A stretch of 64,000 bases of DNA from Methylohalobius crimeensis 10Ki. Its GTDB lineage: Bacteria > Pseudomonadota > Gammaproteobacteria > Methylococcales > Methylothermaceae. Every line of letters starts with the position of its first letter. Within the stretch, counting starts at the first letter, position 1. The position numbers were made by a program, and so were the translations under genes. The notes beneath the pieces were generated by a model, which did no database searches, was not told where the DNA came from, and saw only the letters and a program-made list of their open reading frames with translations. The DNA is taken from NCBI RefSeq assembly GCF_000421465.1, contig NZ_ATXB01000002.1:62001-126000 (forward strand), read 5' to 3'. Below are positions 1 to 64,000 of the stretch, piece by piece.

Positions 1-1
1 C

Positions 2-151
2 ATCCCCACGGGGGATCGAACGCAAGTGACGGTATTTGCCCAAGGCACCAATCTGTTGAACCAAACCGTGCGTAATGCCACTTCCTTTCTCCGCACCATC
101 GCCCCGGAACCGGGACGCGGCGCGCAGGCGGGAATCCGGATCGGGTTTTGA
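2..151 (+). CDS. TonB-dependent receptor, C-terminal fragment
   Basis: This is the end of a longer + strand gene whose start lies outside the window. The last 49 codons encode alternating hydrophobic/polar strands (VTVFAQGTNLLNQ, then GAQAGIRIGF) and stop in a terminal Phe. That is the usual signature of the last beta-strand of an outer-membrane barrel recognised by the BAM complex. The phrase 'GTNLLNQ...RNATSFLR...PGRG' is typical of the final strands of TonB-dependent siderophore or metal receptors. The substrate cannot be told from this piece. It converges on the methyltransferase gene downstream, with a hairpin between them. Confidence 0.72.
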   Translation: MPTGDRTQVTVFAQGTNLLNQTVRNATSFLRTIAPEPGRGAQAGIRIGF

Positions 152-260
152 ATCTCCCCGTTTTTGTGCCCGCTATTTTTTCAACCGGGACCGTTCGTAG
201 CGGGGATGCTGCGTGAGAGTGATGAAATATCAACACGTCCTTGAACAAGGCTTATCGATA

Positions 261-291
261 GCCGGCTTGGGAGAACGACTTCCAAGCCGGC
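261..291. terminator. Hairpin between convergent genes
   Basis: Perfect 10-bp arms GCCGGCTTGG (261-270) and CCAAGCCGGC (282-291), extendable by three further pairs including one G-T, enclose a 5-nt loop. There is no T-run on either side, so it is not a textbook intrinsic terminator. Its place between two convergent 3' ends suggests a bidirectional transcription stop or an RNA-stability hairpin. Confidence 0.45.
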
Positions 292-324
292 GCCACCCCT
301 GAAGTTGGCGCAATTTGCCTTGCT

Positions 325-1263
325 TCAGGTGCTATCGCCCTTTCTGGCGGTGACCATGGCGTTGACCGCCTGCCGGTGATGGACTTGAATCGCTTCGAAA
401 CCCAAATCTTCCATTTTCGCCAAAGCCGGGCCGATACGCATCACGTGGTCCGGAGATTCGTCGCTGAACAGGTGGACGATCCAGTGCTCGAGCAAATCGT
501 AGCGTTCCAGCGGTGCCACGCGCTGAAAATAAAGCTTCACTTCCTCCTGGATCATGGCGGTGTGCTCGCGGCTGTCGTCCAAGGCATAGCGATCGCCGTT
601 GACGAATAGACCGCCCGGCTTGAGCACCCGGCTGATTTCCGCCAGCACCTCGCTGCGATAGTCGTCCAAAAAGTTGTGGATGGTGTAGGCCGACGCGATC
701 ACGTCCAGACTGTCCGAGGCGGTCGCTTTAAGCCCCGACAAGGCATCGGTTTCGAGCAAGGCGAGGGTGCCCCGATCCAACCAAGGCGCCAAATTCTCCC
801 GCGCTTGGCGCAGCATGGTCGGCTCGTTGTCGAGCGAGGTCAATTTCAGATCGGGACGCTCCGAAAGCAGCGCCAGGGTGGTAATCCCCGTTCCGCATCC
901 CAACTCCAAAGCTTGCGGCGCATCTTGACAGGGCAACTCGGCCTGTCCTACATATTTCCCCACCAGCTGGCTCAATCGGGCCGCTTCGGGGCAAATGACT
1001 TTCAGCATTTCATATTGCTCGCCGATCACGCCGGCGAAAAGCTTTTCGGTTTCAAGCTTGTGCATTGGTTCGAAAACAATGAAATCAAAACCCCAAGTCT
1101 CGCGCAAATCATGGCCTATGGCAAGTGTTTGAAATTTCATGATAATTTGATCAATAAGCGCATGCCCCACCACGGCGTCCCGGAAGGCAAGCCGCCGGCC
1201 CCTGCCCCACTTTGAGATCGCTTTGTCAACGGCCTCTAAAAAATCCGACAGGTTTTCCGCCAT
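325..1263 (-). CDS. Class I SAM-dependent methyltransferase
   Basis: A 312-residue protein with the Rossmann methyltransferase core in its second half. Motif I is LELGCGTGITT, followed by an acidic post-I residue (TSLDNEPTML), a motif IV-like region DVIASAYTIHNF and a post-motif LKPGGLFVNGD. The first ~120 residues are a separate helical region that may hold the acceptor. The chosen ATG at 1263 avoids overlap with the divergent gene; an upstream in-frame start would run into that gene. It stands back to back with the ArsM-like gene, so a shared regulatory region and a related role are possible. The substrate is unknown. Confidence 0.75.
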   Translation of the reverse strand: MAENLSDFLEAVDKAISKWGRGRRLAFRDAVVGHALIDQIIMKFQTLAIGHDLRETWGFDFIVFEPMHKLETEKLFAGVIGEQYEMLKVICPEAARLSQLVGKYVGQAELPCQDAPQALELGCGTGITTLALLSERPDLKLTSLDNEPTMLRQARENLAPWLDRGTLALLETDALSGLKATASDSLDVIASAYTIHNFLDDYRSEVLAEISRVLKPGGLFVNGDRYALDDSREHTAMIQEEVKLYFQRVAPLERYDLLEHWIVHLFSDESPDHVMRIGPALAKMEDLGFEAIQVHHRQAVNAMVTARKGDST

Positions 1264-1311
1264 CCCCCGACTCAAGGTAAACTGAACATCACGTAAACAG
1301 GAGATGACTTG

Positions 1312-2430
1312 ATGAGTGTCGAAACCCATGTTTTGAACCGCTATGCCGAAGGCGCCCGCAACCGCGAGGCCGAGCTTTGTTGTCCGGTGGACTACGACCG
1401 CGAGCTGTTAACGCTATTGCCCCGGGAAATCATCGACAAGGACTACGGCTGCGGCGATCCCTCCCGCTATGTCCGGCCGGGGGACACCGTTCTGGACCTG
1501 GGCTCGGGCTCGGGCAAAATCTGCTACATGGCGGCGCAACTGGTGGGGGCGAACGGCCGGGTGATCGGGGTGGATATGAACGATGCCATGCTCGATCTGG
1601 CGCGCAAATACCAGGCCGAAATGGCCGAAAAACTGGGCGGCGATCGGGTCCGCTTCGCCAAGGGGCTGATCCAGGATCTGGCGCTGGACGTGGAAGGTCT
1701 CGATCGTTATTTGCGCGAACATCCGATCCATAGCCACGAGGATCTGCTCGCCCTCAAAGCGTGGCAGACGCGGCAGAAAAAGGAGCGCCCGCTGATCCCC
1801 GACGCGTCGGTGGATCTGGTGATCTCCAACTGCGTCCTCAACTTGGTGGACGACGGCGACAAACGGCAATTGTTCCGGGAAATCTTCCGGGCGGTCAAGC
1901 CGGGCGGGCGAATCGCCATTTCCGACATCGTCTGCGACGAGCCGGTCCCCGATGCGCTGAAGCAAGATCCCAAGCTTTGGAGCGGCTGCATTTCGGGCGC
2001 CCTGCAGGAACACGAATTTTTGGAGGAATTCGCCCAGGCCGGTTTCATCGCGGTCAAGCTGGACAAATGGGGGAACGAGCCGTGGCAGGTGGTGGAAGGC
2101 ATCGAGTTCCGCACCGTCACCGTGACCGCGGTCAAGCCGGAAGGCGAGACATGCATCGACTACGGCCACGCGGTGATCTACAAGGGGCCATTCGACAAGG
2201 TCTACGACGAGGAAGGACACGTTTTCTGCCGCGGTCAGCGCATGGCGGTGTGCGAACGGACTTTCCGCATGCTCACCGAGGGACCCTACCGCGAGGATTT
2301 CATCGGCATCGCCCCGGCTCAGATCGGCGAAGGCAAACCCTGGTGCGCCCCGGCCGGCACGGTGCGCTCACCGGCCGAGACCAAGGGCGGGGCCAGCTCG
2401 GGAGGAAACTCGGAAAGCTGTTGCTGCTGA
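1312..2430 (+). CDS. arsM: ArsM-like arsenite methyltransferase
   Basis: A 372-residue SAM methyltransferase of the ArsM type. Motif I is LDLGSGSGK, with GVDMNDAML after it. The segment ISNCVLNL holds the conserved cysteine of arsenite methylases, and further cysteines sit at CC (ELCCPVD) and in the SGCISG segment. The chain ends in a Ser-Gly rich tail closing with CCC, a metal-thiolate tail common in bacterial ArsM. Such enzymes transfer methyl groups from SAM to trivalent arsenic. The ATG at 1312 has an AGGAGA box eight bases upstream. The next two genes follow at +6 and -4 bp, so this is the first gene of a three-gene operon. Arsenic specificity is inferred from the family pattern. Confidence 0.75.
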   Translation: MSVETHVLNRYAEGARNREAELCCPVDYDRELLTLLPREIIDKDYGCGDPSRYVRPGDTVLDLGSGSGKICYMAAQLVGANGRVIGVDMNDAMLDLARKYQAEMAEKLGGDRVRFAKGLIQDLALDVEGLDRYLREHPIHSHEDLLALKAWQTRQKKERPLIPDASVDLVISNCVLNLVDDGDKRQLFREIFRAVKPGGRIAISDIVCDEPVPDALKQDPKLWSGCISGALQEHEFLEEFAQAGFIAVKLDKWGNEPWQVVEGIEFRTVTVTAVKPEGETCIDYGHAVIYKGPFDKVYDEEGHVFCRGQRMAVCERTFRMLTEGPYREDFIGIAPAQIGEGKPWCAPAGTVRSPAETKGGASSGGNSESCCC

Positions 2431-2436
2431 CCGCCG

Positions 2437-3123
2437 GTGAAGCCGTTTTCCATTATTGTGCCGACTTTCCGGGAAGCAGCGAAAATCGAAGCCCACCTGC
2501 GGACGCTGCAAACTCTGCGTTCGCAGGCGGAAATCCTGGTGGTGGACGGAGGCAGCGACGACGACACCGCCAAACTGGCCCGCCCCTGGGCGGATCGGGT
2601 CATGACCGCCCCGCGCGGCCGCGGCGGGCAACTCAATGCCGGCGCCCGGGCCGCACGGGGGGAAGCCCTGCTATTCCTGCACGCCGACACCCGACTCCCG
2701 GACGGCGCGTTGAACGAGATTCACCGAGCATTGGCCGACAATCGCCGATGGGGCCGATTCGACGTAGCGCTCGACGGCCGCGCGCCCCTGCTTCGGCTGG
2801 TGGCGGCGATGATGAACCTGCGTTCGCGCTTGACCGGCATCGCCACCGGCGATCAGGCGATTTTCGTCACTCAAGAAGCATTTGGGCGGGTGGGCGGATT
2901 GCCGGTGCAACCTCTGATGGAAGACATCGAACTGTGCCGTCGCCTGAAAAACCTGGGACCGCCCGCATGCCTGAAGGCCAAGGTCGTCACCTCGGCGCGG
3001 CGCTGGGAACAATTCGGGGTGATCCGGACCATCTTGCTGATGTGGTGGCTGAGGCTGCGGTATTTCCTCGGCACCGACCCGAATCGGCTGGCCCGGTTGT
3101 ATCGAGAAGGGCGATTCGGGTGA
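2437..3123 (+). CDS. Family 2 glycosyltransferase (TIGR04283-type, arsenosugar-associated)
   Basis: A 228-residue GT-A glycosyltransferase. It shows the N-terminal nucleotide-sugar motif SIIVPTFREA, the acidic VVDGGSDDDTA segment, GRGGQLNAGA, the metal-binding LFLHADTRLP, and a C-terminal MEDIELCRRL acceptor/catalytic motif. The short length and the motifs 'APRGRGGQLNAGA' and 'FLHADT' match the family named TIGR04283 in public annotation, linked to radical-SAM/arsenosugar loci. It starts at a GTG six bases after the ArsM-like stop without an obvious ribosome site, so translation is probably coupled. The actual sugar acceptor is inferred from context only. Confidence 0.72.
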   Translation: MKPFSIIVPTFREAAKIEAHLRTLQTLRSQAEILVVDGGSDDDTAKLARPWADRVMTAPRGRGGQLNAGARAARGEALLFLHADTRLPDGALNEIHRALADNRRWGRFDVALDGRAPLLRLVAAMMNLRSRLTGIATGDQAIFVTQEAFGRVGGLPVQPLMEDIELCRRLKNLGPPACLKAKVVTSARRWEQFGVIRTILLMWWLRLRYFLGTDPNRLARLYREGRFG

Positions 3124-3770
3124 GCTCGAACTACGTCTATCCCGACGCCGCCATTTTGATATTCTGCAAAGCCCCGGTGCCGGGGAAGGTCAAGACACGC
3201 TTACTGGCAACGTTGACCCCGGCGCAGGCCGCCGCGGTTCACGCCCGCCTGAGCCGTACCCTGGTGACGCGTCTCATTTCCGCCCGGTTGGCCCCGGTTT
3301 ATCTGTATTGCCACCCGGATACCCGTCATCCCTTTTTCGGCGCCCTCAAGCGGCGCTACGGCGTTCGGCTCGAGAAGCAGCAAGGCGCCGATTTGGGCGA
3401 TCGCATGGCGCGGGCGTTTCGAGACCGCCTAAGCGTTTCTCGAGCCGCATTGATTGTGGGCTGCGACTGCCCTTCCCTCACCCCGGCCGATTTTCGGGCG
3501 GCGCTCACCATGCTGAGCCAAAACACGGATGTCGTGTTAGGGCCGGCCGAAGACGGCGGTTACGTCCTGATCGGCCTGCCTCGACCGCAGCCCGAATTAT
3601 TTCGAGAGATGGCATGGGGAAAGGAGACGGTTCTGGCGGATACCCGCCGCCGTATCCGAGATCTCAATTTAAAAGCTTGGGAACTCCCCCTCCAATGGGA
3701 TCTGGACCGGCCTCGAGATCTTCGACGGTGGCAATCCGAATGCCGTGGTGCGTCGGGCAGGACGCGCTGA
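3120..3770 (+). CDS. TIGR04282-type glycosyltransferase (arsenosugar-associated)
   Basis: A 216-residue protein with a nucleotidyl/glycosyl-transferase fold. It starts AAILIFCKAPVPGKVKTRL, followed by LIVGCDCPSLTPADF (acidic metal site) and LGPAEDGGYVLIGL. These three motifs define the CofC/GT-like family TIGR04282, the usual partner of TIGR04283 proteins. The GTG start overlaps the previous stop by four bases (GTGA), so the pair is translationally coupled. Together with the ArsM-like gene this suggests synthesis of a methylated, glycosylated arsenical. The radical SAM enzyme ArsS that normally makes the arsenic-sugar bond is not in the window. Confidence 0.72.
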   Translation: MSSNYVYPDAAILIFCKAPVPGKVKTRLLATLTPAQAAAVHARLSRTLVTRLISARLAPVYLYCHPDTRHPFFGALKRRYGVRLEKQQGADLGDRMARAFRDRLSVSRAALIVGCDCPSLTPADFRAALTMLSQNTDVVLGPAEDGGYVLIGLPRPQPELFREMAWGKETVLADTRRRIRDLNLKAWELPLQWDLDRPRDLRRWQSECRGASGRTR

Positions 3771-3802
3771 AGAACGACGCATCGGAAGGAACGCCGTCGG
3801 AG

Positions 3803-4231
3803 TTAGGAAACATCCGCCTGCCAATGCAGCACCACTTGCAAACGCCGATAGTCCTCGTCCGTAAGACTGTCGCGCCAGACGGGAACCGCCCGAAAGCGCC
3901 CGCCGCTGAGGCGAAAATGAAGCAGGGTCAGCCAACGGCTGCACCAGGTGGAGCCCAACAAGCGCCCTTCCCGGACTTGATGACCGGGACTCACCAAAGT
4001 CCAAGTCTCCCCGTCGTAGTGCAACTGTCTCAGCGGCGGCCGTCGCCCCTTGCGCCAACCAAAACCAATGCTGACAAACAACACCGCAGAGAGCAGCAGG
4101 GGCGCGGGCATCGGCAAGGCGCTCAGCCAAACCGTCATCAGTGCCAAGCCGTGACCGACCGAGAGAAACAGGCGTTGCCATCGAGACGCCTGAAACCAAA
4201 GATTCAGCCCTTCCCCGCCGGAATGCTTCAA
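3803..4231 (-). CDS. ygfX: YgfX-like membrane protein
   Basis: A small basic membrane protein with two adjacent hydrophobic helices (LFLSVGHGLALMTVWLSALP and LLLSAVLFVSIGFGW) and a C-terminal soluble part containing the motif LHYDGETWTL. This is the layout of YgfX, the membrane partner encoded next to SdhE/YgfY in enterics, described as affecting cytoskeletal proteins and as an inner-membrane toxin. The proposed start is a TTG directly after the sdhE stop, with GAGGGG just upstream. An ATG at 4267 is an alternative that would overlap sdhE. It is the last gene of the succinate dehydrogenase operon. Confidence 0.68.
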   Translation of the reverse strand: MKHSGGEGLNLWFQASRWQRLFLSVGHGLALMTVWLSALPMPAPLLLSAVLFVSIGFGWRKGRRPPLRQLHYDGETWTLVSPGHQVREGRLLGSTWCSRWLTLLHFRLSGGRFRAVPVWRDSLTDEDYRRLQVVLHWQADVS

Positions 4232-4232
4232 G

Positions 4233-4478
4233 TCACCCCTCGCAGGCGCAGACAGCGGCAACGGCAAGCGCCAATTGGGAATCGGGACAGGGATGGCGGT
4301 ATATCAACCAGGCGGCAAGCTCCGGATCGGACGCCTCCAGCAGACGAGTGAAGGCCAGCCGCTCGGCCTCGTCGGCTTGAGGATAACCCCGTGTCAAGTA
4401 ACGCGCCAACATCACATCCAGTTCTTTCATGCCGCGCCGGCAACGCCAGCGCAACTTATTCCGCTCGGCGCTGCTCAC
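4233..4478 (-). CDS. sdhE: SdhE, FAD assembly factor
   Basis: About 81 residues. The diagnostic segment LRWRCRRGMKELDVML contains the RGxxE motif that acts in covalent FAD attachment to SdhA. Further typical elements are the YPQADEAER stretch and the LLEASDPELAAWL helix. It acts in the cytoplasm on the flavoprotein subunit of succinate dehydrogenase. I chose the GTG at 4478, with GAAGAG upstream; an in-frame TTG at 4496 would add six residues. It overlaps the anti-sigma gene and is followed at once by ygfX, the same pairing as in E. coli, but here both sit in the sdh operon itself. Confidence 0.9.
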   Translation of the reverse strand: MSSAERNKLRWRCRRGMKELDVMLARYLTRGYPQADEAERLAFTRLLEASDPELAAWLIYRHPCPDSQLALAVAAVCACEG

Positions 4479-4713
4479 GGTGCAATCGCTCTTCAATCCG
4501 GCGGCGGGCTTCCGCGGACAAGGCGGTATCGCTCAAGCAATCCTCCGGACGGAGGGAGGCACTCACTCGCCTCAACAAACGCAATTGCCTCGTGTAACGA
4601 CGACAAATTTGGCACAACCGCAAATGAAACCACAGCGCCATTCGCTCCCGCCAACTCAAAGGTTTGTCCTGGGCTTTGGAAGACAATTCCACCGCCTGCT
4701 TGCACGACAACAT
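4456..4713 (-). CDS. Zinc-finger anti-sigma factor (zf-HC2 type)
   Basis: An 85-residue protein beginning [16 protein letters not shown], then LSWRERMALWFHLRLCQICRRY. The Cys in the first segment and the H-x3-C-x2-C in the second form the ZAS-type zinc site of small anti-sigma factors. There is no membrane segment, so it should act in the cytoplasm. Its ATG overlaps the TAA of the sigma factor gene (TAATG), which argues for a stoichiometric sigma/anti-sigma pair. The C-terminal third is arginine- and glutamate-rich. Confidence 0.78.
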   Translation of the reverse strand: MLSCKQAVELSSKAQDKPLSWRERMALWFHLRLCQICRRYTRQLRLLRRVSASLRPEDCLSDTALSAEARRRIEERLHREQRRAE

Positions 4714-5276
4714 TATCGGCACTCTTCGTTGATTCGACCGAAACCGGCCCGTTCGAGACACTGGCGCAGCTTGAAACGCATTCGCGACAGCATGACCCAC
4801 ACGCTGTTGGTCGAGGGAGCGGGCAATAGCTGACATATTTCTTCGCCGCTCAAGCCGTCCACTTCCCGCAAGTAGAACAAATAACGGAAGCGAGGCGGAA
4901 GCCGCCCGACGCAGTCCCGCAATCCCGCTTTGAGCTGCTCCCGATCCAAATTTGCGTCCGGCTCATCCCAATTCGCAGGCGCTTGGCGCCAATGACCCCG
5001 GTCGTCGAAATAGCGGTCCAAATCCAATCCCAGATCCTCTATCGAAAGCGGGGGAGATTTACGGAAATGATCGGCGATCTTGTGTTTGAGAATCCCCACC
5101 AACCAGGTGCTCTCGCGGGCATTGCCCGAGAACGAACGAGATCCGCGCCAAGCGGAAAGCAGGGTTTCTTGCACCAGGTCCTCGGCCAAGTCGACCTCTC
5201 CCACCCGCGCCAAGGCGTAACGAAACAAGAGATCGCCGTGGCGGTCGAGCCATCGCTCAGGATCGAGGCCGGTCAT
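4713..5276 (-). CDS. ECF-type RNA polymerase sigma factor
   Basis: A 187-residue group 4 (ECF) sigma factor. Region 2 is visible as [20 protein letters not shown]...TLLSAWRG...[17 protein letters not shown], and region 4 as [22 protein letters not shown]...[20 protein letters not shown]. The ATG at 5276 overlaps the sdhB stop by four bases (ATGA). No extracytoplasmic sensor is encoded nearby; the following zinc-finger protein is the probable anti-sigma. Its position inside the sdh operon suggests that it responds to redox or metal state of the respiratory chain, but this is inference. Confidence 0.88.
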
Positions 5277-6052
5277 TCCCGCCGCTGGTGGAGCAGCTTT
5301 TTGATTTCGGCGATGGCCTTGGCCGGATTGAGTCCCTTGGGACACACGTCGGTGCAGTTGGTAATGGTGTGACAACGAAACAGTTTGAACGGGTCTTCCA
5401 GTTCGTCCAGACGTTCGCCGGTCATTTCGTCGCGGCTGTCGGCGATCCAACGATAAGCCTGGAGCAATGTCGCCGGCCCCAAATAACGGTCGCTGTTCCA
5501 CCAATAACTGGGGCAGGCGGTGGAACAACACGCGCAGAGGATACATTCGTAGAGGCCGTCGAGCTCGGCGCGTTCTTCCGGGCTCTGCAGCCGCTCGCGG
5601 TCGGGCGCCGGGGTGAGGGTCTGCTGCCACGGCTGGATCGAAGCATATTGGGCATAGAAATGGGTCAAGTCGATGACCAAATCCTTGACCACGTCCTGGT
5701 GCGGTAGCGGATAGATGGCGAGGGTATCTCCTAAGTCGTCGATCGGCTGGGTGCAGGCCAAGGTATTGCGGCCGTTGATGTTCATGGCGCAGGAGCCGCA
5801 CACCCCTTCCCGACAGGAACGGCGGAAAGCCAGGGTGGTATCGACTTCATTCTTGATTTGGATCAAGGCGTCCAGCACCATCGCTCCGCACCGGCTGCGA
5901 TCCAGTTGAAACACATCCAAACGGGGGTTTTCGCCGCCGTCCGGATTGAAGCGATAGACTTTGACGGTCAAAACCGTCTCGGCGCCTTCGGCGGCGGACC
6001 AAATTTTGCCCGGCTGAATCCTGGAGTTGGGCGGCAGACGCAATTGCACCAT
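5273..6052 (-). CDS. sdhB: Succinate dehydrogenase iron-sulfur subunit
   Basis: 259 residues. The plant-ferredoxin [2Fe-2S] domain shows [10 protein letters not shown] followed by a later Cys (NTLACTQ). The C-terminal domain has [16 protein letters not shown] and [15 protein letters not shown], which ligate the [4Fe-4S] and [3Fe-4S] clusters. It passes electrons from SdhA flavin to the SdhCD quinone site at the inner membrane. It is separated from sdhA by one base and overlaps the sigma factor gene. The N-terminus is about 20 residues longer than many homologues, so a downstream start cannot be excluded. Confidence 0.95.
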
Positions 6053-6053
6053 G

Positions 6054-7886
6054 TCAGTACACCCTCGGTTTCGGTGGAATGGACTGGATCTCTCCGGTCA
6101 ACGGCTGCAAATGGACCGGTCGATAAACGATTCGGGAGCGGCCCGCCGGATCGGTACGCTCCGGCGAGATCTCCAGCCAGATCATCGTATGCTTGAGCCA
6201 GTTGTCGTCGTCGCGTTCGGCATAGTCCTCGCGCGCATGCGCGCCCCGGCTTTCGGTGCGGTTGAGGGCGGCGGCGACGGTGACTTGCGCTTGGGCGAGC
6301 AAATTCTGAAGCTCCAGGGCCTCCAGAAGATCGGTATTCCAAATCAAGGAACGATCGGCGACCCCGATGTCGGAAAATGACTCGGCAACTTGCTGGATCT
6401 GGTTTTTTCCTTCCTCCAGCACTTCCCCGGTGCGAAATACGGACACATGACTTTGCATGCAGCGCTGCATCCGCTTGCGCACTTCCGCCACTTTCAGGGA
6501 ACCCTCGGCATGGCGAATCCGATCGAAACGCGCCAAAAGCGGGTCGAGAATATCGGACGGCAACGGCTTGTGGGGACGGCGCGGCTTGACCAATTCGGCG
6601 CAGCGGATCGCCGCCGCGCGGCCGAACACCACGATATCCAGCAGCGAATTGGAGCCCAAGCGATTGGCCCCGTGGACCGAGACGCACGCCGCCTCGCCGA
6701 TGGCCATCAGCCCCGGCACCGGGGTTTCAGCGCCGCGGCGCTCCGAGTCCGGGTCGTCGTCCTTCCAGGTGAGCACCTCCCCCTCCATGTTGGTGGGAAT
6801 GCCGCCCATGTTGTAATGGGCGGTGGGCAGCACCGGGATCGGGGCCTGGGTCATGTCCACGCCGGCGAATATGCGCGCGGTTTCGGCGATGCCCGGCAAG
6901 CGCTGGTGGAGGATGTCGGGATCCAGATGCTCCAAGTGGAGATGCAAGTGGTCCTTGTGCGCCCCTACCCCGCGGCCCTCGCGGATCTCGATGGTCATCG
7001 CCCGGCTGACCACATCCCGGGAAGCCAAATCCTTGGCGTGGGGGGCATAGCGCTCCATAAAGCGCTCGCCTTCGGAATTGGTCAGATATCCGCCTTCCCC
7101 GCGCGCGCCTTCGGTGATCAAGCAACCGGAGCCGTAAATGCCGGTGGGATGGAACTGGACGAATTCCATGTCCTGAAGCGGCAATCCTGCGCGCAGCACC
7201 ATGCCGTTGCCGTCGCCGGTACAGGTATGGGCCGAAGTGCAGGAGAAATAGGTGCGACCGTAACCTCCGGTGGCGAGCAAGGTCACGTGGGCCCGGAACA
7301 GATGTAGACTGCCGTCCTCCAGGCACCACGCCAGTACCCCGCGGCAAACACCCTGTTCGTCCATGACCAGGTCCAGGGCGAAGTATTCGATGAAAAACTC
7401 GGCCTGATGCTTGAGGGATTGCTGATAAAGCGTATGCAAAATAGCGTGCCCGGTCCGGTCGGCGGCGGCGCAGGTGCGCTGGGCCTCCCCCTCGCCGAAA
7501 CGGGTGGTCATCCCCCCGAACGGACGCTGGTAGATCTTGCCGCTGGAAGTCCGGGAAAACGGCACGCCGTAATGCTCCAGTTCGATGATCGCCGGGATGG
7601 CCTCCCGGCACATGTATTCGATGGCGTCCTGGTCGCCGAGCCAATCGGACCCCTTAACCGTGTCGTACATGTGCCAGCGCCAGTCGTCCTCGCTCATATT
7701 GCCCAGCGCGGCGCTGATTCCCCCCTGGGCGGCGACCGTGTGGCTGCGGGTGGGAAAGACCTTGGTTAGACAAGCGGTCTTGAGACCGCGGGCCGACATA
7801 CCCAAGGTGGCGCGCAGACCGGCGCCGCCGGCACCCACCACCACGGTATCGTAGGTATGGGTGATGATTGGATAGGCTTTGCTCAT
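6054..7886 (-). CDS. sdhA: Succinate dehydrogenase flavoprotein subunit
   Basis: 610 residues, normal length. The N-terminal FAD-binding motif is [27 protein letters not shown] carries the His that takes covalent FAD. Substrate-binding and catalytic segments are [23 protein letters not shown] and, near the C-terminal third, [13 protein letters not shown]. It oxidises succinate to fumarate in the citric acid cycle. The gene lies seven bases after sdhD and one base before sdhB, and its maturation factors SdhE and an SDHAF4-like protein are encoded in the same operon. Confidence 0.97.
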
Positions 7887-7892
7887 ATCATC

Positions 7893-8273
7893 TCAAATTG
7901 AAAATGCAATCCTAAGCGCCGCGAAGACCGCGGTTAGACCGAGCACGATCAAAACCAATTTCAATGCCAGGAGACTGCCGGTTCGCAGCCATGGCGCATG
8001 AACGTAATCCTCGATCACCACCTGAAGACCGAGCAGGGCGTGGTAAAAAGCGGCGCCCAAATAAGCCAACAACAAAACGGCATGGGCGGGATGCGCCAGC
8101 CACTGCACCATCTCGCCGTGGGAAAAAACCAAGAACCGGGACAAAAACCAGACGAACCACAAGGTCAGCGGGATCAAGGCCACCGCCGTCACCCGCTGCG
8201 CCCACCAATGGCCGGTGCCCGTTCCCGCCGCGCTCAAACCGCGCGCTCTGCCCAAGGGCGTTCTGAAACTCAT
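7893..8273 (-). CDS. sdhD: Succinate dehydrogenase membrane anchor subunit
   Basis: 126 residues with three transmembrane helices. The first helix starts at WWAQRVTAVALIPLTLWF. The second contains a conserved His pair region (AHAVLLLAYLGAAFYHALLGLQVVIEDYVH), where YHALLGLQVVIEDY is the heme/quinone-site signature. It forms the membrane anchor with SdhC. The ATG at 8273 overlaps the sdhC stop (ATGA), which decides the start; a longer in-frame extension upstream is spurious. Confidence 0.93.
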   Translation of the reverse strand: MSFRTPLGRARGLSAAGTGTGHWWAQRVTAVALIPLTLWFVWFLSRFLVFSHGEMVQWLAHPAHAVLLLAYLGAAFYHALLGLQVVIEDYVHAPWLRTGSLLALKLVLIVLGLTAVFAALRIAFSI

Positions 8274-8659
8274 GGCGCGAAACTCATCGTCAACCAGGTC
8301 AAGAGGGCCAAGGCGACCGCCGCCGCCACTTCCCACACGCCGTGGCGGGTCAGATTCGAACGCTCGAAGCCGTAACCGAGGTCCCAAATCAAATGGCGAA
8401 TGCCGTGACAAAAATGCACGAATAGGGCCAACAGCCAAATCAGGATCAATCCCCGCCCGATCCAGCCGGACAGAAAGCCGCGAATCGCTGCGTAGGCGGA
8501 CGGGCTTTCCGCCACCGCCAGCAGCATTCCGACCACGGCCAACAAACCGATGCTCAAGACGACCCCGGTAATGCGGTGGGTAATGGACAGTAGCGGGGTG
8601 AGCGGCAGGCGGTAAACCTGCAGATGGGGAGAAAGGGGAGAGGACGGACGATCACCCAT
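8270..8659 (-). CDS. sdhC: Succinate dehydrogenase cytochrome b556 subunit
   Basis: 129 residues. The family hallmarks are RPSSPLSPHLQVYRLPLTPLLSITHRITG near the N-terminus (Ser/Arg of the quinone site) and HFCHGIRHLIWDLG, which carries the heme b ligand. Three membrane helices are evident. It sits three bases downstream of the small SDHAF4-like gene, and its stop overlaps the sdhD start, so it lies within a tightly packed operon. Confidence 0.95.
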   Translation of the reverse strand: MGDRPSSPLSPHLQVYRLPLTPLLSITHRITGVVLSIGLLAVVGMLLAVAESPSAYAAIRGFLSGWIGRGLILIWLLALFVHFCHGIRHLIWDLGYGFERSNLTRHGVWEVAAAVALALLTWLTMSFAP

Positions 8660-8662
8660 GGC

Positions 8663-8875
8663 TTAAAAATCGATGCAACGGCCGTTTTTTTCCCAGTCCC
8701 GGTAACGGGTCGGATCGACCGGCCGGCCGGGGATTTCCTCGACGCCGTTAGAAATAGGAACCCTGGCCGGTTTTTCTCCTCCGGAGCTTTCCGAGCCGGA
8801 AACTGCGCGGGGGTCTTCTGCACCGCTCTCCGATTCCTTAGGGGCGGACGACAAAAGCGGATCGTAGCTGTGCAT
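8663..8875 (-). CDS. DUF1674/SDHAF4-like succinate dehydrogenase assembly factor
   Basis: 70 residues. The C-terminal motif GRPVDPTRYRDWEKNGRCIDF-type ending (DPTRYRDWEKNGRCIDF) is the signature of DUF1674, the family of mitochondrial SDHAF4, which protects flavinated SdhA before it docks with SdhB. The N-terminal ~40 residues are low-complexity Ser/Glu/Pro and probably disordered. A strong AGGAGG box lies five to six bases before the ATG at 8875. It is the first gene of the sdh operon, so the operon encodes assembly factors at both ends. Confidence 0.85.
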   Translation of the reverse strand: MHSYDPLLSSAPKESESGAEDPRAVSGSESSGGEKPARVPISNGVEEIPGRPVDPTRYRDWEKNGRCIDF

Positions 8876-9121
8876 CGGGTCCTCCTGAAGATCGCGTTAG
8901 GAATTTTCCACCCTGAACTCAGGTGATTGTATGCCGGATCGATGCCGTTCTCAAGGAAATGGTCGGCACTCCGCCGATAGGTATGGTGTCCCGGAGCGCT
9001 TATAGCGGTTCTTGCCTCCCCTCCGGCAACAGTCCATTTCATGCGCCACTTGCAGAATTGCTTGCCTGCTCCAGGCCATTCTATTAACAATAACCGTCTT
9101 CTTCGCACTTAAAGAGCAACG

Positions 9122-10099
9122 ATGAATACAGCTTGGCAAACCTTCGTCCAACAACGCCTGTCGCAAGCCTCGTCTGCGACCGGAGACATGGTTTTATCTC
9201 CCCTCCCGCCGACAGCGGCGCTGGCCATTCGGGGAGGCGATGCCGAAACCTTTCTCCAAGGTCAGACCACCTGCGATGTGCGCCGAATCACCTCCGAACA
9301 AAGCGGTCTCGGAGCCTTCTGCAATCCCCAGGGACGGGTGATCGCCACCTTTCGGATTCTGCGTGACGAAACCGGATTTCTGCTGCTGCTTTCGGCCGAC
9401 CTGGCGGAAAAGGTGGCCCAACGCCTGCGATTGTATGTGCTACGTTCCGACATTACCATCGAAACCGCCGACGTGGCTTTGTTCGGTCTCATTCTGGCAA
9501 GCGCCGCTCCCTTGCAAGAACTGTTGCAGCCGCTTCCCCGGACAGTCGAAGGCGTCACCCGGGCTCGCCAATTGCTCTGGATCAAAATGCCCGGTCCGGG
9601 CGAGCGTTTTTTAATTCTGGGAAAGGCTGAAGCCGCCCGGTCCTTGTGGTTCGACTTGGCGGAGAACCGGGGGGCCACCGAACGGCCAGCCACCGACTGG
9701 TGGCTTCAGGATATCCGCGCCGGATTGCCCACCGTCACCGCCGCCACCTCGGAAGAATTCCTACCCCAAATGCTCAATCTGGATGCTTTGGGAGGCATTG
9801 GTTTCGACAAAGGCTGCTATACCGGCCAAGAGGTGGTCGCTCGAACGCATTACCGGGGGCAGGTCAAAAGACGCCTCTATCGGGCCCGGCTGGCCGCTCA
9901 CGCGACACCCGCCGCCGGGATGAGACTCCTAGCGAAGGATAAAACGGTCGGCCAAGTGGTCAACGCCGCCCCCAACGACTCCGAACAAGAACTCTTGGCG
10001 GTGGTGCATTGTGACCGAGTTCACAGATCGGAGATTCACCTTGCCGATCAGGAGGCGCTCGTCTTACGGTGGCTCGAGCTCCCCTATACTATAGCTTGA
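9122..10099 (+). CDS. ygfZ: YgfZ, folate-dependent Fe-S protein maturation factor
   Basis: 325 residues of the GcvT-like folate-binding family. The signature K-G-C-Y-x-G-Q-E is present as KGCYTGQEVVARTHYRGQVKRRLY. The N-terminal part has FLQGQTTCDV and GAFCNPQGRVIATFRI, typical for YgfZ. It supports maturation or repair of certain Fe-S enzymes and tRNA modification, using tetrahydrofolate. It is divergent from the sdh operon across 246 bp; in E. coli the same gene also neighbours sdhE/ygfX, so the link is conserved. Confidence 0.93.
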   Translation: MNTAWQTFVQQRLSQASSATGDMVLSPLPPTAALAIRGGDAETFLQGQTTCDVRRITSEQSGLGAFCNPQGRVIATFRILRDETGFLLLLSADLAEKVAQRLRLYVLRSDITIETADVALFGLILASAAPLQELLQPLPRTVEGVTRARQLLWIKMPGPGERFLILGKAEAARSLWFDLAENRGATERPATDWWLQDIRAGLPTVTAATSEEFLPQMLNLDALGGIGFDKGCYTGQEVVARTHYRGQVKRRLYRARLAAHATPAAGMRLLAKDKTVGQVVNAAPNDSEQELLAVVHCDRVHRSEIHLADQEALVLRWLELPYTIA

Positions 10100-10199
10100 G
10101 CGAGACGGAACAGGCTGCCGGACCATGCAAACGGGTTTCGACCGAAGCCGCCTGCTCCGCGCGAAACCAGGGTAGCCATACAAAGGATCCAAATACGCC

Positions 10200-11030
10200 A
10201 TGAAAGTCAGTAACGCCCAGGAATTTCTCGATCATTTGCTCGAAGAAATCGAATCCAATCGCCTCGTCCTCCCTTCTTTGCCCGAAGTGGCGCTCAGAGT
10301 CCGAGACGAGGTCGAGCGCGGCGATATCAACGCCGCCAAATTGGCGGACATGATCGCCGAGGACGCCGCCTTGTCGGCGCGCTTGCTGCAGGTGGCCAAC
10401 AGTCCCCTCTATCGGGCCCGCAGCGAAATTACCAGCCTCCAAATGGCCATCACGCGAATGGGGTACAACACCGTTCGCACTCTGTTGATGAGTTTGGCCA
10501 TGCAACAAATCTTCCAACCCACCTCGACCCTGTTGGACAGTTATTTTCACGAGACTTGGCAAACCAGCGTCAATGTCGCCGCCATCAGTCGGGCGTTGGC
10601 GAGCCTGAGCCCGAAACTGGATCCCGAACACGGACTGTTGGCGGGTTTGATTCATCAGATCGGCAAGCTCCCCATCCTGACCCTGGCCGAACAGATCCCT
10701 AGTCTGGCCAACAATCAAGCCAGCCTCGACCCCCTGATCGAAAAAATGCACCCCAAGATCGGCGGGGTCATCATGAAGCATTGGAATTTTCCCGACAGTC
10801 TGTACAAGGTGGCCACCGAATACCCCGACTGGCACCGCCAACCGAACGGAGACGCGCCCGACTACGTGGACGTGGTGCAGATCGCCTATCTGGAGCACCT
10901 GACCAGCAATGCGGAACCGCTTCCCATCGATCCTCAAGAAATGGGCGCTTTCAAACGTCTGGGCCTGGCGCCTGATATCAACGTCGTGGAAATCGAGGAC
11001 GTGGACGCCGCTAAACAGGTCTTTGCCTGA
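10200..11030 (+). CDS. HDOD domain protein
   Basis: 276 residues that are essentially a single HDOD domain: LPSLPEVALRVRDEVERGD, AAKLADMIAEDAALSARLLQVANSP, ITRMGYNTVRTLLMSLA, then HETWQTSVNVAAISRALA and a degenerate HD region (EHGLLAGLIHQIGKLPIL). HDOD proteins lack the full HD catalytic set and act as signalling or scaffolding modules in stress, motility and c-di-GMP networks. No output domain is attached. It is preceded by a 100-bp gap and is probably monocistronic. Confidence 0.88.
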   Translation: MKVSNAQEFLDHLLEEIESNRLVLPSLPEVALRVRDEVERGDINAAKLADMIAEDAALSARLLQVANSPLYRARSEITSLQMAITRMGYNTVRTLLMSLAMQQIFQPTSTLLDSYFHETWQTSVNVAAISRALASLSPKLDPEHGLLAGLIHQIGKLPILTLAEQIPSLANNQASLDPLIEKMHPKIGGVIMKHWNFPDSLYKVATEYPDWHRQPNGDAPDYVDVVQIAYLEHLTSNAEPLPIDPQEMGAFKRLGLAPDINVVEIEDVDAAKQVFA

Positions 11031-11103
11031 GCGGCTTGTGCGGGCCATCGTCAGCCGGTATAGTTCGAAATCCGATCTTTGAAGACAGGTTTCGAGCAAC
11101 TCG

Positions 11104-12138
11104 ATGAACGACGATGCGATTCGGCGCTTTCGGCGCATCGGCTTCTTCACCGTGGCGGCGGTCTATTTTTTGATTCTGGTGGGCGCGATCGTACGCGCTT
11201 CCGGCGCCGGCATGGGGTGCCCCGACTGGCCCACTTGTTTCGGCCGCTGGATTCCTCCCACCGAAGAATCCCAGCTCCCTCCCGACTACCAGGAAATCTA
11301 TGCCGATCTGGGCTACGCCGAAACCCGCTTCAACCCGGTCAAAACCTGGACCGAATACATGAACCGACTAACCGGAGTCAGCGTCGGACTTCTGATGCTG
11401 GCGACGGTCGTCTGCGCCTTTCCTTTACGCAAGCAGGACCCGCCGGTCTTCTATCTGACGCTGACCGCCCTGATTCTGGTCATGTTTCAAGGCTGGCTCG
11501 GCGCGGTGGTGGTCAGCTCCAATCTCCACCCCCTGATGATCACTGCCCATATGTTGCTGGCGATCGCGATCACCGCCCTGTTGATCTACACCGTCGCCCG
11601 CTCCCAAAAACATTATTTCATTCGTCTCAACGCCCTGATCCACTCGCCCAAACTTGAAATCGCCTTGTGGTCGGTGCTGGCGCTGACTTTGGTTCAGATA
11701 GTCCTGGGCGCTCAGGTACGCGAAGCGGTGGATACCATCGCCCGAACCCATGACTACGCCGACCGCTATTTGTGGTACGCCGAACTGCCCTGGGTATTTT
11801 CCGTCCACCGGGCGTGCGCCTTTTTCATTCTGTGCGCCAACCTTTGGTTGGTCTGGCGGTTTCTGCGCATCCTCCCCCAACATCACCTGATGTTCCGACT
11901 CAATTTGGCCCTGGGATTATTGGTCCTTTTGGCCGTTGCCACCGGTATCGGGATGGAACGTCTGGGCATTCCCCCCGCCGTTCAACCGATCCACTTGTTG
12001 GTGGCCAATTTGATTTTCGGCGCCCAATTCCTGCTTTTGGTCAGCCTGCGCTTTAGTCGTTCCAAACCGGCGGAATTGCGGTATCCGGCAGAAACCGACG
12101 TTTCCTCCGCCGGGGAAACCCCGCCGATTTCTCACTGA
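11104..12138 (+). CDS. ctaA: Heme A synthase (COX15/CtaA)
   Basis: 344 residues with eight predicted membrane helices. The first helix is followed by GAGMGCPDWPTCFGRWIP, carrying the Cys pair of the extracytoplasmic loop and characteristic of this subgroup. Conserved histidines lie at NLHPLMITAHM, in WVFSVHRACAF and in QPIHLLVANL. It converts heme O to heme A for aa3-type cytochrome oxidase. No oxidase genes are in the window. The 3' end overlaps the convergent SPOR-protein gene by seven bases. Confidence 0.93.
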   Translation: MNDDAIRRFRRIGFFTVAAVYFLILVGAIVRASGAGMGCPDWPTCFGRWIPPTEESQLPPDYQEIYADLGYAETRFNPVKTWTEYMNRLTGVSVGLLMLATVVCAFPLRKQDPPVFYLTLTALILVMFQGWLGAVVVSSNLHPLMITAHMLLAIAITALLIYTVARSQKHYFIRLNALIHSPKLEIALWSVLALTLVQIVLGAQVREAVDTIARTHDYADRYLWYAELPWVFSVHRACAFFILCANLWLVWRFLRILPQHHLMFRLNLALGLLVLLAVATGIGMERLGIPPAVQPIHLLVANLIFGAQFLLLVSLRFSRSKPAELRYPAETDVSSAGETPPISH

Positions 12139-12857
12139 GACCGGCAAGGCACCGCTTTCACACCGGCGGGCACCGCTTCCAGCCATTGCGGTGACAGTGA
12201 ACGCTCCATCCGCACCCAATAACGGGTCGTGGTTATTTTTCGCCTGGGCATCACTGTCACTTCAATTCCCCGTTCTCGAAGCTGATCGCTCACCGTTTTT
12301 GCACGACTGAGCTGGCTATACATTCCCAGGGAAATGGCGCCTTTCCACGGCCCCTCTTCGAACAACCATAAATCTTGCAACCCTTGGGTCCGCAAACGCT
12401 CCAGATTCCTCCGGCCGGCGGAAAGCGTTTCTGCGGGGGGATACATGAGCCAGAAACCTTCCACCGAAGCGTTTTCCTCGGCTTCGATCCGCCCCTTCAC
12501 GCCTGCCTTTTCAACGAAGGCATCGGCATCTTCGGTCCGAGCGAACGGGCCGATTCGATAACACCGGGGGTCCACATCGACTGTCCTATCCGTATCGCCC
12601 TCGGTTTCCGAATCGCTCTCCCTTTCCGCAGTCTGCGCCTCTTCGGAAGATGTCCCGGTTTCCGAGCGCGACGACGGAACCGAATCCGAATACTCGCCCT
12701 CAGGCGGTCGTTCGTTCAGCAAGACCAGACGCTCTACCGGGGCAAGCGGCACTTGGGAAAGGGTGGGTGGTCCGCCATGACGGCCATAGTACGCCCATAG
12801 AAAAAAAATCACATTGGCGGTCACCAAGATCCAGCACAGTTTCCTCGCCATCGTCAT
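12132..12857 (-). CDS. SPOR-domain protein
   Basis: 241 residues. One N-terminal membrane helix (KLCWILVTANVIFFLWAYYG) is followed by an acidic Ser/Glu-rich linker and a C-terminal SPOR-like domain (PRCYRIGPFARTEDADAFVEK; GMYSQLSRAKTVSDQLRERG). SPOR domains bind glycan strands lacking stem peptides at division sites. The gene overlaps the end of coaX by four bases (two in-frame ATG codons at 12857 and 12851). The order birA-coaX-SPOR is a recurrent gammaproteobacterial arrangement. Confidence 0.78.
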   Translation of the reverse strand: MTMARKLCWILVTANVIFFLWAYYGRHGGPPTLSQVPLAPVERLVLLNERPPEGEYSDSVPSSRSETGTSSEEAQTAERESDSETEGDTDRTVDVDPRCYRIGPFARTEDADAFVEKAGVKGRIEAEENASVEGFWLMYPPAETLSAGRRNLERLRTQGLQDLWLFEEGPWKGAISLGMYSQLSRAKTVSDQLRERGIEVTVMPRRKITTTRYWVRMERSLSPQWLEAVPAGVKAVPCRSQ

Positions 12858-13606
12858 CGGCTCACCACCGCCAAGCCTTGCAGGACAAGATCCGGCGCCA
12901 AGTGGACCGGAGCCGAAAGCGAGGGGGCCAATTCGGCCGCGTCCCCGCCGGTCATCACCAAGGAAAGCGGCGCCCCCGCCCGGGCGTATCGGCCGTAGGT
13001 CCGTTCGATCAAGCCCAGCGCGGCTTGGCGAACGCCCCGATAGACCGCGGCGCCGGTATGATCCGCCAAGTCGCCCCCACGCGCTCCTCCGGCTGGCGCT
13101 TCGAACCGAATACCGGCGGTATCCTGCACCAGGGTTTCAGCCATGAGCGCCAAGCCGGGACAGATCAATCCGCCCCGATGGCGCCCCGTTTGGTCCAGCA
13201 CATCCAGGGTCAAGGCGGTCCCACAGTCGACGATGCACGCCGGCAAGGTATAGCGATGACGGACGGCGATCATGGCCAACCAACGATCCACCCCCAAGGC
13301 CTCGGGGTTCCGGTAGCCGTTGACGACTCCGTAGCCTTCCGCCAGCGGCCGCACGAAATGGGGCGTGATCCCCCAATGGGTTCGGCTCCAGGCATTTAAC
13401 CGGTCCGCCACCATTTGTCCCGCCACATTGGCGATCCAAACCTGGCGCGGCGTATTCAAATCGGCCCAAATGCCACTCAAATCAGCCTCGGCGAGGCCGT
13501 TGCGACTCCGCAAAGAAACGCCGGAAACGATCTCATCGGCGCGCAACAGTCCCCATTTCAGACGACTGTTGCCGCAGTCCACCAACAATTTCGCTTCGCG
13601 GGCCAT
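12854..13606 (-). CDS. coaX: Type III pantothenate kinase
   Basis: About 250 residues of the ASKHA fold. LLVDCGNSRLKWGL is the ATP-binding phosphate-1 motif, GVDRWLAMIAVRH binds pantothenate, and VDCGTALTLDVLD is the phosphate-2 motif; MTGGDA forms the adenosine motif. It catalyses the first step of coenzyme A synthesis. The start ATG at 13606 is preceded by AAGGCGG at good spacing; a further-upstream start overlaps birA and is less likely. Confidence 0.93.
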   Translation of the reverse strand: MAREAKLLVDCGNSRLKWGLLRADEIVSGVSLRSRNGLAEADLSGIWADLNTPRQVWIANVAGQMVADRLNAWSRTHWGITPHFVRPLAEGYGVVNGYRNPEALGVDRWLAMIAVRHRYTLPACIVDCGTALTLDVLDQTGRHRGGLICPGLALMAETLVQDTAGIRFEAPAGGARGGDLADHTGAAVYRGVRQAALGLIERTYGRYARAGAPLSLVMTGGDAAELAPSLSAPVHLAPDLVLQGLAVVSR

Positions 13607-13619
13607 CGAGCCGCCTTGT

Positions 13620-14630
13620 CTAAGCGTCATGCCGAACCCGCAATCTCACATCGCCCGCGGCCAAGAGCCGACGCCGACCGTCGTCCCGCCGCAACACCAG
13701 CGATCCCTCCTCGGTCACGTTCACCGCGGTGGCCTCATAGCGCTGCCCGATCTCATCCACCGTCACCCGGCGACCCAACACGCAATTCCAGCGCCGCCAA
13801 TCCTCCAGCCATGGCGTCAAACCTTCGCTGCCATAGGCGTTCAACAAGGCCAGCAGACGACTGCTCAAGTCGCCCGCCATCCGGTTACGCGAAGGCACGG
13901 CCAGGTCCGACCGCGAAGAACCGCCCCCCAAAATGGTGCGGATATCCACCCACGGCTGATCGATCGCATCGGCGGCTCCCGGGGGAAGCCTCAAATTCAA
14001 GCCCAAACCGACCACGACGACACATTGTCCCTGCGATTCGGTGATCGCCTCGATCAGAATGCCGCCCAGCTTTCTTTCCTGCCAGAGAATATCGTTGGGC
14101 CATTTCAGCCGCAGATCCGCCAAACCCAGCGTCCGTAACACGCGGACCGTTTCCACGCCCACCGCCAGACTCAATCCGCCGAGGGACTCTCCGCGTCGAA
14201 AACGCCACAGCAAAGACAGATAAATATTGGCTCCGAACGGAGATACCCAGTTTCGGCCCAAGCGCCCCCTGCCGGCGGTCTGCATCTCCGCCAGGCAAAT
14301 GCTCGCCGCGGGTCGCAGAGACGCCGTCCGGAGCAGATGCGCATTGGTGGAATTCAAGCAATCATGCACCTCCACGACCGGTGGCGGACAAGCCTCGGGA
14401 ACCTGGATGGACGCCGTGATTTGCTCGGCGTTCAACCGCTCCCAGGGATGGGTCAAGCGATAGCCGCGGCCTTTGACGGCCTGAATCTCCAAACCCAAGG
14501 CCTGCAGGGATTGAACCGACTTCCACACGGTGGTACGGCTGGTTTGCAGGGTATCGGCCAATTTTTTTCCGGAATGAAACTTTCCGTCGGCCAAATGCTG
14601 TATTAAAGCTTCTACGGAGGGGGTCAACAT
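13620..14630 (-). CDS. birA: Bifunctional biotin ligase/repressor BirA
   Basis: 336 residues. The N-terminal winged helix (HSGKKLADTLQTSRTTVWKSVQSL) should bind the biotin operator. The catalytic domain contains the biotinyl-AMP loop GRGRLGRNWVSP and the core KWPNDILWQERKLGGILIE, followed by the C-terminal SH3-like domain. It biotinylates the AccB subunit of acetyl-CoA carboxylase. First gene of the birA-coaX-SPOR group. Confidence 0.95.
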   Translation of the reverse strand: MLTPSVEALIQHLADGKFHSGKKLADTLQTSRTTVWKSVQSLQALGLEIQAVKGRGYRLTHPWERLNAEQITASIQVPEACPPPVVEVHDCLNSTNAHLLRTASLRPAASICLAEMQTAGRGRLGRNWVSPFGANIYLSLLWRFRRGESLGGLSLAVGVETVRVLRTLGLADLRLKWPNDILWQERKLGGILIEAITESQGQCVVVVGLGLNLRLPPGAADAIDQPWVDIRTILGGGSSRSDLAVPSRNRMAGDLSSRLLALLNAYGSEGLTPWLEDWRRWNCVLGRRVTVDEIGQRYEATAVNVTEEGSLVLRRDDGRRRLLAAGDVRLRVRHDA

Positions 14631-14700
14631 GCACGCAGGTCAACTTGATTGCACATTTCATGAGTATACAAGAAGTCTCCCCCGGACTTGCCACCTGCGC

Positions 14701-15303
14701 CTATACCGACTCGGAACCGGGCGACGGTTGCTTCTCCCTCAGCCGGACCAATTGACGTTTAACCACATGCCGCACCAAGAACTCCCGGTCTTGATCGCGG
14801 ATGCTGAGAAAATCGACACCGACCCGGTAATCGCCGTTTTTTCGTTGTCGGCAGTAAACCACCTTGCCGAAGGTAAGAATGCCCACGAGGGCGGGCGGCA
14901 CGACCATTTTCAACTCGAGGACCTCGCCTTCGGAAAGCCCGCGCTCGATATCGAAAGCGATTCCGGAGGCGCTCAGGTTCACCTGCCGAGTGGGCTGTTC
15001 CACCAAGGGATTTTCCGCCATCATGACCGCCTGGGCCAGTACGTCGATCTTGCGCTCGAGCACCTCCAGATACTCCGCCACCTGGGGAGAATCCCGCTGG
15101 ATGCGACGCAACTGGGATCGAGATTCGTGCGTCAGACACGCCAATGTGGAAGTCAGGGAAAAAGGCTCGGAAAAACGTTCCGAAAGTTGTTCGGGCTCGG
15201 GCACTTCGTGCGAGGGAACCGGCCGGTACACCAATACGATCTCGTCATCGATTCGAAAATAGCGGCGCCGATCCGGCGGACTGCCCCGGCGGATATCGCT
15301 CAT
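14701..15303 (-). CDS. PilZ-domain protein
   Basis: 200 residues. The C-terminal half carries a PilZ-type barrel with VNLSASGIAFDIERGLSEGE and the D/G-rich strand, and GDYRVGVDFLSI. The N-terminal RRYFRIDDEIVL supplies the RxxxR-like arginines that bind c-di-GMP in PilZ proteins. A helical middle part separates the two. The ATG at 15303 overlaps the motB stop (ATGA), so it is co-expressed with the stator genes and is a natural candidate for a c-di-GMP motor brake. Confidence 0.82.
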   Translation of the reverse strand: MSDIRRGSPPDRRRYFRIDDEIVLVYRPVPSHEVPEPEQLSERFSEPFSLTSTLACLTHESRSQLRRIQRDSPQVAEYLEVLERKIDVLAQAVMMAENPLVEQPTRQVNLSASGIAFDIERGLSEGEVLELKMVVPPALVGILTFGKVVYCRQRKNGDYRVGVDFLSIRDQDREFLVRHVVKRQLVRLREKQPSPGSESV

Positions 15304-16178
15304 AAGTCCCCCCCTTTTTTTCCTGGCCCGACTTCCGATCCCGGCTGCTCCAAAATGATTTCCACGCGCCGATTGCGGGCCCGGCTTTCGGGATTGGCAT
15401 TGGGCACCAGCGGCTCGGTGTCGGCGTAACCGGCGACCACCAAGCGGCGGGGATCGATCTTGCCCTTCAGGAGTTCGTGGGCGACAGTCACCGCACGCGC
15501 CGAAGACAACTCCCAATTGGAGCGGTACCAGTCGGTGGAAATGGGGACATCGTCGGTGTGTCCGGCCACGATGACTTTTCCCCGGCCGTTTTTGACCACC
15601 CGGATAATCTTTTTCATGGACGCGCCGAAGCCCGCATTCAAGACCGCGCTTCCGGAAGGAAACGAGCCTTTCTCGTGAATCCGGATAACGATTTTCTGCT
15701 TTTCGGTTTCGATGCTGACTCTTCCGGCTTTGATCTCTTCCAACAGGGATTCCCGAATTTTTTTGGCTTGGGCTTGGAGCTTTTCCTGTTGCGCCTGCTC
15801 GAATTTTTGCCGGATTGCTTCCTGGCTCAATTCCCCCTGGCGCTCGCCCTGGGCCTGTTCGGGAATCTTCAGTTCGGGCTGATCCCGGCTTGTGGTTTGG
15901 TGAATTTCCTCCAGGGGACTCCGGTCGACCGTCGATGGCGTGAAATGCTGGGCCACCACACTGGTCCCCTTGACGGTTTCATAAGCCGGAATCTGGGTCT
16001 GCACGCCGAAGGCATTCTTCATGGAAGCGGCCATCTGGCGGAATTTGATCACGTCCATGGTGGCGAACGACAGCATCAGGACGAAGAACGTCAACAACAA
16101 GGACATCAGATCCGCGAAGGTCATCACCCAAGCGGGCGCGCCGGGTTTGCATTTGGGGCATTCAGATTCTTCCGCCAT
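15300..16178 (-). CDS. motB: Flagellar stator protein MotB (PomB-like)
   Basis: 292 residues. The N-terminus CPKCKPGAPAWVMTFADLMS leads into a single helix with the ion-carrying Asp (FADLMSLLLTFFVLMLSFATMD). After a Gln/Glu-rich linker comes the OmpA-like peptidoglycan domain (GHTDDVPIST, NWELSSARAVTVAHEL, NRRVEIIL). The CPKC and the surrounding residues resemble the sodium-driven PomB group more than E. coli MotB. It anchors the stator to the cell wall. Confidence 0.92.
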   Translation of the reverse strand: MAEESECPKCKPGAPAWVMTFADLMSLLLTFFVLMLSFATMDVIKFRQMAASMKNAFGVQTQIPAYETVKGTSVVAQHFTPSTVDRSPLEEIHQTTSRDQPELKIPEQAQGERQGELSQEAIRQKFEQAQQEKLQAQAKKIRESLLEEIKAGRVSIETEKQKIVIRIHEKGSFPSGSAVLNAGFGASMKKIIRVVKNGRGKVIVAGHTDDVPISTDWYRSNWELSSARAVTVAHELLKGKIDPRRLVVAGYADTEPLVPNANPESRARNRRVEIILEQPGSEVGPGKKGGDL

Positions 16179-16186
16179 CGGTCTCC

Positions 16187-16945
16187 TCAGTCCTCATCGG
16201 TAGCGCGTTTCTTTTCAGGCAGATAGGTATTGAGCAAGGTCTCCAGCAACTTGGGATTCATCCCTTCCTGAATGCCGTTGATGGTCTCGATGATCAAGGA
16301 TTTGGTGGTCCGTTCGTAATTACTGAGCAACGCCAGCTTATCCGCCAAGGGGATCGCAAACGCATTGGCGATGATCGCCCCGTACAAAGTGGTCAGCAGC
16401 GCCACCGCCATGGCCGGGCCGATTTTGGAGGGATCTTCCATATTGGCGAGCATCTGCACCAGACCCACCAAGGTACCGATCATTCCCATGGCCGGCGCCA
16501 CGTCTCCCACCGAGGCCCACATGGTCTGCCCCATCTCGTGGCGCTTGATGGCTTGATTGATTTCTTCGGACAGCATTTTTCGGATCAGGGCCGGCTCGTG
16601 ACCGTCGACGCACAGCATGATCCCCCGCTGCAAAAACAGGTTATCCACGGTTTCGTTTTCCAGCGCCAGCAGACCGTTCTTGCGCGCCGCGTCCGCCAAG
16701 CGCACCGCTTCCTCGATCAATTGGGCCGGATCGTCCACCTGGTTGAAGAACGCCTTCCACGCGATCCCGAAGGAACGCAAGAAGTCGGCCAGGGTAATCT
16801 TCATGAGCGTGGCCATGAAGGTCCCGCCAAGCACGATCAAGATCGAAGGCACATTGACGAATAGACCGACGTCACCGCCCACCACGATGGCGCCGGCAAT
16901 CACCCCGAAGCCGCCTAAAAATCCGACCAGGGTCGCAATGTCCAA
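16187..16945 (-). CDS. motA: Flagellar stator protein MotA (PomA-like)
   Basis: 252 residues with four membrane helices. Helices 3 and 4 contain GDVAPAMGMIGTLVGLVQML and GPAMAVALLTTLYGAIIANAFAIPLADKL, which line the ion channel. It forms the stator with MotB. The start is a TTG at 16945 preceded by a perfect AGGAGG seven bases away; no upstream ATG competes. Heads a motA-motB-PilZ operon. Confidence 0.93.
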   Translation of the reverse strand: MDIATLVGFLGGFGVIAGAIVVGGDVGLFVNVPSILIVLGGTFMATLMKITLADFLRSFGIAWKAFFNQVDDPAQLIEEAVRLADAARKNGLLALENETVDNLFLQRGIMLCVDGHEPALIRKMLSEEINQAIKRHEMGQTMWASVGDVAPAMGMIGTLVGLVQMLANMEDPSKIGPAMAVALLTTLYGAIIANAFAIPLADKLALLSNYERTTKSLIIETINGIQEGMNPKLLETLLNTYLPEKKRATDED

Positions 16946-17060
16946 GGATGAACCTCCTTATCGATTTCACTCACTCCACTACAAAAAGTAGCACGCCCCG
17001 GACAAAAGGAAAGGCGGTCGCCGCTTAAAGGGGGTTTTCAAAGCCATCTCAAATTGGGGC

Positions 17061-17195
17061 AGGGCCCGGCGGCTTGCCCTCCGGGACGCCGTGAACCCAT
17101 CCCTGGGGGCTTCCCCCCTCCCTTGCCCTCCCCCCGTTGGGGGGAGGGTTGGGTGGGGGGGATGCGAACGCCCTCCGGTCAAGCCGCCGGGCCCT
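17061..17195. repeat. Palindromic MITE-like element
   Basis: Perfect 16-bp inverted terminal arms (17061-17076, reading AGGGCCCGGCGGCTTG, and 17180-17195) enclose 103 bp. Inside is a second perfect inverted repeat, CCCTCCCCCC (17126-17135) against 17139-17148 with a 3-nt loop. CCCTCCGG occurs next to both outer arms. No ORF is present. It lies in the 282-bp gap between motA and the phosphoesterase gene, whose 3' end it adjoins. Confidence 0.65.
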
Positions 17196-17227
17196 ACTTT
17201 GGGTCAAGGTCGACTGTAAAGGGGCTC

Positions 17228-17953
17228 TTAAAGCTCGATTACGCCATCCGGCCGGAACTCATCCACCAAGCGTTGATAGAAATAACCCCGGGGATTACAG
17301 AGCACCCGCGTATCCGCGCAGCGGTAATCGCGGGCCACGTGGGTGTGGCCGTGAAACCAGGCGGTGATCTCGTGTTCGTACATCAATTCCCTAAGATCAT
17401 TGCAATAGGCGAAACGATTGAGCGCGCTGGGGCGATGATCCCAGCTCCAGAAACTCGGCGCATGGTGGGTCACCACCACCGTGGGTCCGGCAAAAGGAAT
17501 TTGCAAGCTTTGTTCCAGCCAGTCTCGGGATGCTTGGTGCAGCATTCGATAATGCTCCAAACGAAAAGGTCCGTTGCCGAAGCGTATCTTATGAAAATCG
17601 TTCAGCGAATCGGCCAACGCCGCCACGTCTTCGTCTTCGCCCCCTAGATCGGTCCACAAAGTGCAGCCGAGAAAACGCACCCCGCCGATCACCTCGCTCC
17701 GGTTCTCCAAAAAATGCACCGGTCCGTCGAGGGCAGCCAGTTCCAGTTGCGCGAGCAAGGTTCCGTGTTCGTGTTTGTAGAACTCATGATTGCCGGCCAC
17801 ATAAACCACCGGCCGTCCCTGTCGGGACAACCATCGCAACCCTTGCAAGCCGACCCCGATATCGCCGGCGGCGACGATCACGTCGGCATTCACCTTGGGT
17901 AACCGCATACCGCCGAACTCCAGATGGATATCGGAAAAATAATGAAGCCTCAC
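17228..17953 (-). CDS. Metallophosphoesterase (calcineurin-like)
   Basis: 241 residues with all metal-binding blocks of the calcineurin-like family in order: FSDIHLE, AAGDIG, AGNHEFYKHE, VVTHHAPS and HGHTHVARDY. It probably hydrolyses a phosphoester in the cytoplasm; no signal peptide is visible. Homologues of this compact type are usually uncharacterised. It is divergent from ispG across 93 bp. Confidence 0.88.
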   Translation of the reverse strand: MRLHYFSDIHLEFGGMRLPKVNADVIVAAGDIGVGLQGLRWLSRQGRPVVYVAGNHEFYKHEHGTLLAQLELAALDGPVHFLENRSEVIGGVRFLGCTLWTDLGGEDEDVAALADSLNDFHKIRFGNGPFRLEHYRMLHQASRDWLEQSLQIPFAGPTVVVTHHAPSFWSWDHRPSALNRFAYCNDLRELMYEHEITAWFHGHTHVARDYRCADTRVLCNPRGYFYQRLVDEFRPDGVIEL

Positions 17954-17970
17954 GTCCCGCCCATTTCCCT

Positions 17971-17976
17971 TATAAT
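17971..17976 (+). promoter_or_regulatory. Possible -10 element upstream of ispG
   Basis: A perfect TATAAT lies 70 bp before the ispG start in the divergent intergenic region. No convincing -35 hexamer is found at 16-18 bp upstream, so this is only a candidate. Confidence 0.3.
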
Positions 17977-18046
17977 GTCCTCTGTTTCAGGTAAATCACA
18001 CCATTATCATCAACAATATTAGCATCTGCGATTCCCAATTGAAGCT

Positions 18047-19276
18047 ATGAGTACACCTGTCATACCCAGAAGATCCTCGTTGGGCGTCAAGGTGGGCCCC
18101 ATCCAAATCGGCGGCGGAGCCCCGGTGGTGGTCCAATCCATGACCAACACCGCCACCGAGGACGTCGCCGCCACCGTCGAGCAAATCCTCGCCTTGGCCC
18201 GCGCGGGTTCGGAAATCGTTCGGATCACCGTCAACACCGACCAGGCCGCCGCGGCCGTTCCCAAGATACGCGAAGCACTGGACCGACGCGATTGCAACGT
18301 TCCCGTGGTGGGAGACTTTCATTTCAACGGCCACAAGCTTCTGGCCAACCATCCGGCGTGCGCCGAGGCCCTGGCCAAATTTCGGATCAACCCCGGCAAC
18401 GTGGGGCGCGGCGCCAAACGCGATCCCCAGTTCGCGCAAATGATCGAATTCGCGTGCCGCTACCAGAAGCCGGTGCGCATCGGGGTCAACTGGGGCAGCC
18501 TGGATCAATCGGTCCTGGCGCGCCTGCTGGACGAAAACGCCGAGCTCGCCAATCCCCGCGATCTGGACGAAGTGATGCGCGACGCGGTCATCACCTCCGC
18601 CCTGGAGAGCGCCGCCAAAGCCGAGGAATGGGGACTTCCCGCCGATCGTATCGTCATCTCCTGCAAGATGAGCGGAGTGCAGGAACTGATCGCCGTCTAC
18701 CAGGAACTCGCCCGGCGCTGCAACTACGCGCTCCATTTGGGCTTGACCGAAGCCGGCATCGGCACCAAAGGCATCGTCGCCTCCACCGCCGCACTCGCGG
18801 TCCTTCTCCAGCAGGGAATCGGCGACACCATTCGCATTTCCTTGACCCCGGAACCCGGCGCCCCGCGCACCAAGGAAGTCGTGGTGGCCCAGGAAATCCT
18901 GCAAACCATGGGGATCCGTTCATTCACCCCGATGGTGATCTCCTGCCCCGGCTGCGGCCGCACCACCAGCGATTACTTCCAGCGTCTGGCCCAGCAGATT
19001 CAAGGGTTCCTCAGGGAAAGAATGCCGGAATGGAAAAATCACTATCCCGGAGTGGAGGAAATGCACGTGGCGGTCATGGGCTGCGTGGTCAACGGCCCGG
19101 GAGAAAGCAAGAACGCGAATCTCGGCATCAGTCTGCCGGGCACCGGCGAAAAACCGGTCGCTCCGGTCTACCAAGACGGACAGAAAACCGTCACTTTGAA
19201 AGGAGATCACATCGCCGAAGAATTTCAGGCGATCGTCGAGCGGTACGTGGAAAACCGCTACGGTAAGCAGGCATAA
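18047..19276 (+). CDS. ispG: 4-hydroxy-3-methylbut-2-en-1-yl diphosphate synthase
   Basis: 409 residues. The N-terminal TIM barrel starts [20 protein letters not shown], with [11 protein letters not shown] and [10 protein letters not shown]. The C-terminal [4Fe-4S] domain shows [11 protein letters not shown] and [13 protein letters not shown], giving the three cysteine ligands. It performs the penultimate step of the MEP isoprenoid pathway and needs reduced flavodoxin or ferredoxin. Length and motifs are normal. No other pathway genes are adjacent. Confidence 0.96.
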
Positions 19277-19298
19277 AAAAACCGCTTGGATAAGGTGA

Positions 19299-19313
19299 CC
19301 CGGTACGACCGGG
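19299..19313. terminator. Weak hairpin after ispG
   Basis: A 6-bp stem (CCCGGT/ACCGGG) with a 3-nt loop lies 22 bp after the ispG stop and before the convergent NTF2-like gene. On the minus strand, an oligo-T run follows about 20 bases further on (19274-19280). It may act as a weak bidirectional terminator. Confidence 0.3.
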
Positions 19314-19352
19314 GCCTTTCCCTCGCGGCTGAAAAACCGGGTAGTGAGTCGC

Positions 19353-19784
19353 TTAATTCCAGCGTTGCACCTGGGCCTTCCAGCTTCCGTCCGGTTGGCG
19401 TTTGAAAACGTTGTAGATCACGCCGTCATAGGAATATTTCAAATTCCCATCTACATTCGACCAACGCAGGGTCGAAACCACCGTGTCATCCTTGGCATAG
19501 ATCACATTGCCCAGATCCAACTCATAACGACCGGCTTGCTTGGCCAACAAATGGCGCCAGAATTTCCGAATCGCCCGCGGATCCTTGGTCGCCTCGCCGT
19601 TGGGCATCAGCACCATGGCGTCCTCCGTATATAGCCGCAGCAATGCGTCCACGCTGCCCTTTTTCAATACCGTATTCCATTGGGCAACGGCATTGGCCGC
19701 CACTTGTTTGGACGTGTCTCCGGCCACCGCCCCCTGGGTCATACCCATCGCCAGGGCCGTCATCAACATTAGTTTCTTCAACAT
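19353..19784 (-). CDS. Secreted NTF2/SnoaL-like protein
   Basis: 143 residues. An N-terminal signal peptide (KKLMLMTALAMGMTQGAVA, cleavage after AVA) precedes an NTF2-like cone-fold domain: AVAQWNTVLKKGSVDALLRLY, AMVLMPNG, IRKFWRHLL and a C-terminal WKAQVQRWN. Proteins of this type (DUF4440/SnoaL) are found in the periplasm with mostly unknown ligands. The ATG at 19784 has GAGGT upstream at seven to eight bases. It sits where cvpA-purF usually follows dedD in related genomes. Confidence 0.72.
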   Translation of the reverse strand: MLKKLMLMTALAMGMTQGAVAGDTSKQVAANAVAQWNTVLKKGSVDALLRLYTEDAMVLMPNGEATKDPRAIRKFWRHLLAKQAGRYELDLGNVIYAKDDTVVSTLRWSNVDGNLKYSYDGVIYNVFKRQPDGSWKAQVQRWN

Positions 19785-19975
19785 GGGGTTTACCTCACTT
19801 ACTTTAAAAGTCGAATTTATTATAGATAACAAAACAAAATACTTCAATAATCATATCGTGTTTCCTTTTATGAAATTATAAACGGCAAGACTCCGTCGAC
19901 CTTGATTCTCATAGTAGTCTTTTTCTTTGAAATTCCCGTGACGGGAGCGACAAAAATCGAGAAAGAGAATATTTC

Positions 19976-20401
19976 CTAATCGGGATGGGGAACGACGAAA
20001 CCGTCCAAGGCCAGGCGTTGCTTGATCTCGGCCACCATGGCCTCGGCTTTGTCTTTGTCCAGATAGGGGCCCACGCGCACTCGATACATCACCCCCTCCC
20101 CGGCTTTCACCTTTTCGATGAAGGCGGCGAAACCGGCCTGCCGCAGTCGATTCTGGAGGCTGTCGGCATTGTCCGCTTGGCTGAAACTGCCCACTTGCAC
20201 CGCCCAATCAGCGGGCAGCGGTACTTGAGGCGTGGAAACCCGAGGCAACGCCGGTTCTTCGGATAGGGGAAGCTCGGTCAAAGGGGGGCTGAAATCCGAT
20301 TCGTCGCGCAGCGCATCTTCGAACATCATGGGCAGAAAAATAACCGCCAGCAAGACCAATACCGCCGCTCCCACCAGACGCCGCTTCAGGCGAAGATCCA
20401 T
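19976..20401 (-). CDS. DedD-like SPOR protein
   Basis: 141 residues: a short basic N-terminus, one membrane helix (LVGAAVLVLLAVIFLPMMF), a Pro-rich linker and a C-terminal SPOR domain (WAVQVGSFSQADNADSLQNRL...MYRVRVGPYLDKDKAEAM). This is the organisation of DedD, a divisome accessory that binds septal peptidoglycan. It overlaps the end of folC by 16 bases, the conserved folC-dedD order. Confidence 0.85.
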   Translation of the reverse strand: MDLRLKRRLVGAAVLVLLAVIFLPMMFEDALRDESDFSPPLTELPLSEEPALPRVSTPQVPLPADWAVQVGSFSQADNADSLQNRLRQAGFAAFIEKVKAGEGVMYRVRVGPYLDKDKAEAMVAEIKQRLALDGFVVPHPD

Positions 20402-21690
20402 TGCTTTCCTCCCAAAACCTTCGCGTTCGTAGAGCTACGGAAAAACTCCGCGACTAAAAAAAAGGAGCCGAAAACCACAATAAGACCCTCCGGACCGACC
20501 TGTTGTTCCAAGCAAGCGATCGCCTTCGAGCAATCCCGGAAAGACGCCAGAGGAAAGGGCAAGCCCACTTTCCGGAAAGCCTCGACCAGCCGTTCCCCGG
20601 AAGCGGCGCGAGGATTGTCGGGCAACTCCAGCAATACCCAGGCATCCACCGCCTGACGCATGGCATCCAAAATCCCTTCGATGTCCTTGTCGCACATGGC
20701 GGTGAACAATGCCACGATGCGACGCCCTGGATACTGATTCCGCAAGTATTCGGCAAGCAGCCCGGCGGCCTGGGGGTTATGGGCCACATCCAACAATACC
20801 TGCGGCGGACCGGGCAGGAGTTGATAACGCCCCGGCAGGCGGACCGCTTTCAATCCCTGCACGATCGCATCCTGCGTCACCGGAAGGCGATCGCCCAAGG
20901 CGTGCAAAGCCGCCATCACCATGGCCGCATTGTCCAACTGTTGAGATCCGGGGAGCGCCGGCAAGGGCAGGCGCATCCAGGCGTGCTCCGGCCCCCACCA
21001 ATCCCAATCCCGGTCGCGCCGGCAATGGTCGAAATCGAACCCCAGACGCTGGAGCGATGCTTGGCGCCGATCCGCCTGCTGCAGTAAGGACAAGGGCGGA
21101 CGGCGGTCGCCGATGACGGCCGGACGACCGGGACGGAAAATACCCGCCTTTTCCACCCCGATCCGCTCGCGGGTCTCCCCCAGCCAATCCTTGTGATCGA
21201 TATCGATGCTGGTGATCACCGCCACATCGGCATCGACGATGTTGACCGCATCCAGGCGGCCCCCCAGCCCCACTTCCAACAACTGCACCTGAACTTCCGC
21301 CAAGGCGAAAAGCTCCAACGCCGCCAGGGTGGCGAACTCGAAAAAGCTCAGGCTGATATCGCCGCGAGCTTCGTCGATGCGGGCGAAGACGTCGACGATG
21401 GCCTGATCGGAAACCGGCAGACCGTCGATGCGGATGCGCTCGTTGTAATCCAGAATGTGGGGCGAGGTATAGGCGCCCACCGACACCCCCGCCGCCTTCA
21501 GAATCGCCTCCAGCATGGCCACGCAGGAACCCTTGCCGTTGGTGCCGCCCACGGTGATCGTCACCGGCGGCCGATAATCGGGGCGCAGCGTTTCGAAGAC
21601 CCGCCGGACCCGTTCCAGCCCCAAATCGATCGACCGGGGGTGAAAGGATTGCTGCCAAACCAGCCAGTCGTTCAGGCAAGCGAAACGCAT
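20386..21690 (-). CDS. folC: Dihydrofolate/folylpolyglutamate synthase
   Basis: 434 residues of the Mur ligase family. The ATP-binding loop is VGGTNGKGSCVAMLE. Other marks are TSPHILDYNERI, EVGLGGRLDAVN, SIDIDHKDWLG and the C-terminal domain motif DVAHNPQAAGLLAEYL. It adds glutamate to dihydropteroate and folates. The ATG at 21690 starts five bases after the accD stop; an upstream start would overlap accD. Confidence 0.94.
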   Translation of the reverse strand: MRFACLNDWLVWQQSFHPRSIDLGLERVRRVFETLRPDYRPPVTITVGGTNGKGSCVAMLEAILKAAGVSVGAYTSPHILDYNERIRIDGLPVSDQAIVDVFARIDEARGDISLSFFEFATLAALELFALAEVQVQLLEVGLGGRLDAVNIVDADVAVITSIDIDHKDWLGETRERIGVEKAGIFRPGRPAVIGDRRPPLSLLQQADRRQASLQRLGFDFDHCRRDRDWDWWGPEHAWMRLPLPALPGSQQLDNAAMVMAALHALGDRLPVTQDAIVQGLKAVRLPGRYQLLPGPPQVLLDVAHNPQAAGLLAEYLRNQYPGRRIVALFTAMCDKDIEGILDAMRQAVDAWVLLELPDNPRAASGERLVEAFRKVGLPFPLASFRDCSKAIACLEQQVGPEGLIVVFGSFFLVAEFFRSSTNAKVLGGKQWIFA

Positions 21691-21694
21691 TCGG

Positions 21695-22684
21695 TCAGGA
21701 TTCTTCGCCGCCCTCGCCTTCCGGCGGTGGCGCATCCAGGGGCAAGGTCGGCAACAAGGTTTCTGCTTCGCAGCTCTCCGAGTCGGCGCCGTAACCGGCC
21801 TGCGCAGGCGGCGTTTCCACCTTGGCCGGAGGCTCGGTGTGAGCCAGCATCGCCAGCAAGCTGGACAGGGTATCGCGCAAATCGCGTCGATCCACGATCA
21901 TATCCAGGGCGCCGTACTTGAGCAGGAACTCGCTGCGTTGAAATCCCTCCGGGAGTTTTTCCCGCACTGTCTGCTCGATGACCCGGGGACCGGCGAAACC
22001 GATCAAGGCCCCCGGTTCGGCGATGTTGAGATCCCCGAGCATCGCCAGGCTGGCCGACACCCCGCCCATGGTGGGATCGGTCATCACCGAGATGTAAGGC
22101 AGACCCGCTCCCGCAAGACGTGCCAGAGCGGCCGATGTCTTGGACATTTGGAACAGGGACAGCAGGGATTCCTGCATTCGCGCCCCCCCGCTGGCGGTGA
22201 ACACCACCAAGGGGATCTTGTCCTCCAAGGCGCGATCGACCCCGCGCACGAAGCGCTCGCCCACCACCGACCCCATGGAGCCGCCCATGAAGGCGAAATT
22301 GAACGCCGCCGCCACCAAAGGCCGCCCTTGCAGCAGGCCACGCACCACCACCAGCGCCTCGGATTCCTCGGTGGTTTTCTGCGCCTGAGCCAAGCGGTCC
22401 TTGTATTTCTTGGTATCCTTGAATCTCAGAGGATCGACCGAACGTAACTCCTCGCCGATCTCTTCCCGCGCTTCCGGGTCGAGAAAGAAATGCAAACGCC
22501 GCCGGCCGGAAATCCGCATATGGTGGTTGCATTTGGGGCAAACTTCCTGATTCCGCTCCAATTCGGCCTTGTACAGGATCGCGCTACACGCCGGACACTT
22601 GCTCCACAGGCCTTCCGGTACCCCCCCTTTTCGGTTTCCGTCGGTCCGAATCCGGGCCGGAACCAGTTTCTGGAACCAACTCAT
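21695..22684 (-). CDS. accD: Acetyl-CoA carboxylase carboxyltransferase beta subunit
   Basis: 329 residues. The N-terminal zinc ribbon is [10 protein letters not shown]...[11 protein letters not shown] (four cysteines). The crotonase-like domain carries [16 protein letters not shown] and the oxyanion segment [16 protein letters not shown]. It transfers the carboxyl group from biotin to acetyl-CoA together with AccA. The start overlaps the trpA stop by four bases. The C-terminal 45 residues are a Glu/Pro-rich tail. Confidence 0.96.
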
Positions 22685-23502
22685 GCCGCCCTCGCCTCTT
22701 TATCCATCGCCGCACGCATCTCCTTGAGCAGCGCCACGATGGCGGTTTCGATCCGCTCCGGATCCCCCGAGTTTTCCTCCACTTTCTGGACCAGCGCGCT
22801 TCCCACCACCACGGCATCCGCCAACTGGGCCATTTTGGCGGCGGTTTCGGCATTCTTGACTCCGAATCCCACCCCGATGGGCAAGCGGGCCGCGGCGCGA
22901 ATTTCTTCCACTTTGCGCGCCACCTCTTCCAGATCCAGATGGCCGGCCCCGGTCACGCCCTTGAGGGACACGTAGTAAAGATAGCCGCGTCCCGCGGCGT
23001 CGGCCTTCTCGATTCGCCCGCGGGTGCTGGTGGGGGCGAGCAGAAAGATCGGGTCGATGCCGGCTTCGTACAGTAAAGGCAGCATTTCGGCCTCGGCTTC
23101 CTCCGGCGGCAGATCCACCGTCAACACCCCGTCCACGCCCGCCTTGCGGGCGGCCTCGGCGAACGCCCGATAGCCCATGCGCTCGAGGGGATTGAGATAG
23201 CCCATCAGAACGATCGGGGTTTGGATGTCCCGGCGGCGGAATTCGGCCACCATGTCCAATACCTGATGCAGGCTGACGTGATGGGTCAGGGCCCGCTCGC
23301 TGGCGCGTTGGATCACCGGGCCGTCGGCCATCGGGTCGGAGAACGGCACCCCCAATTCCAGAATGTCGGCGCCCGCCGCCGCCATGGCGTGCAGCATCGG
23401 CACCGTGAATTCGGGCCGGGGATCGCCGGCGGTGATAAAAGGAATCAAAGCCTTACGCTTTTCCCGCTTCAAATTTTCAAAGGTAGTCTGAATCCGGCTC
23501 AC
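22681..23502 (-). CDS. trpA: Tryptophan synthase alpha subunit
   Basis: 273 residues. [10 protein letters not shown], then [19 protein letters not shown] holds the catalytic Glu and Asp region; [14 protein letters not shown] and [13 protein letters not shown] follow, and GVGFGVKN closes the phosphate site. It cleaves indole-3-glycerol phosphate and passes indole to TrpB. The GTG start overlaps the trpB stop by four bases (GTGA). Confidence 0.96.
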
Positions 23503-24722
23503 AGCTCGAGTCCCTCCCGTGCGGCGACGGTGTGAATATCCTTGTCCCCCCGTCCCGACAAGTTCACCACGATGGTTTGATCCTTGTCCATCCGGGGGGC
23601 CAGCTTCATAGCGTAGGCGAGTGCGTGACTCGATTCCAGCGCCGGCAGAATACCTTCGACCCGGGTGACTCGATGGAAGGCTTCCAGGGCTTCTTCGTCG
23701 GTGATGCTGACGTAATCGGCGCGGCCCGAATCCTTGAGCCAGGCGTGTTCCGGACCCACCCCGGGGTAATCGAGGCCGGCGGAGATGGAATGGGTTTCGA
23801 TGATCTGACCGTCGTCGTCTTCCATCAGATAGGTCCGGTTGCCGTGCAGCACCCCGGGCCGACCGGCGCACAGGGGCGCGGAATGGTGACCGCTGGCGAT
23901 CCCGTCGCCGGCCGCCTCGACCCCGTACATGGCCACTTCCTCGTGATCCAAGAAAGGATAGAACAGGCCGATGGCGTTGGAGCCGCCACCCACGCAGGCC
24001 ACCAGGGCATCGGGAAGACGTCCGGTCTTTTCCACGCTCTGGCGCTTGGCCTCGCGCCCGATCACCGCCTGGAAATCGCGCACCATCGCCGGATAGGGAT
24101 GGGGGCCGGCCACCGTTCCGATGATGTAGAAGGTATCGTCCACATGGGTGACCCAATCGCGCAAGGCCTCGTTCAAAGCGTCCTTGAGGGTCTTGGAGCC
24201 GGAAGCCACCGGGCGCACCTCGGCGCCGAGCAGGGACATGCGGTAGACGTTGAGCTTCTGGCGCTCCACGTCCACCTCCCCCATGTAGACCACGCACTCC
24301 ATTCCCAACCGGGCCGCCACGGTGGCGGTCGCCACCCCGTGCTGGCCGGCGCCGGTTTCGGCGATGACCCGGCGCTTGCCCATGCGTTTGGCCAAAAGCG
24401 CCTGACCGACGGTGTTGTTGACCTTGTGGGCGCCGGTATGATTGAGATCCTCGCGCTTGAGGTAAATCTGAGCCCCGCCCAGCTCCCGGCTCCAGCGCTC
24501 GGCGTGGTAGAGGGGAGACGGACGGCCGACGTAATCTTTCAGGTCGCGGTCCAGTTCGGCCAGAAAGTCCGGATCGCCGATGTATTTTTGATAGGCCCGG
24601 TTCAGCTCCTCCAGGGGGTACATCAACGTCTCGGCGACGAAGATCCCGCCATAGCGGCCGAAATGCCCATGGGCATCGGGCCATGGATAGTTTTCAATCT
24701 GTTCAGGTGCAGTCGCCATCAT
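23499..24722 (-). CDS. trpB: Tryptophan synthase beta subunit
   Basis: 407 residues, PLP enzyme. [21 protein letters not shown] contains the Schiff-base lysine, [16 protein letters not shown] the catalytic region, and [16 protein letters not shown] the phosphate-binding glycine loop. It condenses indole and serine to tryptophan. Two consecutive ATG codons (24722, 24719) follow GAGAGG; the second has better spacing. The gene overlaps trpF by 20 bases. Confidence 0.97.
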
Positions 24723-25332
24723 TCACCTCTCGTAAAAATGCTTTCATTTTGGCGCGGTCTTTGATCCCCTTGCCGCGCTCCACGCCGGAACTGACGTCCA
24801 CCGCCCACGGGCGGACGCGTTCGATGGCGGCGTTGATATTGCCCGCTTCCAAGCCGCCGGCCAAGATCACCGGCCGGGGCAGATCCTCCGGAATCAAGTC
24901 CCAATCGAAACGCTTTCCGGTGCCCCCCGGCACCCCCGGGTGATAGGCGTCGAGCAGCAACCCCCGGGCACTTTCGAAGCGCTCGGCCTCGCGGCGGAGA
25001 TCGACCCCCTCGGCCATGCGGATCGCCTTGATATACGGCCGATCGAGACGCTCGCAATCGGCCGGGGTTTCATTGCCGTGAAACTGGATGAGATCCAGGG
25101 GCACCCGCCGCAATACGGCCTCGATCGCGGCCGCCCCGGCATCCACGAACAACCCCACCGTGGTCACGAACGGCGGCAGGGCGAGGGCGATCCGCCGCGC
25201 TTGCGCCACTTCCACCGCACGCGGGCTGGGAGGATAAAACACCAAGCCGATGGCATCGACCCCCAATTCCGCCGCCGCCAACGCATCTTCGATGCGGGTA
25301 AACCCACAGATTTTAACTCGGATTCGCGCCAA
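24703..25332 (-). CDS. trpF: Phosphoribosylanthranilate isomerase
   Basis: About 209 residues. [13 protein letters not shown] carries the catalytic Cys, [12 protein letters not shown] and [13 protein letters not shown] follow, and the catalytic Asp lies in [26 protein letters not shown] at 25332 with AAGAGG upstream is the best start; another TTG at 25350 would add six residues. It lies in the truA-trpF-trpB-trpA-accD-folC order. The rest of the trp pathway is elsewhere. Confidence 0.93.
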
Positions 25333-25405
25333 AATCCCGTTCCTCTTCAACCGCTCTTAAACTGCTTCGCGGCGGTTTGTTTTTTTATGTCATTTGACCG
25401 CTCGA

Positions 25406-26215
25406 CTAAGCGTTGCCGTCCACCCGTTTCAAATCCTGCGGCAAACGATCAAAAATCGGCGGCCGCGGGAGACCGAACTGCTCAGGATACCAAACTCCGG
25501 CCAGATAAAGCCCGTCCGGCGGCGCGGTCACCCCTCCCGAACTGCGATCGCGGGCCCAAAGCACCTCTCGGGCCCAGGCGGGAGGCCGTTTACCGCTGCC
25601 GATGGCCATCAGGACGCCGACGATGTTGCGAACCATATTGTGCAGAAAGGCGTTGGCGATGATGTCGACCCAGATCTCCTCTCCCGCCCGAATCACATCG
25701 AGGAGATAAACCCGCCGAAACGGGCTTTTGGATTGGCAGTAGGGCCCCCGAAACGAGGAAAAATCGTGCTCGCCCAACAAATAGGCCGCACCCTCCCGCA
25801 TCCTTTCCACATCCAGGGGATGATACCACCAGGTGACCCGGCCGCGCAGCAAGGCGGACGCCACCGAGCGGTTGAAGATCCGGTAGCGGTACCAACGCGC
25901 GACGGCCTGGGTGCGGGCATGGAAAACCGGCGCCACCGGGCTGGCCCAAAGGACGCGCACGTCCGTCGGCAGATGGGTATTGGTTCCCTGGACCCAAGCC
26001 CGCCGGGGACGCTCGGCGCGGGTATCGAAATGGACCACCTGTTCCAGCGCGTGAACGCCGGAATCGGTCCGGCCGGAGGCGATGATCCGCACCGGATGGG
26101 CGGCGATCTTACCCAGCCCAGTCTCGACCACAGCTTGGACGGAAGGACTGTGGGTTTGATATTGCCAGCCAGCATAGTGACTACCGTCGTATTCGATTTT
26201 CAGCGCAATCCGCAT
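25406..26215 (-). CDS. truA: tRNA pseudouridine(38-40) synthase
   Basis: 269 residues. The catalytic Asp lies in IIASGRTDSGVHALEQVVHF. Other conserved blocks are EYDGSHYAGWQYQ at the N-terminus, ARWYRYRI and NAFLHNMVRNIVG near the C-terminus. It modifies the anticodon stem-loop of many tRNAs. The gene is separated by 73 bp from the trpF start and heads the operon in the usual gammaproteobacterial order. Confidence 0.96.
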   Translation of the reverse strand: MRIALKIEYDGSHYAGWQYQTHSPSVQAVVETGLGKIAAHPVRIIASGRTDSGVHALEQVVHFDTRAERPRRAWVQGTNTHLPTDVRVLWASPVAPVFHARTQAVARWYRYRIFNRSVASALLRGRVTWWYHPLDVERMREGAAYLLGEHDFSSFRGPYCQSKSPFRRVYLLDVIRAGEEIWVDIIANAFLHNMVRNIVGVLMAIGSGKRPPAWAREVLWARDRSSGGVTAPPDGLYLAGVWYPEQFGLPRPPIFDRLPQDLKRVDGNA

Positions 26216-26246
26216 CTCAACGATTGTTTATGGGAGATTATAGGGG

Positions 26247-26323
26247 GCGACCGGCCGGTTTATGGAGTTTATGGAGCGACCGGCCGGTTTATAGAGTAGG
26301 GGCGACCGGCCGGTCGCCCCTAC
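26247..26323. repeat. Triplicated GCGACCGGCCGG repeat ending in a 28-bp palindrome
   Basis: The core GCGACCGGCCGG recurs at 26247, 26276 and 26302, separated by TTTATGGAGT-like spacers. The last copy belongs to a perfect 28-bp palindrome (26296-26323) with outer ends GTAGGGGC and GCCCCTAC. It fills the gap between truA and rluB and overlaps the rluB 3' end. It could form a strong hairpin in RNA from either strand. Confidence 0.75.
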
Positions 26324-27116
26324 TAAGTTGCTTGACCTCGGCCCGGCTCAGCTCGTGGAGACGCCCCGACGCCAACCCCTCCGGCAACACGATCGACCCG
26401 TAACGAATGCGAATCAAACGGCTCACGGTCACGCCCGCCGATTCCCACAGGCGCCGCACGATACGGTTGCGCCCTTCTGTCAAAACCACCTTGTACCAGC
26501 GGTTGGCGCCTTCCCCGCCGGCGGGTTCGATGGATTCGAAGCGGGCCGGGCCGTCGTCCAAGTTCACTTCCCGCTGCAAGCGGCTGAGGACGGCATCGTC
26601 GACCTTGCCGTAAACCCGCACCGCGTATTCGCGTTCCAATGCCCGGGAGGGATGCATGAGCCGGTTGGCCAGTTCACCCCGATTGGTGAACAGCAGCAAG
26701 CCTTCGGTGTTGATGTCCAGGCGGCCCACGTTGACCCAGCGCCCCTTGGTCAACTTCGGCAACCGCTTGAAGACGGTGGGGCGCCCTTCCGGATCGCGCC
26801 GGGTGACCACCTCGCCCACCGGCTTGTGATAAACCAGCACCCGGACCACCCCGCCCAAACGTTTGCTCAGATTGACCGGGCGGCCCTTGAGCTGAATCCG
26901 GTCGCCCGCGTGCCAACGCTCGCCCAAGCGGGCGAGTCGGCCGTTGATCCGTACCTGACCCTGGCGGATCCATTCCTCGATCCGGCGGCGCGAGCCCAAG
27001 CCGGCGTGGGCGAGCACCTTGTGCAGGCGCTCGCCGTCCGGCAAATTCTCGTCGGCGGGGGATTCAGGTGTGTGCGTCCGGCGTCGAGGCCGGGGCGTCG
27101 GTCTGTTCTTCTTCAT
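26289..27116 (-). CDS. rluB: 23S rRNA pseudouridine synthase (RluB-type)
   Basis: 275 residues. An arginine-rich N-terminus is followed by an S4 domain (ERLHKVLAHAGLGSRRRIEEWIRQGQVRING) and the RsuA/RluB catalytic domain with the nucleophile Asp in VGRLDINTEGLLLFTNRGELANRLMHPS. It modifies 23S rRNA near position 2605 if it is a true RluB. The last ten or so codons and the stop come from the palindromic repeat downstream, so the native C-terminus has been replaced. The start overlaps scpB by about 50 bases. Confidence 0.92.
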   Translation of the reverse strand: MKKNRPTPRPRRRTHTPESPADENLPDGERLHKVLAHAGLGSRRRIEEWIRQGQVRINGRLARLGERWHAGDRIQLKGRPVNLSKRLGGVVRVLVYHKPVGEVVTRRDPEGRPTVFKRLPKLTKGRWVNVGRLDINTEGLLLFTNRGELANRLMHPSRALEREYAVRVYGKVDDAVLSRLQREVNLDDGPARFESIEPAGGEGANRWYKVVLTEGRNRIVRRLWESAGVTVSRLIRIRYGSIVLPEGLASGRLHELSRAEVKQLSRGDRPVAPTL

Positions 27117-27618
27117 CGACTGGCAAAGGTGGCAATTGGTGTAAATGTTGCAGATTGAAATCGTCCAGGAAACGGCCGGTGGTGGCGAATAGGGAGGGCC
27201 TGCCGGGAACTTCCTTGTGCCCCACTACGCGAATCCATTCCCGCGATTCCAGCGTACGCAGAATATTGGCGCTGACCGCCACCCCGCGGACCGCCTCGAT
27301 GTCGCCCCGGGTCACCGGCTGGCGGTAGGCGATGATAGCCAGGGTCTCCAGAAGCGCGCGGGAGTAACGCCCGACTTTCTCCGGAAACAGGCGTTCGACC
27401 CAGGGACCCATCTCCCGCCGCACTTGAAAGCGCCATCCCCCCGCCACGCGCGTCAACTCCAAGGCGCGTTCGGCGTAATCGGCGGCCAATTCGGCCAGCA
27501 CCGCCTCCAGCTCCGCCTTTTCAACCCCCTCGTCCGCCAACAGCGAAAGCAGCTGGGCGGTATCCAAAGGTTCGGGAGAAGCCAGCAGCAGCGCCTCGAC
27601 GATTCGCTTTAAAGTCAT
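27064..27618 (-). CDS. scpB: Segregation and condensation protein B
   Basis: 184 residues with two winged-helix domains: the first from VEALLLASPEPLDTAQLLSLL, the second around LLETLAIIAYRQPVTRGDIEAVRGVAVSANILRTL and KEVPGRPSLFATTGRFLDDF. It binds ScpA in the SMC condensin complex. The ATG overlaps the scpA stop (ATGA). The C-terminus is acidic and overlaps the rluB start. Confidence 0.94.
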   Translation of the reverse strand: MTLKRIVEALLLASPEPLDTAQLLSLLADEGVEKAELEAVLAELAADYAERALELTRVAGGWRFQVRREMGPWVERLFPEKVGRYSRALLETLAIIAYRQPVTRGDIEAVRGVAVSANILRTLESREWIRVVGHKEVPGRPSLFATTGRFLDDFNLQHLHQLPPLPVDEEEQTDAPASTPDAHT

Positions 27619-28397
27619 CGCGTTTTGACTGTGAGCGGAGCCAGAGGTTCGCCTTGGAGAATTTCCACCAATCCCTCCCGGCACAACTCCAGCAAGGCGA
27701 GGAAAGTCACCACCATGCCGGCGCGCCCCTCGGCGGGATCGAACAAGTTTTCGAACGCCAATTCCCGATCGGCGCGGAGCCGGTCCAGGACGCCTCCCAT
27801 CCGCTCGCGCACCGACAGCGCTTCACGCTCGATGGTATGACTTTTCAGTTGCTCGGCCCGAACCAGGACCCGATGGAACGCTTCGGCCAAATCCTCCAGG
27901 GAAACCGGGGGATAGCTTGGCGGCCGCGGGGGGAGATGGGGTTCCACGTTAACCGGGTGAATATCCCGTGCCATCCGGGGCAACGCATCCAAATCCCGGG
28001 CGGCCTGCTGGAATTTCTCGTATTCCTTGAGCCGGCGCACCAGTTCGGCGCGGGGATCTTCCTCCTCGGCCTCGTCCGATTCTTGCCGCGGGAGAAGGAG
28101 GCGCGACTTGATTTCCGCCAATAGCGCCGCCATGAACAAATATTCGGCGGCCAATTCGATTTTGAGTTCCTCCATCAGGGCGATGTATTCCAGATATTGC
28201 TCGATCACCTGACTGATGGAGACGGCCATGATGTCCAAATTTCGGCGCCGGATCAAATAGAGCAAAAGGTCCAGCGGCCCTTCGAAGGTTTCCTCCAGAA
28301 TCACGCGCAGCGCGTCGGGCGGGATATAGAGATTCTCGGGAAGTTCCGTGACCGGCTCGCCGAGAACCGTGGCCAGCGGAGTCGCTATCTCGCTCAT
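27615..28397 (-). CDS. scpA: Segregation and condensation protein A
   Basis: 260 residues, kleisin of the SMC complex. FEGPLDLLLYLIRRRNLDIMAVSISQVIEQY is the conserved N-terminal SMC-neck binding helix pair, and the C-terminal winged helix ends with VTFLALLELCREGLVEILQGEPLAPL. Its ATG at 28397 overlaps the stop of the protease gene (ATGA). A gammaproteobacterium with ScpAB should use an SMC protein rather than only MukBEF; no smc gene lies here. Confidence 0.94.
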   Translation of the reverse strand: MSEIATPLATVLGEPVTELPENLYIPPDALRVILEETFEGPLDLLLYLIRRRNLDIMAVSISQVIEQYLEYIALMEELKIELAAEYLFMAALLAEIKSRLLLPRQESDEAEEEDPRAELVRRLKEYEKFQQAARDLDALPRMARDIHPVNVEPHLPPRPPSYPPVSLEDLAEAFHRVLVRAEQLKSHTIEREALSVRERMGGVLDRLRADRELAFENLFDPAEGRAGMVVTFLALLELCREGLVEILQGEPLAPLTVKTR

Positions 28398-29044
28398 GCC
28401 AGCCCGGCCAAGCCGAAAAAGACGCCCTGCAGAGAAAAAATCACCGGCCCCAAAATCCGCCCCAGGGCTCCGGTCACCAACAGCAACAACAAGATGGGCA
28501 GGCCGTAAGGCTCCAAGTGGGCCACCTTCACCGACCACCGGGTCGGCAAGATCCCCGCCAGCACGCGTCCGCCGTCCAACGGCGGGACCGGCAAGAGATT
28601 AAGCACCATCAGAACCAGATTGAAGAAAATCCCCGCCGCCCCCATGTAGATCAGCGGCAAGGAGATATAGGACCATTCCAGCCATACTCCCAGCTTGGCC
28701 AGCAGCGACCATCCCAGGGCCATCAGCAAATTGGCGCCGGGACCGGCCAAGGCGACGAGGGCCATATCCCGCTTGGGCCGATGCAGCTTTCCGAAATCCA
28801 CCGGCACCGGCTTGGCCCAGCCGAAGATGAAGCCGCCCAAAAGCAGCATGATCAAAGGGACCGCCACGGTGCCCACCGGATCGATGTGTTTGAGCGGATT
28901 GACGCTCAGGCGCCCCAAGCGTTTGGCGGTATCGTCCCCGAACCACCGGGCCGCCACCCCGTGGGCGACCTCGTGCAAGGTGATGGCGAACAAAATCGGC
29001 AATACCCAGACGGAAATTTTCTGGGCCAAGGTCAAACTTTCCAT
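28394..29044 (-). CDS. Site-2 protease family membrane metalloprotease (M50)
   Basis: About 216 residues, six hydrophobic segments. The zinc motif HEVAHG lies in the first helix (LFAITLHEVAHGVAARWFGD), and the third ligand motif is NLLPVPPLDGGRVL. It belongs to the short M50 group without PDZ domain, often found next to scpA. The substrate is unknown. The ATG at 29044 is chosen because it begins a well-conserved MESLTLAQK start and is preceded by GAGCGAGA. Confidence 0.86.
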   Translation of the reverse strand: MESLTLAQKISVWVLPILFAITLHEVAHGVAARWFGDDTAKRLGRLSVNPLKHIDPVGTVAVPLIMLLLGGFIFGWAKPVPVDFGKLHRPKRDMALVALAGPGANLLMALGWSLLAKLGVWLEWSYISLPLIYMGAAGIFFNLVLMVLNLLPVPPLDGGRVLAGILPTRWSVKVAHLEPYGLPILLLLLVTGALGRILGPVIFSLQGVFFGLAGLA

Positions 29045-29066
29045 TCTCGCTCCACGGCTATTGCGG

Positions 29067-29696
29067 CTATCCCAACAAGGCTTCCAATTTGTCCCGGCCC
29101 TTGCCGTAACGGACAATTTCCGGCAGGTCGTCGGTCATAATGATGACAGTGGTGGGTTCATAAGGCACGATCCCGGCATCGATCACCAACTCCACCTGCT
29201 TTTCCAGGTGCTGGCGGATCTCCTCCGGATCTTCCAGGGCGTGTTCCTCTCCGGGCGGGATCAAGGTAGTCGTGAACAAGGGCTCGTCCAATTCGGCCAG
29301 CAGGGCCTGGGCGATAGGATGATCGGGCACGCGGATGCCCACCGTCTTGCGGCTGGGATGCTGCAGGCGCCGGGGCACTTCGCGGGTGGCCCTGAGCACG
29401 AAAGTATAGGGCCCCGAGGTCAAAGCCTTGATCAAACGGTGCGCTTCATTGCTCAGACGCACGAACTGGGATACGTGGGACAGGTCCCGGCATATGAGCG
29501 TGAAATTGTGCTTCTCCCCCAATTGACGGATCCGCCGAATCCGCGCCAGGGCCCGCTTGTCGTCGACCCGACAGGCCAGAGCATAGGAGGAATCGGTGGG
29601 ATAGACGATCACGCCTCCCTCCCGGAGGATGTCCACCGCCCGCCGAATCAAGCGCGGCTGGGGGGTTTCGGGATGAATCTGAAAATACTGCGCCAT
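29067..29696 (-). CDS. yciO: YciO/TsaC-family threonylcarbamoyl-AMP synthase-like protein
   Basis: About 209 residues of the YrdC/YciO fold. VDILREGGVIVYPTDSSYALACR is the N-terminal signature, with IRQLGEKHNFTLICRDLSHVSQFV, GPYTFVLRATREVPRRL and VGIRVPDHPIAQALL. The beginning MAQYFQIHPETPQPRLI matches YciO proteins. YciO-type members have weak or no TsaC activity in some species, so the role in t6A synthesis is uncertain. TsaB is encoded 160 bp upstream on the same strand. Confidence 0.87.
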   Translation of the reverse strand: MAQYFQIHPETPQPRLIRRAVDILREGGVIVYPTDSSYALACRVDDKRALARIRRIRQLGEKHNFTLICRDLSHVSQFVRLSNEAHRLIKALTSGPYTFVLRATREVPRRLQHPSRKTVGIRVPDHPIAQALLAELDEPLFTTTLIPPGEEHALEDPEEIRQHLEKQVELVIDAGIVPYEPTTVIIMTDDLPEIVRYGKGRDKLEALLG

Positions 29697-29858
29697 GGAA
29701 TAGGTCATGCAATGGTCACTCGCATCCGCGCGGGGTAAGGGAGGCATCAATGCCAATCGGGCCCCTACTTTGTTTGCTCTCCTACCCGCGGGACAAGAGC
29801 AACGTATGGAGAACGATCAGCCTTATAGAATAACACTTCTTTCAACAGGTGAATATAT

Positions 29859-30725
29859 TTAACCGGTTGTCTGGCCGGTTTGCGCCGCTTTCGCCACCCG
29901 ATCGCGCAAATACACCGGCAATGCCTGCTCCGGCGCCACGGCTTTACCGCTCGCCAGCGCCTCCACCGCCAACCGGGCCACCCCTTCGGCCCGGGGCAGC
30001 CGCTCCGGCCATACCTGAACCAACCGCTGCGCTCCCACCCGCCGGGTCAACACCTCACCGTAAGTCTCCCAGCCGGGGCCGATGCCGACCCCCCCGACAT
30101 CAGCCGGAATCGACACCCTCTCAGGGGCGATTACCGAGTTAGGGACAACGGCATCAAGGAGCCCGGGAAGGTGGGTTTCGGGGTCTTCGCCGCAAGGATG
30201 CGGCGATGAAGCCCCCACGGACGGGTTTTGATGCTTCGCCTTCCTGGCTTCGCACATTTGCGCACTGAAGTGCGTCCAACCTGGCTGTCCTGCCAGGTTG
30301 TCGGCGTCCCCGAAACCCACCTTCCCGGGCTCCCACCGCCGTCGATATATTCCCCAATACACCTCCCCCATGCGCGCATCCAGCGCGGCCAAGGCGCAAT
30401 CGGCCGCCCCTTCGTCGAATACCTGCCAAGCCAACGCCGCCAAGGTCGACACCGGCGCCACCGGCAAATCCGCCCCGAACGCCAGCCCTTGAATCACCCC
30501 GGCCGCGATGCGAAGCCCGGTGAAGGACCCGGGGCCGCGCCCGAAGGCCAAACCATCCAGCGCGGACAACGTCAGTCCCGCTTCCGCCAGCAACGCCTCC
30601 GCCATGGGCAGGATCAAATGGGTATGCCGGCGCGGCGCCACCTGGAACCGCTCTTCCACCGCCCCGTCCAAATACAGCGCCGCCGAACACGCCTCGGTGG
30701 CGGTTTCAATCGCCAGAATCCGCAT
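29859..30725 (-). CDS. tsaB: tRNA threonylcarbamoyladenosine biosynthesis protein TsaB, with in-frame insertion
   Basis: 288 residues instead of about 230. The N-terminal ASKHA part is typical ([55 protein letters not shown]), as is the C-terminal part (GIGPGWETY...[12 protein letters not shown]). Residues about 131-190 have no counterpart in TsaB and are translated from a palindromic element inserted in frame. The insertion falls in the variable region before the C-terminal lobe, so the protein may still work with TsaD and TsaE. The ATG at 30725 has GGAGCG upstream and overlaps the helicase stop by 20 bases. Confidence 0.88.
30158..30333. mobile_element. MITE-like element inside tsaB
   Basis: A 176-bp segment is bounded by perfect 26-bp terminal inverted repeats (30158-30183 beginning GGAGCCCGGGAAGG, and 30308-30333). 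Internal hairpins include CGCCGC-AAGGAT-GCGGCG near 30189 and CGCACTGAAGTGCG near 30261. It encodes no protein of its own, yet stays open in the tsaB frame. No clear target-site duplication is visible beyond one possible base. Confidence 0.8.
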
Positions 30726-32676
30726 AAAATCGCTCCACATCGGTCAAATCCCGGGTGACGGGCATGGGCGGCAAGCTTTCCAAAAAGACCTTGCCGTATG
30801 CCTTTCCCGTCACCCGGGGATCGCACAAAACCAAGACGCCCCGATCCCCGCTACCGCGGATCAACCGCCCCGCCCCCTGCTTGAGCGTGATCGCCGCCGC
30901 CGGCACCTGGTAATCGGGAAAGGGATGATGGCCGCGCCGGCGCAGACTCGCCAATTTGGCCTGAAACACCGGATCGGAAGGCGCGGCGAACGGCAATTTA
31001 TCGATCACCACACACGCCAGCGCCGATCCCGGCACGTCCACCCCTTCCCAGAAACTGCTGGTGCCCAACAGCACCGCGTTGCCCAACTCCCGGAACCGCG
31101 CCAACAGCACCGCCTTGGGCGCCTGTCCCTGAACCAGCAGGGGGAACGGCAGATCCTCCAGCAGCCCCGCCGCCTCCGCCAGGGCCCGGTGGCTGGTGAA
31201 CAGCAGAAACGCCCGCCCCCCGCTGGCGTGCAATACCGGCCGCACCGCGGCCGCCACGCGGGAAGTGTAATCGGACGCCGACGGCGCAGGCATTCCGGGG
31301 GGCAAATAAAACAAAGCCTGCCTGGCGTAGTCGAACGGACTGGGCCAGAGGCGGGTTTCCGCGGACTTTTCGGTCAGCCCCAACTGATCGAGAAAATGAT
31401 CGAACCGGCCGGCCACGCTCAGCGTGGCGGAGGTAAACACCCAAGCCGCGCCGGAGGTTTTCCGGTAACCGCCGAACGACCCCGCCACGTCCAGAGGCGT
31501 CGCGTGGAGGGCGAAGCGGCGCTGACCGGCATCGAACCAGCGCACCCACTCCGGTTCTTCCGGGGCATCCGCCCACTCCCCCGCCACCCATTTCTCCAAC
31601 CGCCCGCCCAGGCGTTGACTGCGCTGCCAGCACAACTCCAAACCGTGACTGGCCCCCGCCAGCGGCGCCAAGGCGTCGTTGACCGCGGCCAAGGCTTGAC
31701 GCAGCTGCTGCAGACAATCCATCACTTCCGGAAACGCCTCCAACTCGACCCCGGCGCCGCGACCCGGCGCCCGGGCAAACACGCCTTGGACCCGGTCCAA
31801 CCGCTGCTTCAGATAAAGCAAGGCCTGTTGGGTCGGCGGCGAAGCCAATTCCGCCTGCTGGAGCTCCACCGCCGCATCCCGAATCAATTCCTGAATCTGG
31901 CGCGAGGAGACACTGTCCCCTAAAAAACGGGCGGCGATTTCGGCGAACTGATGGGCTTCGTCCACCACCACCGCAGCCGCCTCCGGCAACAGCTCGCCCA
32001 AGCCATCCTCGCGCAGCGCCCAGTCGGCGCACAGAAGGTGATGATTGATCACCACTAGATCCGCCTCCTGCGCCCGGCGGCGTGCCTTGAGCAGAAAGCA
32101 GTCGTTGACGAAGGGGCACGACTGCCCGAGACAACTATCCTCGGTGGAAGTCAGCGCCGGCCATCCCCACCAATTCTCAGGGAGCTCGGCCATCTCGGCG
32201 ACGTCCCCCACCTCGGTCACATCCGTCCAGCGCCTCACCCGAGTCAGATCGTGCAGCTCCGACTCGCTGCGCATCATGTCCGCCGCCAGGGTTTGCTCGA
32301 GACGGTAATGGCACAGATAATTGCCCCGCCCCTTGAGCTGGGCCACCTGCACCGGGCGCCGCAAAGCCTTCAACAGCAAGGGCAGATCCTTGAGAAACAA
32401 CTGATCCTGGAGATTGCGGCTGCCGGTGGAAACCAGCACCTGCAGGCCCGACAGCAGCGCCGGCACCAGATAGGCGAAGGTCTTGCCGGTCCCGGTGCCG
32501 GCTTCCGCCACCAGAATGCCGCCGTCGGCGACGACCCGGGCCACCGCCTCGGCCATCTCCACCTGAGACTGGCGCGGTCGGTAACGATCGATCAGGCGGG
32601 CCAAGGGCCCTTCGGGCCCGAATACCTGGTTTAGAGCTTGCTTCGAGGAAGGGGCCGCACTACTCTCCGGGGGCAT
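30706..32676 (-). CDS. yoaA: YoaA/DinG-type ATP-dependent DNA helicase
   Basis: 656 residues, superfamily 2 XPD-like helicase. Walker A is [20 protein letters not shown]. Four Fe-S cysteines lie in NYLCHYRLE and [15 protein letters not shown]. Walker B is [12 protein letters not shown], and motif VI is [16 protein letters not shown]. YoaA acts in repair of replication forks with HolC in E. coli. It is upstream of tsaB and overlaps it, a frequent arrangement. The length and Fe-S pattern fit YoaA better than full-length DinG. Confidence 0.92.
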
Positions 32677-32784
32677 GGTTTCGGCAAGACGGATATTATT
32701 AAACCGATAACTTTACCACAGCCCTTTCCTGCCGGCGGGGGTTCCTGCCGCAGGTTGGATTGCCCGAGGAACGGTCCCCTTCAT

Positions 32785-33027
32785 TCAACTGCCCCCAGAT
32801 TTGTCACGCCTTACTTGACCCGAAACCTGTTGCCGAACTTTCGCCAACGGGACGTATTGCTTCGCATATCGATTCAAACTGCCATCGAGCTCCTCGGCCG
32901 GTTCGATACGTATCTTATTGTCTTCAGCGACTATCCTGACCATGTCGGTTTTGAGCAAGTCACGCACCGCTTTGGGTAAGGTTATTCGCCCTTTGGATGA
33001 GATCTTGACGATTTTTTCAAACGCCAT
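32785..33027 (-). CDS. AbrB/SpoVT-type DNA-binding protein
   Basis: 80 residues with an N-terminal swapped-hairpin AbrB domain (VKISSKGRITLPKAVRDLL) and a polar C-terminal tail. Proteins like this are either antitoxins (MazE/VapB-like) or transition-state regulators. No toxin gene adjoins it. It is divergent from cas3 with only 69 bp between the starts, so it could autoregulate and control the cas operon. Confidence 0.78.
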   Translation of the reverse strand: MAFEKIVKISSKGRITLPKAVRDLLKTDMVRIVAEDNKIRIEPAEELDGSLNRYAKQYVPLAKVRQQVSGQVRRDKSGGS

Positions 33028-33096
33028 TTGCTTATCTTGTTCCGGTCAAGAAGCAAAATAATCCTGATCAACATACATTACTGAGAAATTTGATAG

Positions 33097-35742
33097 ATGA
33101 CTACAATTGAGAATTTAAAGTGCATCTTCTGGGGGAAATTCCAAAAAAACGGTCCTTCCTGCTTACCCCTTGCAGCACACTGCTTGGATGTAGCCATGAC
33201 TTTCCATAAACTCGTTGAGTTGGCCGGGATTCGGCGAAGTTTAGAACTTGCTGCTGGAAGAGCACTCTGTGGACTGGATTTTGAACGATTGGCGGTCTTC
33301 GCCATGCTTCACGATGTGGGCAAAGCCAACCTGGGCTTTCAGTTCAAGGTCTTTGATCCTAAGTCGCGACGGGCCGGTCATATTCGAGAGCTAGCGCCGC
33401 TGTTTGAAGAACAAACACTCAATCATAGATTCGCGCAAGCCTTGGACATTGAAGCGCTGTTTCCCTGGGTGGATACCGATCATCCTGAAATACTGGAAAG
33501 CCTGCTTCTAGCAACCTGGTCTCACCACGGCCAGCCCCTTTGTTTCAAAGGCGAACAAACAGGTAACTATTTCCTTGCCAAAACCGAATGGTGGCAGCCT
33601 AAGAGAGGTTGGAACCCCTTCACGGAGGTTGCAAATCTGATGGAGCAGGCACGTAAGGTTTTTCCTCGTGCCTTCGCCCCCTCTGGAATACCGCTGCCCG
33701 CCGAGCCCCGCTTCCACCATCTTTTTGCAGGACTGGTGATGCTCGCCGACTGGCTAGGTTCCCACCCGGCTCATTTCCCCATACAACGAATGGATCCTGT
33801 TAAACGATCCTATCAAAACCGGGAAATCATTCCCGGTATGCTCAAAGGAATTGGATTGGATACGACATACCTGCAGCATCATCTGGCTAAAGGACCCTGC
33901 ACATTTGAGGATCGGTTTAGATTTCCACCCCGGCCCCTCCAGAAACGGCTTCACGAATTGGATCCACATGACCCCACCACTTGTCTCCTCATCGCCGAGT
34001 CGGAAACTGGGTCAGGTAAAACCGAGGCAGCACTGGATTGGTTCTGCACATTGTTTTCGGCTGGATTAGTAGATGGTTTGTATTTCGCCCTTCCCACTCG
34101 TGTCGCCGCCCGTGAACTTTACGGACGTGTGAACGAAACCCTGGCGCGCTGGTTTCCCGAACCGGACAATCGCCCTGTAACAGTACTTGCGGTTCCCGGC
34201 TACGCTCAAGTGGACGGCCTACCACCCGAGCACATCTTGCCCGATGTTGACGCTGCCAATCTGTGGCAGGATGACGAAGATCTGCGACGCAGGGAGCGGA
34301 TCTGGGCTGCGGAACACCCCAAACGCTTTCTCGCAGCTACCGTAGCAGTAGGTACTGTCGACCAGGCCCTACTTTCCTGCGTCCAGTCCAAACACGCCCA
34401 TCTGCGTTCGGTATGCCTTGGCCGCAGCCTGTTGGTGGTGGATGAGGTCCACGCCTCGGACATCTACATGACCGCCTTACTGCGTCATCTCCTAAATCAT
34501 CACTTGGCGGTGGGCGGCCGCGCCTTGCTGCTTTCTGCCACCTTGGGTTCCCATGCTCGGACCGACTTGCTCCAAATGGATGGTGACAAATCAAAGCATC
34601 TTTCACTGGAGGCAGCCGAAGCCATAGATTATCCGGCACTCACCCTAGGCAGTGGCCAGACACTGAGCTGTGGACCGATACGAGAATCCAACCATAAAAC
34701 GGTAGAGTTCGAGCTAGTGCCTCATGCGTTTATCCCGGAGGCTATAGGCGAGCGGATCGCTTCAGCCCTGGATGGGGGTGCTAAGGTGTTGGTGGTGATG
34801 AACACTGTCTCCCGCGCCATTGCCCTTCAAAGAATCTTGGAAGAGCAAATGGATTCAAGCCATTTGTTCCGATGCCATGGAATCGTTTGCCCACACCACG
34901 GCCGTTTTGCCCCGGAAGATCGTTTGATCTTGGATAAATCGGTGAGCATGTGCCTTGGCAGGGACTCGTCTCCCGACGCTTTACTGCTCATTGGTACCCA
35001 AACCCTGGAGCAGAGTCTGGACATCGACGCGGATCTTTTGATCTCCGATCTCTGTCCCGCCGACGTGCTCCTTCAGCGGGTGGGTCGACTGCACCGTCAC
35101 CAACGCACTCGGCCTAGTGGATTCGAGACACCCCGGTGTCTGGTGTTAATCCCAGAACATGAGGATCTGGAAAACGCCTTGGACAATCATGGAAACGTTT
35201 TCGGCAACTACAAAGGCCTGGGGTATGGCAGTGTGTATGCGGACCTGCGTACCTTGGAACTCACCCAACGAGTACTGGCGGCCAGCCCGGCTGTGCAGAT
35301 CCCCACAGACAACCGCCGACTGGTAGAGGCAATCACCCACCCCGAGTCTCTGAAGTCCCTGACCAGCAACCGTTGGCTGCGGCATGCCCAAAATGTCGAA
35401 GGGGAAGGCTTGGCCAAGGAGCTCTCTGGAAACATGGTTCTGCTACCCTTTAATCAGTTGTTTGGAGAATTCGAATACCACGAAGCGAATAGCAAAGTGG
35501 CAACCCGCCTTGGTGTGGGCAATCTCGAAATAATGCTCGACCGCAAAGTCACCGGCCCTTTTGGCCAAGCACTCACGAAACTAGTCATCCCCGGCCATCT
35601 GGCTCCTGAGAAGCCAGTAGAAACGCTCAGTGTGACTTCCGCCTCGGCCAAAGAAATTTGTGTAAGCCTGCGCGATCAGCGCACCGGCAAAGATTGGCGG
35701 TATCGCTATACCCGCTTTGGTTTGGAAAAGGAGGACTCATGA
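33097..35742 (+). CDS. cas3: CRISPR-associated helicase-nuclease Cas3 (type I-E)
   Basis: 881 residues. The N-terminal HD nuclease domain has H28 (LAAHCLDVA) and the HD pair at 72-73 (MLHDVGK). The SF2 helicase part shows Walker A ETGSGKTEAA (Lys ~308), the DEVH box at ~449 (VVDEVHASDIY), SATLGSH, and motif VI LLQRVGRLHRH. It degrades target DNA after Cascade binding. It is the first gene of the cas operon and ends in an ATGA overlap with cas8e. The region is visibly less GC-rich than the flanking housekeeping genes. Confidence 0.95.
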   Translation: MTTIENLKCIFWGKFQKNGPSCLPLAAHCLDVAMTFHKLVELAGIRRSLELAAGRALCGLDFERLAVFAMLHDVGKANLGFQFKVFDPKSRRAGHIRELAPLFEEQTLNHRFAQALDIEALFPWVDTDHPEILESLLLATWSHHGQPLCFKGEQTGNYFLAKTEWWQPKRGWNPFTEVANLMEQARKVFPRAFAPSGIPLPAEPRFHHLFAGLVMLADWLGSHPAHFPIQRMDPVKRSYQNREIIPGMLKGIGLDTTYLQHHLAKGPCTFEDRFRFPPRPLQKRLHELDPHDPTTCLLIAESETGSGKTEAALDWFCTLFSAGLVDGLYFALPTRVAARELYGRVNETLARWFPEPDNRPVTVLAVPGYAQVDGLPPEHILPDVDAANLWQDDEDLRRRERIWAAEHPKRFLAATVAVGTVDQALLSCVQSKHAHLRSVCLGRSLLVVDEVHASDIYMTALLRHLLNHHLAVGGRALLLSATLGSHARTDLLQMDGDKSKHLSLEAAEAIDYPALTLGSGQTLSCGPIRESNHKTVEFELVPHAFIPEAIGERIASALDGGAKVLVVMNTVSRAIALQRILEEQMDSSHLFRCHGIVCPHHGRFAPEDRLILDKSVSMCLGRDSSPDALLLIGTQTLEQSLDIDADLLISDLCPADVLLQRVGRLHRHQRTRPSGFETPRCLVLIPEHEDLENALDNHGNVFGNYKGLGYGSVYADLRTLELTQRVLAASPAVQIPTDNRRLVEAITHPESLKSLTSNRWLRHAQNVEGEGLAKELSGNMVLLPFNQLFGEFEYHEANSKVATRLGVGNLEIMLDRKVTGPFGQALTKLVIPGHLAPEKPVETLSVTSASAKEICVSLRDQRTGKDWRYRYTRFGLEKEDS

Positions 35743-37295
35743 ATCTGCTTACCAACAACCTGCTGCGCGTCCAAACGGCAAAAGGTCTAACTTGGATGAA
35801 TCTGCCCGCCCTGCTCGCTGCCCTCGGCCGCGATAAAGTGGACAGCCTACCTGGATTACAGCGCCACCAAGAGGATGCCTTCCACGTTTTTCTCTGCTAT
35901 CTCGCCGCTTCCGTGCTAGCCAGACAAGGCGACAACGATCCGCTCCAGAGCGAGGACTATTGGCGCGACGGCTTGCGCGCTTTGGCCAAAGGTAACGATG
36001 ACGCCTGGTCACTGGTCGTGGAAGACTTAAGCCGGCCTGCCTTCATGCAGCCGCCCCTGCCCAAATCCGATCATGGACGTCTCAAACTTCAAGCGGAAAC
36101 CCCTGACGAATTGGATCTTCTACCCACCGCCAAGAATCACGACCTCAAACAGGCGCGTGCCTTCCTGCCAGAGTTAGACGAGTGGATCTACGCGCTGGTT
36201 AGTCTGCAGACTATGAGTGGATATTTCGGTCGTGGAAACCCGGGAATATCCCGCATGAATAGCGGATTCGGGAACCGCCCGGTGGTAGAAATCGTCCACA
36301 ACCGCCGCATAGGCCACCGATGGCGCGATGCAGTACAACGTCTTTTTCCACACCGTACCGAAACCCTGGCTAGTCCGTGGGGCTATGATCCAACAGGGCT
36401 GGTGTTGGTCTGGCTTCGGGAGTGGGACGGTAAAACCGGACTTGATTTAAAGACATTGGACCCGTTTTATCTGGAAATCTGCCGACGAGTGCGTCTCGGT
36501 TATCTGAATGAAGATACAATCTATGGGATGTGCATCACTACCGATCAACCGCGTATAGCTGCCAAGGAACTGAAAGGCCGTGTCGGGGATGCCTGGTTAC
36601 CCATCGATCTGGCCAACAAAAAGGGAGAAGCCGCCCTTACCGTTGGGCCAACCGGTATAACTTCAGAGCTTTTGCGACGTATTCTCTTTCACGATTCCCT
36701 CAAGCTGACGGAGCTTCATCAACCTATCCCTGAACGTCCAGGCGACGTGTGGCTATTAGTTTCCGTATTAGTGCGCGGACAGGGAACCACCGACGGCTTT
36801 TGCGAGAAGTGGATACCAATCCCTCATGCATTCCGCCGGCGCCTGTTCGGGCCACCCGAAAGACGCCAACCACTTGCAGCGCTTGCCAAAACTGCCATCG
36901 AATTCGCCGAACAAATGCAGAATCGCGTTCTGAAACCGGCAGTCTTTGCTTATCTGGAAGGCTCACCAGAAAAAATCCAGTTTGACCGCGATTCGGCCCA
37001 AGACTGGTGGGAAAAATCCCAACGTCGCTTCAATACCCTCTGGTCCGATGACTATTTTCCCTGGTTCTGGTCGGTACCCGAGGATTTCGATGAAGATGCA
37101 GCCCAACACGAGTGGATCGAGCGCCTGCGTAATCATGCTTTTGACGTACTCAACGAAACCAGTGAGGCCATGCCCGCTCATAGTGGGCGCCGCTGGCGTA
37201 GCCGCACCCAGGCCGAGGGCCGTTTTTGGGGGGCACTTTACCACTATTTCCCGCAATTAAAGGAGAATCGCCATGATACAGCCGCAGGTCTCTGA
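35739..37295 (+). CDS. casA: Cascade large subunit Cas8e (CasA/Cse1)
   Basis: 518 residues. The N-terminal LLTNNLLRVQT...TWMNLPALLAAL, PAFMQPPLP and SLQTMSGYFGRGNPGISRMNSG match the Cse1 family; GYFGRGN..GISRMN contains the loop region that reads the PAM. It recognises the PAM and recruits Cas3. The ATG at 35739 follows AAAGGAGGA and overlaps the cas3 stop. Its 3' end overlaps cse2 by 23 bases. Confidence 0.94.
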   Translation: MNLLTNNLLRVQTAKGLTWMNLPALLAALGRDKVDSLPGLQRHQEDAFHVFLCYLAASVLARQGDNDPLQSEDYWRDGLRALAKGNDDAWSLVVEDLSRPAFMQPPLPKSDHGRLKLQAETPDELDLLPTAKNHDLKQARAFLPELDEWIYALVSLQTMSGYFGRGNPGISRMNSGFGNRPVVEIVHNRRIGHRWRDAVQRLFPHRTETLASPWGYDPTGLVLVWLREWDGKTGLDLKTLDPFYLEICRRVRLGYLNEDTIYGMCITTDQPRIAAKELKGRVGDAWLPIDLANKKGEAALTVGPTGITSELLRRILFHDSLKLTELHQPIPERPGDVWLLVSVLVRGQGTTDGFCEKWIPIPHAFRRRLFGPPERRQPLAALAKTAIEFAEQMQNRVLKPAVFAYLEGSPEKIQFDRDSAQDWWEKSQRRFNTLWSDDYFPWFWSVPEDFDEDAAQHEWIERLRNHAFDVLNETSEAMPAHSGRRWRSRTQAEGRFWGALYHYFPQLKENRHDTAAGL

Positions 37296-37803
37296 TACCG
37301 CCCCTAAATCACACGAACTGTACCATACCATCGCCCATATTGCTGGCGTGATTGGCGCTTCCGGTTTTCCCACTGGCGAGCGGGCATCGTTGCGCCGCAT
37401 GACCCCGGATCAATCGCCTTCCATTTATTTTTACCGTTTCGCCTTGCGCCATCTTCCTGAAAGTTGGGAATTTCAGATTGCCGACTGGCAAACCTTGGTC
37501 GCCGGTATGGCTCTCATGTCGCCGGCCATCCACCGGCCAAGATATGGCTACGGCTCTGCCCTGGCCGAAAACAATTACAGCGAAGCGCGGCTGGAACGGC
37601 TTCTCGAGGCAAGGGGCGATGTCCGCCGAATCCTCTTCCTGCGCGCTATCCGATTTTTGGCATCCAAGGCCACGCCCTTCGACTGGACGGATGCGGCCCG
37701 CCTCCTTCTGACGCGCAACGAAATAAAGCAGGATCAAATCCATGCCCGAATTGCCAAGGATTTTTATACAAACCTGGACAACAAAGACAAACAATCAACC
37801 TGA
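37273..37803 (+). CDS. casB: Cascade small subunit Cse2 (CasB)
   Basis: 176 residues, mostly helical and basic. GERASLRRMTPDQSP, RFALRHLPES and the ARLERLLEARGDVRRILFLRAIRFLAS stretch are typical of Cse2. Two copies per Cascade stabilise the R-loop. A strong AAAGGAGA box sits inside the end of casA. The next gene starts 12 bases after the stop. Confidence 0.93.
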   Translation: MIQPQVSDTAPKSHELYHTIAHIAGVIGASGFPTGERASLRRMTPDQSPSIYFYRFALRHLPESWEFQIADWQTLVAGMALMSPAIHRPRYGYGSALAENNYSEARLERLLEARGDVRRILFLRAIRFLASKATPFDWTDAARLLLTRNEIKQDQIHARIAKDFYTNLDNKDKQST

Positions 37804-37815
37804 AAGGAGAATTTC

Positions 37816-38985
37816 ATGTTCCTGCAAATTCATACCCTGACTTCCTATCACGCCAGTCTTCTCAATCGCGACGACGCCGGTCTCGCCAAGCGTATCCCAT
37901 TCGGTGGAAGCACCCGTATGCGAGTTTCCAGCCAATGTCTGAAACGGCACTGGACCGAATGGCTTAGAAAACAGGTGAATTTGCCCATCGGACAGCGTAC
38001 CCGGCATTTTTTCAGTCGTGAGCTAAAAAAACGGCTCATGCGAAGCGGCATAAATGAAGACCGCGCCAACAAGCTTATTCTGCATCTGGCCAAGGGCCTG
38101 CTCACTGCCGCCGGTGAGAAGGATGCCTTGGACAAAAAAAGCCTGGAGATGAAACAACCGGTGCTGTTCGGCAAACCGGAGGCGGATTATTTTTTTGAAC
38201 TCCTCAAGGAGGCGGATGCTGCTGGCGACGACAAGGACGCCACAACACTGATCGATGAACGCATCAAAAAAAGCAAAAACAATTTCCGTGCTCTCCTCCT
38301 CCAAGCAGGGATCAAAGATCCAATGGCAGGTCTCGAAGGCGCCTTGTTTGGCCGCTTTGTCACTTCCGACGTGCTCGCCCGGGTAGATGCACCGGTACAC
38401 GTGGCCCATGCCTTCACAACCCACGCCCTAGATACCGAGGTGGACTTCTTCACTGTCGTGGATGACCTAGCTGAAGACGAAACCGGTGCAGCCCACGCCG
38501 GGGATATGGAACTCGGATCCGGTATTTTTTACAGCTATGTCACCGTGGACATCCCCTTACTTGTCTCTAATCTTACCGGTTGTAAACTCGAAGAATGGCG
38601 CGAGCAGGATCATAACGACGCTCGCACCGTACTCGACCGACTCATTCACGCCATCGCCGAAGTTAGCCCCGGAGCCAAGTTGGGTGCCACCGCGCCTTAC
38701 GCCTGTGCCGAGCACTTGATTCTTGAAAGCGGCCAGGCCCAACCGCGCAGTTTAGCCAACGCCTACCTGCAACCTCTCCGGATGCGGGAAGATCGCCATC
38801 CTTTGGCGCAATCGGTCGAAGCCATGGCAAACTTTTTGAATGCCCTGGAAAAGATGTACGGAAATACCGGAGAAAATCGCTACATCAGCTCATTGTACAA
38901 TTGGCCTCGAGACAAAGAACCGGTGTTGAGCTTACAGCAAGCCATCGACCGCAGTCTCGACGATGTTTTCGGGAGAGCGCCATGA
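37816..38985 (+). CDS. casC: Cascade backbone protein Cas7e (CasC)
   Basis: 389 residues. The N-terminus FLQIHTLTSYHASLLNRDDAGLAKRIPFGGSTRMRVSSQCLKRHW is diagnostic for Cas7e; six copies line the crRNA. AHAFTTHALDTEVDFFTVVDDL and the SGIFYSYVTVDIPLL segment follow. RBS AAAGGAGA at normal spacing. It overlaps casD by four bases. Confidence 0.96.
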   Translation: MFLQIHTLTSYHASLLNRDDAGLAKRIPFGGSTRMRVSSQCLKRHWTEWLRKQVNLPIGQRTRHFFSRELKKRLMRSGINEDRANKLILHLAKGLLTAAGEKDALDKKSLEMKQPVLFGKPEADYFFELLKEADAAGDDKDATTLIDERIKKSKNNFRALLLQAGIKDPMAGLEGALFGRFVTSDVLARVDAPVHVAHAFTTHALDTEVDFFTVVDDLAEDETGAAHAGDMELGSGIFYSYVTVDIPLLVSNLTGCKLEEWREQDHNDARTVLDRLIHAIAEVSPGAKLGATAPYACAEHLILESGQAQPRSLANAYLQPLRMREDRHPLAQSVEAMANFLNALEKMYGNTGENRYISSLYNWPRDKEPVLSLQQAIDRSLDDVFGRAP

Positions 38986-39725
38986 AAGCGTTGGTCCTTC
39001 GCTTGGATGCACCGATGATGAGCTTTGGAGGAGTCATCATCGACCAGCATGGCTTCATCGAACGTTTTCCCGGTCAAGCCATGCTAACCGGCCTTCTTGC
39101 CAACGCCCTAGGATGGCATCATGGAGACTTTGACCGTTTAGAAAACCTACAACGCCGACTTCGCTATGCCGCCCGTTGGGACGTCAAGCCCGAACGAGTT
39201 GTAGACTACCATACTGTTGATCTAAGCCAGCCAAAAATGAGTAAACCGGGCTGGACTACACGTGGAAATCCAGAACACCGAGCAGGCGGTCAAAGCGCTA
39301 AATTTGGTACCCATCAGCGTTATCGCCATTATTGGATGGACGGACTCATGACCCTGGTGCTCACCCTCGAAGGGTCTGGCAATCCCGACCTAACCTTCCT
39401 CCTATCCGCCTTGCACCATCCCGCACGGCCTCTTTTTTTAGGCCGTAAGGCCTGCATTCCCTCTCGCCCCCTATTCGACCCCGAAACCCCACTTGCCGAA
39501 GGCCCGGACCTCCTTCACATTCTCCGGCAGTTACCCCGATGGAACCGTCACGGGGAAAAAACCGATCAAGCTGACATGGAAGCTTGCTGGCCTGCCGAAC
39601 TCGACATTCACGAGCGAGAGGAAACCCGGCGGGTCTATGACCTTCGCGACTGGGCCAACCAGCTTCCCGCCGGTAGCCGCTTACGTACCGAAGGTCTCTT
39701 ACAAGAGGGTGACTCATGTACATGA
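38982..39725 (+). CDS. casD: Cascade subunit Cas5e (CasD)
   Basis: 247 residues. LRLDAPMMSFGGVIIDQHGFIERFPGQAMLTGLLANALGW is the Cas5e N-terminus (normally MSWG-type start of a RAMP fold), with THQRYRHYWMDG and FLGRKACIPSRPLF further on. It holds the 5' handle of the crRNA. The ATG at 38982 overlaps the casC stop (ATGA), which fixes the start. Confidence 0.93.
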   Translation: MKALVLRLDAPMMSFGGVIIDQHGFIERFPGQAMLTGLLANALGWHHGDFDRLENLQRRLRYAARWDVKPERVVDYHTVDLSQPKMSKPGWTTRGNPEHRAGGQSAKFGTHQRYRHYWMDGLMTLVLTLEGSGNPDLTFLLSALHHPARPLFLGRKACIPSRPLFDPETPLAEGPDLLHILRQLPRWNRHGEKTDQADMEACWPAELDIHEREETRRVYDLRDWANQLPAGSRLRTEGLLQEGDSCT

Positions 39726-40423
39726 TCGAACTCAAAATTGATCAGGCCGCTTGGCTGCGCTTTCTGCATAGGGAAGGGCTGGATGACGAAGACTTCGGCT
39801 ATGGCCTCCACGCGTGGCTCAAGGCTGCCTTCGGTGAATTGGCTCCCAAGCCTTTCCGGCTATTTTTAAAACGACCCCGACCACTTCGGGTGCTTGCCTA
39901 TAGTACGGTCGATGCCGCCGCCTTGCGCGACCGGCTGACTAATTTTGCTGATCCGGCTGTCTATGCTGCCTGCCCACCCGAATACGTCGACAGCCGCAAA
40001 ATGCCTCAGTGGCAATCTGGACGGCGATTGGCATTCGAGGTTCTGTGTTGCCCAGTCCGCCGCCGGTCTACGACCTCCGGTGTCCGCGAGAAGGATGTAT
40101 TTCTTGTACATGCCGACCATACCCCTAAAAAAAACATTCTGGATCGCACCTCAATATATCGACAATGGCTGGAAGAACAATTCAGCACCGCAGCACAGAT
40201 TCATGACCTACGGCTCGAAGGTTTCCAACTCATACGTCAAACACGACGCACACAAACGAAGAATCACCAACGAAAAAGATTCCACCCTATGAGACCTCAA
40301 GCTTTATTACGCGGCGAATGCGTCATCCAAGAGGAGAATAAATTTTTCCAACTTGTTGCCCGCGGAATCGGGCGCCACCGCGCTTTTGGTTATGGGATGT
40401 TGTTATTGAGGCCACCAAGATGA
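39716..40423 (+). CDS. casE: crRNA endoribonuclease Cas6e (CasE)
   Basis: 235 residues of two RAMP folds. The glycine-rich loop near the C-terminus is ARGIGRHRAFGYGMLLL, the hallmark of Cas6 proteins. A His-rich N-terminal region (LDDEDFGYGLHAWLKAAFG) probably bears the catalytic His. It cuts the repeat RNA at the base of its stem, here CCCCGC-ACAC-GCGGGG. It overlaps casD by 10 bases and cas1 by four. Confidence 0.93.
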   Translation: MYMIELKIDQAAWLRFLHREGLDDEDFGYGLHAWLKAAFGELAPKPFRLFLKRPRPLRVLAYSTVDAAALRDRLTNFADPAVYAACPPEYVDSRKMPQWQSGRRLAFEVLCCPVRRRSTTSGVREKDVFLVHADHTPKKNILDRTSIYRQWLEEQFSTAAQIHDLRLEGFQLIRQTRRTQTKNHQRKRFHPMRPQALLRGECVIQEENKFFQLVARGIGRHRAFGYGMLLLRPPR

Positions 40424-41316
40424 GCCGCAGCACCTTGTTTCCCGGTCGGTTAGGACTTGCAGAATCAAGAATTCCCCATACCGACCGTCACGGCCTCTTA
40501 TGGCTTAACAAGGGTAATTTGTATGTAGAAGACGGTACCCTGCACTTCCGCGCCGCCGGTAGCAATGACATTGCACCAGGGAATTACGCCATACCTTATC
40601 AGACCCTTTCCATGATCCTGATGGGACCGGGAACTACCGTTAGTCATGACACTCTCCGTCTTCTTGCCCGGCACGGAACCTTGCTTGCAGCCATCGGAGA
40701 AGGTGGAGTCAAATTTTATACCGCACCGCCCATGGGACAAGGACGTTCCGATATTGCCCGCGCCCATGCCCAACTTTGGGCGAATAAGAAAAAACGTCTC
40801 GATACAGCCAGACGCCTTTATGCTTTCCGTTTTGGACGGGTACTTCCCCATCGAGACATCACCGTCTTACGGGGAATCGAAGGCGGGCGGGTCAAAGAAC
40901 TCTATAAAATCACTGCTCAGAGGTACGGAATACCTTGGAAGGGCAGGCGCTATAACCGTAACAACCCCAACGCCGCAGACCCCCCCAATCAAGCGATTAA
41001 TCATGCCGCCACCTTTGTCGAAGCAGCCGCTGACGTAGCAGTGGCAGCAGTGGGAGCACTCCCACCTCTTGGCTTCATTCATGAAGATTCGAGTAATGCT
41101 TTCACGCTCGATATCGCCGATCTGTGGCGTGCCGACATTACCCTTCCTATGGCCTTCTCGGTCGCCAAGCGAGCGATGAACGATCCGGAAATTTCTCTCG
41201 AAAGGGAAATACGACGCGAAGCGGCTACGTGGTTCCGAAAACATAAGTTGATTCCCAATATGATCGACCGGATCAAGGAGTTGCTCCATGAGCATGACAG
41301 TGGTGGTAACTCGTAA
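40420..41316 (+). CDS. cas1: CRISPR adaptation integrase Cas1 (type I-E)
   Basis: 298 residues. Metal ligands are in GIEGGRVKELYKITAQRYG (Glu), LGFIHEDSSNAFTLDIADLWRADI (His and Asp). The N-terminal strand domain begins LPGRLGL-like (FPGRLGLAESRIPHTDRHGLLWL). With Cas2 it inserts spacers at the leader end. No frameshift or missing residue is seen, so adaptation should be functional. Confidence 0.96.
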   Translation: MSRSTLFPGRLGLAESRIPHTDRHGLLWLNKGNLYVEDGTLHFRAAGSNDIAPGNYAIPYQTLSMILMGPGTTVSHDTLRLLARHGTLLAAIGEGGVKFYTAPPMGQGRSDIARAHAQLWANKKKRLDTARRLYAFRFGRVLPHRDITVLRGIEGGRVKELYKITAQRYGIPWKGRRYNRNNPNAADPPNQAINHAATFVEAAADVAVAAVGALPPLGFIHEDSSNAFTLDIADLWRADITLPMAFSVAKRAMNDPEISLEREIRREAATWFRKHKLIPNMIDRIKELLHEHDSGGNS

Positions 41317-41599
41317 CGTTTCAGACCGGATTCGAGGTTTTTTGGCTTCTTCTATGTTAGAGCTCGCCCCTGGCGTTTACAGTGCTCCCCGCCAATCTCC
41401 CGCCGTTCGGCAGCGTATCTGGAAAGTTCTTGAGGAGTGGTTTTCGATCGAGACCGAGGCATCGATCATCATGCTCTGGCAAGACCCGCAAACTCCCGGA
41501 GGCCAAGCTGTCAAAACCTTGGGTTTACCTCCTATCGATTTGATTGAAATAGATGGCATTGTCTTAAGTCGAAAAAATAAAACACCCTCTATCAAATAG
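41288..41599 (+). CDS. cas2: CRISPR adaptation protein Cas2e
   Basis: 103 residues. MTVVVTRNVSDRIRGFLASSMLELAPGVYSAPRQSPAVRQRIW is the Cas2e ferredoxin-fold start and LEEWF follows. It overlaps cas1 by 29 bases and starts at the ATG at 41288 by family alignment. Its stop codon TAG lies inside the second arm of a hairpin, which makes the end of the cas message a terminator. Confidence 0.94.
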   Translation: MSMTVVVTRNVSDRIRGFLASSMLELAPGVYSAPRQSPAVRQRIWKVLEEWFSIETEASIIMLWQDPQTPGGQAVKTLGLPPIDLIEIDGIVLSRKNKTPSIK

Positions 41600-41619
41600 A
41601 GGGAATGATTGAATTTTTT
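41585..41619 (+). terminator. Intrinsic terminator at the end of cas2
   Basis: Perfect 8-bp arms CCCTCTAT (41585-41592) and ATAGAGGG (41596-41603) with a 3-nt loop are followed by six Ts at 41614-41619. The cas2 stop codon (41597-41599) is in the second arm. It would separate the cas mRNA from the pre-crRNA. Confidence 0.6.
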
Positions 41620-41647
41620 GTTCTTTAACAAAATGTTATGGTTAAGA
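41604..41647 (+). promoter_or_regulatory. CRISPR leader
   Basis: A short AT-rich stretch between the terminator hairpin and the first repeat. It holds an inverted repeat TAACA-AAA-TGTTA (41626-41638) and a weak candidate promoter (TTGAAT at 41609, TGTTAT at 41634). Only 44 bp separate hairpin and repeat, so the leader functions, including any IHF site, may extend back into cas2. Confidence 0.6.
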
Positions 41648-43443
41648 GGTTACCCCGCACACGCGGGGATCGACCTCCTCGCCATCGATCAGCCCGGATG
41701 CGACGGCGGGTTACCCCGCACACGCGGGGATCGACCCGATCCCCGCAAGGCGCGCACATGCCGCCCACCGGTTACCCCGCACACGCGGGGATCGACCTCA
41801 AAGGGCAGCTCAAATTTCCCGCGACTCAAAGGTTACCCCGCACACGCGGGGATCGACCCTGGACGACGTGATGCGCCGCGCCGCCAAACTGGGTTACCCC
41901 GCACACGCGGGGATCGACCTCCCGCACCGCCTGGGTCATCTCGGTGAGCGATGGTTACCCCGCACACGCGGGGATCGACCCGGCAGCGGGATCGTCTGCG
42001 CGCTGAAATCGGGGTTACCCCGCACACGCGGGGATCGACCTTTTAAGCGCCAGTTCGAGATTTTTTTGCGTCAGGTTACCCCGCACACGCGGGGATCGAC
42101 CCTGCTCGACCAATACATGGCCCGGGCCGGCCGCGGTTACCCCGCACACGCGGGGATCGACCCTGCACGGTCAGCGAGCCGGCGCTGAAACTCGGGGTTA
42201 CCCCGCACACGCGGGGATCGACCCTGACCACGCCGGAGGCGGACGTATCCTTGACCGGTTACCCCGCACACGCGGGGATCGACCAACCGGAGTAAATGTT
42301 ATGTCATATGGGAAAGGGGTTACCCCGCACACGCGGGGATCGACCCGAGGCGGAGAGACTGGCCGTGGCCGATAGATCGGTTACCCCGCACACGCGGGGA
42401 TCGACCTCAGGTATCCCGCGACACAATCAAAGACTCTAGGGTTACCCCGCACACGCGGGGATCGACCCTACTTGGGCTATTTTTTTTGATCTCGTGCAGT
42501 GGTTACCCCGCACACGCGGGGATCGACCCCCCGGACGATCTATTGGACGCCACCCGCTATGGGTTACCCCGCACACGCGGGGATCGACCTTCGTCCCTCG
42601 CTCGAGTGTTGAAACAACAACCGGTTACCCCGCACACGCGGGGATCGACCTCAATTCCGAAGTGTTTCGATGTCGCTAGTTCAGGTTACCCCGCACACGC
42701 GGGGATCGACCATACCTCCAGCAATCCTGATTTAGTTACCTCGCGGTTACCCCGCACACGCGGGGATCGACCTGATCATGGTTTTCTCCTAAATATTTGA
42801 CTCTCGGTTACCCCGCACACGCGGGGATCGACCCACTTATTATCGACAGGTTAATGGGCGGACAATGGTTACCCCGCACACGCGGGGATCGACCCATACC
42901 CGTTATGATTGAGCGCGGATGGGATGCGGTTACCCCACACACGCGGGGATCGACCTGACTACGGCGTCGATTACGATGACGGATTGCCGGTTACCCCGCA
43001 CACGCGGGGATCGACCCTGGAGCTTAATGTGGTCCCTGCCTGATTGTCTGGTTACCCCGCACACGCGGGGATCGACCCCGGGGGCAGCGGCGGGGATCGT
43101 CCACGCCGGCGGTTACCCCGCACACGCGGGGATCGACCGGTCCAGGCGACGTACAGGGACTCACCCAATGGGGTTACCCCGCACACGCGGGGATCGACCT
43201 CCGTCGGCGCGCGAAAAACGCCAGGCGGCGGCGGTTACCCCGCACACGCGGGGATCGACCCCGGGCCGATTTAATTTTGTGGGGATAGCCGATGGTTACC
43301 CCGCCCACGCGGGGATCGACCCATGATAGCCAGTCCGGCTATCGCGCGGGCCGCGGTTACCCCGCACACGCGGGGATCGACCTTCGGCGCTGTTGGCTTC
43401 GATATCGGCTTTAAGGGTTACCCCGCACACGCGGGGATCGACC
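41648..43443 (+). CRISPR. Type I-E CRISPR array, 30 repeats and 29 spacers
   Basis: I counted 30 copies of a 28-nt repeat that starts GGTTACCCCGCAC and ends GGGGATCGACC, with a 6-bp stem CCCCGC/GCGGGG and an ACAC loop. The period is 61 except for spacer 6 (32 nt, others 33). Repeat 22 (42928) has G10 changed to A in the stem; repeat 28 (43294) has A12 changed to C in the loop. All others, including the last one at 43416, are identical. The array lies directly downstream of cas2 on the same strand. Confidence 0.98.
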
Positions 43444-43642
43444 ATCAGGCGAAGCGAGACAGCGAAATTCGCCGCATTCTGAGACAGCAAGGCGGGTATA
43501 GCGGATGGCGGGGCCTCCCACCGGATGACCCGAAACCCCGCATAATGCTCCGGTCAGGCGACCGTGCTACGGCCGGGAGAATTTCACCGTGTCACATCCG
43601 CGCCCTATATTGTAGACCTGATCGAACAGATAAAGTGCTCCG
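43444..43642. other. Non-repeat region downstream of the array
   Basis: No intact gene is evident. A short open stretch continues in the repeat frame to 43646 (KRDSEIRRILRQQGGYSGWRGLPP is the most protein-like part), but no start or family is recognised. Together with the phage-like fragment that follows, it looks like eroded DNA. Confidence 0.4.
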
Positions 43643-43801
43643 ATGATCCAAATCGAAGTCGACGACCGCCCCGTCCTGGACGCCCTGGGGCATCTCCTGG
43701 ATGCCGTGAACAACCCAACCCCTGAGACGACGGTGTCAGTTCTCACATTCCAACGTTATGAGGCAATAGCGTCAGATCTTGCAATGCAACATCTATCTTG
43801 A
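43643..43801 (+). pseudogene. Fragment resembling a phage virion morphogenesis protein
   Basis: 52 codons starting MIQIEVDDRPVLDALGHLLDAV. This beginning resembles the N-terminus of Mu-like virion morphogenesis (gpG-type tail completion) proteins, which open with a similar 'VDDR.VL.AL..L' strand-helix. The resemblance is lost after about 25 residues and the frame ends early, where a complete protein would be about 150 residues. I take it as a truncated prophage remnant; it may be a chance similarity. Confidence 0.4.
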
Positions 43802-43809
43802 CAGGAGGA

Positions 43810-44063
43810 ATGTGCGATTCGGTCTCCCGTCCCTGCGCAGGGAACCGTGTTTTGACTGTCTCAAAAGCCGCCCGTCGGAAACTGGCGCTTCTGAATCGGA
43901 TTGCTTCCGTGGAAGAATTGCGTATTCCACCCGGCAACCGGCTGGAAAAACTTTCCGGCGACCGGGAGGGTCAATGGAGTATCCGCATCAACAACCAATG
44001 GCGTGTTTGCTTCGAGTGGCGGGACGCCATGCCTGGAATGTCGAGATTGTGGATTACCATTGA
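43810..44063 (+). pseudogene. higB: Frameshifted HigB/RelE-family toxin
   Basis: The middle (KAARRKLALLNRIASVEELRIPPGN...SIRINNQWRVCFEWRD) is a clear HigB/RelE toxin. The C-terminal HAWNVEIVDYH follows in another frame, one base missing around 44025, and the N-terminal part is also out of register (only a third frame gives IRSPVPAQGTV-like residues before a stop). Two disruptions make a functional toxin unlikely. The TGA at 44061 is nine bases before higA. Confidence 0.72.
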
Positions 44064-44071
44064 GAGATTAT

Positions 44072-44434
44072 ATGAACATTCGTGCCGAAGATCTGGAGCA
44101 GACGGACTTTTCCGATGTAGCGGATCTATCCTCGGGGAAGTTGCCGCCCGTCCATCCAGGCGAAATTCTCTTGGAGGAATTCCTGAAACCGATGGGCATC
44201 AGCCAGTACCGGCTGGCCAAGGAAATCGGGGTGCCTCAGCGCCGCATCGGTGAGATCGTCGCGGGCAAGCGATCCATCAAACCGGATACCGGTCTGCGCC
44301 TGTCGCGCTTTTTCGGCATGAGCGACGGTTTTTGGGTGGGGTTGCAAACCGATTACGACATGGCCGTGGCTCGGGAGTCGATGCGGGACGTCTTGGCTCA
44401 CATCCAGCCTTTCGAGCCGGCTCGTCACACCTGA
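44072..44434 (+). CDS. higA: HigA-family antitoxin
   Basis: 120 residues. An HTH_3 domain covers PPVHPGEILLEEFLKPMGISQYRLAKEIGVPQRRIGEIVAGKRSIKPDTGLRLSRFFGMSDGFWVGLQTDYDM, the standard HigA/VapI pattern, preceded by about 30 extra N-terminal residues. It should bind and repress its own promoter. It remains open while its toxin is broken. A GAGAGA box precedes the ATG at 44072. It may now act as a solitary repressor. Confidence 0.88.
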   Translation: MNIRAEDLEQTDFSDVADLSSGKLPPVHPGEILLEEFLKPMGISQYRLAKEIGVPQRRIGEIVAGKRSIKPDTGLRLSRFFGMSDGFWVGLQTDYDMAVARESMRDVLAHIQPFEPARHT

Positions 44435-44550
44435 CAGGGGTTAACGACCGGGTCGGAGGGCGGGCGCCGATGTCGTAAGCGCCCAATGGGGTGAAAAGGC
44501 TCGAAAACAGCGCCGTTGACCTTCAAAACCTGGAGCTGTCCCGGCCACCC

Positions 44551-44580
44551 CCGGGCGGAAGTCCTATCACTTCCGCCCGG
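44551..44580. terminator. Strong hairpin between convergent higA and membrane-protein genes
   Basis: A perfect 12-bp stem (CCGGGCGGAAGT at 44551-44562 against 44569-44580) with a 6-nt loop. No T-run follows on either strand. It sits between two convergent 3' ends and probably stops or protects transcripts from both sides. Confidence 0.6.
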
Positions 44581-44593
44581 CCGGATAAACGCA

Positions 44594-45913
44594 TCAAGAC
44601 CAGGATTTCAACTGCTGCAGATAATATCCCGCTTTGCGGAAAAGCCGTCGGTCCTGCCGGTCGAGCCAAGAAGCGGCGAGGATGACGATCAATCCCAACC
44701 CGATGGTGCCGACCCAGGGGATGGCCGAGAAATAATCCATGGCGTAGCGGCCATAGAACAGCACTCCGGCAACCAAACAAAGGCTTCCGCAAAGCAACGG
44801 CATTTTCTCCCGGTAATGCATCCCGGCCACCGTCAGCGCGATGCCGGCGCCCGGCGCGGTGACGGGCGCCCACGCTTGGGTATCCAGCAAGGCGGCGCAA
44901 ACGCCGAACGCCGCCACCAGGGATGCAAAGGTGCGATACAGACGAGAATGATAGGTCACCTGGCTGGACAGGAAAAACAGCAGCCCGCTCAAGGGCAGCA
45001 GGTGAGCGTTGTAGCCGCCGATCCCGCCAAAAAATGCCTCGCACCCCACCCGCCATCCGACCAGCGCCGCCAAGGTGCCGACCCACTGACCGCAATACAG
45101 CAACTGCGGAGATCGGGTATAGCGCTTCAGATCGTGAATCGCACCGATTGCCAAAATCCCGCAGAGCACCAGGACCAAGGGATAGGACACCGGATGCAAC
45201 AGGCTGCGGCCGATCATGATGGCCAGCGGCAATACCAGCAGCGCCCGGGCGGCCCGGCCCTCCCAGGTTTGCATGGCGTAATCCCGGTGCAAGCACCGCT
45301 CCGCCGCGCGCCCATACAGGAATAATCCGGCGATCAGCCACACCACCCAATGGCCATCGCGCACGGGGATCAGCAACAAAGCGTTGCCGACGATGGCAGC
45401 CTGCATGAGACGTTTGGTGTGCCTGCGCGCCAGGATGGAAAAACCGGCATAGCTCACCGAGCCCAACAAAATTGCCGTCAGCACGAGGTCGACGGCGATC
45501 AGTGCGGGGCTGACGTCCATGAACCGCAACCAGCCATAGGCGGGCTGCGATGCGGCCTGGCCGTGCCACCAGGCGTAGATCATCGCGCCCACCTGAGACA
45601 CCTGGACCGAGACGAACGCCGTTCCCAGGCCGAAGAATATCCGCGCGCCCCGGGTTTCCCGCATGCCGTAGGCGCACAACAGACCGCCGCCGCACAACAC
45701 CAGGGTGAAGGCGAGCCCCACCCAATAACGGTAGGCGGGCACCAGGTCGGCATGCCCCTGGATCATGAAACCGAGCGCGGAAACCACAATCAGCAGGGTT
45801 CCCGCCCAGCGGAAATAGGTGGTTATTTTGCCGCCCCGGTTCGAGCGAGTTTCCGGCTCGGATTGCGCTTCGATCGCTGGATGAATCTCGGTAGAGCATT
45901 GCTGTGCGTACAT
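44594..45913 (-). CDS. Polytopic membrane protein of unknown function
   Basis: 439 residues. After a polar 30-residue N-terminus come about twelve hydrophobic helices separated by short loops, starting FRWAGTLLIVVSALGFMIQ and ending VGTIGLGLIVILAASWLDRQDRR. The loops are rich in Trp, Tyr and Arg, but there are no enzyme motifs I recognise; the layout is somewhat like DUF2157-type membrane proteins. A GGGAGG box precedes the ATG at 45913. It starts 14 bases after the PspA-like gene, so the two form an operon and the protein may be the membrane partner of the PspA-like protein. Confidence 0.7.
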   Translation of the reverse strand: MYAQQCSTEIHPAIEAQSEPETRSNRGGKITTYFRWAGTLLIVVSALGFMIQGHADLVPAYRYWVGLAFTLVLCGGGLLCAYGMRETRGARIFFGLGTAFVSVQVSQVGAMIYAWWHGQAASQPAYGWLRFMDVSPALIAVDLVLTAILLGSVSYAGFSILARRHTKRLMQAAIVGNALLLIPVRDGHWVVWLIAGLFLYGRAAERCLHRDYAMQTWEGRAARALLVLPLAIMIGRSLLHPVSYPLVLVLCGILAIGAIHDLKRYTRSPQLLYCGQWVGTLAALVGWRVGCEAFFGGIGGYNAHLLPLSGLLFFLSSQVTYHSRLYRTFASLVAAFGVCAALLDTQAWAPVTAPGAGIALTVAGMHYREKMPLLCGSLCLVAGVLFYGRYAMDYFSAIPWVGTIGLGLIVILAASWLDRQDRRLFRKAGYYLQQLKSWS

Positions 45914-45927
45914 GGGGGGCCTCCCGT

Positions 45928-46587
45928 TCAAGATGTACCGGAATCGCTGCGTTGGGCAACCAGCTCATCGAGCATGGCGCGCAAGTCCCGGGCATCCTCT
46001 TTTTCCCGGAATTCGGCTTCCAACCCGTCGACCGCATCGCTTTCCCTAAAACCGCATTCAGCGCCGGCGACCGTTTCTTCCCAGCGTTGAAATATCGCCT
46101 CCGGATCCTCGCCGCCCATTTCCTCCCCCGAATGGATGGCGGCATGGGCGAGTCCGTGGGTTTGCCTGGCCGCCAGCAGCGCTTTTTTGTTTTTCAGCGC
46201 TTGCAATTTGGTTTCGATCGCCTCCCGATCGGCGCGCGTCTTGGCTTCTTGCCGGCGGGTCTCCTCCCGCAATTGTTCGATGCGCTCGATCGCATGACGG
46301 GTTTCGCGCAAACGCTTGACGCATCGGAGCGCCTTCTCCTCGTCTTTCTCGCGTATTTGCACCGCACGCTCCGACCAGCGTCGGGCTTGGTTTTCCAGAT
46401 CGGTCAGCCTTTCCTCATACTGGCGCACGAGTCGATTCAAGCGATGCAGCTGCACGCGGGTGCTCGATCCCGCCGCTTCCAGCTCCTTGATCGCCGCGCC
46501 GGCGAGCGCTTCGTGGTTTTCAAAATCATCGGCCACTTGGTCGATGCGGCTTTTCAGGCTGATATAAATGCGTTTCAGGGTTGTCAT
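45928..46587 (-). CDS. PspA/IM30-like coiled-coil protein
   Basis: 219 residues, almost wholly helical and highly charged (long heptad-rich stretch from RIYISLKSRIDQVADDFENHEAL to KKALLAARQTH). The beginning TLKRIYISLKSRIDQVADDFENHEALAGAAIKELE is the PspA/IM30 pattern, although the amphipathic N-terminal helix is short and divergent. Such proteins bind stressed membranes as oligomers. GAGGA lies eight bases before the ATG at 46587. A sigma-54 promoter-like site is found 40-56 bp upstream. Confidence 0.78.
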   Translation of the reverse strand: MTTLKRIYISLKSRIDQVADDFENHEALAGAAIKELEAAGSSTRVQLHRLNRLVRQYEERLTDLENQARRWSERAVQIREKDEEKALRCVKRLRETRHAIERIEQLREETRRQEAKTRADREAIETKLQALKNKKALLAARQTHGLAHAAIHSGEEMGGEDPEAIFQRWEETVAGAECGFRESDAVDGLEAEFREKEDARDLRAMLDELVAQRSDSGTS

Positions 46588-46627
46588 GAATTTTTCCTCT
46601 GTTTTTCGACGAATCAATTCATCTATC

Positions 46628-46643
46628 ATCAAAAAACGGGCCA
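46628..46643 (-). promoter_or_regulatory. Predicted sigma-54 (-24/-12) promoter of the pspA-like operon
   Basis: On the minus strand the site reads TGGCCCG-N4-TTGA, close to the consensus TGGCACG-N4-TTGC with the invariant GG at -24; the -12 dinucleotide is GA rather than GC. It would put the transcription start near 46618, about 30 bases before the pspA-like ATG. Confidence 0.55.
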
Positions 46644-46708
46644 TGACATGGAGCTCAATAAAAACAACCGCTTATATATTTTTGTATCATTCCGTCCCCG
46701 ATCGAACA

Positions 46709-46744
46709 TACAATTTATGAACGTCTGCCGTACATTTTGAGAAC
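46709..46744. promoter_or_regulatory. Predicted enhancer (UAS) for the sigma-54 activator
   Basis: Two direct repeats, TACAATTTATGAAC (46709-46722) and TACATTTTGAGAAC (46731-46744), match at 11 of 14 positions and are 22 bp apart, two helical turns. They lie about 80-115 bp upstream of the predicted -12 element and just before the activator gene, where PspF-like proteins bind. Confidence 0.5.
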
Positions 46745-46759
46745 AGCTTATCTGAAGTG

Positions 46760-48229
46760 ATGGTCCCCAAAATGAACCCCCTCACCGCCAATCAGCACGC
46801 TTTTTTCCGCCAAATCGCCGACCTCGCCTTCACCAACCCCTTCAGCAGCGCGCGGGAGCAAGCCGATTGCGCGCTATTGGGAATCGCCCCGGGCAGCATG
46901 GGATGGCTCGACCGGGTGGAAACCATCCAAGCCCGGCTGAAGTGTGAATTGGATCGACTCCAAAGAAAAAAACCCTTCAATATTAGAGATTATTCAGAAA
47001 AAACCTACGAAATCATGTTATTTTCGTGGTTGTTTTACGCCTTTCACGAGGTACAGGATGATTTCAGCGCTTTCATCCACGCCCAGGGGCGGGCCGGCGA
47101 CCACCCCATCCCCCTGCCGTTCGCCCGGCGCTTGATCGGCATGTTCGAGCAAGCCGGCTTCACCCCCCGGGAAACGGCCGACTATATCGCGCTGTTTTAC
47201 CAAATTCAGCGCGGCTATCACTTCATCAGCGAGTCGATCCATGGCCAGTGCGATGCCATGATCGAATTGCGCATGCGGCTCTGGAACAACATCTTCACCT
47301 TCAACCCCCATTGGTATCTCAACCATCTCAGCGGCACGATGGAGGATTTTTCCACCCTGCTGCTGGGGGAAACGGGCACCGGCAAGAGCCTGGTGGCCCA
47401 TGCCATCGGCTGCTCGGGACTGATTCCCTTCGATCTGGAAAAACGCCGCTTCGAGGAAAGTTTCGCCGGCGCCTTCCAGGCCATCAACCTGTCCCAGTAT
47501 TCCGCAGGGCTCTTGGAATCCGAGCTGTTCGGCCACAAGAAAGGGGCGTTCACCGGGGCGATCGACCACCATCCCGGCCTGTTCGCTCGTTGCAGCCGAT
47601 TCGGGGCGGTTTTTATCGACGAAATCGGCGATATCGACCTCCCCACCCAGGTCAAACTGCTGGGCGTTCTTCAGGAGCGGGTCTTTAGTCCGGTGGGCAG
47701 CCATGAAAAACTGCGCTTTTCCGGCCGGGTCATCAGCGCCACCAACCGGGATCTTCAACAACTCCGGCAAGACAAACGCTTCCGGGACGATTTTTACTAC
47801 CGGCTCTGCTCCGACGTGATCACCCTCCCCAGCCTGAGGCAAAGGCTCGGGGAAAACCCGGCGGAACTGCGGGATTTGGTGACCAAGCTGCTGAGCCGGA
47901 TTCTCCGCGATCCGGACGAACGACTGGTGGAAGAGGTCGAGCGCAAAATCGCCGCCAGCGTACCCGAGGACCACCCGTGGCCGGGAAATGTGCGCGAACT
48001 GGAGCAATGCATCCGGCAGATCTGTCTGGCCGGGGTCTACCGCCCGATGCCACGTCGCTCCTCATCCGCCTCCCTCTTTTCGGAGGATGACCTGGAAAAG
48101 AAGCTGTCCGCCAAGCAATTACTGCAGGCCTATTGCCGTTCCCTTTATGAGCGACACGGCAGCTACCAGGCCGTCGCCCAAATCACCCAACTGGACCGGC
48201 GCACGGTACGCAAATATGTGGTCGATTAA
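46760..48229 (+). CDS. Sigma-54-dependent activator with unusual N-terminal domain
   Basis: About 489 residues. The AAA+ domain has Walker A LLGETGTGKS (Lys ~209), the sigma-54 loop ESELFGHKKGAFTGA (GAFTGA at ~262-267), Walker B AVFIDEIGDIDLP, and the R-finger region DDFYYRLCSDV. A Fis-type helix-turn-helix ends the protein (SYQAVAQITQLDRRTVRKYV). The first ~190 residues are neither REC, GAF, PAS nor V4R by eye; they are helical with aromatic clusters (MLFSWLFYAFHEVQDDF, ALFYQIQRGYHF). The gene is divergent from the PspA-like gene, as pspF is from pspA. Start codons at 46757, 46760 and 46772 cannot be separated. Confidence 0.87.
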   Translation: MVPKMNPLTANQHAFFRQIADLAFTNPFSSAREQADCALLGIAPGSMGWLDRVETIQARLKCELDRLQRKKPFNIRDYSEKTYEIMLFSWLFYAFHEVQDDFSAFIHAQGRAGDHPIPLPFARRLIGMFEQAGFTPRETADYIALFYQIQRGYHFISESIHGQCDAMIELRMRLWNNIFTFNPHWYLNHLSGTMEDFSTLLLGETGTGKSLVAHAIGCSGLIPFDLEKRRFEESFAGAFQAINLSQYSAGLLESELFGHKKGAFTGAIDHHPGLFARCSRFGAVFIDEIGDIDLPTQVKLLGVLQERVFSPVGSHEKLRFSGRVISATNRDLQQLRQDKRFRDDFYYRLCSDVITLPSLRQRLGENPAELRDLVTKLLSRILRDPDERLVEEVERKIAASVPEDHPWPGNVRELEQCIRQICLAGVYRPMPRRSSSASLFSEDDLEKKLSAKQLLQAYCRSLYERHGSYQAVAQITQLDRRTVRKYVVD

Positions 48230-48328
48230 GCCATGCCGATCATGCTTTTGAACTTTGTGGGCGCGCGCTTATGTCTATAAATTGGGGCGTGCTCAAAAAG
48301 ACCGGTATTCTTTTCAGGGGCAATCGCG

Positions 48329-51300
48329 ATGCAGTCGGATGAACTCTCCCAACCGGAATGGCTGGTGAAATATCTGGATACGCTGCCGGCGGTCGTGTTT
48401 CTTTTGGAGGCAGAGGACGACCCTCGTCAACGCCTGCGAACCGTTTATCTCAGCGCGTACGCGGAAGAGCTGCTGGGTGCGGACGCAAAGCCTCATCTCG
48501 ACGCGCAGGCCTGGCTATTCGATCGCGCCCATCCCGAGGATGCAAAGCAGTGGCGGAACAAGTGGCTCGACACCCCGAGCGGCGCGGTCCTGGAACACGA
48601 ATATCGGCTAAAAATCGCCACGGAGCAGTACGCCTGGATCAGGTGTCAAGTTCGCCGGGCGGACCGCGCCGGCAAACCTTCGATGTTCGCGGGGATACTC
48701 ATCGAGACGAACCGGAAGCGTTCCTTGGCGGAAGCGCTGGCCGACTTCAACACGCCGCTTCGCACCGTAATCGACCTGGTACCGCACATGATCTTCGCCA
48801 AGGACGCCGAAGGTCGATTTTTGCTGGCCAACCAGGCGCTGGCCGAGGCCCACGCGACCACGCCCCGGGAAATCATCGGCAAAACCAACCCCGAGCTTCC
48901 CGGCGCGGAAAAGGAGTTTCCCAAATTTCTCCGCGACGAGCAGGAAGTGCTGCGAACCGGACAACCGATGTATGTGCCGGAGGAAAGCTTCACCACCGCT
49001 TCGGGGGAGACCCGGATTCTGGAAACGAGAATGCTGCCTTTCCTCCCGGAGGGCGAAGAATTACCGGCGGTGCTCGGGGTGGCCGTCGATATCACCGCCC
49101 CTAAACGCGTCAAGCAGGAATTGGAGCGGTCGAAAAAACGACTCAGACATATCCTGGACGCTTCTCCCGCGGCGATTTATACCCTCCGCCCCACCGGCAA
49201 TCTCGAATCGCCCTTCCAAGTCACCATGATCAGCGCCGGCATCGAATCCATCGTCGGCTACAAGGCCGAGGCTTGGTTGTCCCAACCCACCTTCTGGGTG
49301 GATCACTTGCATCCCGAAGACCGCCAAGAGGCCTTATCCCGCCAGCGCATCTTGCTTGAAACCGGCATGTTGGACCACGAGTACCGTTTTCTGCACAAAG
49401 ACGGGAACTATCGCTGGATTCACGACAAGCTCCGGCTCATCCGGGACGAAGATAGCAACCTGGAGGAAGTGGTGGGATGCTGGATGGACCTGACCGGGCA
49501 CAAAGAGATGGACAATGCGCTCAGGGAGAGCGAGGCGCGGTTTCGCGGCGCTTTCGAAACCGCCGTCAACGGTATGGCGCTGTTGAGCCCGGAAGGTCGC
49601 TGGCAACAGGTCAACGAAGCCCTTTGTCAAATGCTGGGCTACTCCCAACAGGAACTGCTCGCGCAGAATTTCCAAGCCATCACCCACCCCGACGATCTGG
49701 CGTGCGACCTGGAAAATTTGAACCGGCTGCTTCGAGGCGAGATCGATTCCTATCACATGGAAAAGCGCCTCCTTCACAAAAGCGGCGAGCCGGTTTGGGT
49801 GCAGAAAAGCGCCACCACGGTGACGAACTCCCATCAACTACTCCATGTACTCGCCCAGATTCAGGATATCAGCGCCAGAAAGGAAGCGGAAATCGCCTTG
49901 CTGAAGGCCAAGGAAGCGGCCGAAGCGGGAAATCGGGCGAAGATGCTGTTCCTCGCCAACGTCAGTCACGAGCTTCGCACGCCCTTGAACGGAATCATCG
50001 GCTTCGCGCAAGTCCTGCAGAAAAAAAACACCCTGGCCGCCGAAGACCAGGAGATCGTTCACCACATCGCCCAGTGTGGGGATTATTTGCTGGGCCTGAT
50101 CAACGATCTGCTCGATTTCACCAAGGCCGATACCGAAATGCTGACGCTGCAGCCGAAAGATTTCGATTTTCCGGGTCTGATTCATGAAATATGCGAAATA
50201 TTTCAGATGAACGCCAGCGAAAAGCACATCCGTTTCGAATTCCAGCCCCTCACCCCCCTTCCGCGCCGAGTCAGTGGGGATCACAAGCGCCTGCGCCAGG
50301 TGCTGATCAATATTCTCGGCAACGCGGTCAAATTCACCCATGCGGGCGGAGTCAGTTTTCGTGTCGGCTACGGAGGCAAAACCGCCCGTTTTATGATCGA
50401 AGATACCGGCATCGGCATCGAGCCCCGTTATCTGGACAAAATATTCGAACCCTACGAGCAAGCCTCGGCGAAAAAGATGGGGCTGGGCGGGGCGGGACTG
50501 GGGCTTGCCATCAGCAAGAAAATCGTCGACTTGATGGAGGGCGAGTTGGAAGTGTCCAGCCAACCCGGCAAAGGGACGCTATTCAAGATCGAACTTCCCC
50601 TACCTTCCTCGCCGGGCGAAGAACCCGATCATTACCTGGCTCCGGCCGATGCGGTTGCCGAAATCCCCGGCGCATCGACGAAAGTGGCCCCCCCCCGACC
50701 CCGATCAATGATTTCCCGCCGCTTTTTCGATCGAATTTTTCTAATCGCCGACGACAATGAAATCAATCGCACCGTGCTCCGAAAACTCCTGGTCGACTAC
50801 GGTGCCCAGGTACTGGAAGCCGCGAACGGCGAAGAAGCCGTGACCCTGATTCGAAAAATCCCCTTCGATCTCATCTTTCTCGACCTGAGGATGCCCGCCA
50901 TGGACGGCATTGAGGTCATGCAATGGATTCAGTCCAACGCCTCTCCCAATGCCCAAACGCCCGTCTTGGCGATTACCGCCCATGCGTTGTCCGAACAAAG
51001 TCCCATGCCACGGGAGACGGGATTCGTCGATTGCCTGATCAAGCCGGTTTCCGATCAGGAACTCTATACAGCGATCGATCGCTGCCTGCATCTCGGAGAG
51101 ACAACCCGGCCGGCCCCGAAGAACGAGACACCCTCGCCTTCCGCCCCCCGAACCGCGGAAGACTTCGCCGCCACCCTATTGAGGCATACCAACGGGAATG
51201 GCCAGCTGAGCAGTTTATTGTTTCGCAAACTGTGCAAGGAATTACCCGGCCAGATGTCCGCTACCCGCGAAGCATTAATGGGCGGCGATCTCGTCCGGGC

Positions 51301-51517
51301 CAGGGAGATCAGCCACAAAATTTTGGGCTCCATGAGCATCTGCGGGTTCGGCGACATCAAGCGCTCGGTGGCCGAACTGGAGGCGAAAATCGTCGCCGAC
51401 GATCACCCGGCCGCGATGGATGCGTTCGAACGAGCCGACGAACGAATCAAACGGCTCATCGAAATGGCGCGCGATATTCTAAGATTCCTCGAAGAAGCCA
51501 TGTATTCCCCAAGATGA
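48329..51517 (+). CDS. Hybrid sensor histidine kinase with four PAS domains, REC and Hpt
   Basis: 1062 residues, no membrane segments. PAS-like domains cover roughly 10-130, 137-262, 267-394 and 401-525 (the second opens LRTVIDLVPHMIFAKDAEGRFLLANQA). The HisKA motif is NVSHELRTPLNG with His 547, followed by an HATPase with NAVKFTHAGG, DTGIGIEPRYLDKIFEPY and GGAGLGLAISKKI. The REC domain has its phosphoacceptor Asp at ~852 (LIFLDLRMP), and an Hpt domain closes with SHKILGS, His ~996. This is the BarA/TorS layout in a soluble form. The partner response regulator is not here. Confidence 0.92.
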   Translation: MQSDELSQPEWLVKYLDTLPAVVFLLEAEDDPRQRLRTVYLSAYAEELLGADAKPHLDAQAWLFDRAHPEDAKQWRNKWLDTPSGAVLEHEYRLKIATEQYAWIRCQVRRADRAGKPSMFAGILIETNRKRSLAEALADFNTPLRTVIDLVPHMIFAKDAEGRFLLANQALAEAHATTPREIIGKTNPELPGAEKEFPKFLRDEQEVLRTGQPMYVPEESFTTASGETRILETRMLPFLPEGEELPAVLGVAVDITAPKRVKQELERSKKRLRHILDASPAAIYTLRPTGNLESPFQVTMISAGIESIVGYKAEAWLSQPTFWVDHLHPEDRQEALSRQRILLETGMLDHEYRFLHKDGNYRWIHDKLRLIRDEDSNLEEVVGCWMDLTGHKEMDNALRESEARFRGAFETAVNGMALLSPEGRWQQVNEALCQMLGYSQQELLAQNFQAITHPDDLACDLENLNRLLRGEIDSYHMEKRLLHKSGEPVWVQKSATTVTNSHQLLHVLAQIQDISARKEAEIALLKAKEAAEAGNRAKMLFLANVSHELRTPLNGIIGFAQVLQKKNTLAAEDQEIVHHIAQCGDYLLGLINDLLDFTKADTEMLTLQPKDFDFPGLIHEICEIFQMNASEKHIRFEFQPLTPLPRRVSGDHKRLRQVLINILGNAVKFTHAGGVSFRVGYGGKTARFMIEDTGIGIEPRYLDKIFEPYEQASAKKMGLGGAGLGLAISKKIVDLMEGELEVSSQPGKGTLFKIELPLPSSPGEEPDHYLAPADAVAEIPGASTKVAPPRPRSMISRRFFDRIFLIADDNEINRTVLRKLLVDYGAQVLEAANGEEAVTLIRKIPFDLIFLDLRMPAMDGIEVMQWIQSNASPNAQTPVLAITAHALSEQSPMPRETGFVDCLIKPVSDQELYTAIDRCLHLGETTRPAPKNETPSPSAPRTAEDFAATLLRHTNGNGQLSSLLFRKLCKELPGQMSATREALMGGDLVRAREISHKILGSMSICGFGDIKRSVAELEAKIVADDHPAAMDAFERADERIKRLIEMARDILRFLEEAMYSPR

Positions 51518-51570
51518 CATGAGCGGACAAGGGTAAGACAAGTCATTAAAAGGGGGCGAAACGCATCTAA

Positions 51571-52164
51571 TCAGCCGGGTTCGGTCATTCCCACCAATAA
51601 AATCAGGAAAGCGGTCAACAGCCCCAGAAGGGTGGTTTTGATCCCCATCCACAACCAAAAAGTCCCACTGATCCGGCCGAGGAATACGCCGAGCAGGAAA
51701 ATCGCGAACAAGGCCAAACCGATGGACGCTTCCAACGGAGCGATGGGAAATTGCATTCCGTACCGCGCCAACCAGAGAGGAGAGATGATTCCGAGTGAAA
51801 TCCCGAATGGAGAGAAACCATTGACAATGGCCACGTATACCGGAATGAAGCGGGAAGCACTGCCGTGCACCGACTGATCCAGATCGGCCCCCAGCGCGTA
51901 CTCCAATTCGCGCAGTTCTTTTTTTCTCTCCGCGGCCTCGCTGATATAGGCGCTGCTGAGACCGCTCATCGCCAAAGCGATGGCCGCCCCGAAACACGCA
52001 TTGATGATCACCGGCAAGGGCGTTCCGCCGCTGATGTAAAACCCCATCAGCAGCCCCAACATGGTCAGAGCGCCGTCGAAGCCGTTGGTCACCAAATAGC
52101 GGCGCGCGATCTTGTGCGCCTGGGTGATATGCAACAAGAGCCTCAATGGGCCGAAGCCGATCAC
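51571..52164 (-). CDS. VIT1/CCC1-like membrane protein (TIGR00267-type)
   Basis: 197 residues with about five membrane helices. RRYLVTNGFDGALTMLGLLMGFYISGG, ACFGAAIALAMSGLSSAYISEAAERKKELRELE and a C-terminal helix pair match the VIT1/CCC1-like group that moves iron or manganese in eukaryotes; the short form without the cytoplasmic metal-binding helix set is common in archaea. The start overlaps the DUF211 stop by four bases, so they are co-translated. The transported ion is unknown. Confidence 0.78.
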   Translation of the reverse strand: MIGFGPLRLLLHITQAHKIARRYLVTNGFDGALTMLGLLMGFYISGGTPLPVIINACFGAAIALAMSGLSSAYISEAAERKKELRELEYALGADLDQSVHGSASRFIPVYVAIVNGFSPFGISLGIISPLWLARYGMQFPIAPLEASIGLALFAIFLLGVFLGRISGTFWLWMGIKTTLLGLLTAFLILLVGMTEPG

Positions 52165-52442
52165 GCCGACTCATCCTCAGGGGCGGGCCGCTTGGTTAAA
52201 TCCACCTCATCGAGGCTGTGCACCGAACCGCCCATGCTGGCGATGACGTCCACCAGTTCTTGATATTGGATATCCACGCCTTCCACGAGAAGGATCACCG
52301 ATTCGGTTTTTTCATCCATTTCCTCCACCGTGAGCTTGACGCGATCCAGACTATCCAGCATCAAAACGCTTTGGACGAATTCCAAGGCATTCGGTTGGTG
52401 GGGTTTCAAAACATCGAGTACAAGCCGGGTGACAACAGGCAT
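52161..52442 (-). CDS. DUF211 family protein
   Basis: 93 residues, MPVVTRLVLDVLKPHQPNAL at the start, VKLTVEEMDEKTESVILLVEGVDI and LVDVIASMGGSVHSLDEVDL following. This is the ferredoxin-like DUF211 fold known mainly from archaea, where it often adjoins a VIT1-like gene. Function unknown; it could be a regulator or metal-sensing partner of the transporter. GGAAG lies nine bases before the ATG at 52442. Confidence 0.82.
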   Translation of the reverse strand: MPVVTRLVLDVLKPHQPNALEFVQSVLMLDSLDRVKLTVEEMDEKTESVILLVEGVDIQYQELVDVIASMGGSVHSLDEVDLTKRPAPEDESA

Positions 52443-52575
52443 GAAGTTTCTTCCCGCTGGTCCGTTTCCGCTCCAAACCTCAATGAGGCCTCCTTGAATC
52501 GATTGTACGGGGTTTTCCCTCAGACTCAAACGAAAGCAGGTGCAAGGAGCAACAAGAGTCGGCGAGAGCGCTCAT

Positions 52576-53076
52576 TCATAACCAAACTTCTCGCTCCAGC
52601 AACGCCCGCTTTCGCGCCATACCCCAACGATAACCCGACAAAGCGCCGTCTTTGCGCACCACCCGATGACAGGGAATCGCCACCGCCAGCCGGTTGGCCG
52701 CGCAGGCTTGCGCCACCGCCCGAACCGCTTTCGGCGCGCCGATCCGTTCGGCAACCTCGGCATATGTCCGGGTCTCGCCCGGTGGAATGTCCTGCAGAGC
52801 CCGCCATACCCGGCGCTGAAAAACGGTACCGCCCCTATCCAGAGGCAGATCGAAATTCGAGCGGGGATTTTCAATCAAGCCCGTCACCGCGGTTAGCGCC
52901 GCATTCGCTTCCTCATGGGCAACGATCTTAACCCCTGGAAACCAACGATGGAGCGCCTGGAGCAAGGCATCGGGATCGTCGCCCAGCAGGATAGCGCAAA
53001 TCCCATGCTGGTTTTGGGCCACCAGAACGATACCCAAGGCGCATTCGCCGAGGGCGAATTGAATCTCTCCATTCAT
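52576..53076 (-). CDS. ogt: Methylated-DNA-protein-cysteine methyltransferase (Ada C-domain type)
   Basis: 166 residues. The acceptor Cys is in AVAIPCHRVVRKDGALSGYRWG, preceded by the DNA-binding helix-turn-helix (GETRTYAEVAERIGAPKAVRAVAQACAANRL). The wording 'LGDDPDALLQAL' and 'GALSGYRWG' is closest to the C-terminal domain of Ada, but no AdaA/AraC part is present, so it is a stand-alone repair protein for O6-methylguanine. The ATG at 53076 is the likely start; upstream TTG codons lie next to the mnmE stop. Confidence 0.88.
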   Translation of the reverse strand: MNGEIQFALGECALGIVLVAQNQHGICAILLGDDPDALLQALHRWFPGVKIVAHEEANAALTAVTGLIENPRSNFDLPLDRGGTVFQRRVWRALQDIPPGETRTYAEVAERIGAPKAVRAVAQACAANRLAVAIPCHRVVRKDGALSGYRWGMARKRALLEREVWL

Positions 53077-53098
53077 TGATCTGGCCGAGCAAGTCGCC

Positions 53099-54448
53099 TC
53101 ATTTGCCAATGCAAAACTCCGAAAAAATTTTTCCCAGAAGATCGTCGCTGGTGATCTCGCCGGTGATCTCGCCCAGCGCTTGCTGAGCCAGGCGCAAGTC
53201 TTCGGCGGCGAGATCCGAGGCTTGGAGACTATCCAACGCCTCCCGGGCTTGGCTCAAATAATCCCGCGCCCGGGCCAGCGCTTGCAGGTGACGGCGACGT
53301 GCGGCGAGAGCGTCTTCGGCCTCGGCCTCGAAGCCCATGGTTTGCTTGAGATGGGTTCGAAGCAGTTCCACACCAGCGCCGGTTTTGGCGGAAAGATAAA
53401 CCACCCCGCCCTGGTCGGCCGCTTCGATGCGCGGCTTTTCGTCGGTCAAGTCGATCTTATTGTGAATCCGGATCACCGGTATCCCGGCCGGCAGATCCGC
53501 CGGCAACGCCAAACCCGCCGCCGCTTCTCGGCTGTCCACCACCAGCAGGATGGCGTCGGCATTTTGCATGGCATCGAGCGCCCGGCGTATCCCCTCGCGC
53601 TCGACCACATCGCCGCCTTCCCTCAGGCCGGCGGTGTCGATCACGTGGAGAGGCATGCCGTCGATCTGAATCCGCTCGCGCAGCAGATCCCGCGTGGTGC
53701 CGGCAATATCCGTGACAATGGCCGTTTCCCGCTCGGCGAGCCGGTTGAGGAGGCTCGATTTGCCGGCATTGGGGCGGCCGGCGATTACCACGGTCATGCC
53801 CTCTTCCAAAAGACGGCCCTGAAAGGCCCGGCGGTTCAGCTCGTCCACGTCCCTGATGATTCGCTCCAAACGGGCGAGCACCGCCCCTTCGGCGAGCCAA
53901 TCGATATCCTCGTCGGAAAAATCGATGCTCGCCTCCACCTGTACCCGGATCGCGGTCAATGCTTCCACCAAGCCCTCGACTCGATGGGAGAACTCGCCTT
54001 CCAAGGAACGCTGGGCGGCGCGCGCGGCCTGCTCCGAGGTGCTTTCGATAAGCGCCGCCACCGCTTCGGCCTGGGCCAGATCGAGCTTGCCGTTGAGAAA
54101 CGCGCGGCGGCTGAATTCTCCCGGTTGGGCCATCCGGGCCCCCAGTTGCATCAACCGCTTCAGCAAGGATTCCACCACCACCGGACTACCGTGGCAGTGC
54201 AGTTCCAGCATGTCCTCGCCGGTATAGGAACGGGGAGCGGGAAAATAGAGCGCCAGACCCCGGTCGAGCACTTGCCCATCTTCGGCCAGAAAACGGACGT
54301 AATGGGCGTAACGCGGCGCAAGGCGGGATCTACCGGTAAGTTCTGCGGCCAGGGAGGAAAGTTCGGGGCCGGATACCCGCACCATCGCCACCGCCCCCCG
54401 GCCGGGGGCGGTGGCGGGGGCGGCGATGGTGTCGTCGACGGGAATCAA
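53099..54448 (-). CDS. mnmE: tRNA uridine-5-carboxymethylaminomethyl modification GTPase
   Basis: 449 residues. The N-terminal folate-binding domain starts DTIAAPATAPGRGAVAMVRVSGP. The G domain has IAGRPNAGKSSLLNRLA (G1), DIAGTTRD (G2/G3 region) and NKIDL (G4). The chain ends in the obligatory CIGK with the catalytic Cys (EFCIGK). With MnmG it modifies wobble uridines. It overlaps yidC by four bases in the conserved rpmH-rnpA-yidD-yidC-mnmE order. Confidence 0.97.
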   Translation of the reverse strand: MIPVDDTIAAPATAPGRGAVAMVRVSGPELSSLAAELTGRSRLAPRYAHYVRFLAEDGQVLDRGLALYFPAPRSYTGEDMLELHCHGSPVVVESLLKRLMQLGARMAQPGEFSRRAFLNGKLDLAQAEAVAALIESTSEQAARAAQRSLEGEFSHRVEGLVEALTAIRVQVEASIDFSDEDIDWLAEGAVLARLERIIRDVDELNRRAFQGRLLEEGMTVVIAGRPNAGKSSLLNRLAERETAIVTDIAGTTRDLLRERIQIDGMPLHVIDTAGLREGGDVVEREGIRRALDAMQNADAILLVVDSREAAAGLALPADLPAGIPVIRIHNKIDLTDEKPRIEAADQGGVVYLSAKTGAGVELLRTHLKQTMGFEAEAEDALAARRRHLQALARARDYLSQAREALDSLQASDLAAEDLRLAQQALGEITGEITSDDLLGKIFSEFCIGK

Positions 54449-56088
54449 GTCTTGGCGACGCCTTCGATTTTCCGATTAATCAACCACTGCTGCCCGATGG
54501 AGAGCGTATTGTTCACCACCCAGTAGAGCACCAAACCGGCGGGGAAGAAGGCGAAGAAGACCGTGAACACCAACGGAAACATCTTCATCACCTGGGCCTG
54601 TACCGGATCGGTGGGCGGTGGGCTGAGTTTCTGCTGGACCCACATGGAGACCCCCATCAAAATCGGCAAGATGAAAAAGGGATCCTTGGAAGTCAAATCG
54701 TTGAGCCAGAAGACGAAAGGCGCCTGCCTAAGCTCCACACTTTCCACCAACACCCAGTAGAGGGAAATGAAAACCGGGATTTGGATAATAATCGGCAGAC
54801 AGCCGCCGAGCGGATTGACCTTCTCCTCCCGGTAAAGCTGCATCATGGCCTGTTGGAATTTCTGCTTGTCCTCTCCGAAGCGCTGTTTCAACTCCTGCAT
54901 CTTGGGTTGCATCTTGCGCATCTTGGCCATGGATTTGTAACTGGCCGCCGAGAGGGGAAAGAACACGGCCTTGATGACCACCGTCGTGCAAATGATCGCC
55001 CAGCCCCAATTACCCAACAGCTTGTAAAACTGCTCCAGCAACCAGAAGATGGGTTCGGCGATCAGGGTGAAGATGCCGTAGTCAACCGTCAACTCCAAGC
55101 CGGGCGCCACCTGCTCGAGCACGCGCTGCAGCTTGGGGCCGATGTAATAGCGTACGCTGAAGGTGCGGCTTTCGCCCGCCGGCACCCGGTATTCGGGAGA
55201 ATAGGAGCCGACCAGGAAGTTTTGCTCCGGCAATGCCTTGGTGTAAAAGTGGTTGACCTGATCTTGGGGCGGCAACCAGGCGGCGAGGAAATAGTGCTGG
55301 ACCATCGCGCACCATCCCCCTTGGGTTTCCCAGTTCAGGGACGCATCCTCCATATCGCCGAAGGAAATTTTTTCGTAGGGCTCGTCGGCGCGCCGGCAAG
55401 CCACCCCGGTGAAGGTCCGGATAAAGGCGCTGTCCTTGGACTTGGTCGGTGGGGTGCGCTTCAACTGGCCGTATTGGCGCGCGCTCCACGGCATGGCGGA
55501 GAGATTGCGCACCTCGTAATCGATATGGATTTCGTAGCTGCCCGGCTCGAAAGTGAAGGTTTTGACGATTTCCACCCCGTCGCCGCGCCACACCAAGGGC
55601 ACTTTGAGCGCTTCCTGCCCTTCCAGGCGATACTCGCGCGTCTCGGCCCGCCAGGGAACGCTATGCTTGGGAGCGATTTTTTCGTCCCCCAAAAAACCGG
55701 TCTGGGTGACGAAGAGGCGACCCGGCTCGTCGGCGAGCAGGCGCACCGGCTCGTTCGGTTTATCCTTGGAAACCGGATACTTGAGCAGTTCGACCTGGCG
55801 AATGTCGCCACCGCTCAGATCGATCTCGGCGTGGACGACGTCGGTATCCACGATCACCCGCCCGCCGCTGCTTGGCAGGGGCTCGGCTTCGGCCACCCCG
55901 CCGGCATCGGCCGGCAGTTGCGCCACTTCCCCCGCCCCCGCCGGTGCAGCGGGCTGTTGCGCCTCCGCCTGGGTCGGAGGCGCAACAGCTTGGGGCGGTT
56001 TGGGGCCATAATCCTGCTGCCAAGCCGACCACAGCAAGTAGCCTAGCAATGCACACAGGGTGATGAGGAAAAACCTTAGATTATCCAT
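54445..56088 (-). CDS. yidC: Membrane protein insertase YidC
   Basis: 547 residues. An N-terminal helix ([22 protein letters not shown]) precedes a Pro/Ala-rich linker and the large periplasmic beta-domain; the conserved core of five helices begins around [25 protein letters not shown], with the coiled [25 protein letters not shown] loop and [23 protein letters not shown]. It inserts and folds inner-membrane proteins. Its start overlaps yidD by eight bases. Confidence 0.97.
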
Positions 56089-56359
56089 GTTTTGTTATTC
56101 CAAATTGCTCCGGGACAGGGTCGAGCCCGCCTGGATGCCATGGGTGGCAACGCAATAGGCGGCGCAAGGCCAGCCAGCTGCCCCGCACCACCCCGAATCG
56201 CTCGAGCGCGTCCAGGGCATAGACGGAACAGGTGGGATGAAAACGACACTGATTCCCCAACCAGGGACTCAGAAAAAAGCGGTAACCGCGGATCAATGCA
56301 ATCAGGAGCATTCGGCAGCCGTACTCAAGCGCTGCCAATGCTTTGCCAATGATGCCCAT
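56081..56359 (-). CDS. yidD: Membrane protein insertion efficiency factor YidD
   Basis: 92 residues. [35 protein letters not shown] and [18 protein letters not shown] are the family signature with three conserved cysteines. The ATG at 56359 has a GGAGTG box; an ATG at 56311 is also possible but has no ribosome site. It overlaps rnpA, as usual. Confidence 0.94.
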
Positions 56360-56688
56360 AGAACACTCCGATCGGCGGCCGAAACGGCCGGTTTTGCCAC
56401 AACGACGATGTCGGCCGCAGGCAGGCGAGATCGATTGAGGCGGAAGCTTTCCCTCACCAAACGCTTGATTCGGTTGCGCGCAACCGCTTTTTTGACCTTG
56501 CGTTTGGAGATGGCCAGTCCCAGACGCGCATAATATCGCTCGTTAGGCCGCATCAACACCGTAAAAAACGCATCCGCCGACACTCGGGGATGACTGAATA
56601 CCCGAGCAAAGTCGCCCGCACACAGCAGTCGACGGGACCTGGGAAAGCCGAATTCCGAACCGCCGTTTGTCGATTCGCCGTGCGTCAA
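56302..56688 (-). CDS. rnpA: Ribonuclease P protein component
   Basis: 128 residues, very basic. [23 protein letters not shown] is the N-terminal part, and the RNR motif is in [19 protein letters not shown]. It helps the RNase P RNA process tRNA 5' ends. The only start in range is a TTG at 56688, overlapping the rpmH stop. Confidence 0.94.
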
Positions 56689-56831
56689 CGCGTCCGGCCG
56701 GACGCCAATACGGCCCGCCCTTTGGCGCGCCGGGAAGCGATTACCTTGCGACCGCCTCGGGTACGCATGCGGGCCCTGAAACCGTGAGCACGCACGCGCT
56801 TGATCTTGCTGGGCTGATAGGTTCGTTTCAT
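56685..56831 (-). CDS. rpmH: 50S ribosomal protein L34
   Basis: 48 residues, beginning [20 protein letters not shown] and rich in Arg/Lys, the invariant L34 sequence pattern ([21 protein letters not shown]). It is the first gene of the rpmH-rnpA-yidD-yidC-mnmE operon. The four-to-five extra C-terminal residues (ASGRTR) are slightly longer than in E. coli. Confidence 0.96.
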
Positions 56832-56878
56832 CTCCGTCGCCTCTAATTATTTGAAAAACCTAGTAAAAAAGGATTTGG

Positions 56879-56907
56879 ATAATACTCTGTCGGCACCTGC
56901 ATGTCAA
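56879..56907 (-). promoter_or_regulatory. Sigma-70 promoter of rpmH
   Basis: On the minus strand TTGACA (56902-56907) and TATTAT (56879-56884) are separated by exactly 17 bp. The -35 is perfect and the -10 matches five of six. Transcription should begin about 40 bases before rpmH. Confidence 0.75.
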
Positions 56908-57016
56908 TGCTGTGAGTACGGATCAAATCCGGTATAGTATCTTCCCCGGCGTTGTGGCGAAACCTCCTCACGGTCGGGACAGGCAGTTCAACCCCACAGT
57001 TTCAGGCCAAAACCCC

Positions 57017-58372
57017 ATGAGCGACCTCTGGAATCGGTGTATCCAACGACTCGAAAACGAAATCCCCTCGCAACAGTTCAACACTTGGATCCGCCCTCTG
57101 CAGGCGGTCGAGAAGGGTTCGGAGCTTCGCCTCTTGGCGCCCAACCGCTTCGTACTGGACTGGGTGAAGGAACACTTCATCGATAAAATCGAAGCCGCCC
57201 TACCCCCTAACGACGGCGGCGTCCATCAAGTAGTCATAGAGATCGGCGCACGCAAAGAGGAAACCGCGCCGCCGCCCGTACAACCGGATTTTTCCTCCGC
57301 GGCGCCCCGAAACGGCGCCGCGAGCCATCGTCCGCGAAAGAAAAAAGCAGGCGTCAACAATCTCAACCCGGCGTTCACCTTCGACACTTTCGTGGAAGGC
57401 AAATCCAATCAGTTCGCCAAAGCCGCGGGCATGCAGGTGGCGGAAAACGTCGGCCGGGCCTACAACCCTTTGTTCGTGTACGGCGGCGTGGGTTTGGGCA
57501 AGACCCACCTCATGCACGCCATCGGCAACCTGATCGTCCAGAGCGACCCTTCGGCCTCGGTGGTCTATCTCCATTCCGAGCGCTTCGTCTCGGACATGGT
57601 TTCCGCCCTGCAACATAATGCCATCAACGCGTTTAAGGAATATTACCGTTCGGTGGACGCGCTGCTGATCGACGATATTCAGTTCTTCGCCGGCAAGGAG
57701 CGTTCCCAGGAGGAATTCTTCCACACCTTCAACACCTTGCTGGAAAACAAACACCAGGTGGTGCTCACCTGCGATCGCTACCCGAAAGAGATCAACGGTC
57801 TGGAGGAGCGCCTCAAGTCCCGCTTCGGCTGGGGGCTACCGGTGGCGATCGAACCGCCGGACTTGGAGACTCGGGTGGCGATCCTGATGAGCAAAGCCCA
57901 GCAGTGGGGCGTGGAACTCCCGGCGGATGTGGCTTTTTTCGTGGGTAAACGAATCCGCTCCAATGTCCGCGAGCTGGAGGGAGCGCTTCGCCGGGTCACC
58001 GCCCGAGCCCAATTCACCGGCGAACCCATCACCCTCCCCTTCGCCAAGGAAGCGTTGCGCGATCTGATCGCGGTCCAGGATAAGCTGATCAATGTGGAAA
58101 ATATCCAAAAAACGGTGGCCGAATATTTCAAAATCCGCGTCACCGACATTCTCTCCAACAAACGGACCCGTTCCATCACCCGGCCGCGCCAAATCGCCAT
58201 GGCCTTGGCCAAGGAATTAACCAACCACAGCTTGCCGGAAATCGGAGAGTTTTTCGGCGGGCGCGACCACACCACCGTCCTGCACGCCTGCCGCAAAGTG
58301 GAAGCGTTGAAAGAATCCGACAGCAAAATCGCAGAGGACTACGCCACTCTATTACACCTTTTGATCAACTGA
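57017..58372 (+). CDS. dnaA: Chromosomal replication initiator DnaA
   Basis: 451 residues. Domain I begins [27 protein letters not shown]; the variable linker (~90-125) is Pro/Ala-rich; the AAA+ domain has [34 protein letters not shown]; domain IV has the DnaA signature [16 protein letters not shown]. The ATG at 57017 is fixed by domain I; a longer frame upstream has no homology. A TATAGT at 56933 could be its -10. No TTATCCACA box was found in the 185-bp gap to rpmH. Confidence 0.97.
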
Positions 58373-58381
58373 GACACGACG

Positions 58382-59485
58382 ATGCAATTTTCCATTGCCC
58401 GCGAACCGCTTCTGGAAGCGCTGCAGAAAGTAGCCGGCGTGATCGAGCGCCGCTCCACCCTGCCGATTCTGGCCAACGTCCTGCTTCGGGTCCGGGACGA
58501 GCACTTGACCTTGATCGGCACCGACCTGGAAATCGAGCTCATTACCCATACCGAAGCCAGCGTGCCAAGCGGCGAGGGAGAAACAACGGTACCGGCGCGC
58601 AAACTGCTCGATATCTGCCGGCTTTTGCCTTCCGGCATTCGCTTGGAATGCACCTTGAAGGACGGCAAGACGCTGGAGGTCAAGGCCGGACGCAGCCGTT
58701 TCGCGCTCGCCACCTTGCCCAGCGATAATTTCCCCGAGTTCAGCCTCCACGGCGAAGAAACTCGCGCCCAATTGAGCGGCGAGGCGCTGAGAAAATTGTT
58801 CGCCAAGACCATGTACGCCATGGCTCAACAGGACGTACGCTTTTATCTCAACGGCTTGCTGCTGGAATTGGACGGGCCCCATATCCGCACCGTCGCCTCC
58901 GACGGCCATCGCCTGGCTTGGTGCGAACACGCCTTGGAGGCACCGGTGGACGGCACCCACCAGCCGATTTTGCCCCGCAAGGGCGTGCAGGAGTTGTTTC
59001 GCCTCTTGGAAGGTGAGGAAGTCGTCCAGTTGCGACTCACCGCCAGCAATATACGCCTGGAGCTGCCCTCGGCGGTCTTTTCCGCCAAACTGATCGACAG
59101 CCGCTATCCCGACTATCGGCGGGTCTTTCCCGAGCAAGTCAATCGCTTTGTGAGCTGCGACCGATTGGCCTTGAAAGAAGCCATCGGCCGAGTGTCCATC
59201 CTTTCCAACGAGCAATACCGCGGCATTCGCCTGGACGTCTCCTCCAACTTGCTGCGCCTTTCCGCGCATAACCCGGATCAAGAAGAAGCCGAGGAAGAGG
59301 TGGAAGTACTCTACGAAGGCGAGCCGTTCACGGTCGGCTTCAATGCCGCCTATCTGGCCGATGCGGTTTCCCACCTGGACGCGGAAACCATCCGCCTGGG
59401 GTTTGCCGACCCCTCTCTGAGCTGCCTGGCGGAAGACCCCGAGGACCCCTCCATCCGCTATCTCGTCATGCCGATGCGGCTTTGA
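58382..59485 (+). CDS. dnaN: DNA polymerase III beta clamp
   Basis: 367 residues, three clamp repeats. MQFSIAREPLLEALQKVAGVIERRSTLPILANVLL starts the first, and the chain ends YLVMPMRL, the usual clamp C-terminus. It starts nine bases after dnaA. In most gammaproteobacteria recF and gyrB would follow; here the next gene is ftsZ on the other strand. Confidence 0.97.
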   Translation: MQFSIAREPLLEALQKVAGVIERRSTLPILANVLLRVRDEHLTLIGTDLEIELITHTEASVPSGEGETTVPARKLLDICRLLPSGIRLECTLKDGKTLEVKAGRSRFALATLPSDNFPEFSLHGEETRAQLSGEALRKLFAKTMYAMAQQDVRFYLNGLLLELDGPHIRTVASDGHRLAWCEHALEAPVDGTHQPILPRKGVQELFRLLEGEEVVQLRLTASNIRLELPSAVFSAKLIDSRYPDYRRVFPEQVNRFVSCDRLALKEAIGRVSILSNEQYRGIRLDVSSNLLRLSAHNPDQEEAEEEVEVLYEGEPFTVGFNAAYLADAVSHLDAETIRLGFADPSLSCLAEDPEDPSIRYLVMPMRL

Positions 59486-59503
59486 TCCGGAGCCGCGGGG
59501 TTA

Positions 59504-59577
59504 TATCGGGCAGGCACAGGGGCTATCGGGCAGGCACAGGGGCTATCGGGCAGGCACAGGGGCCTGCCCCTACTAAC
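59504..59577. repeat. Tandem 20-bp repeat with terminal hairpin between dnaN and ftsZ
   Basis: Three exact copies of a 20-bp unit that starts TATCGGGCAGG (59504, 59524, 59544) are followed by CTGCCCCTACTA. The last unit and this tail form GGGCAGGC (59548-59555)/GCCTGCCC (59562-59569), a perfect hairpin between two convergent genes that could terminate both. Confidence 0.8.
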
Positions 59578-59582
59578 CGGAT

Positions 59583-60764
59583 TCAATCCGCCTGCCGGCG
59601 CAGAAACGCCGGAATATCCAGATAATCCAGATCTTCCTCGCTGTTGTTGACGCCGGAATTGCTCCCGCTCGGCACGTTGAGCTTGCGCACCCGATCGGGT
59701 TGTTGGCGAATCACGGTGGGACGTTCCAATTTGTCATAATCCACCTTCCCGTCACTGTCCTTTTCCACCAGGCGTACCGGCGGCTCTTCCACGGCGGCGC
59801 CGGCGGAACCGGCCAGGCCCGTGGCCACCACCGTCACCCGAATCTCGTCTTGCAGCTCGGGATCGATGACGGTGCCGACCACCACCACCGCATCGTCGGA
59901 GGAAAATTCCTTGACCGTGTTGCCCACCACGTCGAATTCGCCGATGGACAGATCCAGGCCGCCGGTGATGTTCACCAAAATGCCCCGCGCCCCGTGCAGG
60001 TTGACATCCTCCAGCAGGGGGCTGGCGATGGCCCGTTCCGCCGCCTCGCGGGCACGGTTTTCGCCGCTGGCGGAACCGGTTCCCATCATCGCCATGCCCA
60101 TCTCCGACATCACCGTGCGCACGTCGGCGAAGTCCACGTTGATCAAACCGGGGCGGGTGATCAATTCGGCGATCCCTTGAACCGCTCCCAAGAGCACGTC
60201 GTTGGCCGCGGCGAACGCCTGCAGCAAGGAAACATCCTTGCCCAACACCGGCAGGAGTTTCTCGTTGGGAATGGTGATCAGGGAATCCACGTAGCGGCTC
60301 AATTCCTCGATTCCCCGATCGGCGATCGCGCGCCGCTTGGTTCCCTCGAAGGGGAACGGCTTGGTCACCACCGCCACCGTCAACACGCCCAAATCCCGGG
60401 CGATCTCGGCGAACACCGGGGCCGCGCCGGTGCCGGTGCCGCCGCCCATGCCGCCGGTCAGGAAAATCATGTCGGCGCCCTGGATCAATTCCTGAATTCG
60501 ATCCCGGTCATCCATGGCCGCCTGCTTGCCCACTTCCGGGCTGGCGCCCGCGCCCAATCCTTTGGTGAGTTCGCCGCCGATCTGCAGCACGGTCTTGGCG
60601 GACGCTTTGCGCAAGGCCTGGGCATCGGTATTGGAACAGATGAATTCCACCCCCTCGATGCTGCTGTTGACCATGTGGTCGACCGCATTGCTGCCGCCGC
60701 CGCCGATGCCGATCACTTTGATGATCGCATTTTGACCGTAGTCGTCTACCATTTCGAATTTCAT
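59583..60764 (-). CDS. ftsZ: Cell division protein FtsZ
   Basis: 393 residues. The tubulin signature is GGMGGGTGTGAAPVFAEIA; IKVIGIGGGGSNAVDHM begins the GTPase domain. The C-terminal tail ends DYLDIPAFLRRQAD, the peptide that binds FtsA and ZipA. GAGGAG precedes the ATG. Last gene of the murB-ddl-ftsQ-ftsA-ftsZ group; lpxC, which normally follows, is absent. Confidence 0.97.
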   Translation of the reverse strand: MKFEMVDDYGQNAIIKVIGIGGGGSNAVDHMVNSSIEGVEFICSNTDAQALRKASAKTVLQIGGELTKGLGAGASPEVGKQAAMDDRDRIQELIQGADMIFLTGGMGGGTGTGAAPVFAEIARDLGVLTVAVVTKPFPFEGTKRRAIADRGIEELSRYVDSLITIPNEKLLPVLGKDVSLLQAFAAANDVLLGAVQGIAELITRPGLINVDFADVRTVMSEMGMAMMGTGSASGENRAREAAERAIASPLLEDVNLHGARGILVNITGGLDLSIGEFDVVGNTVKEFSSDDAVVVVGTVIDPELQDEIRVTVVATGLAGSAGAAVEEPPVRLVEKDSDGKVDYDKLERPTVIRQQPDRVRKLNVPSGSNSGVNNSEEDLDYLDIPAFLRRQAD

Positions 60765-60823
60765 AACTTTACTCCTCTCCGCAATTTGCGATTAGAACAC
60801 ACATCCAAAACCCACTATCCCCG

Positions 60824-62059
60824 TTAAAAATTTCCCTGAAACCAGCTGCACATGCGACGCCAAATCGACAGCAAAACCGATTCGTCGTCACTCAACCCCA
60901 ACCCGTCCTCGTGCTCGTGGCCGAACAGCAACAGCCCCACCCCGGTGGCGAACGCGGGGTTGTGAATCACGTCGGTGAGGCCGGTGACATGGCGGGGCAT
61001 GCCCAGACGCACCGGCATGTGAAAAATCTCCTCGGCCAATTCCACCAAGCCCTCCAGCTTGGAGCTGCCGCCGGTCAGGACAATGCCGCCGGCGATCAAA
61101 TCCTCGAAGCCGCTGCGGCGCAGTTCCGTTTGAATCAGAAGCATCAGTTCCTCGCAGCGGGGCTCGACGATTTCCGCCAGGTTGTGGCGCGAAATCCGCC
61201 GGGGAGGGCGATCGCCGATGCTGGGCACATCGATCATGTCGTCGATGTCGGCCAATTGGGTCAGGGCGCAGGCATGATCGATCTTGATCGATTCCGCGTG
61301 CTGGATGGGGGTGCGCAGGGCGACCGCGATGTCGTTGGAAATTTGATCGCCGGCGATCGGGATCACCGCGGTATGCCGAATGGCGCCGTCGGTATAGACG
61401 GCGATGTCGGTCGTTCCCCCGCCGATGTCCACCAGGCACACTCCGAGATTCTTTTCGTCCTCGCTCAGGATGGCGTAACAGGACGCCAACTGCTCGAGGA
61501 TGATGTCCTCCACTTCCAGGCCGCAGCGGCGGACGCATTTGACCAGATTCTGGGCCGCGCTAACCGCGCCGGAGATGATATGGACCTTGGCCTCCAGGCG
61601 GATGCCCGCCATGCCCACCGGTTCCTTGATCCCGGTCTGGCTGTCGATGATGTATTCCTGGGGAAGGACGTGGAGAATCTTTTGATCGGCCGGAATCGCC
61701 ACCGCCCGGGCCGAATCCAAGACCCGATCCACGTCGGTCTGGGTCACCTCCTTGTCCTTGATGGCGACGATGCCGTGGGAATTGAGGCTGCGGATGTGAC
61801 TCCCGGCGATCCCCACGTAGGCCGAACGGATCTGAAAACCGGCCATCAATTCGGCCTCCTCCACCGCGCGCTGAATCGCCTGCACCGTGGATTCCAGATT
61901 GACCACCACCCCCCGTTTCAGGCCCGTGGAAGGGTGACTGCCGATGCCGACGATTTCGATTTCGTCTTCCTCGACGTTGTACTCCCCCACAATCGCCGCC
62001 ACCTTGGAAGTGCCGATGTCGAGCCCTACGATAATATTTCGGTCTCTGCGCTTAGCCAT
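60824..62059 (-). CDS. ftsA: Cell division protein FtsA
   Basis: 411 residues, actin-like. IIVGLDIGTSKVAAIVGE is the phosphate-1 motif, VCLVDIGGGTTDIAVYTDGA the phosphate-2 motif, and GIVLTGGSSKLEGLVEL the adenosine motif. The C-terminal amphipathic helix is IWRRMCSWFQGNF. It tethers FtsZ to the membrane. Fifty-nine bases separate it from ftsZ. Confidence 0.96.
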   Translation of the reverse strand: MAKRRDRNIIVGLDIGTSKVAAIVGEYNVEEDEIEIVGIGSHPSTGLKRGVVVNLESTVQAIQRAVEEAELMAGFQIRSAYVGIAGSHIRSLNSHGIVAIKDKEVTQTDVDRVLDSARAVAIPADQKILHVLPQEYIIDSQTGIKEPVGMAGIRLEAKVHIISGAVSAAQNLVKCVRRCGLEVEDIILEQLASCYAILSEDEKNLGVCLVDIGGGTTDIAVYTDGAIRHTAVIPIAGDQISNDIAVALRTPIQHAESIKIDHACALTQLADIDDMIDVPSIGDRPPRRISRHNLAEIVEPRCEELMLLIQTELRRSGFEDLIAGGIVLTGGSSKLEGLVELAEEIFHMPVRLGMPRHVTGLTDVIHNPAFATGVGLLLFGHEHEDGLGLSDDESVLLSIWRRMCSWFQGNF

Positions 62060-62068
62060 ATCGTCTCG

Positions 62069-62794
62069 TTATGATTGTTTGTCCTGCTCACGCCAGCGGA
62101 CTGCGAATCCGTGTTCGTAGCGAGCATCGAGCCGCTTTACGTTTTGCCTTTGCTCAGGCGTCAAGCGGGCCAAAAGCCGAACCACCTTGCCGAAAGCAGC
62201 CTGCGGTTGCTGCCGCCCCAAAACCACCATCGTGCGTGTGGCGGGAGCGGATTGCGAACCGCCTGCGCTGGTCATCGTCAGCCGCCAACTCCGCCGGGCA
62301 TCCACCTCGATTCCGAGAATCCGGAAAGATAAAGCCCCGAGGGATCGAATCATCTCCCGATAAGCGGAAAACAGTCTTTTTTCGTGACCGTCCGGTCCTC
62401 GCAGCATCGGCAGATCCGTGTATCCTTCAATGGTGGCGGGGACGAACTTTTCCCCCCGCCGATTCAACAGTTCTGTTTTTCCCCATCGCACATACGGCAC
62501 CTGCTCTTGGATTTTAAGGCGGATCACGTCCGGCCAGATTCGCATCACTTGCACCTTTTCCACCCAGGCCAGCTTTTCCACCGCCGTCACCGCATCGTCT
62601 ACATCCAATTTCCAGTAACCACCCGCCAACAAGGGCGTCAACGCTTGCTTCAAGGCATCGCCGGTCACGTGCCGAACCTGCCCTTCGATCCTCACATACC
62701 GGATCGGAGCCGTCGTTTTCAGGCTCCCTATCCAAGTTAACATTCCAATCACCGTCAATCCCATTCCCCAGAGGATCGCGTTACGCCTGGACAC
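62069..62794 (-). CDS. ftsQ: Cell division protein FtsQ
   Basis: 241 residues: a short cytoplasmic tail, one membrane helix (AILWGMGLTVIGMLTWIGSL), a POTRA domain (IRYVRIEGQVRHVTGDALKQAL) and the FtsQ beta-domain (WPDVIRLKIQEQVPYVRWGKTELLNRRGEKF). It links early and late division proteins. The start overlaps the ddl gene by 14 bases. Confidence 0.94.
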   Translation of the reverse strand: MSRRNAILWGMGLTVIGMLTWIGSLKTTAPIRYVRIEGQVRHVTGDALKQALTPLLAGGYWKLDVDDAVTAVEKLAWVEKVQVMRIWPDVIRLKIQEQVPYVRWGKTELLNRRGEKFVPATIEGYTDLPMLRGPDGHEKRLFSAYREMIRSLGALSFRILGIEVDARRSWRLTMTSAGGSQSAPATRTMVVLGRQQPQAAFGKVVRLLARLTPEQRQNVKRLDARYEHGFAVRWREQDKQS

Positions 62795-63710
62795 TGGTTT
62801 CCAAAATCCGCCACACCAATTCGTCGAACTCGATACCGGCCGCCCGCGCCGCCATCGGCACCAAACTATGATCGGTCATCCCCGGTACCGTGTTGACCTC
62901 GATCAACCAGGGTTGACCGGTTCGGTCGAGGAACAAATCCACCCGTCCCCAACCGCTGACCCTGAGCACTCCGCAGGCCCTGACGACCAACGCCATGAGT
63001 GCTTGCTCCATTTCCGCCGGCAGTCCGCAGGGGCAATGATAACGGGTGCTGTCGGCCCGGTATTTGGCTTCGAAATCATAGAAAATACGCGGCGTCTCCA
63101 GACGGATGAGGGGCAAGATTTCCTTCTGCAGCAAGGTGGCGGTGTACTCCTCGCCGTCGATCCAACGCTCTGCGAACACCGGCGAATCGTATCTTCGGGC
63201 CAGCGTCCACGCCTCGACCAACTGGTGCCGATCGTCCGCCTTGCTCATGCCCAGACTGGAGCCTTCCAGGGCCGGCTTGACGATTACCGGAAACCCCAAA
63301 TAATCACCGCAGCGAGCCAGATCCTCACGGGTTTCCAAAACCTGCCAATCGGGAGTCGGCAAACCCGCACCACGCCAACACCATTTCGTGGTCAGCTTAT
63401 CCATGGTCAAAGCCGAACCCAGCACCCCGCTGCCGGTATAGGGAAGGTCCAGCGCCTCCAGCAACCCCTGCAGCACACCGTCCTCGCCGCCGCGGCCGTG
63501 GAGGATATTGAACACCCGATCGAAGCCTCGCCCCGCCAATTCATCCAGGAAGCGGCGTCCCACGTCCACCGCCTTCGCGTCCACCCCTAGCCGCTGGAGG
63601 GCGGCAAAGACCTGCTCCCCGGAAATCAAGGAAATTTCGCGCTCGGCGCTGGCGCCTCCCATGGCCACCGCCACCTTGCCGAAACGACCGGGATCGCCGA
63701 GTCCCGTCAT
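62781..63710 (-). CDS. ddlB: D-alanine-D-alanine ligase
   Basis: 309 residues, ATP-grasp. [19 protein letters not shown] is the N-terminal motif, [36 protein letters not shown] the next, and [22 protein letters not shown] the C-terminal metal/ATP region. It makes the dipeptide for peptidoglycan. Its ATG overlaps the murB stop (ATGA). Confidence 0.96.
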
Positions 63711-64000
63711 GCTTGCTCCTCCGCCACGCCGATGATGCGCACTTCCAACTCCAAATCAATGCCGAAGCGATATTTCACCGCTTCCCGGGCCGCCTCGATC
63801 AAGGCTTCGATATCCGCCGCTCTCGCCCCGCCATTGTTGATGATGAAATTGGCGTGCACTTCCGATATCTTGGCGTCGCCGATCCGCTTGCCCTTGAGAC
63901 CGCAGGCTTCGATCAGCCGCGCGGCGAAGTCGCCGGGCGGGTTTTTGAAGACCGAGCCGCAATTCGGCCAGCGGGTCGGCTGAGTCCGACTGCGTCGCTG
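63707..64000 (-). CDS. murB: UDP-N-acetylenolpyruvoylglucosamine reductase, C-terminal part
   Basis: The window end cuts the gene; 97 C-terminal residues are present. [26 protein letters not shown] contains the catalytic Ser (CGSVFKNP), and [22 protein letters not shown] follows, both typical for MurB. It makes UDP-MurNAc. Its position upstream of ddl and ftsQ follows the dcw cluster order. Confidence 0.93.

Follow-up and report, generated by a model that had tools for sequence, protein, structure and literature searches.

The signal sensed by the Psp response is still debated. According to the reports cited here, the psp genes of E. coli are under sigma-54 control by PspF (PMC9239133), an activator described as having no signal domain (PMC3162934), and a Trp56 to Ala substitution in PspF abolishes PspA binding (PMC6003685). 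Ravi et al. (2024, PMC11237479) report PspF variants in gammaproteobacterial psp operons, which are NtrC-type activators with N-terminal ACT or PAS sensor domains, and the Bacillus liaIHGFSR system, in which a PspA homologue is encoded with membrane proteins.

The window, by which we mean the whole stretch of 64,000 nucleotides from Methylohalobius crimeensis 10Ki, contains a trio of genes at positions 44594-48229. A pspA-like gene and the gene for a polytopic membrane protein, here labelled MEM, lie on the minus strand and are divergent from a gene for a sigma-54 activator on the plus strand, here labelled ACT (the label is unrelated to the ACT domain of PMC11237479). Pfam matches, profiles and open reading frames placed all three genes where the initial annotation had claimed them:

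44594..45913, minus strand: MEM (439 aa), a polytopic membrane protein for which about 12-14 helices are predicted; its gene follows pspA after 14 nt
45928..46587, minus strand: pspA-like gene of the PspA/IM30, bacterial ESCRT-III family (219 aa), called from Pfam, a profile and the starts of its relatives
46757..48229, plus strand: ACT, sigma-54 activator of the bacterial enhancer-binding type; 490 aa if read from GTG 46757
46772..47341, plus strand: ACT N-terminal domain, all-helical in the AlphaFold model (pLDDT 86.9) and conserved in the ACT family
47342..47809, plus strand: AAA+ domain of ACT for interaction with sigma-54; both Walker A (GETGTGK) and GAFTGA are present
48164..48229, plus strand: ACT C-terminal HTH-like segment SYQAVAQITQLDRRTVRKYV, strongly conserved in the ACT family

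As in the E. coli pspF-pspABC locus (L126), a PspA-family gene is divergent from the gene of a sigma-54 activator, but here MEM, with its roughly 12-14 helices, stands instead of pspBC. The reported absence of pspC was borne out, with 0 PspC matches in the genome of the window; no pspB- or pspC-like frame was noticed at the locus among ORFs of 80 aa or more, a length below which a protein the size of PspB could fall. One of 12 trio genomes does carry PspC, beside a separate canonical-looking PspA. Against the PspF equivalog model TIGR02974, ACT scored 140 (cut-off 443.55), and it differs from PspF in having an N-terminal domain and in lacking Trp56. The PspF variants of PMC11237479 likewise bear an N-terminal sensor domain on an NtrC-type activator in psp operons, but their domains are ACT or PAS whereas that of our activator has no Pfam match, which sets them apart as far as the available description goes. 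RtcR was the best-scoring NCBIfam model for ACT (184.9 bits, for residues 199-424 in the AAA+ part), but its cut-off of 650 was not reached and the match stops short of the N-terminal sensor region. The Bacillus liaIHGFSR system, in its available description, differs in its two-component control, and the DUF2157 domain of LiaF gave a weak match, in one of 12 MEM relatives (E 0.0015), that is absent from the MEM of the window. Our literature searches and the sections consulted of two large Psp surveys yielded no description of the trio, in agreement with the earlier suggestion that it could be undescribed.

MEM was detected in 34 of 251 genomes of the order (36 places), and 30 of these places, the window among them, were read. 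Methylovulum miyakonense (L071), a laboratory methanotroph, is one of the other carriers of the trio. Counts of pspA and MEM were made by profiles, since ORF-based gene maps had lost ACT in 7 of 84 loci to a longer overlapping ORF. The proposed co-occurrence search, run here across the genomes of the order, bore out the linkage: pspA adjoins MEM in all 30 loci, and ACT was found in 27 and, on extension, in two more (29/30), the remaining contig ending before ACT. Among the 29 loci where ACT is visible, there is no case of MEM without it. The spacing of pspA and MEM is mostly an overlap or a short gap. The divergent arrangement that had been noted for the window was absent from two gammaproteobacterial MAGs, in which the trio genes are co-directional. 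The genome of the window contains rpoN and a single PspA match, which is the gene described here. These results support the trio as a conserved Psp-like unit, predicted from sequence, with an adjacent sigma-54 activator. A rhombotarget lipoprotein (TIGR04179) is encoded between MEM and ACT in L008 and L014; we weighed whether it belongs to the core and decided against it, since two of 80 loci have its cluster and one of these two (L034) lacks MEM. In locus L011, an OlsE-like hydroxylase gene lies between MEM and ACT; the same gene, scored in L003, reached 70 bits, where the cut-off is 475.

The assignment of the pspA product to the PspA/IM30 family was confirmed by its score against Pfam PspA_IM30 (39.3 bits, cut-off 33.9) and by a profile of 12 PspA relatives, whose best match to solved Vipp1/PspA chains had E 3.6e-16 and covered positions 1-212 of 219. 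All 12 trio genomes match PF04012 at E <= 0.001; seven exceed its cut-off, and in four of the seven a further copy scores higher. Direct comparison of our PspA profile (A3) with E. coli PspA gave no reported match, and family membership thus rests on the Pfam and PDB searches. The longest pspA ORF extends to 46644; the start is probably at 46587, because the first residue of the relatives corresponds to this position and a Shine-Dalgarno-like GAGGAA precedes it.

The interval between pspA and ACT holds a predicted promoter and a predicted operator (UAS):

46628..46643, minus strand: predicted sigma-54 -24/-12 promoter TGGCCCGTTTTTTGAT, 56 nt upstream of the pspA start, with GA for GC at -12
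46709..46721, minus strand: predicted ACT operator TTCATAAATTGTA, 65 nt upstream of the -24 element, with one mismatch to TACA-N5-TGTA

Promoters were scored with weights set by hand from the general sigma-54 consensus. The best call ahead of pspA exceeded the 95th percentile of shuffled sequences in 30 of 30 MEM loci and the 99th in 29, and its distance to the pspA start is 50-69 nt in 29 of 30. In a first scan of 12 trio loci, L014 had fallen under the 95th percentile (6.8 versus 9.0) and L086 under the 99th. At the level of sequence, the promoter predictions support rpoN dependence of the pspA-MEM operon. Across the ACT family, 29 of 79 regions have a sigma-54 site above the 99th percentile that points away from ACT, and no region has one that points towards it. 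Of 2048 combinations of half-site and gap, the dyad TACA-N5-TGTA was the most frequent, occurring in 30 of 79 ACT regions. A promoter score of at least 9 was reached in 65 of 80 ACT regions, a cut-off (9.0) set after an earlier scan had been seen in which the shuffled 95th percentile was 10.7; the dyad is exact in 26 of these regions and within one mismatch in 55, against 0.31 and 6.7 in shuffles. It lies mostly 64-113 bp upstream of the promoter, at distances grouped near 64, 75, 87, 98 and 110, that is in steps of about 11 bp, with a best-fitting period of 11.5-12 and not 10.5. Some one-mismatch dyads fall outside these groups, at 34-51 nt from the promoter, and in 7 of 30 MEM loci the best promoter call has no dyad with one mismatch or fewer upstream of it. 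The genome of the window was scanned for dyad plus promoter. With the TTCA form this recovered the promoter of pspA and a single further site (one in the reversed control), and with the TACA form none at 57-87 nt (control 1) or 86-116 nt (control 0). For the two forms scanned, ACT control in this genome provisionally appears to be mainly local.

We regard it as reasonably likely that the trio is a sigma-54-dependent membrane-stress module with a Psp-like effector and a regulation that is not Psp-like. The helical N-terminal domain of ACT would receive a signal of inner-membrane or lipid damage; ACT would then assemble on the dyad at 46709-46721 and remodel Esigma54 at 46628-46643 by DNA looping. 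The promoter and operator in this scheme come from comparative genomics, and assembly and looping from the enhancer-binding-protein family. pspA and MEM are presumably co-transcribed, given their order, common strand and overlaps or short gaps. By analogy with its family, PspA would polymerise on the inner membrane and stabilise or reshape it, and MEM, judging from PspA biology and the strict pspA-MEM linkage, would be its membrane anchor, partner or target. A direct link between ACT and MEM may also exist, as MEM always occurs with ACT where ACT is visible. The methanotroph trio thus resembles a known membrane-stress response that has been wired differently. A PspA operon whose activator has a sensor domain of its own, and relatives that often lie beside lipid genes, would offer a route to the membrane signal without PspB and PspC in the loop, and the trio supplies a defined, predicted operator and promoter to test.

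Relatives of ACT would use the same operator type beside other lipid and envelope operons. The family, sampled as its best 80 loci, is apparently widespread and undescribed. Although separation of the three genes elsewhere was not found when starting from MEM, it was found with ACT as the query: 69 of the 80 best relatives have no MEM or pspA of the trio type in the stretch examined, which for 10 of the 69 includes fewer than 1500 bases upstream. ACT is not a Psp-only regulator, because these relatives are without the pair. In raw counts, the 69 loci have a lipid-gene cluster within 5 kb in 32 cases and a lipid or envelope cluster in 40; on the divergent side of ACT the numbers are 26 and 36. 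Divergent partners, named from one representative per cluster, include LplT-Aas, VIT-vWA/rhombosortase, a lipase-like hydrolase and CdsA; the LplT-Aas representative passes NF006386, and those of CdsA and the CDP-alcohol transferase pass their Pfam cut-offs. No named lipid or envelope cluster is present in 29 of the 69.

We tentatively propose, as a wider reading that in its entirety is a less than even prospect, that ACT represents a new multi-phylum activator family, in which a novel helical sensor of lipid or membrane damage and one operator type (TACA-N5-TGTA) locally control membrane-repair operons that can stand in for one another, namely those for re-acylation of lysophospholipids, for lipases, for synthesis of phospholipids, for rhombosortase surface proteins and, among methanotrophs, for PspA and a new polytopic partner. 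If so, the window would hold another kind of Psp control, with an activator that detects damage directly and is not released by PspA. The family would connect sigma-54 with maintenance of the envelope across phyla, which fits the view put forward in PMC3162934 that sigma-54 controls the exterior of bacteria. The operator and partner pattern could instead reflect common ancestry of local activators that share no signal, with lipid partners by coincidence, and the partners are indeed diverse (BadF in 10, B12 radical SAM in 7 and amidohydrolase in 11 of 80 loci, with 19 of 80 having none of the named clusters). We think this rather unlikely, as a lipid-gene cluster lies within 5 kb in 32 of the 69 loci without MEM and the N-terminal domain is conserved across the family.

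The extra N-terminal domain of ACT described in the initial annotation is present, as an extension of about 195 residues without a match in Pfam or NCBIfam; ATG 46760 or 46772 are possible alternative starts of the protein. Fold searches returned no confident relative (best Foldseek E 0.55, best VIA Z 3.8), and a profile of the domain gave only weak matches to PDB sequences (best E 0.008 over 40 residues). The remainder is typed by its match to Pfam Sigma54_activat (146.2 bits) and by GAFTGA, exact in 75 of 81 sequences including the ACT of the window and E. coli PspF. The C-terminal segment resembles a Fis-type HTH but had no Pfam HTH match.

The trio had been said to copy the logic of pspF and pspA, with MEM in the place of PspB and PspC. 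In such a negative feedback, PspA would hold ACT inactive until MEM, sensing stress, pulls PspA off. The gene set (PspA, a membrane protein and a sigma-54 activator), the sigma-54 promoter of pspA and the joint occurrence of the trio in 29 of 29 loci where ACT is visible would all suit this scheme. The equivalent of PspF Trp56, however, is Phe in 12 of 12 PspA-linked and 67 of 68 unlinked ACTs of the best 80 loci, and its spacing from Walker A is 12 residues longer, by a loop insertion, in 80 of 80, although PspA may bind through another surface; moreover, ACT has a conserved N-terminal domain absent from PspF, and 69 of its 80 best relatives are without PspA and MEM of the trio type. Neither the copied logic nor the substitution of MEM for PspB and PspC is supported, and we consider the feedback scheme unlikely; it overlaps in part with the sensor-driven module favoured here, and the likelihoods given to the readings do not sum to one. 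Linked and unlinked ACTs being altered alike, the loop appears to hold nothing specific to PspA, and the signal of the favoured module probably enters through the N-terminal domain.

MEM proved polytopic, as previously stated, although its twelve helices are only approximate: hydropathy gave 11 peaks in the protein of the window and, at a loose threshold, 12-14 in 11 relatives, and the AlphaFold model (medium confidence, pLDDT 71.8) has 14 helices of at least 18 residues. No significant family was found in Pfam or NCBIfam, and a match to DUF3377 (E 0.01, under the cut-off) was judged to be chance. Foldseek gave no confident relative (best E 0.32), and the best structural Z, 9.3 over 104 residues of an ESX-5 chain, is of a size common for helical models. 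Because neither MEM nor the ACT N-terminal domain has a confident structural relative, their effector and sensor roles rest on context. Alternatively, MEM could itself be the effector, or else a transporter or an enzyme that handles lipids, with PspA only protecting the membrane around it, in a lipid-remodelling unit that is not a stress response. This would suit the lipid enzymes and transporters beside ACT relatives (LplT-Aas, CdsA, CDP-alcohol transferase) and the OlsE-like hydroxylase of L011, but the lack of a confident enzyme or transporter family or fold for MEM argues weakly against it and we find it quite improbable. The longest MEM ORF encodes 445 aa (to 45931), and the start is probably ATG 45913, which is preceded by GGGAGG and gives the protein of 439 aa.

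The module is made up of pspA, a gene for a polytopic membrane protein paired with it, termed MEM, and the gene of a neighboring sigma-54 activator, termed ACT (a gene label, not the ACT domain); together they are referred to as the trio.

Genes of the trio in the window
45928-46587, minus strand: pspA, passing the Pfam cut-off
44594-45913, minus strand: MEM, next after pspA
start at ~46757, plus strand: ACT

Solved Vipp1/PspA chains were matched by a profile of 12 PspA members. The alignment of relatives and a Shine-Dalgarno-like site place the probable pspA start at 46587 rather than 46644, so that the promoter-bearing stretch no longer lies inside the coding region. Searches of family libraries gave no significant family match for MEM, described as a twelve-helix protein in the initial annotation; hydropathy gives 11-14 helices, and a structural model of medium confidence contains 14 helices of at least 18 residues. 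ACT carries a sigma-54 AAA+ domain with the GAFTGA motif, preceded by an extra N-terminal region of ~195 residues (N-domain), in which the same libraries recognized no family and which is all-helical in the predicted model (pLDDT 86.9). The genome harbors rpoN and one PspA, and a family search detected zero PspC in it; these features are supported at the sequence level, as are the gene linkage and the predicted promoter and operator.

To define the distribution of the trio, two surveys were used. The MEM query matched 34 of the 251 genomes of the window's order, in 18 of 48 genera, and a single genome of a phylum sample, that of the window (1/398). Thirty of the 36 MEM places in the order genomes were read, the window included and overlapping the named loci. 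In all 30, pspA adjoins MEM, as it does in an order genome matching that of Methylovulum miyakonense (L071), which makes Methylococcales the probable order. ACT was seen at 27 places, and at two more once the regions were extended, being divergent from pspA at every one of them; at the remaining place, pspA is only 351 bases from the contig end. Among the loci read, MEM was never seen without pspA, nor, where ACT is visible, without ACT. The window MEM shares 45-53% identity with 25 of the 29 other copies and 31-37% with three; its low identity to a congener copy (39%, L118) hints at transfer or loss. Among the genomes listed for the window's genus, two others possess MEM and seven lack it. 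One genome (L124, G369:C6) encodes a canonical-looking PspA with PspC in addition to the trio, indicating that the two can coexist.

The N-domain is rare, occurring in 5/369 genomes of the class sample (own genome counted). A named scan with five N-domains yielded 172 candidates and 100 confirmed places, of which the best 80 were kept, four being the same places as the other four class-sample matches. By profile, MEM and pspA are present in 11 of these 80 ACT loci. Eight carry the name Methylococcaceae, Methylovulum or Methylobacter in their titles; the other three (L011, L014 and L090) come from gammaproteobacterial MAGs. In a quick tree, L090 groups inside the Methylococcaceae clade, and the window ACT falls within a 10-row PspA-linked clade (SH-aLRT 100); L011 and L014, with the single-strand order pspA-MEM-x-ACT, are placed elsewhere. 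The ACT-PspA link requires three changes on this tree, one origin being also possible. Ravi et al. (2024; PMC11237479) list variants of PspF whose N-termini are ACT or PAS domains, and Popp et al. (2022; PMC9239133) describe the consensus neighborhood of pspA; no description of the trio was seen in the text consulted from either paper. One Desulfovibrio activator was reportedly assigned to a phage shock operon (PMC4641369). No paper on the trio was among the matches listed by a literature search.

The predicted pspA promoter exceeds the 95th percentile of shuffled sequences in 30/30 MEM loci and the 99th in 29/30, with a -24/-12 element 50-69 nt upstream of the pspA start in 29/30; in L100, the sole good sigma-54 site is 212 nt from the start. 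Ten of the first 12 trio loci passed the 99th percentile, L086 passed the 95th only, and L014 neither. In the window, the element reads TGGCCCGTTTTTTGAT, its -12 dinucleotide being GA. Of the 79 ACT regions scored (the 80th being too short), 29 have a promoter at the 99th percentile that is directed away from ACT, and none has one directed towards it. The dyad TACA-N5-TGTA, the predicted ACT operator, ranks first of 2048 half-site/gap combinations (30/79 regions); the runner-up (17 regions) is the same site shifted, and the next reaches 11. In the 65/80 regions whose promoter scores 9 or more, the 150 nt upstream of the promoter contain an exact dyad in 26 and one with at most one mismatch in 55, compared to 0.31 and 6.7 in shuffles (maxima 2 and 13; 100 rounds), and no exact dyad was found within 150 nt downstream. 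Most of the 64 dyad-promoter distances cluster near 64, 75, 87, 98 and 110 nt, steps of ~11 bp that would be expected if activator and polymerase need to face each other; five, all one-mismatch sites, are at 34-51 nt. Exact dyads in the 30 MEM loci occur at 64-65 nt (L105, L106, L118) and 84 nt (L110). In the window, TTCA-N5-TGTA is found at 65 nt, and seven of the 30 loci lack any dyad, exact or with a single mismatch, upstream of their best promoter call. The only other combination of TTCA-N5-TGTA and a sigma-54-like site within the searched pattern in this genome (L127, G000:C1:1749148-1749261) may be due to chance, as the reversed control also gave one.

E. coli PspF is reported to be inhibited by PspA via its W56 loop (PMC6003685). 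The W56 position is Phe in 12/12 PspA-linked ACTs and 67/68 other sequences, and is separated from Walker A by 25 residues in 80/80 ACTs, versus 13 in PspF. ACT occurs without MEM and trio-type pspA in 69 of the best 80 loci, so that ACT with its N-domain is separable from PspA and MEM, which would place the sensor of a putative signal in the N-domain and would make MEM with PspA an effector or anchor. The signal, the control of the oligomer, the action of PspA and the role of MEM are inferred. A specialized ACT-MEM contact is possible.

Partner clusters were counted within 5 kb of ACT and named after one representative each.

Partner clusters in the best 80 ACT loci (loci; on the divergent side)
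LplT-Aas: 24; 19
VIT-vWA: 13; 13
Lipase-like hydrolase: 13; 11
MEM: 11; 9
Amidohydrolase: 11; 8
Rhombosortase: 11; 11
BadF: 10; 10
B12 radical SAM: 7; 7
CdsA: 4; 3
CDP-alcohol transferase: 4; 3
Rhombotarget lipoprotein: 2; 1

The LplT-Aas and rhombosortase representatives pass the NCBIfam cut-offs, and those of VIT-vWA and the BipL-like hydrolase fall short. Clustering counted PspA beside MEM in 8 loci, and profiles in 11/11. Lipid or membrane partners were found in 43 of the 80 loci (the 11 trio loci included), envelope partners in 51, any partner in 61 and none in 19; for the 69 non-trio loci, the counts are 32 with a lipid partner (26 on the divergent side) and 40 with a lipid or envelope partner (36 divergent). 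A rhombotarget lipoprotein gene (TIGR04179, tested on the L004 copy) adjoins ACT relatives in L034 (6959-7798) and in L014 (the same gene as L004 549-1499). Together with rhombosortase in 11/80 loci, it hints at a tie between the ACT family and rhombosortase surface anchoring.

ACT is followed after 99 bp, on the same strand, by the gene of a large hybrid histidine kinase (window 48329-51517) that combines multiple PAS, receiver and Hpt domains; no similar cluster is among the top 30 neighbor clusters around other ACTs. Just upstream of the module, window 40420-43600 contains Cas1 (Pfam match), an ORF that we take to be Cas2-like, and a series of short ORFs in which the pattern GYPAHAGID/LPRTRGDRP recurs, like a CRISPR array read in frame. 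At 43798-44434, an HTH_3 protein is overlapped by a small ORF, presumably a HigB/HigA-type toxin-antitoxin pair.
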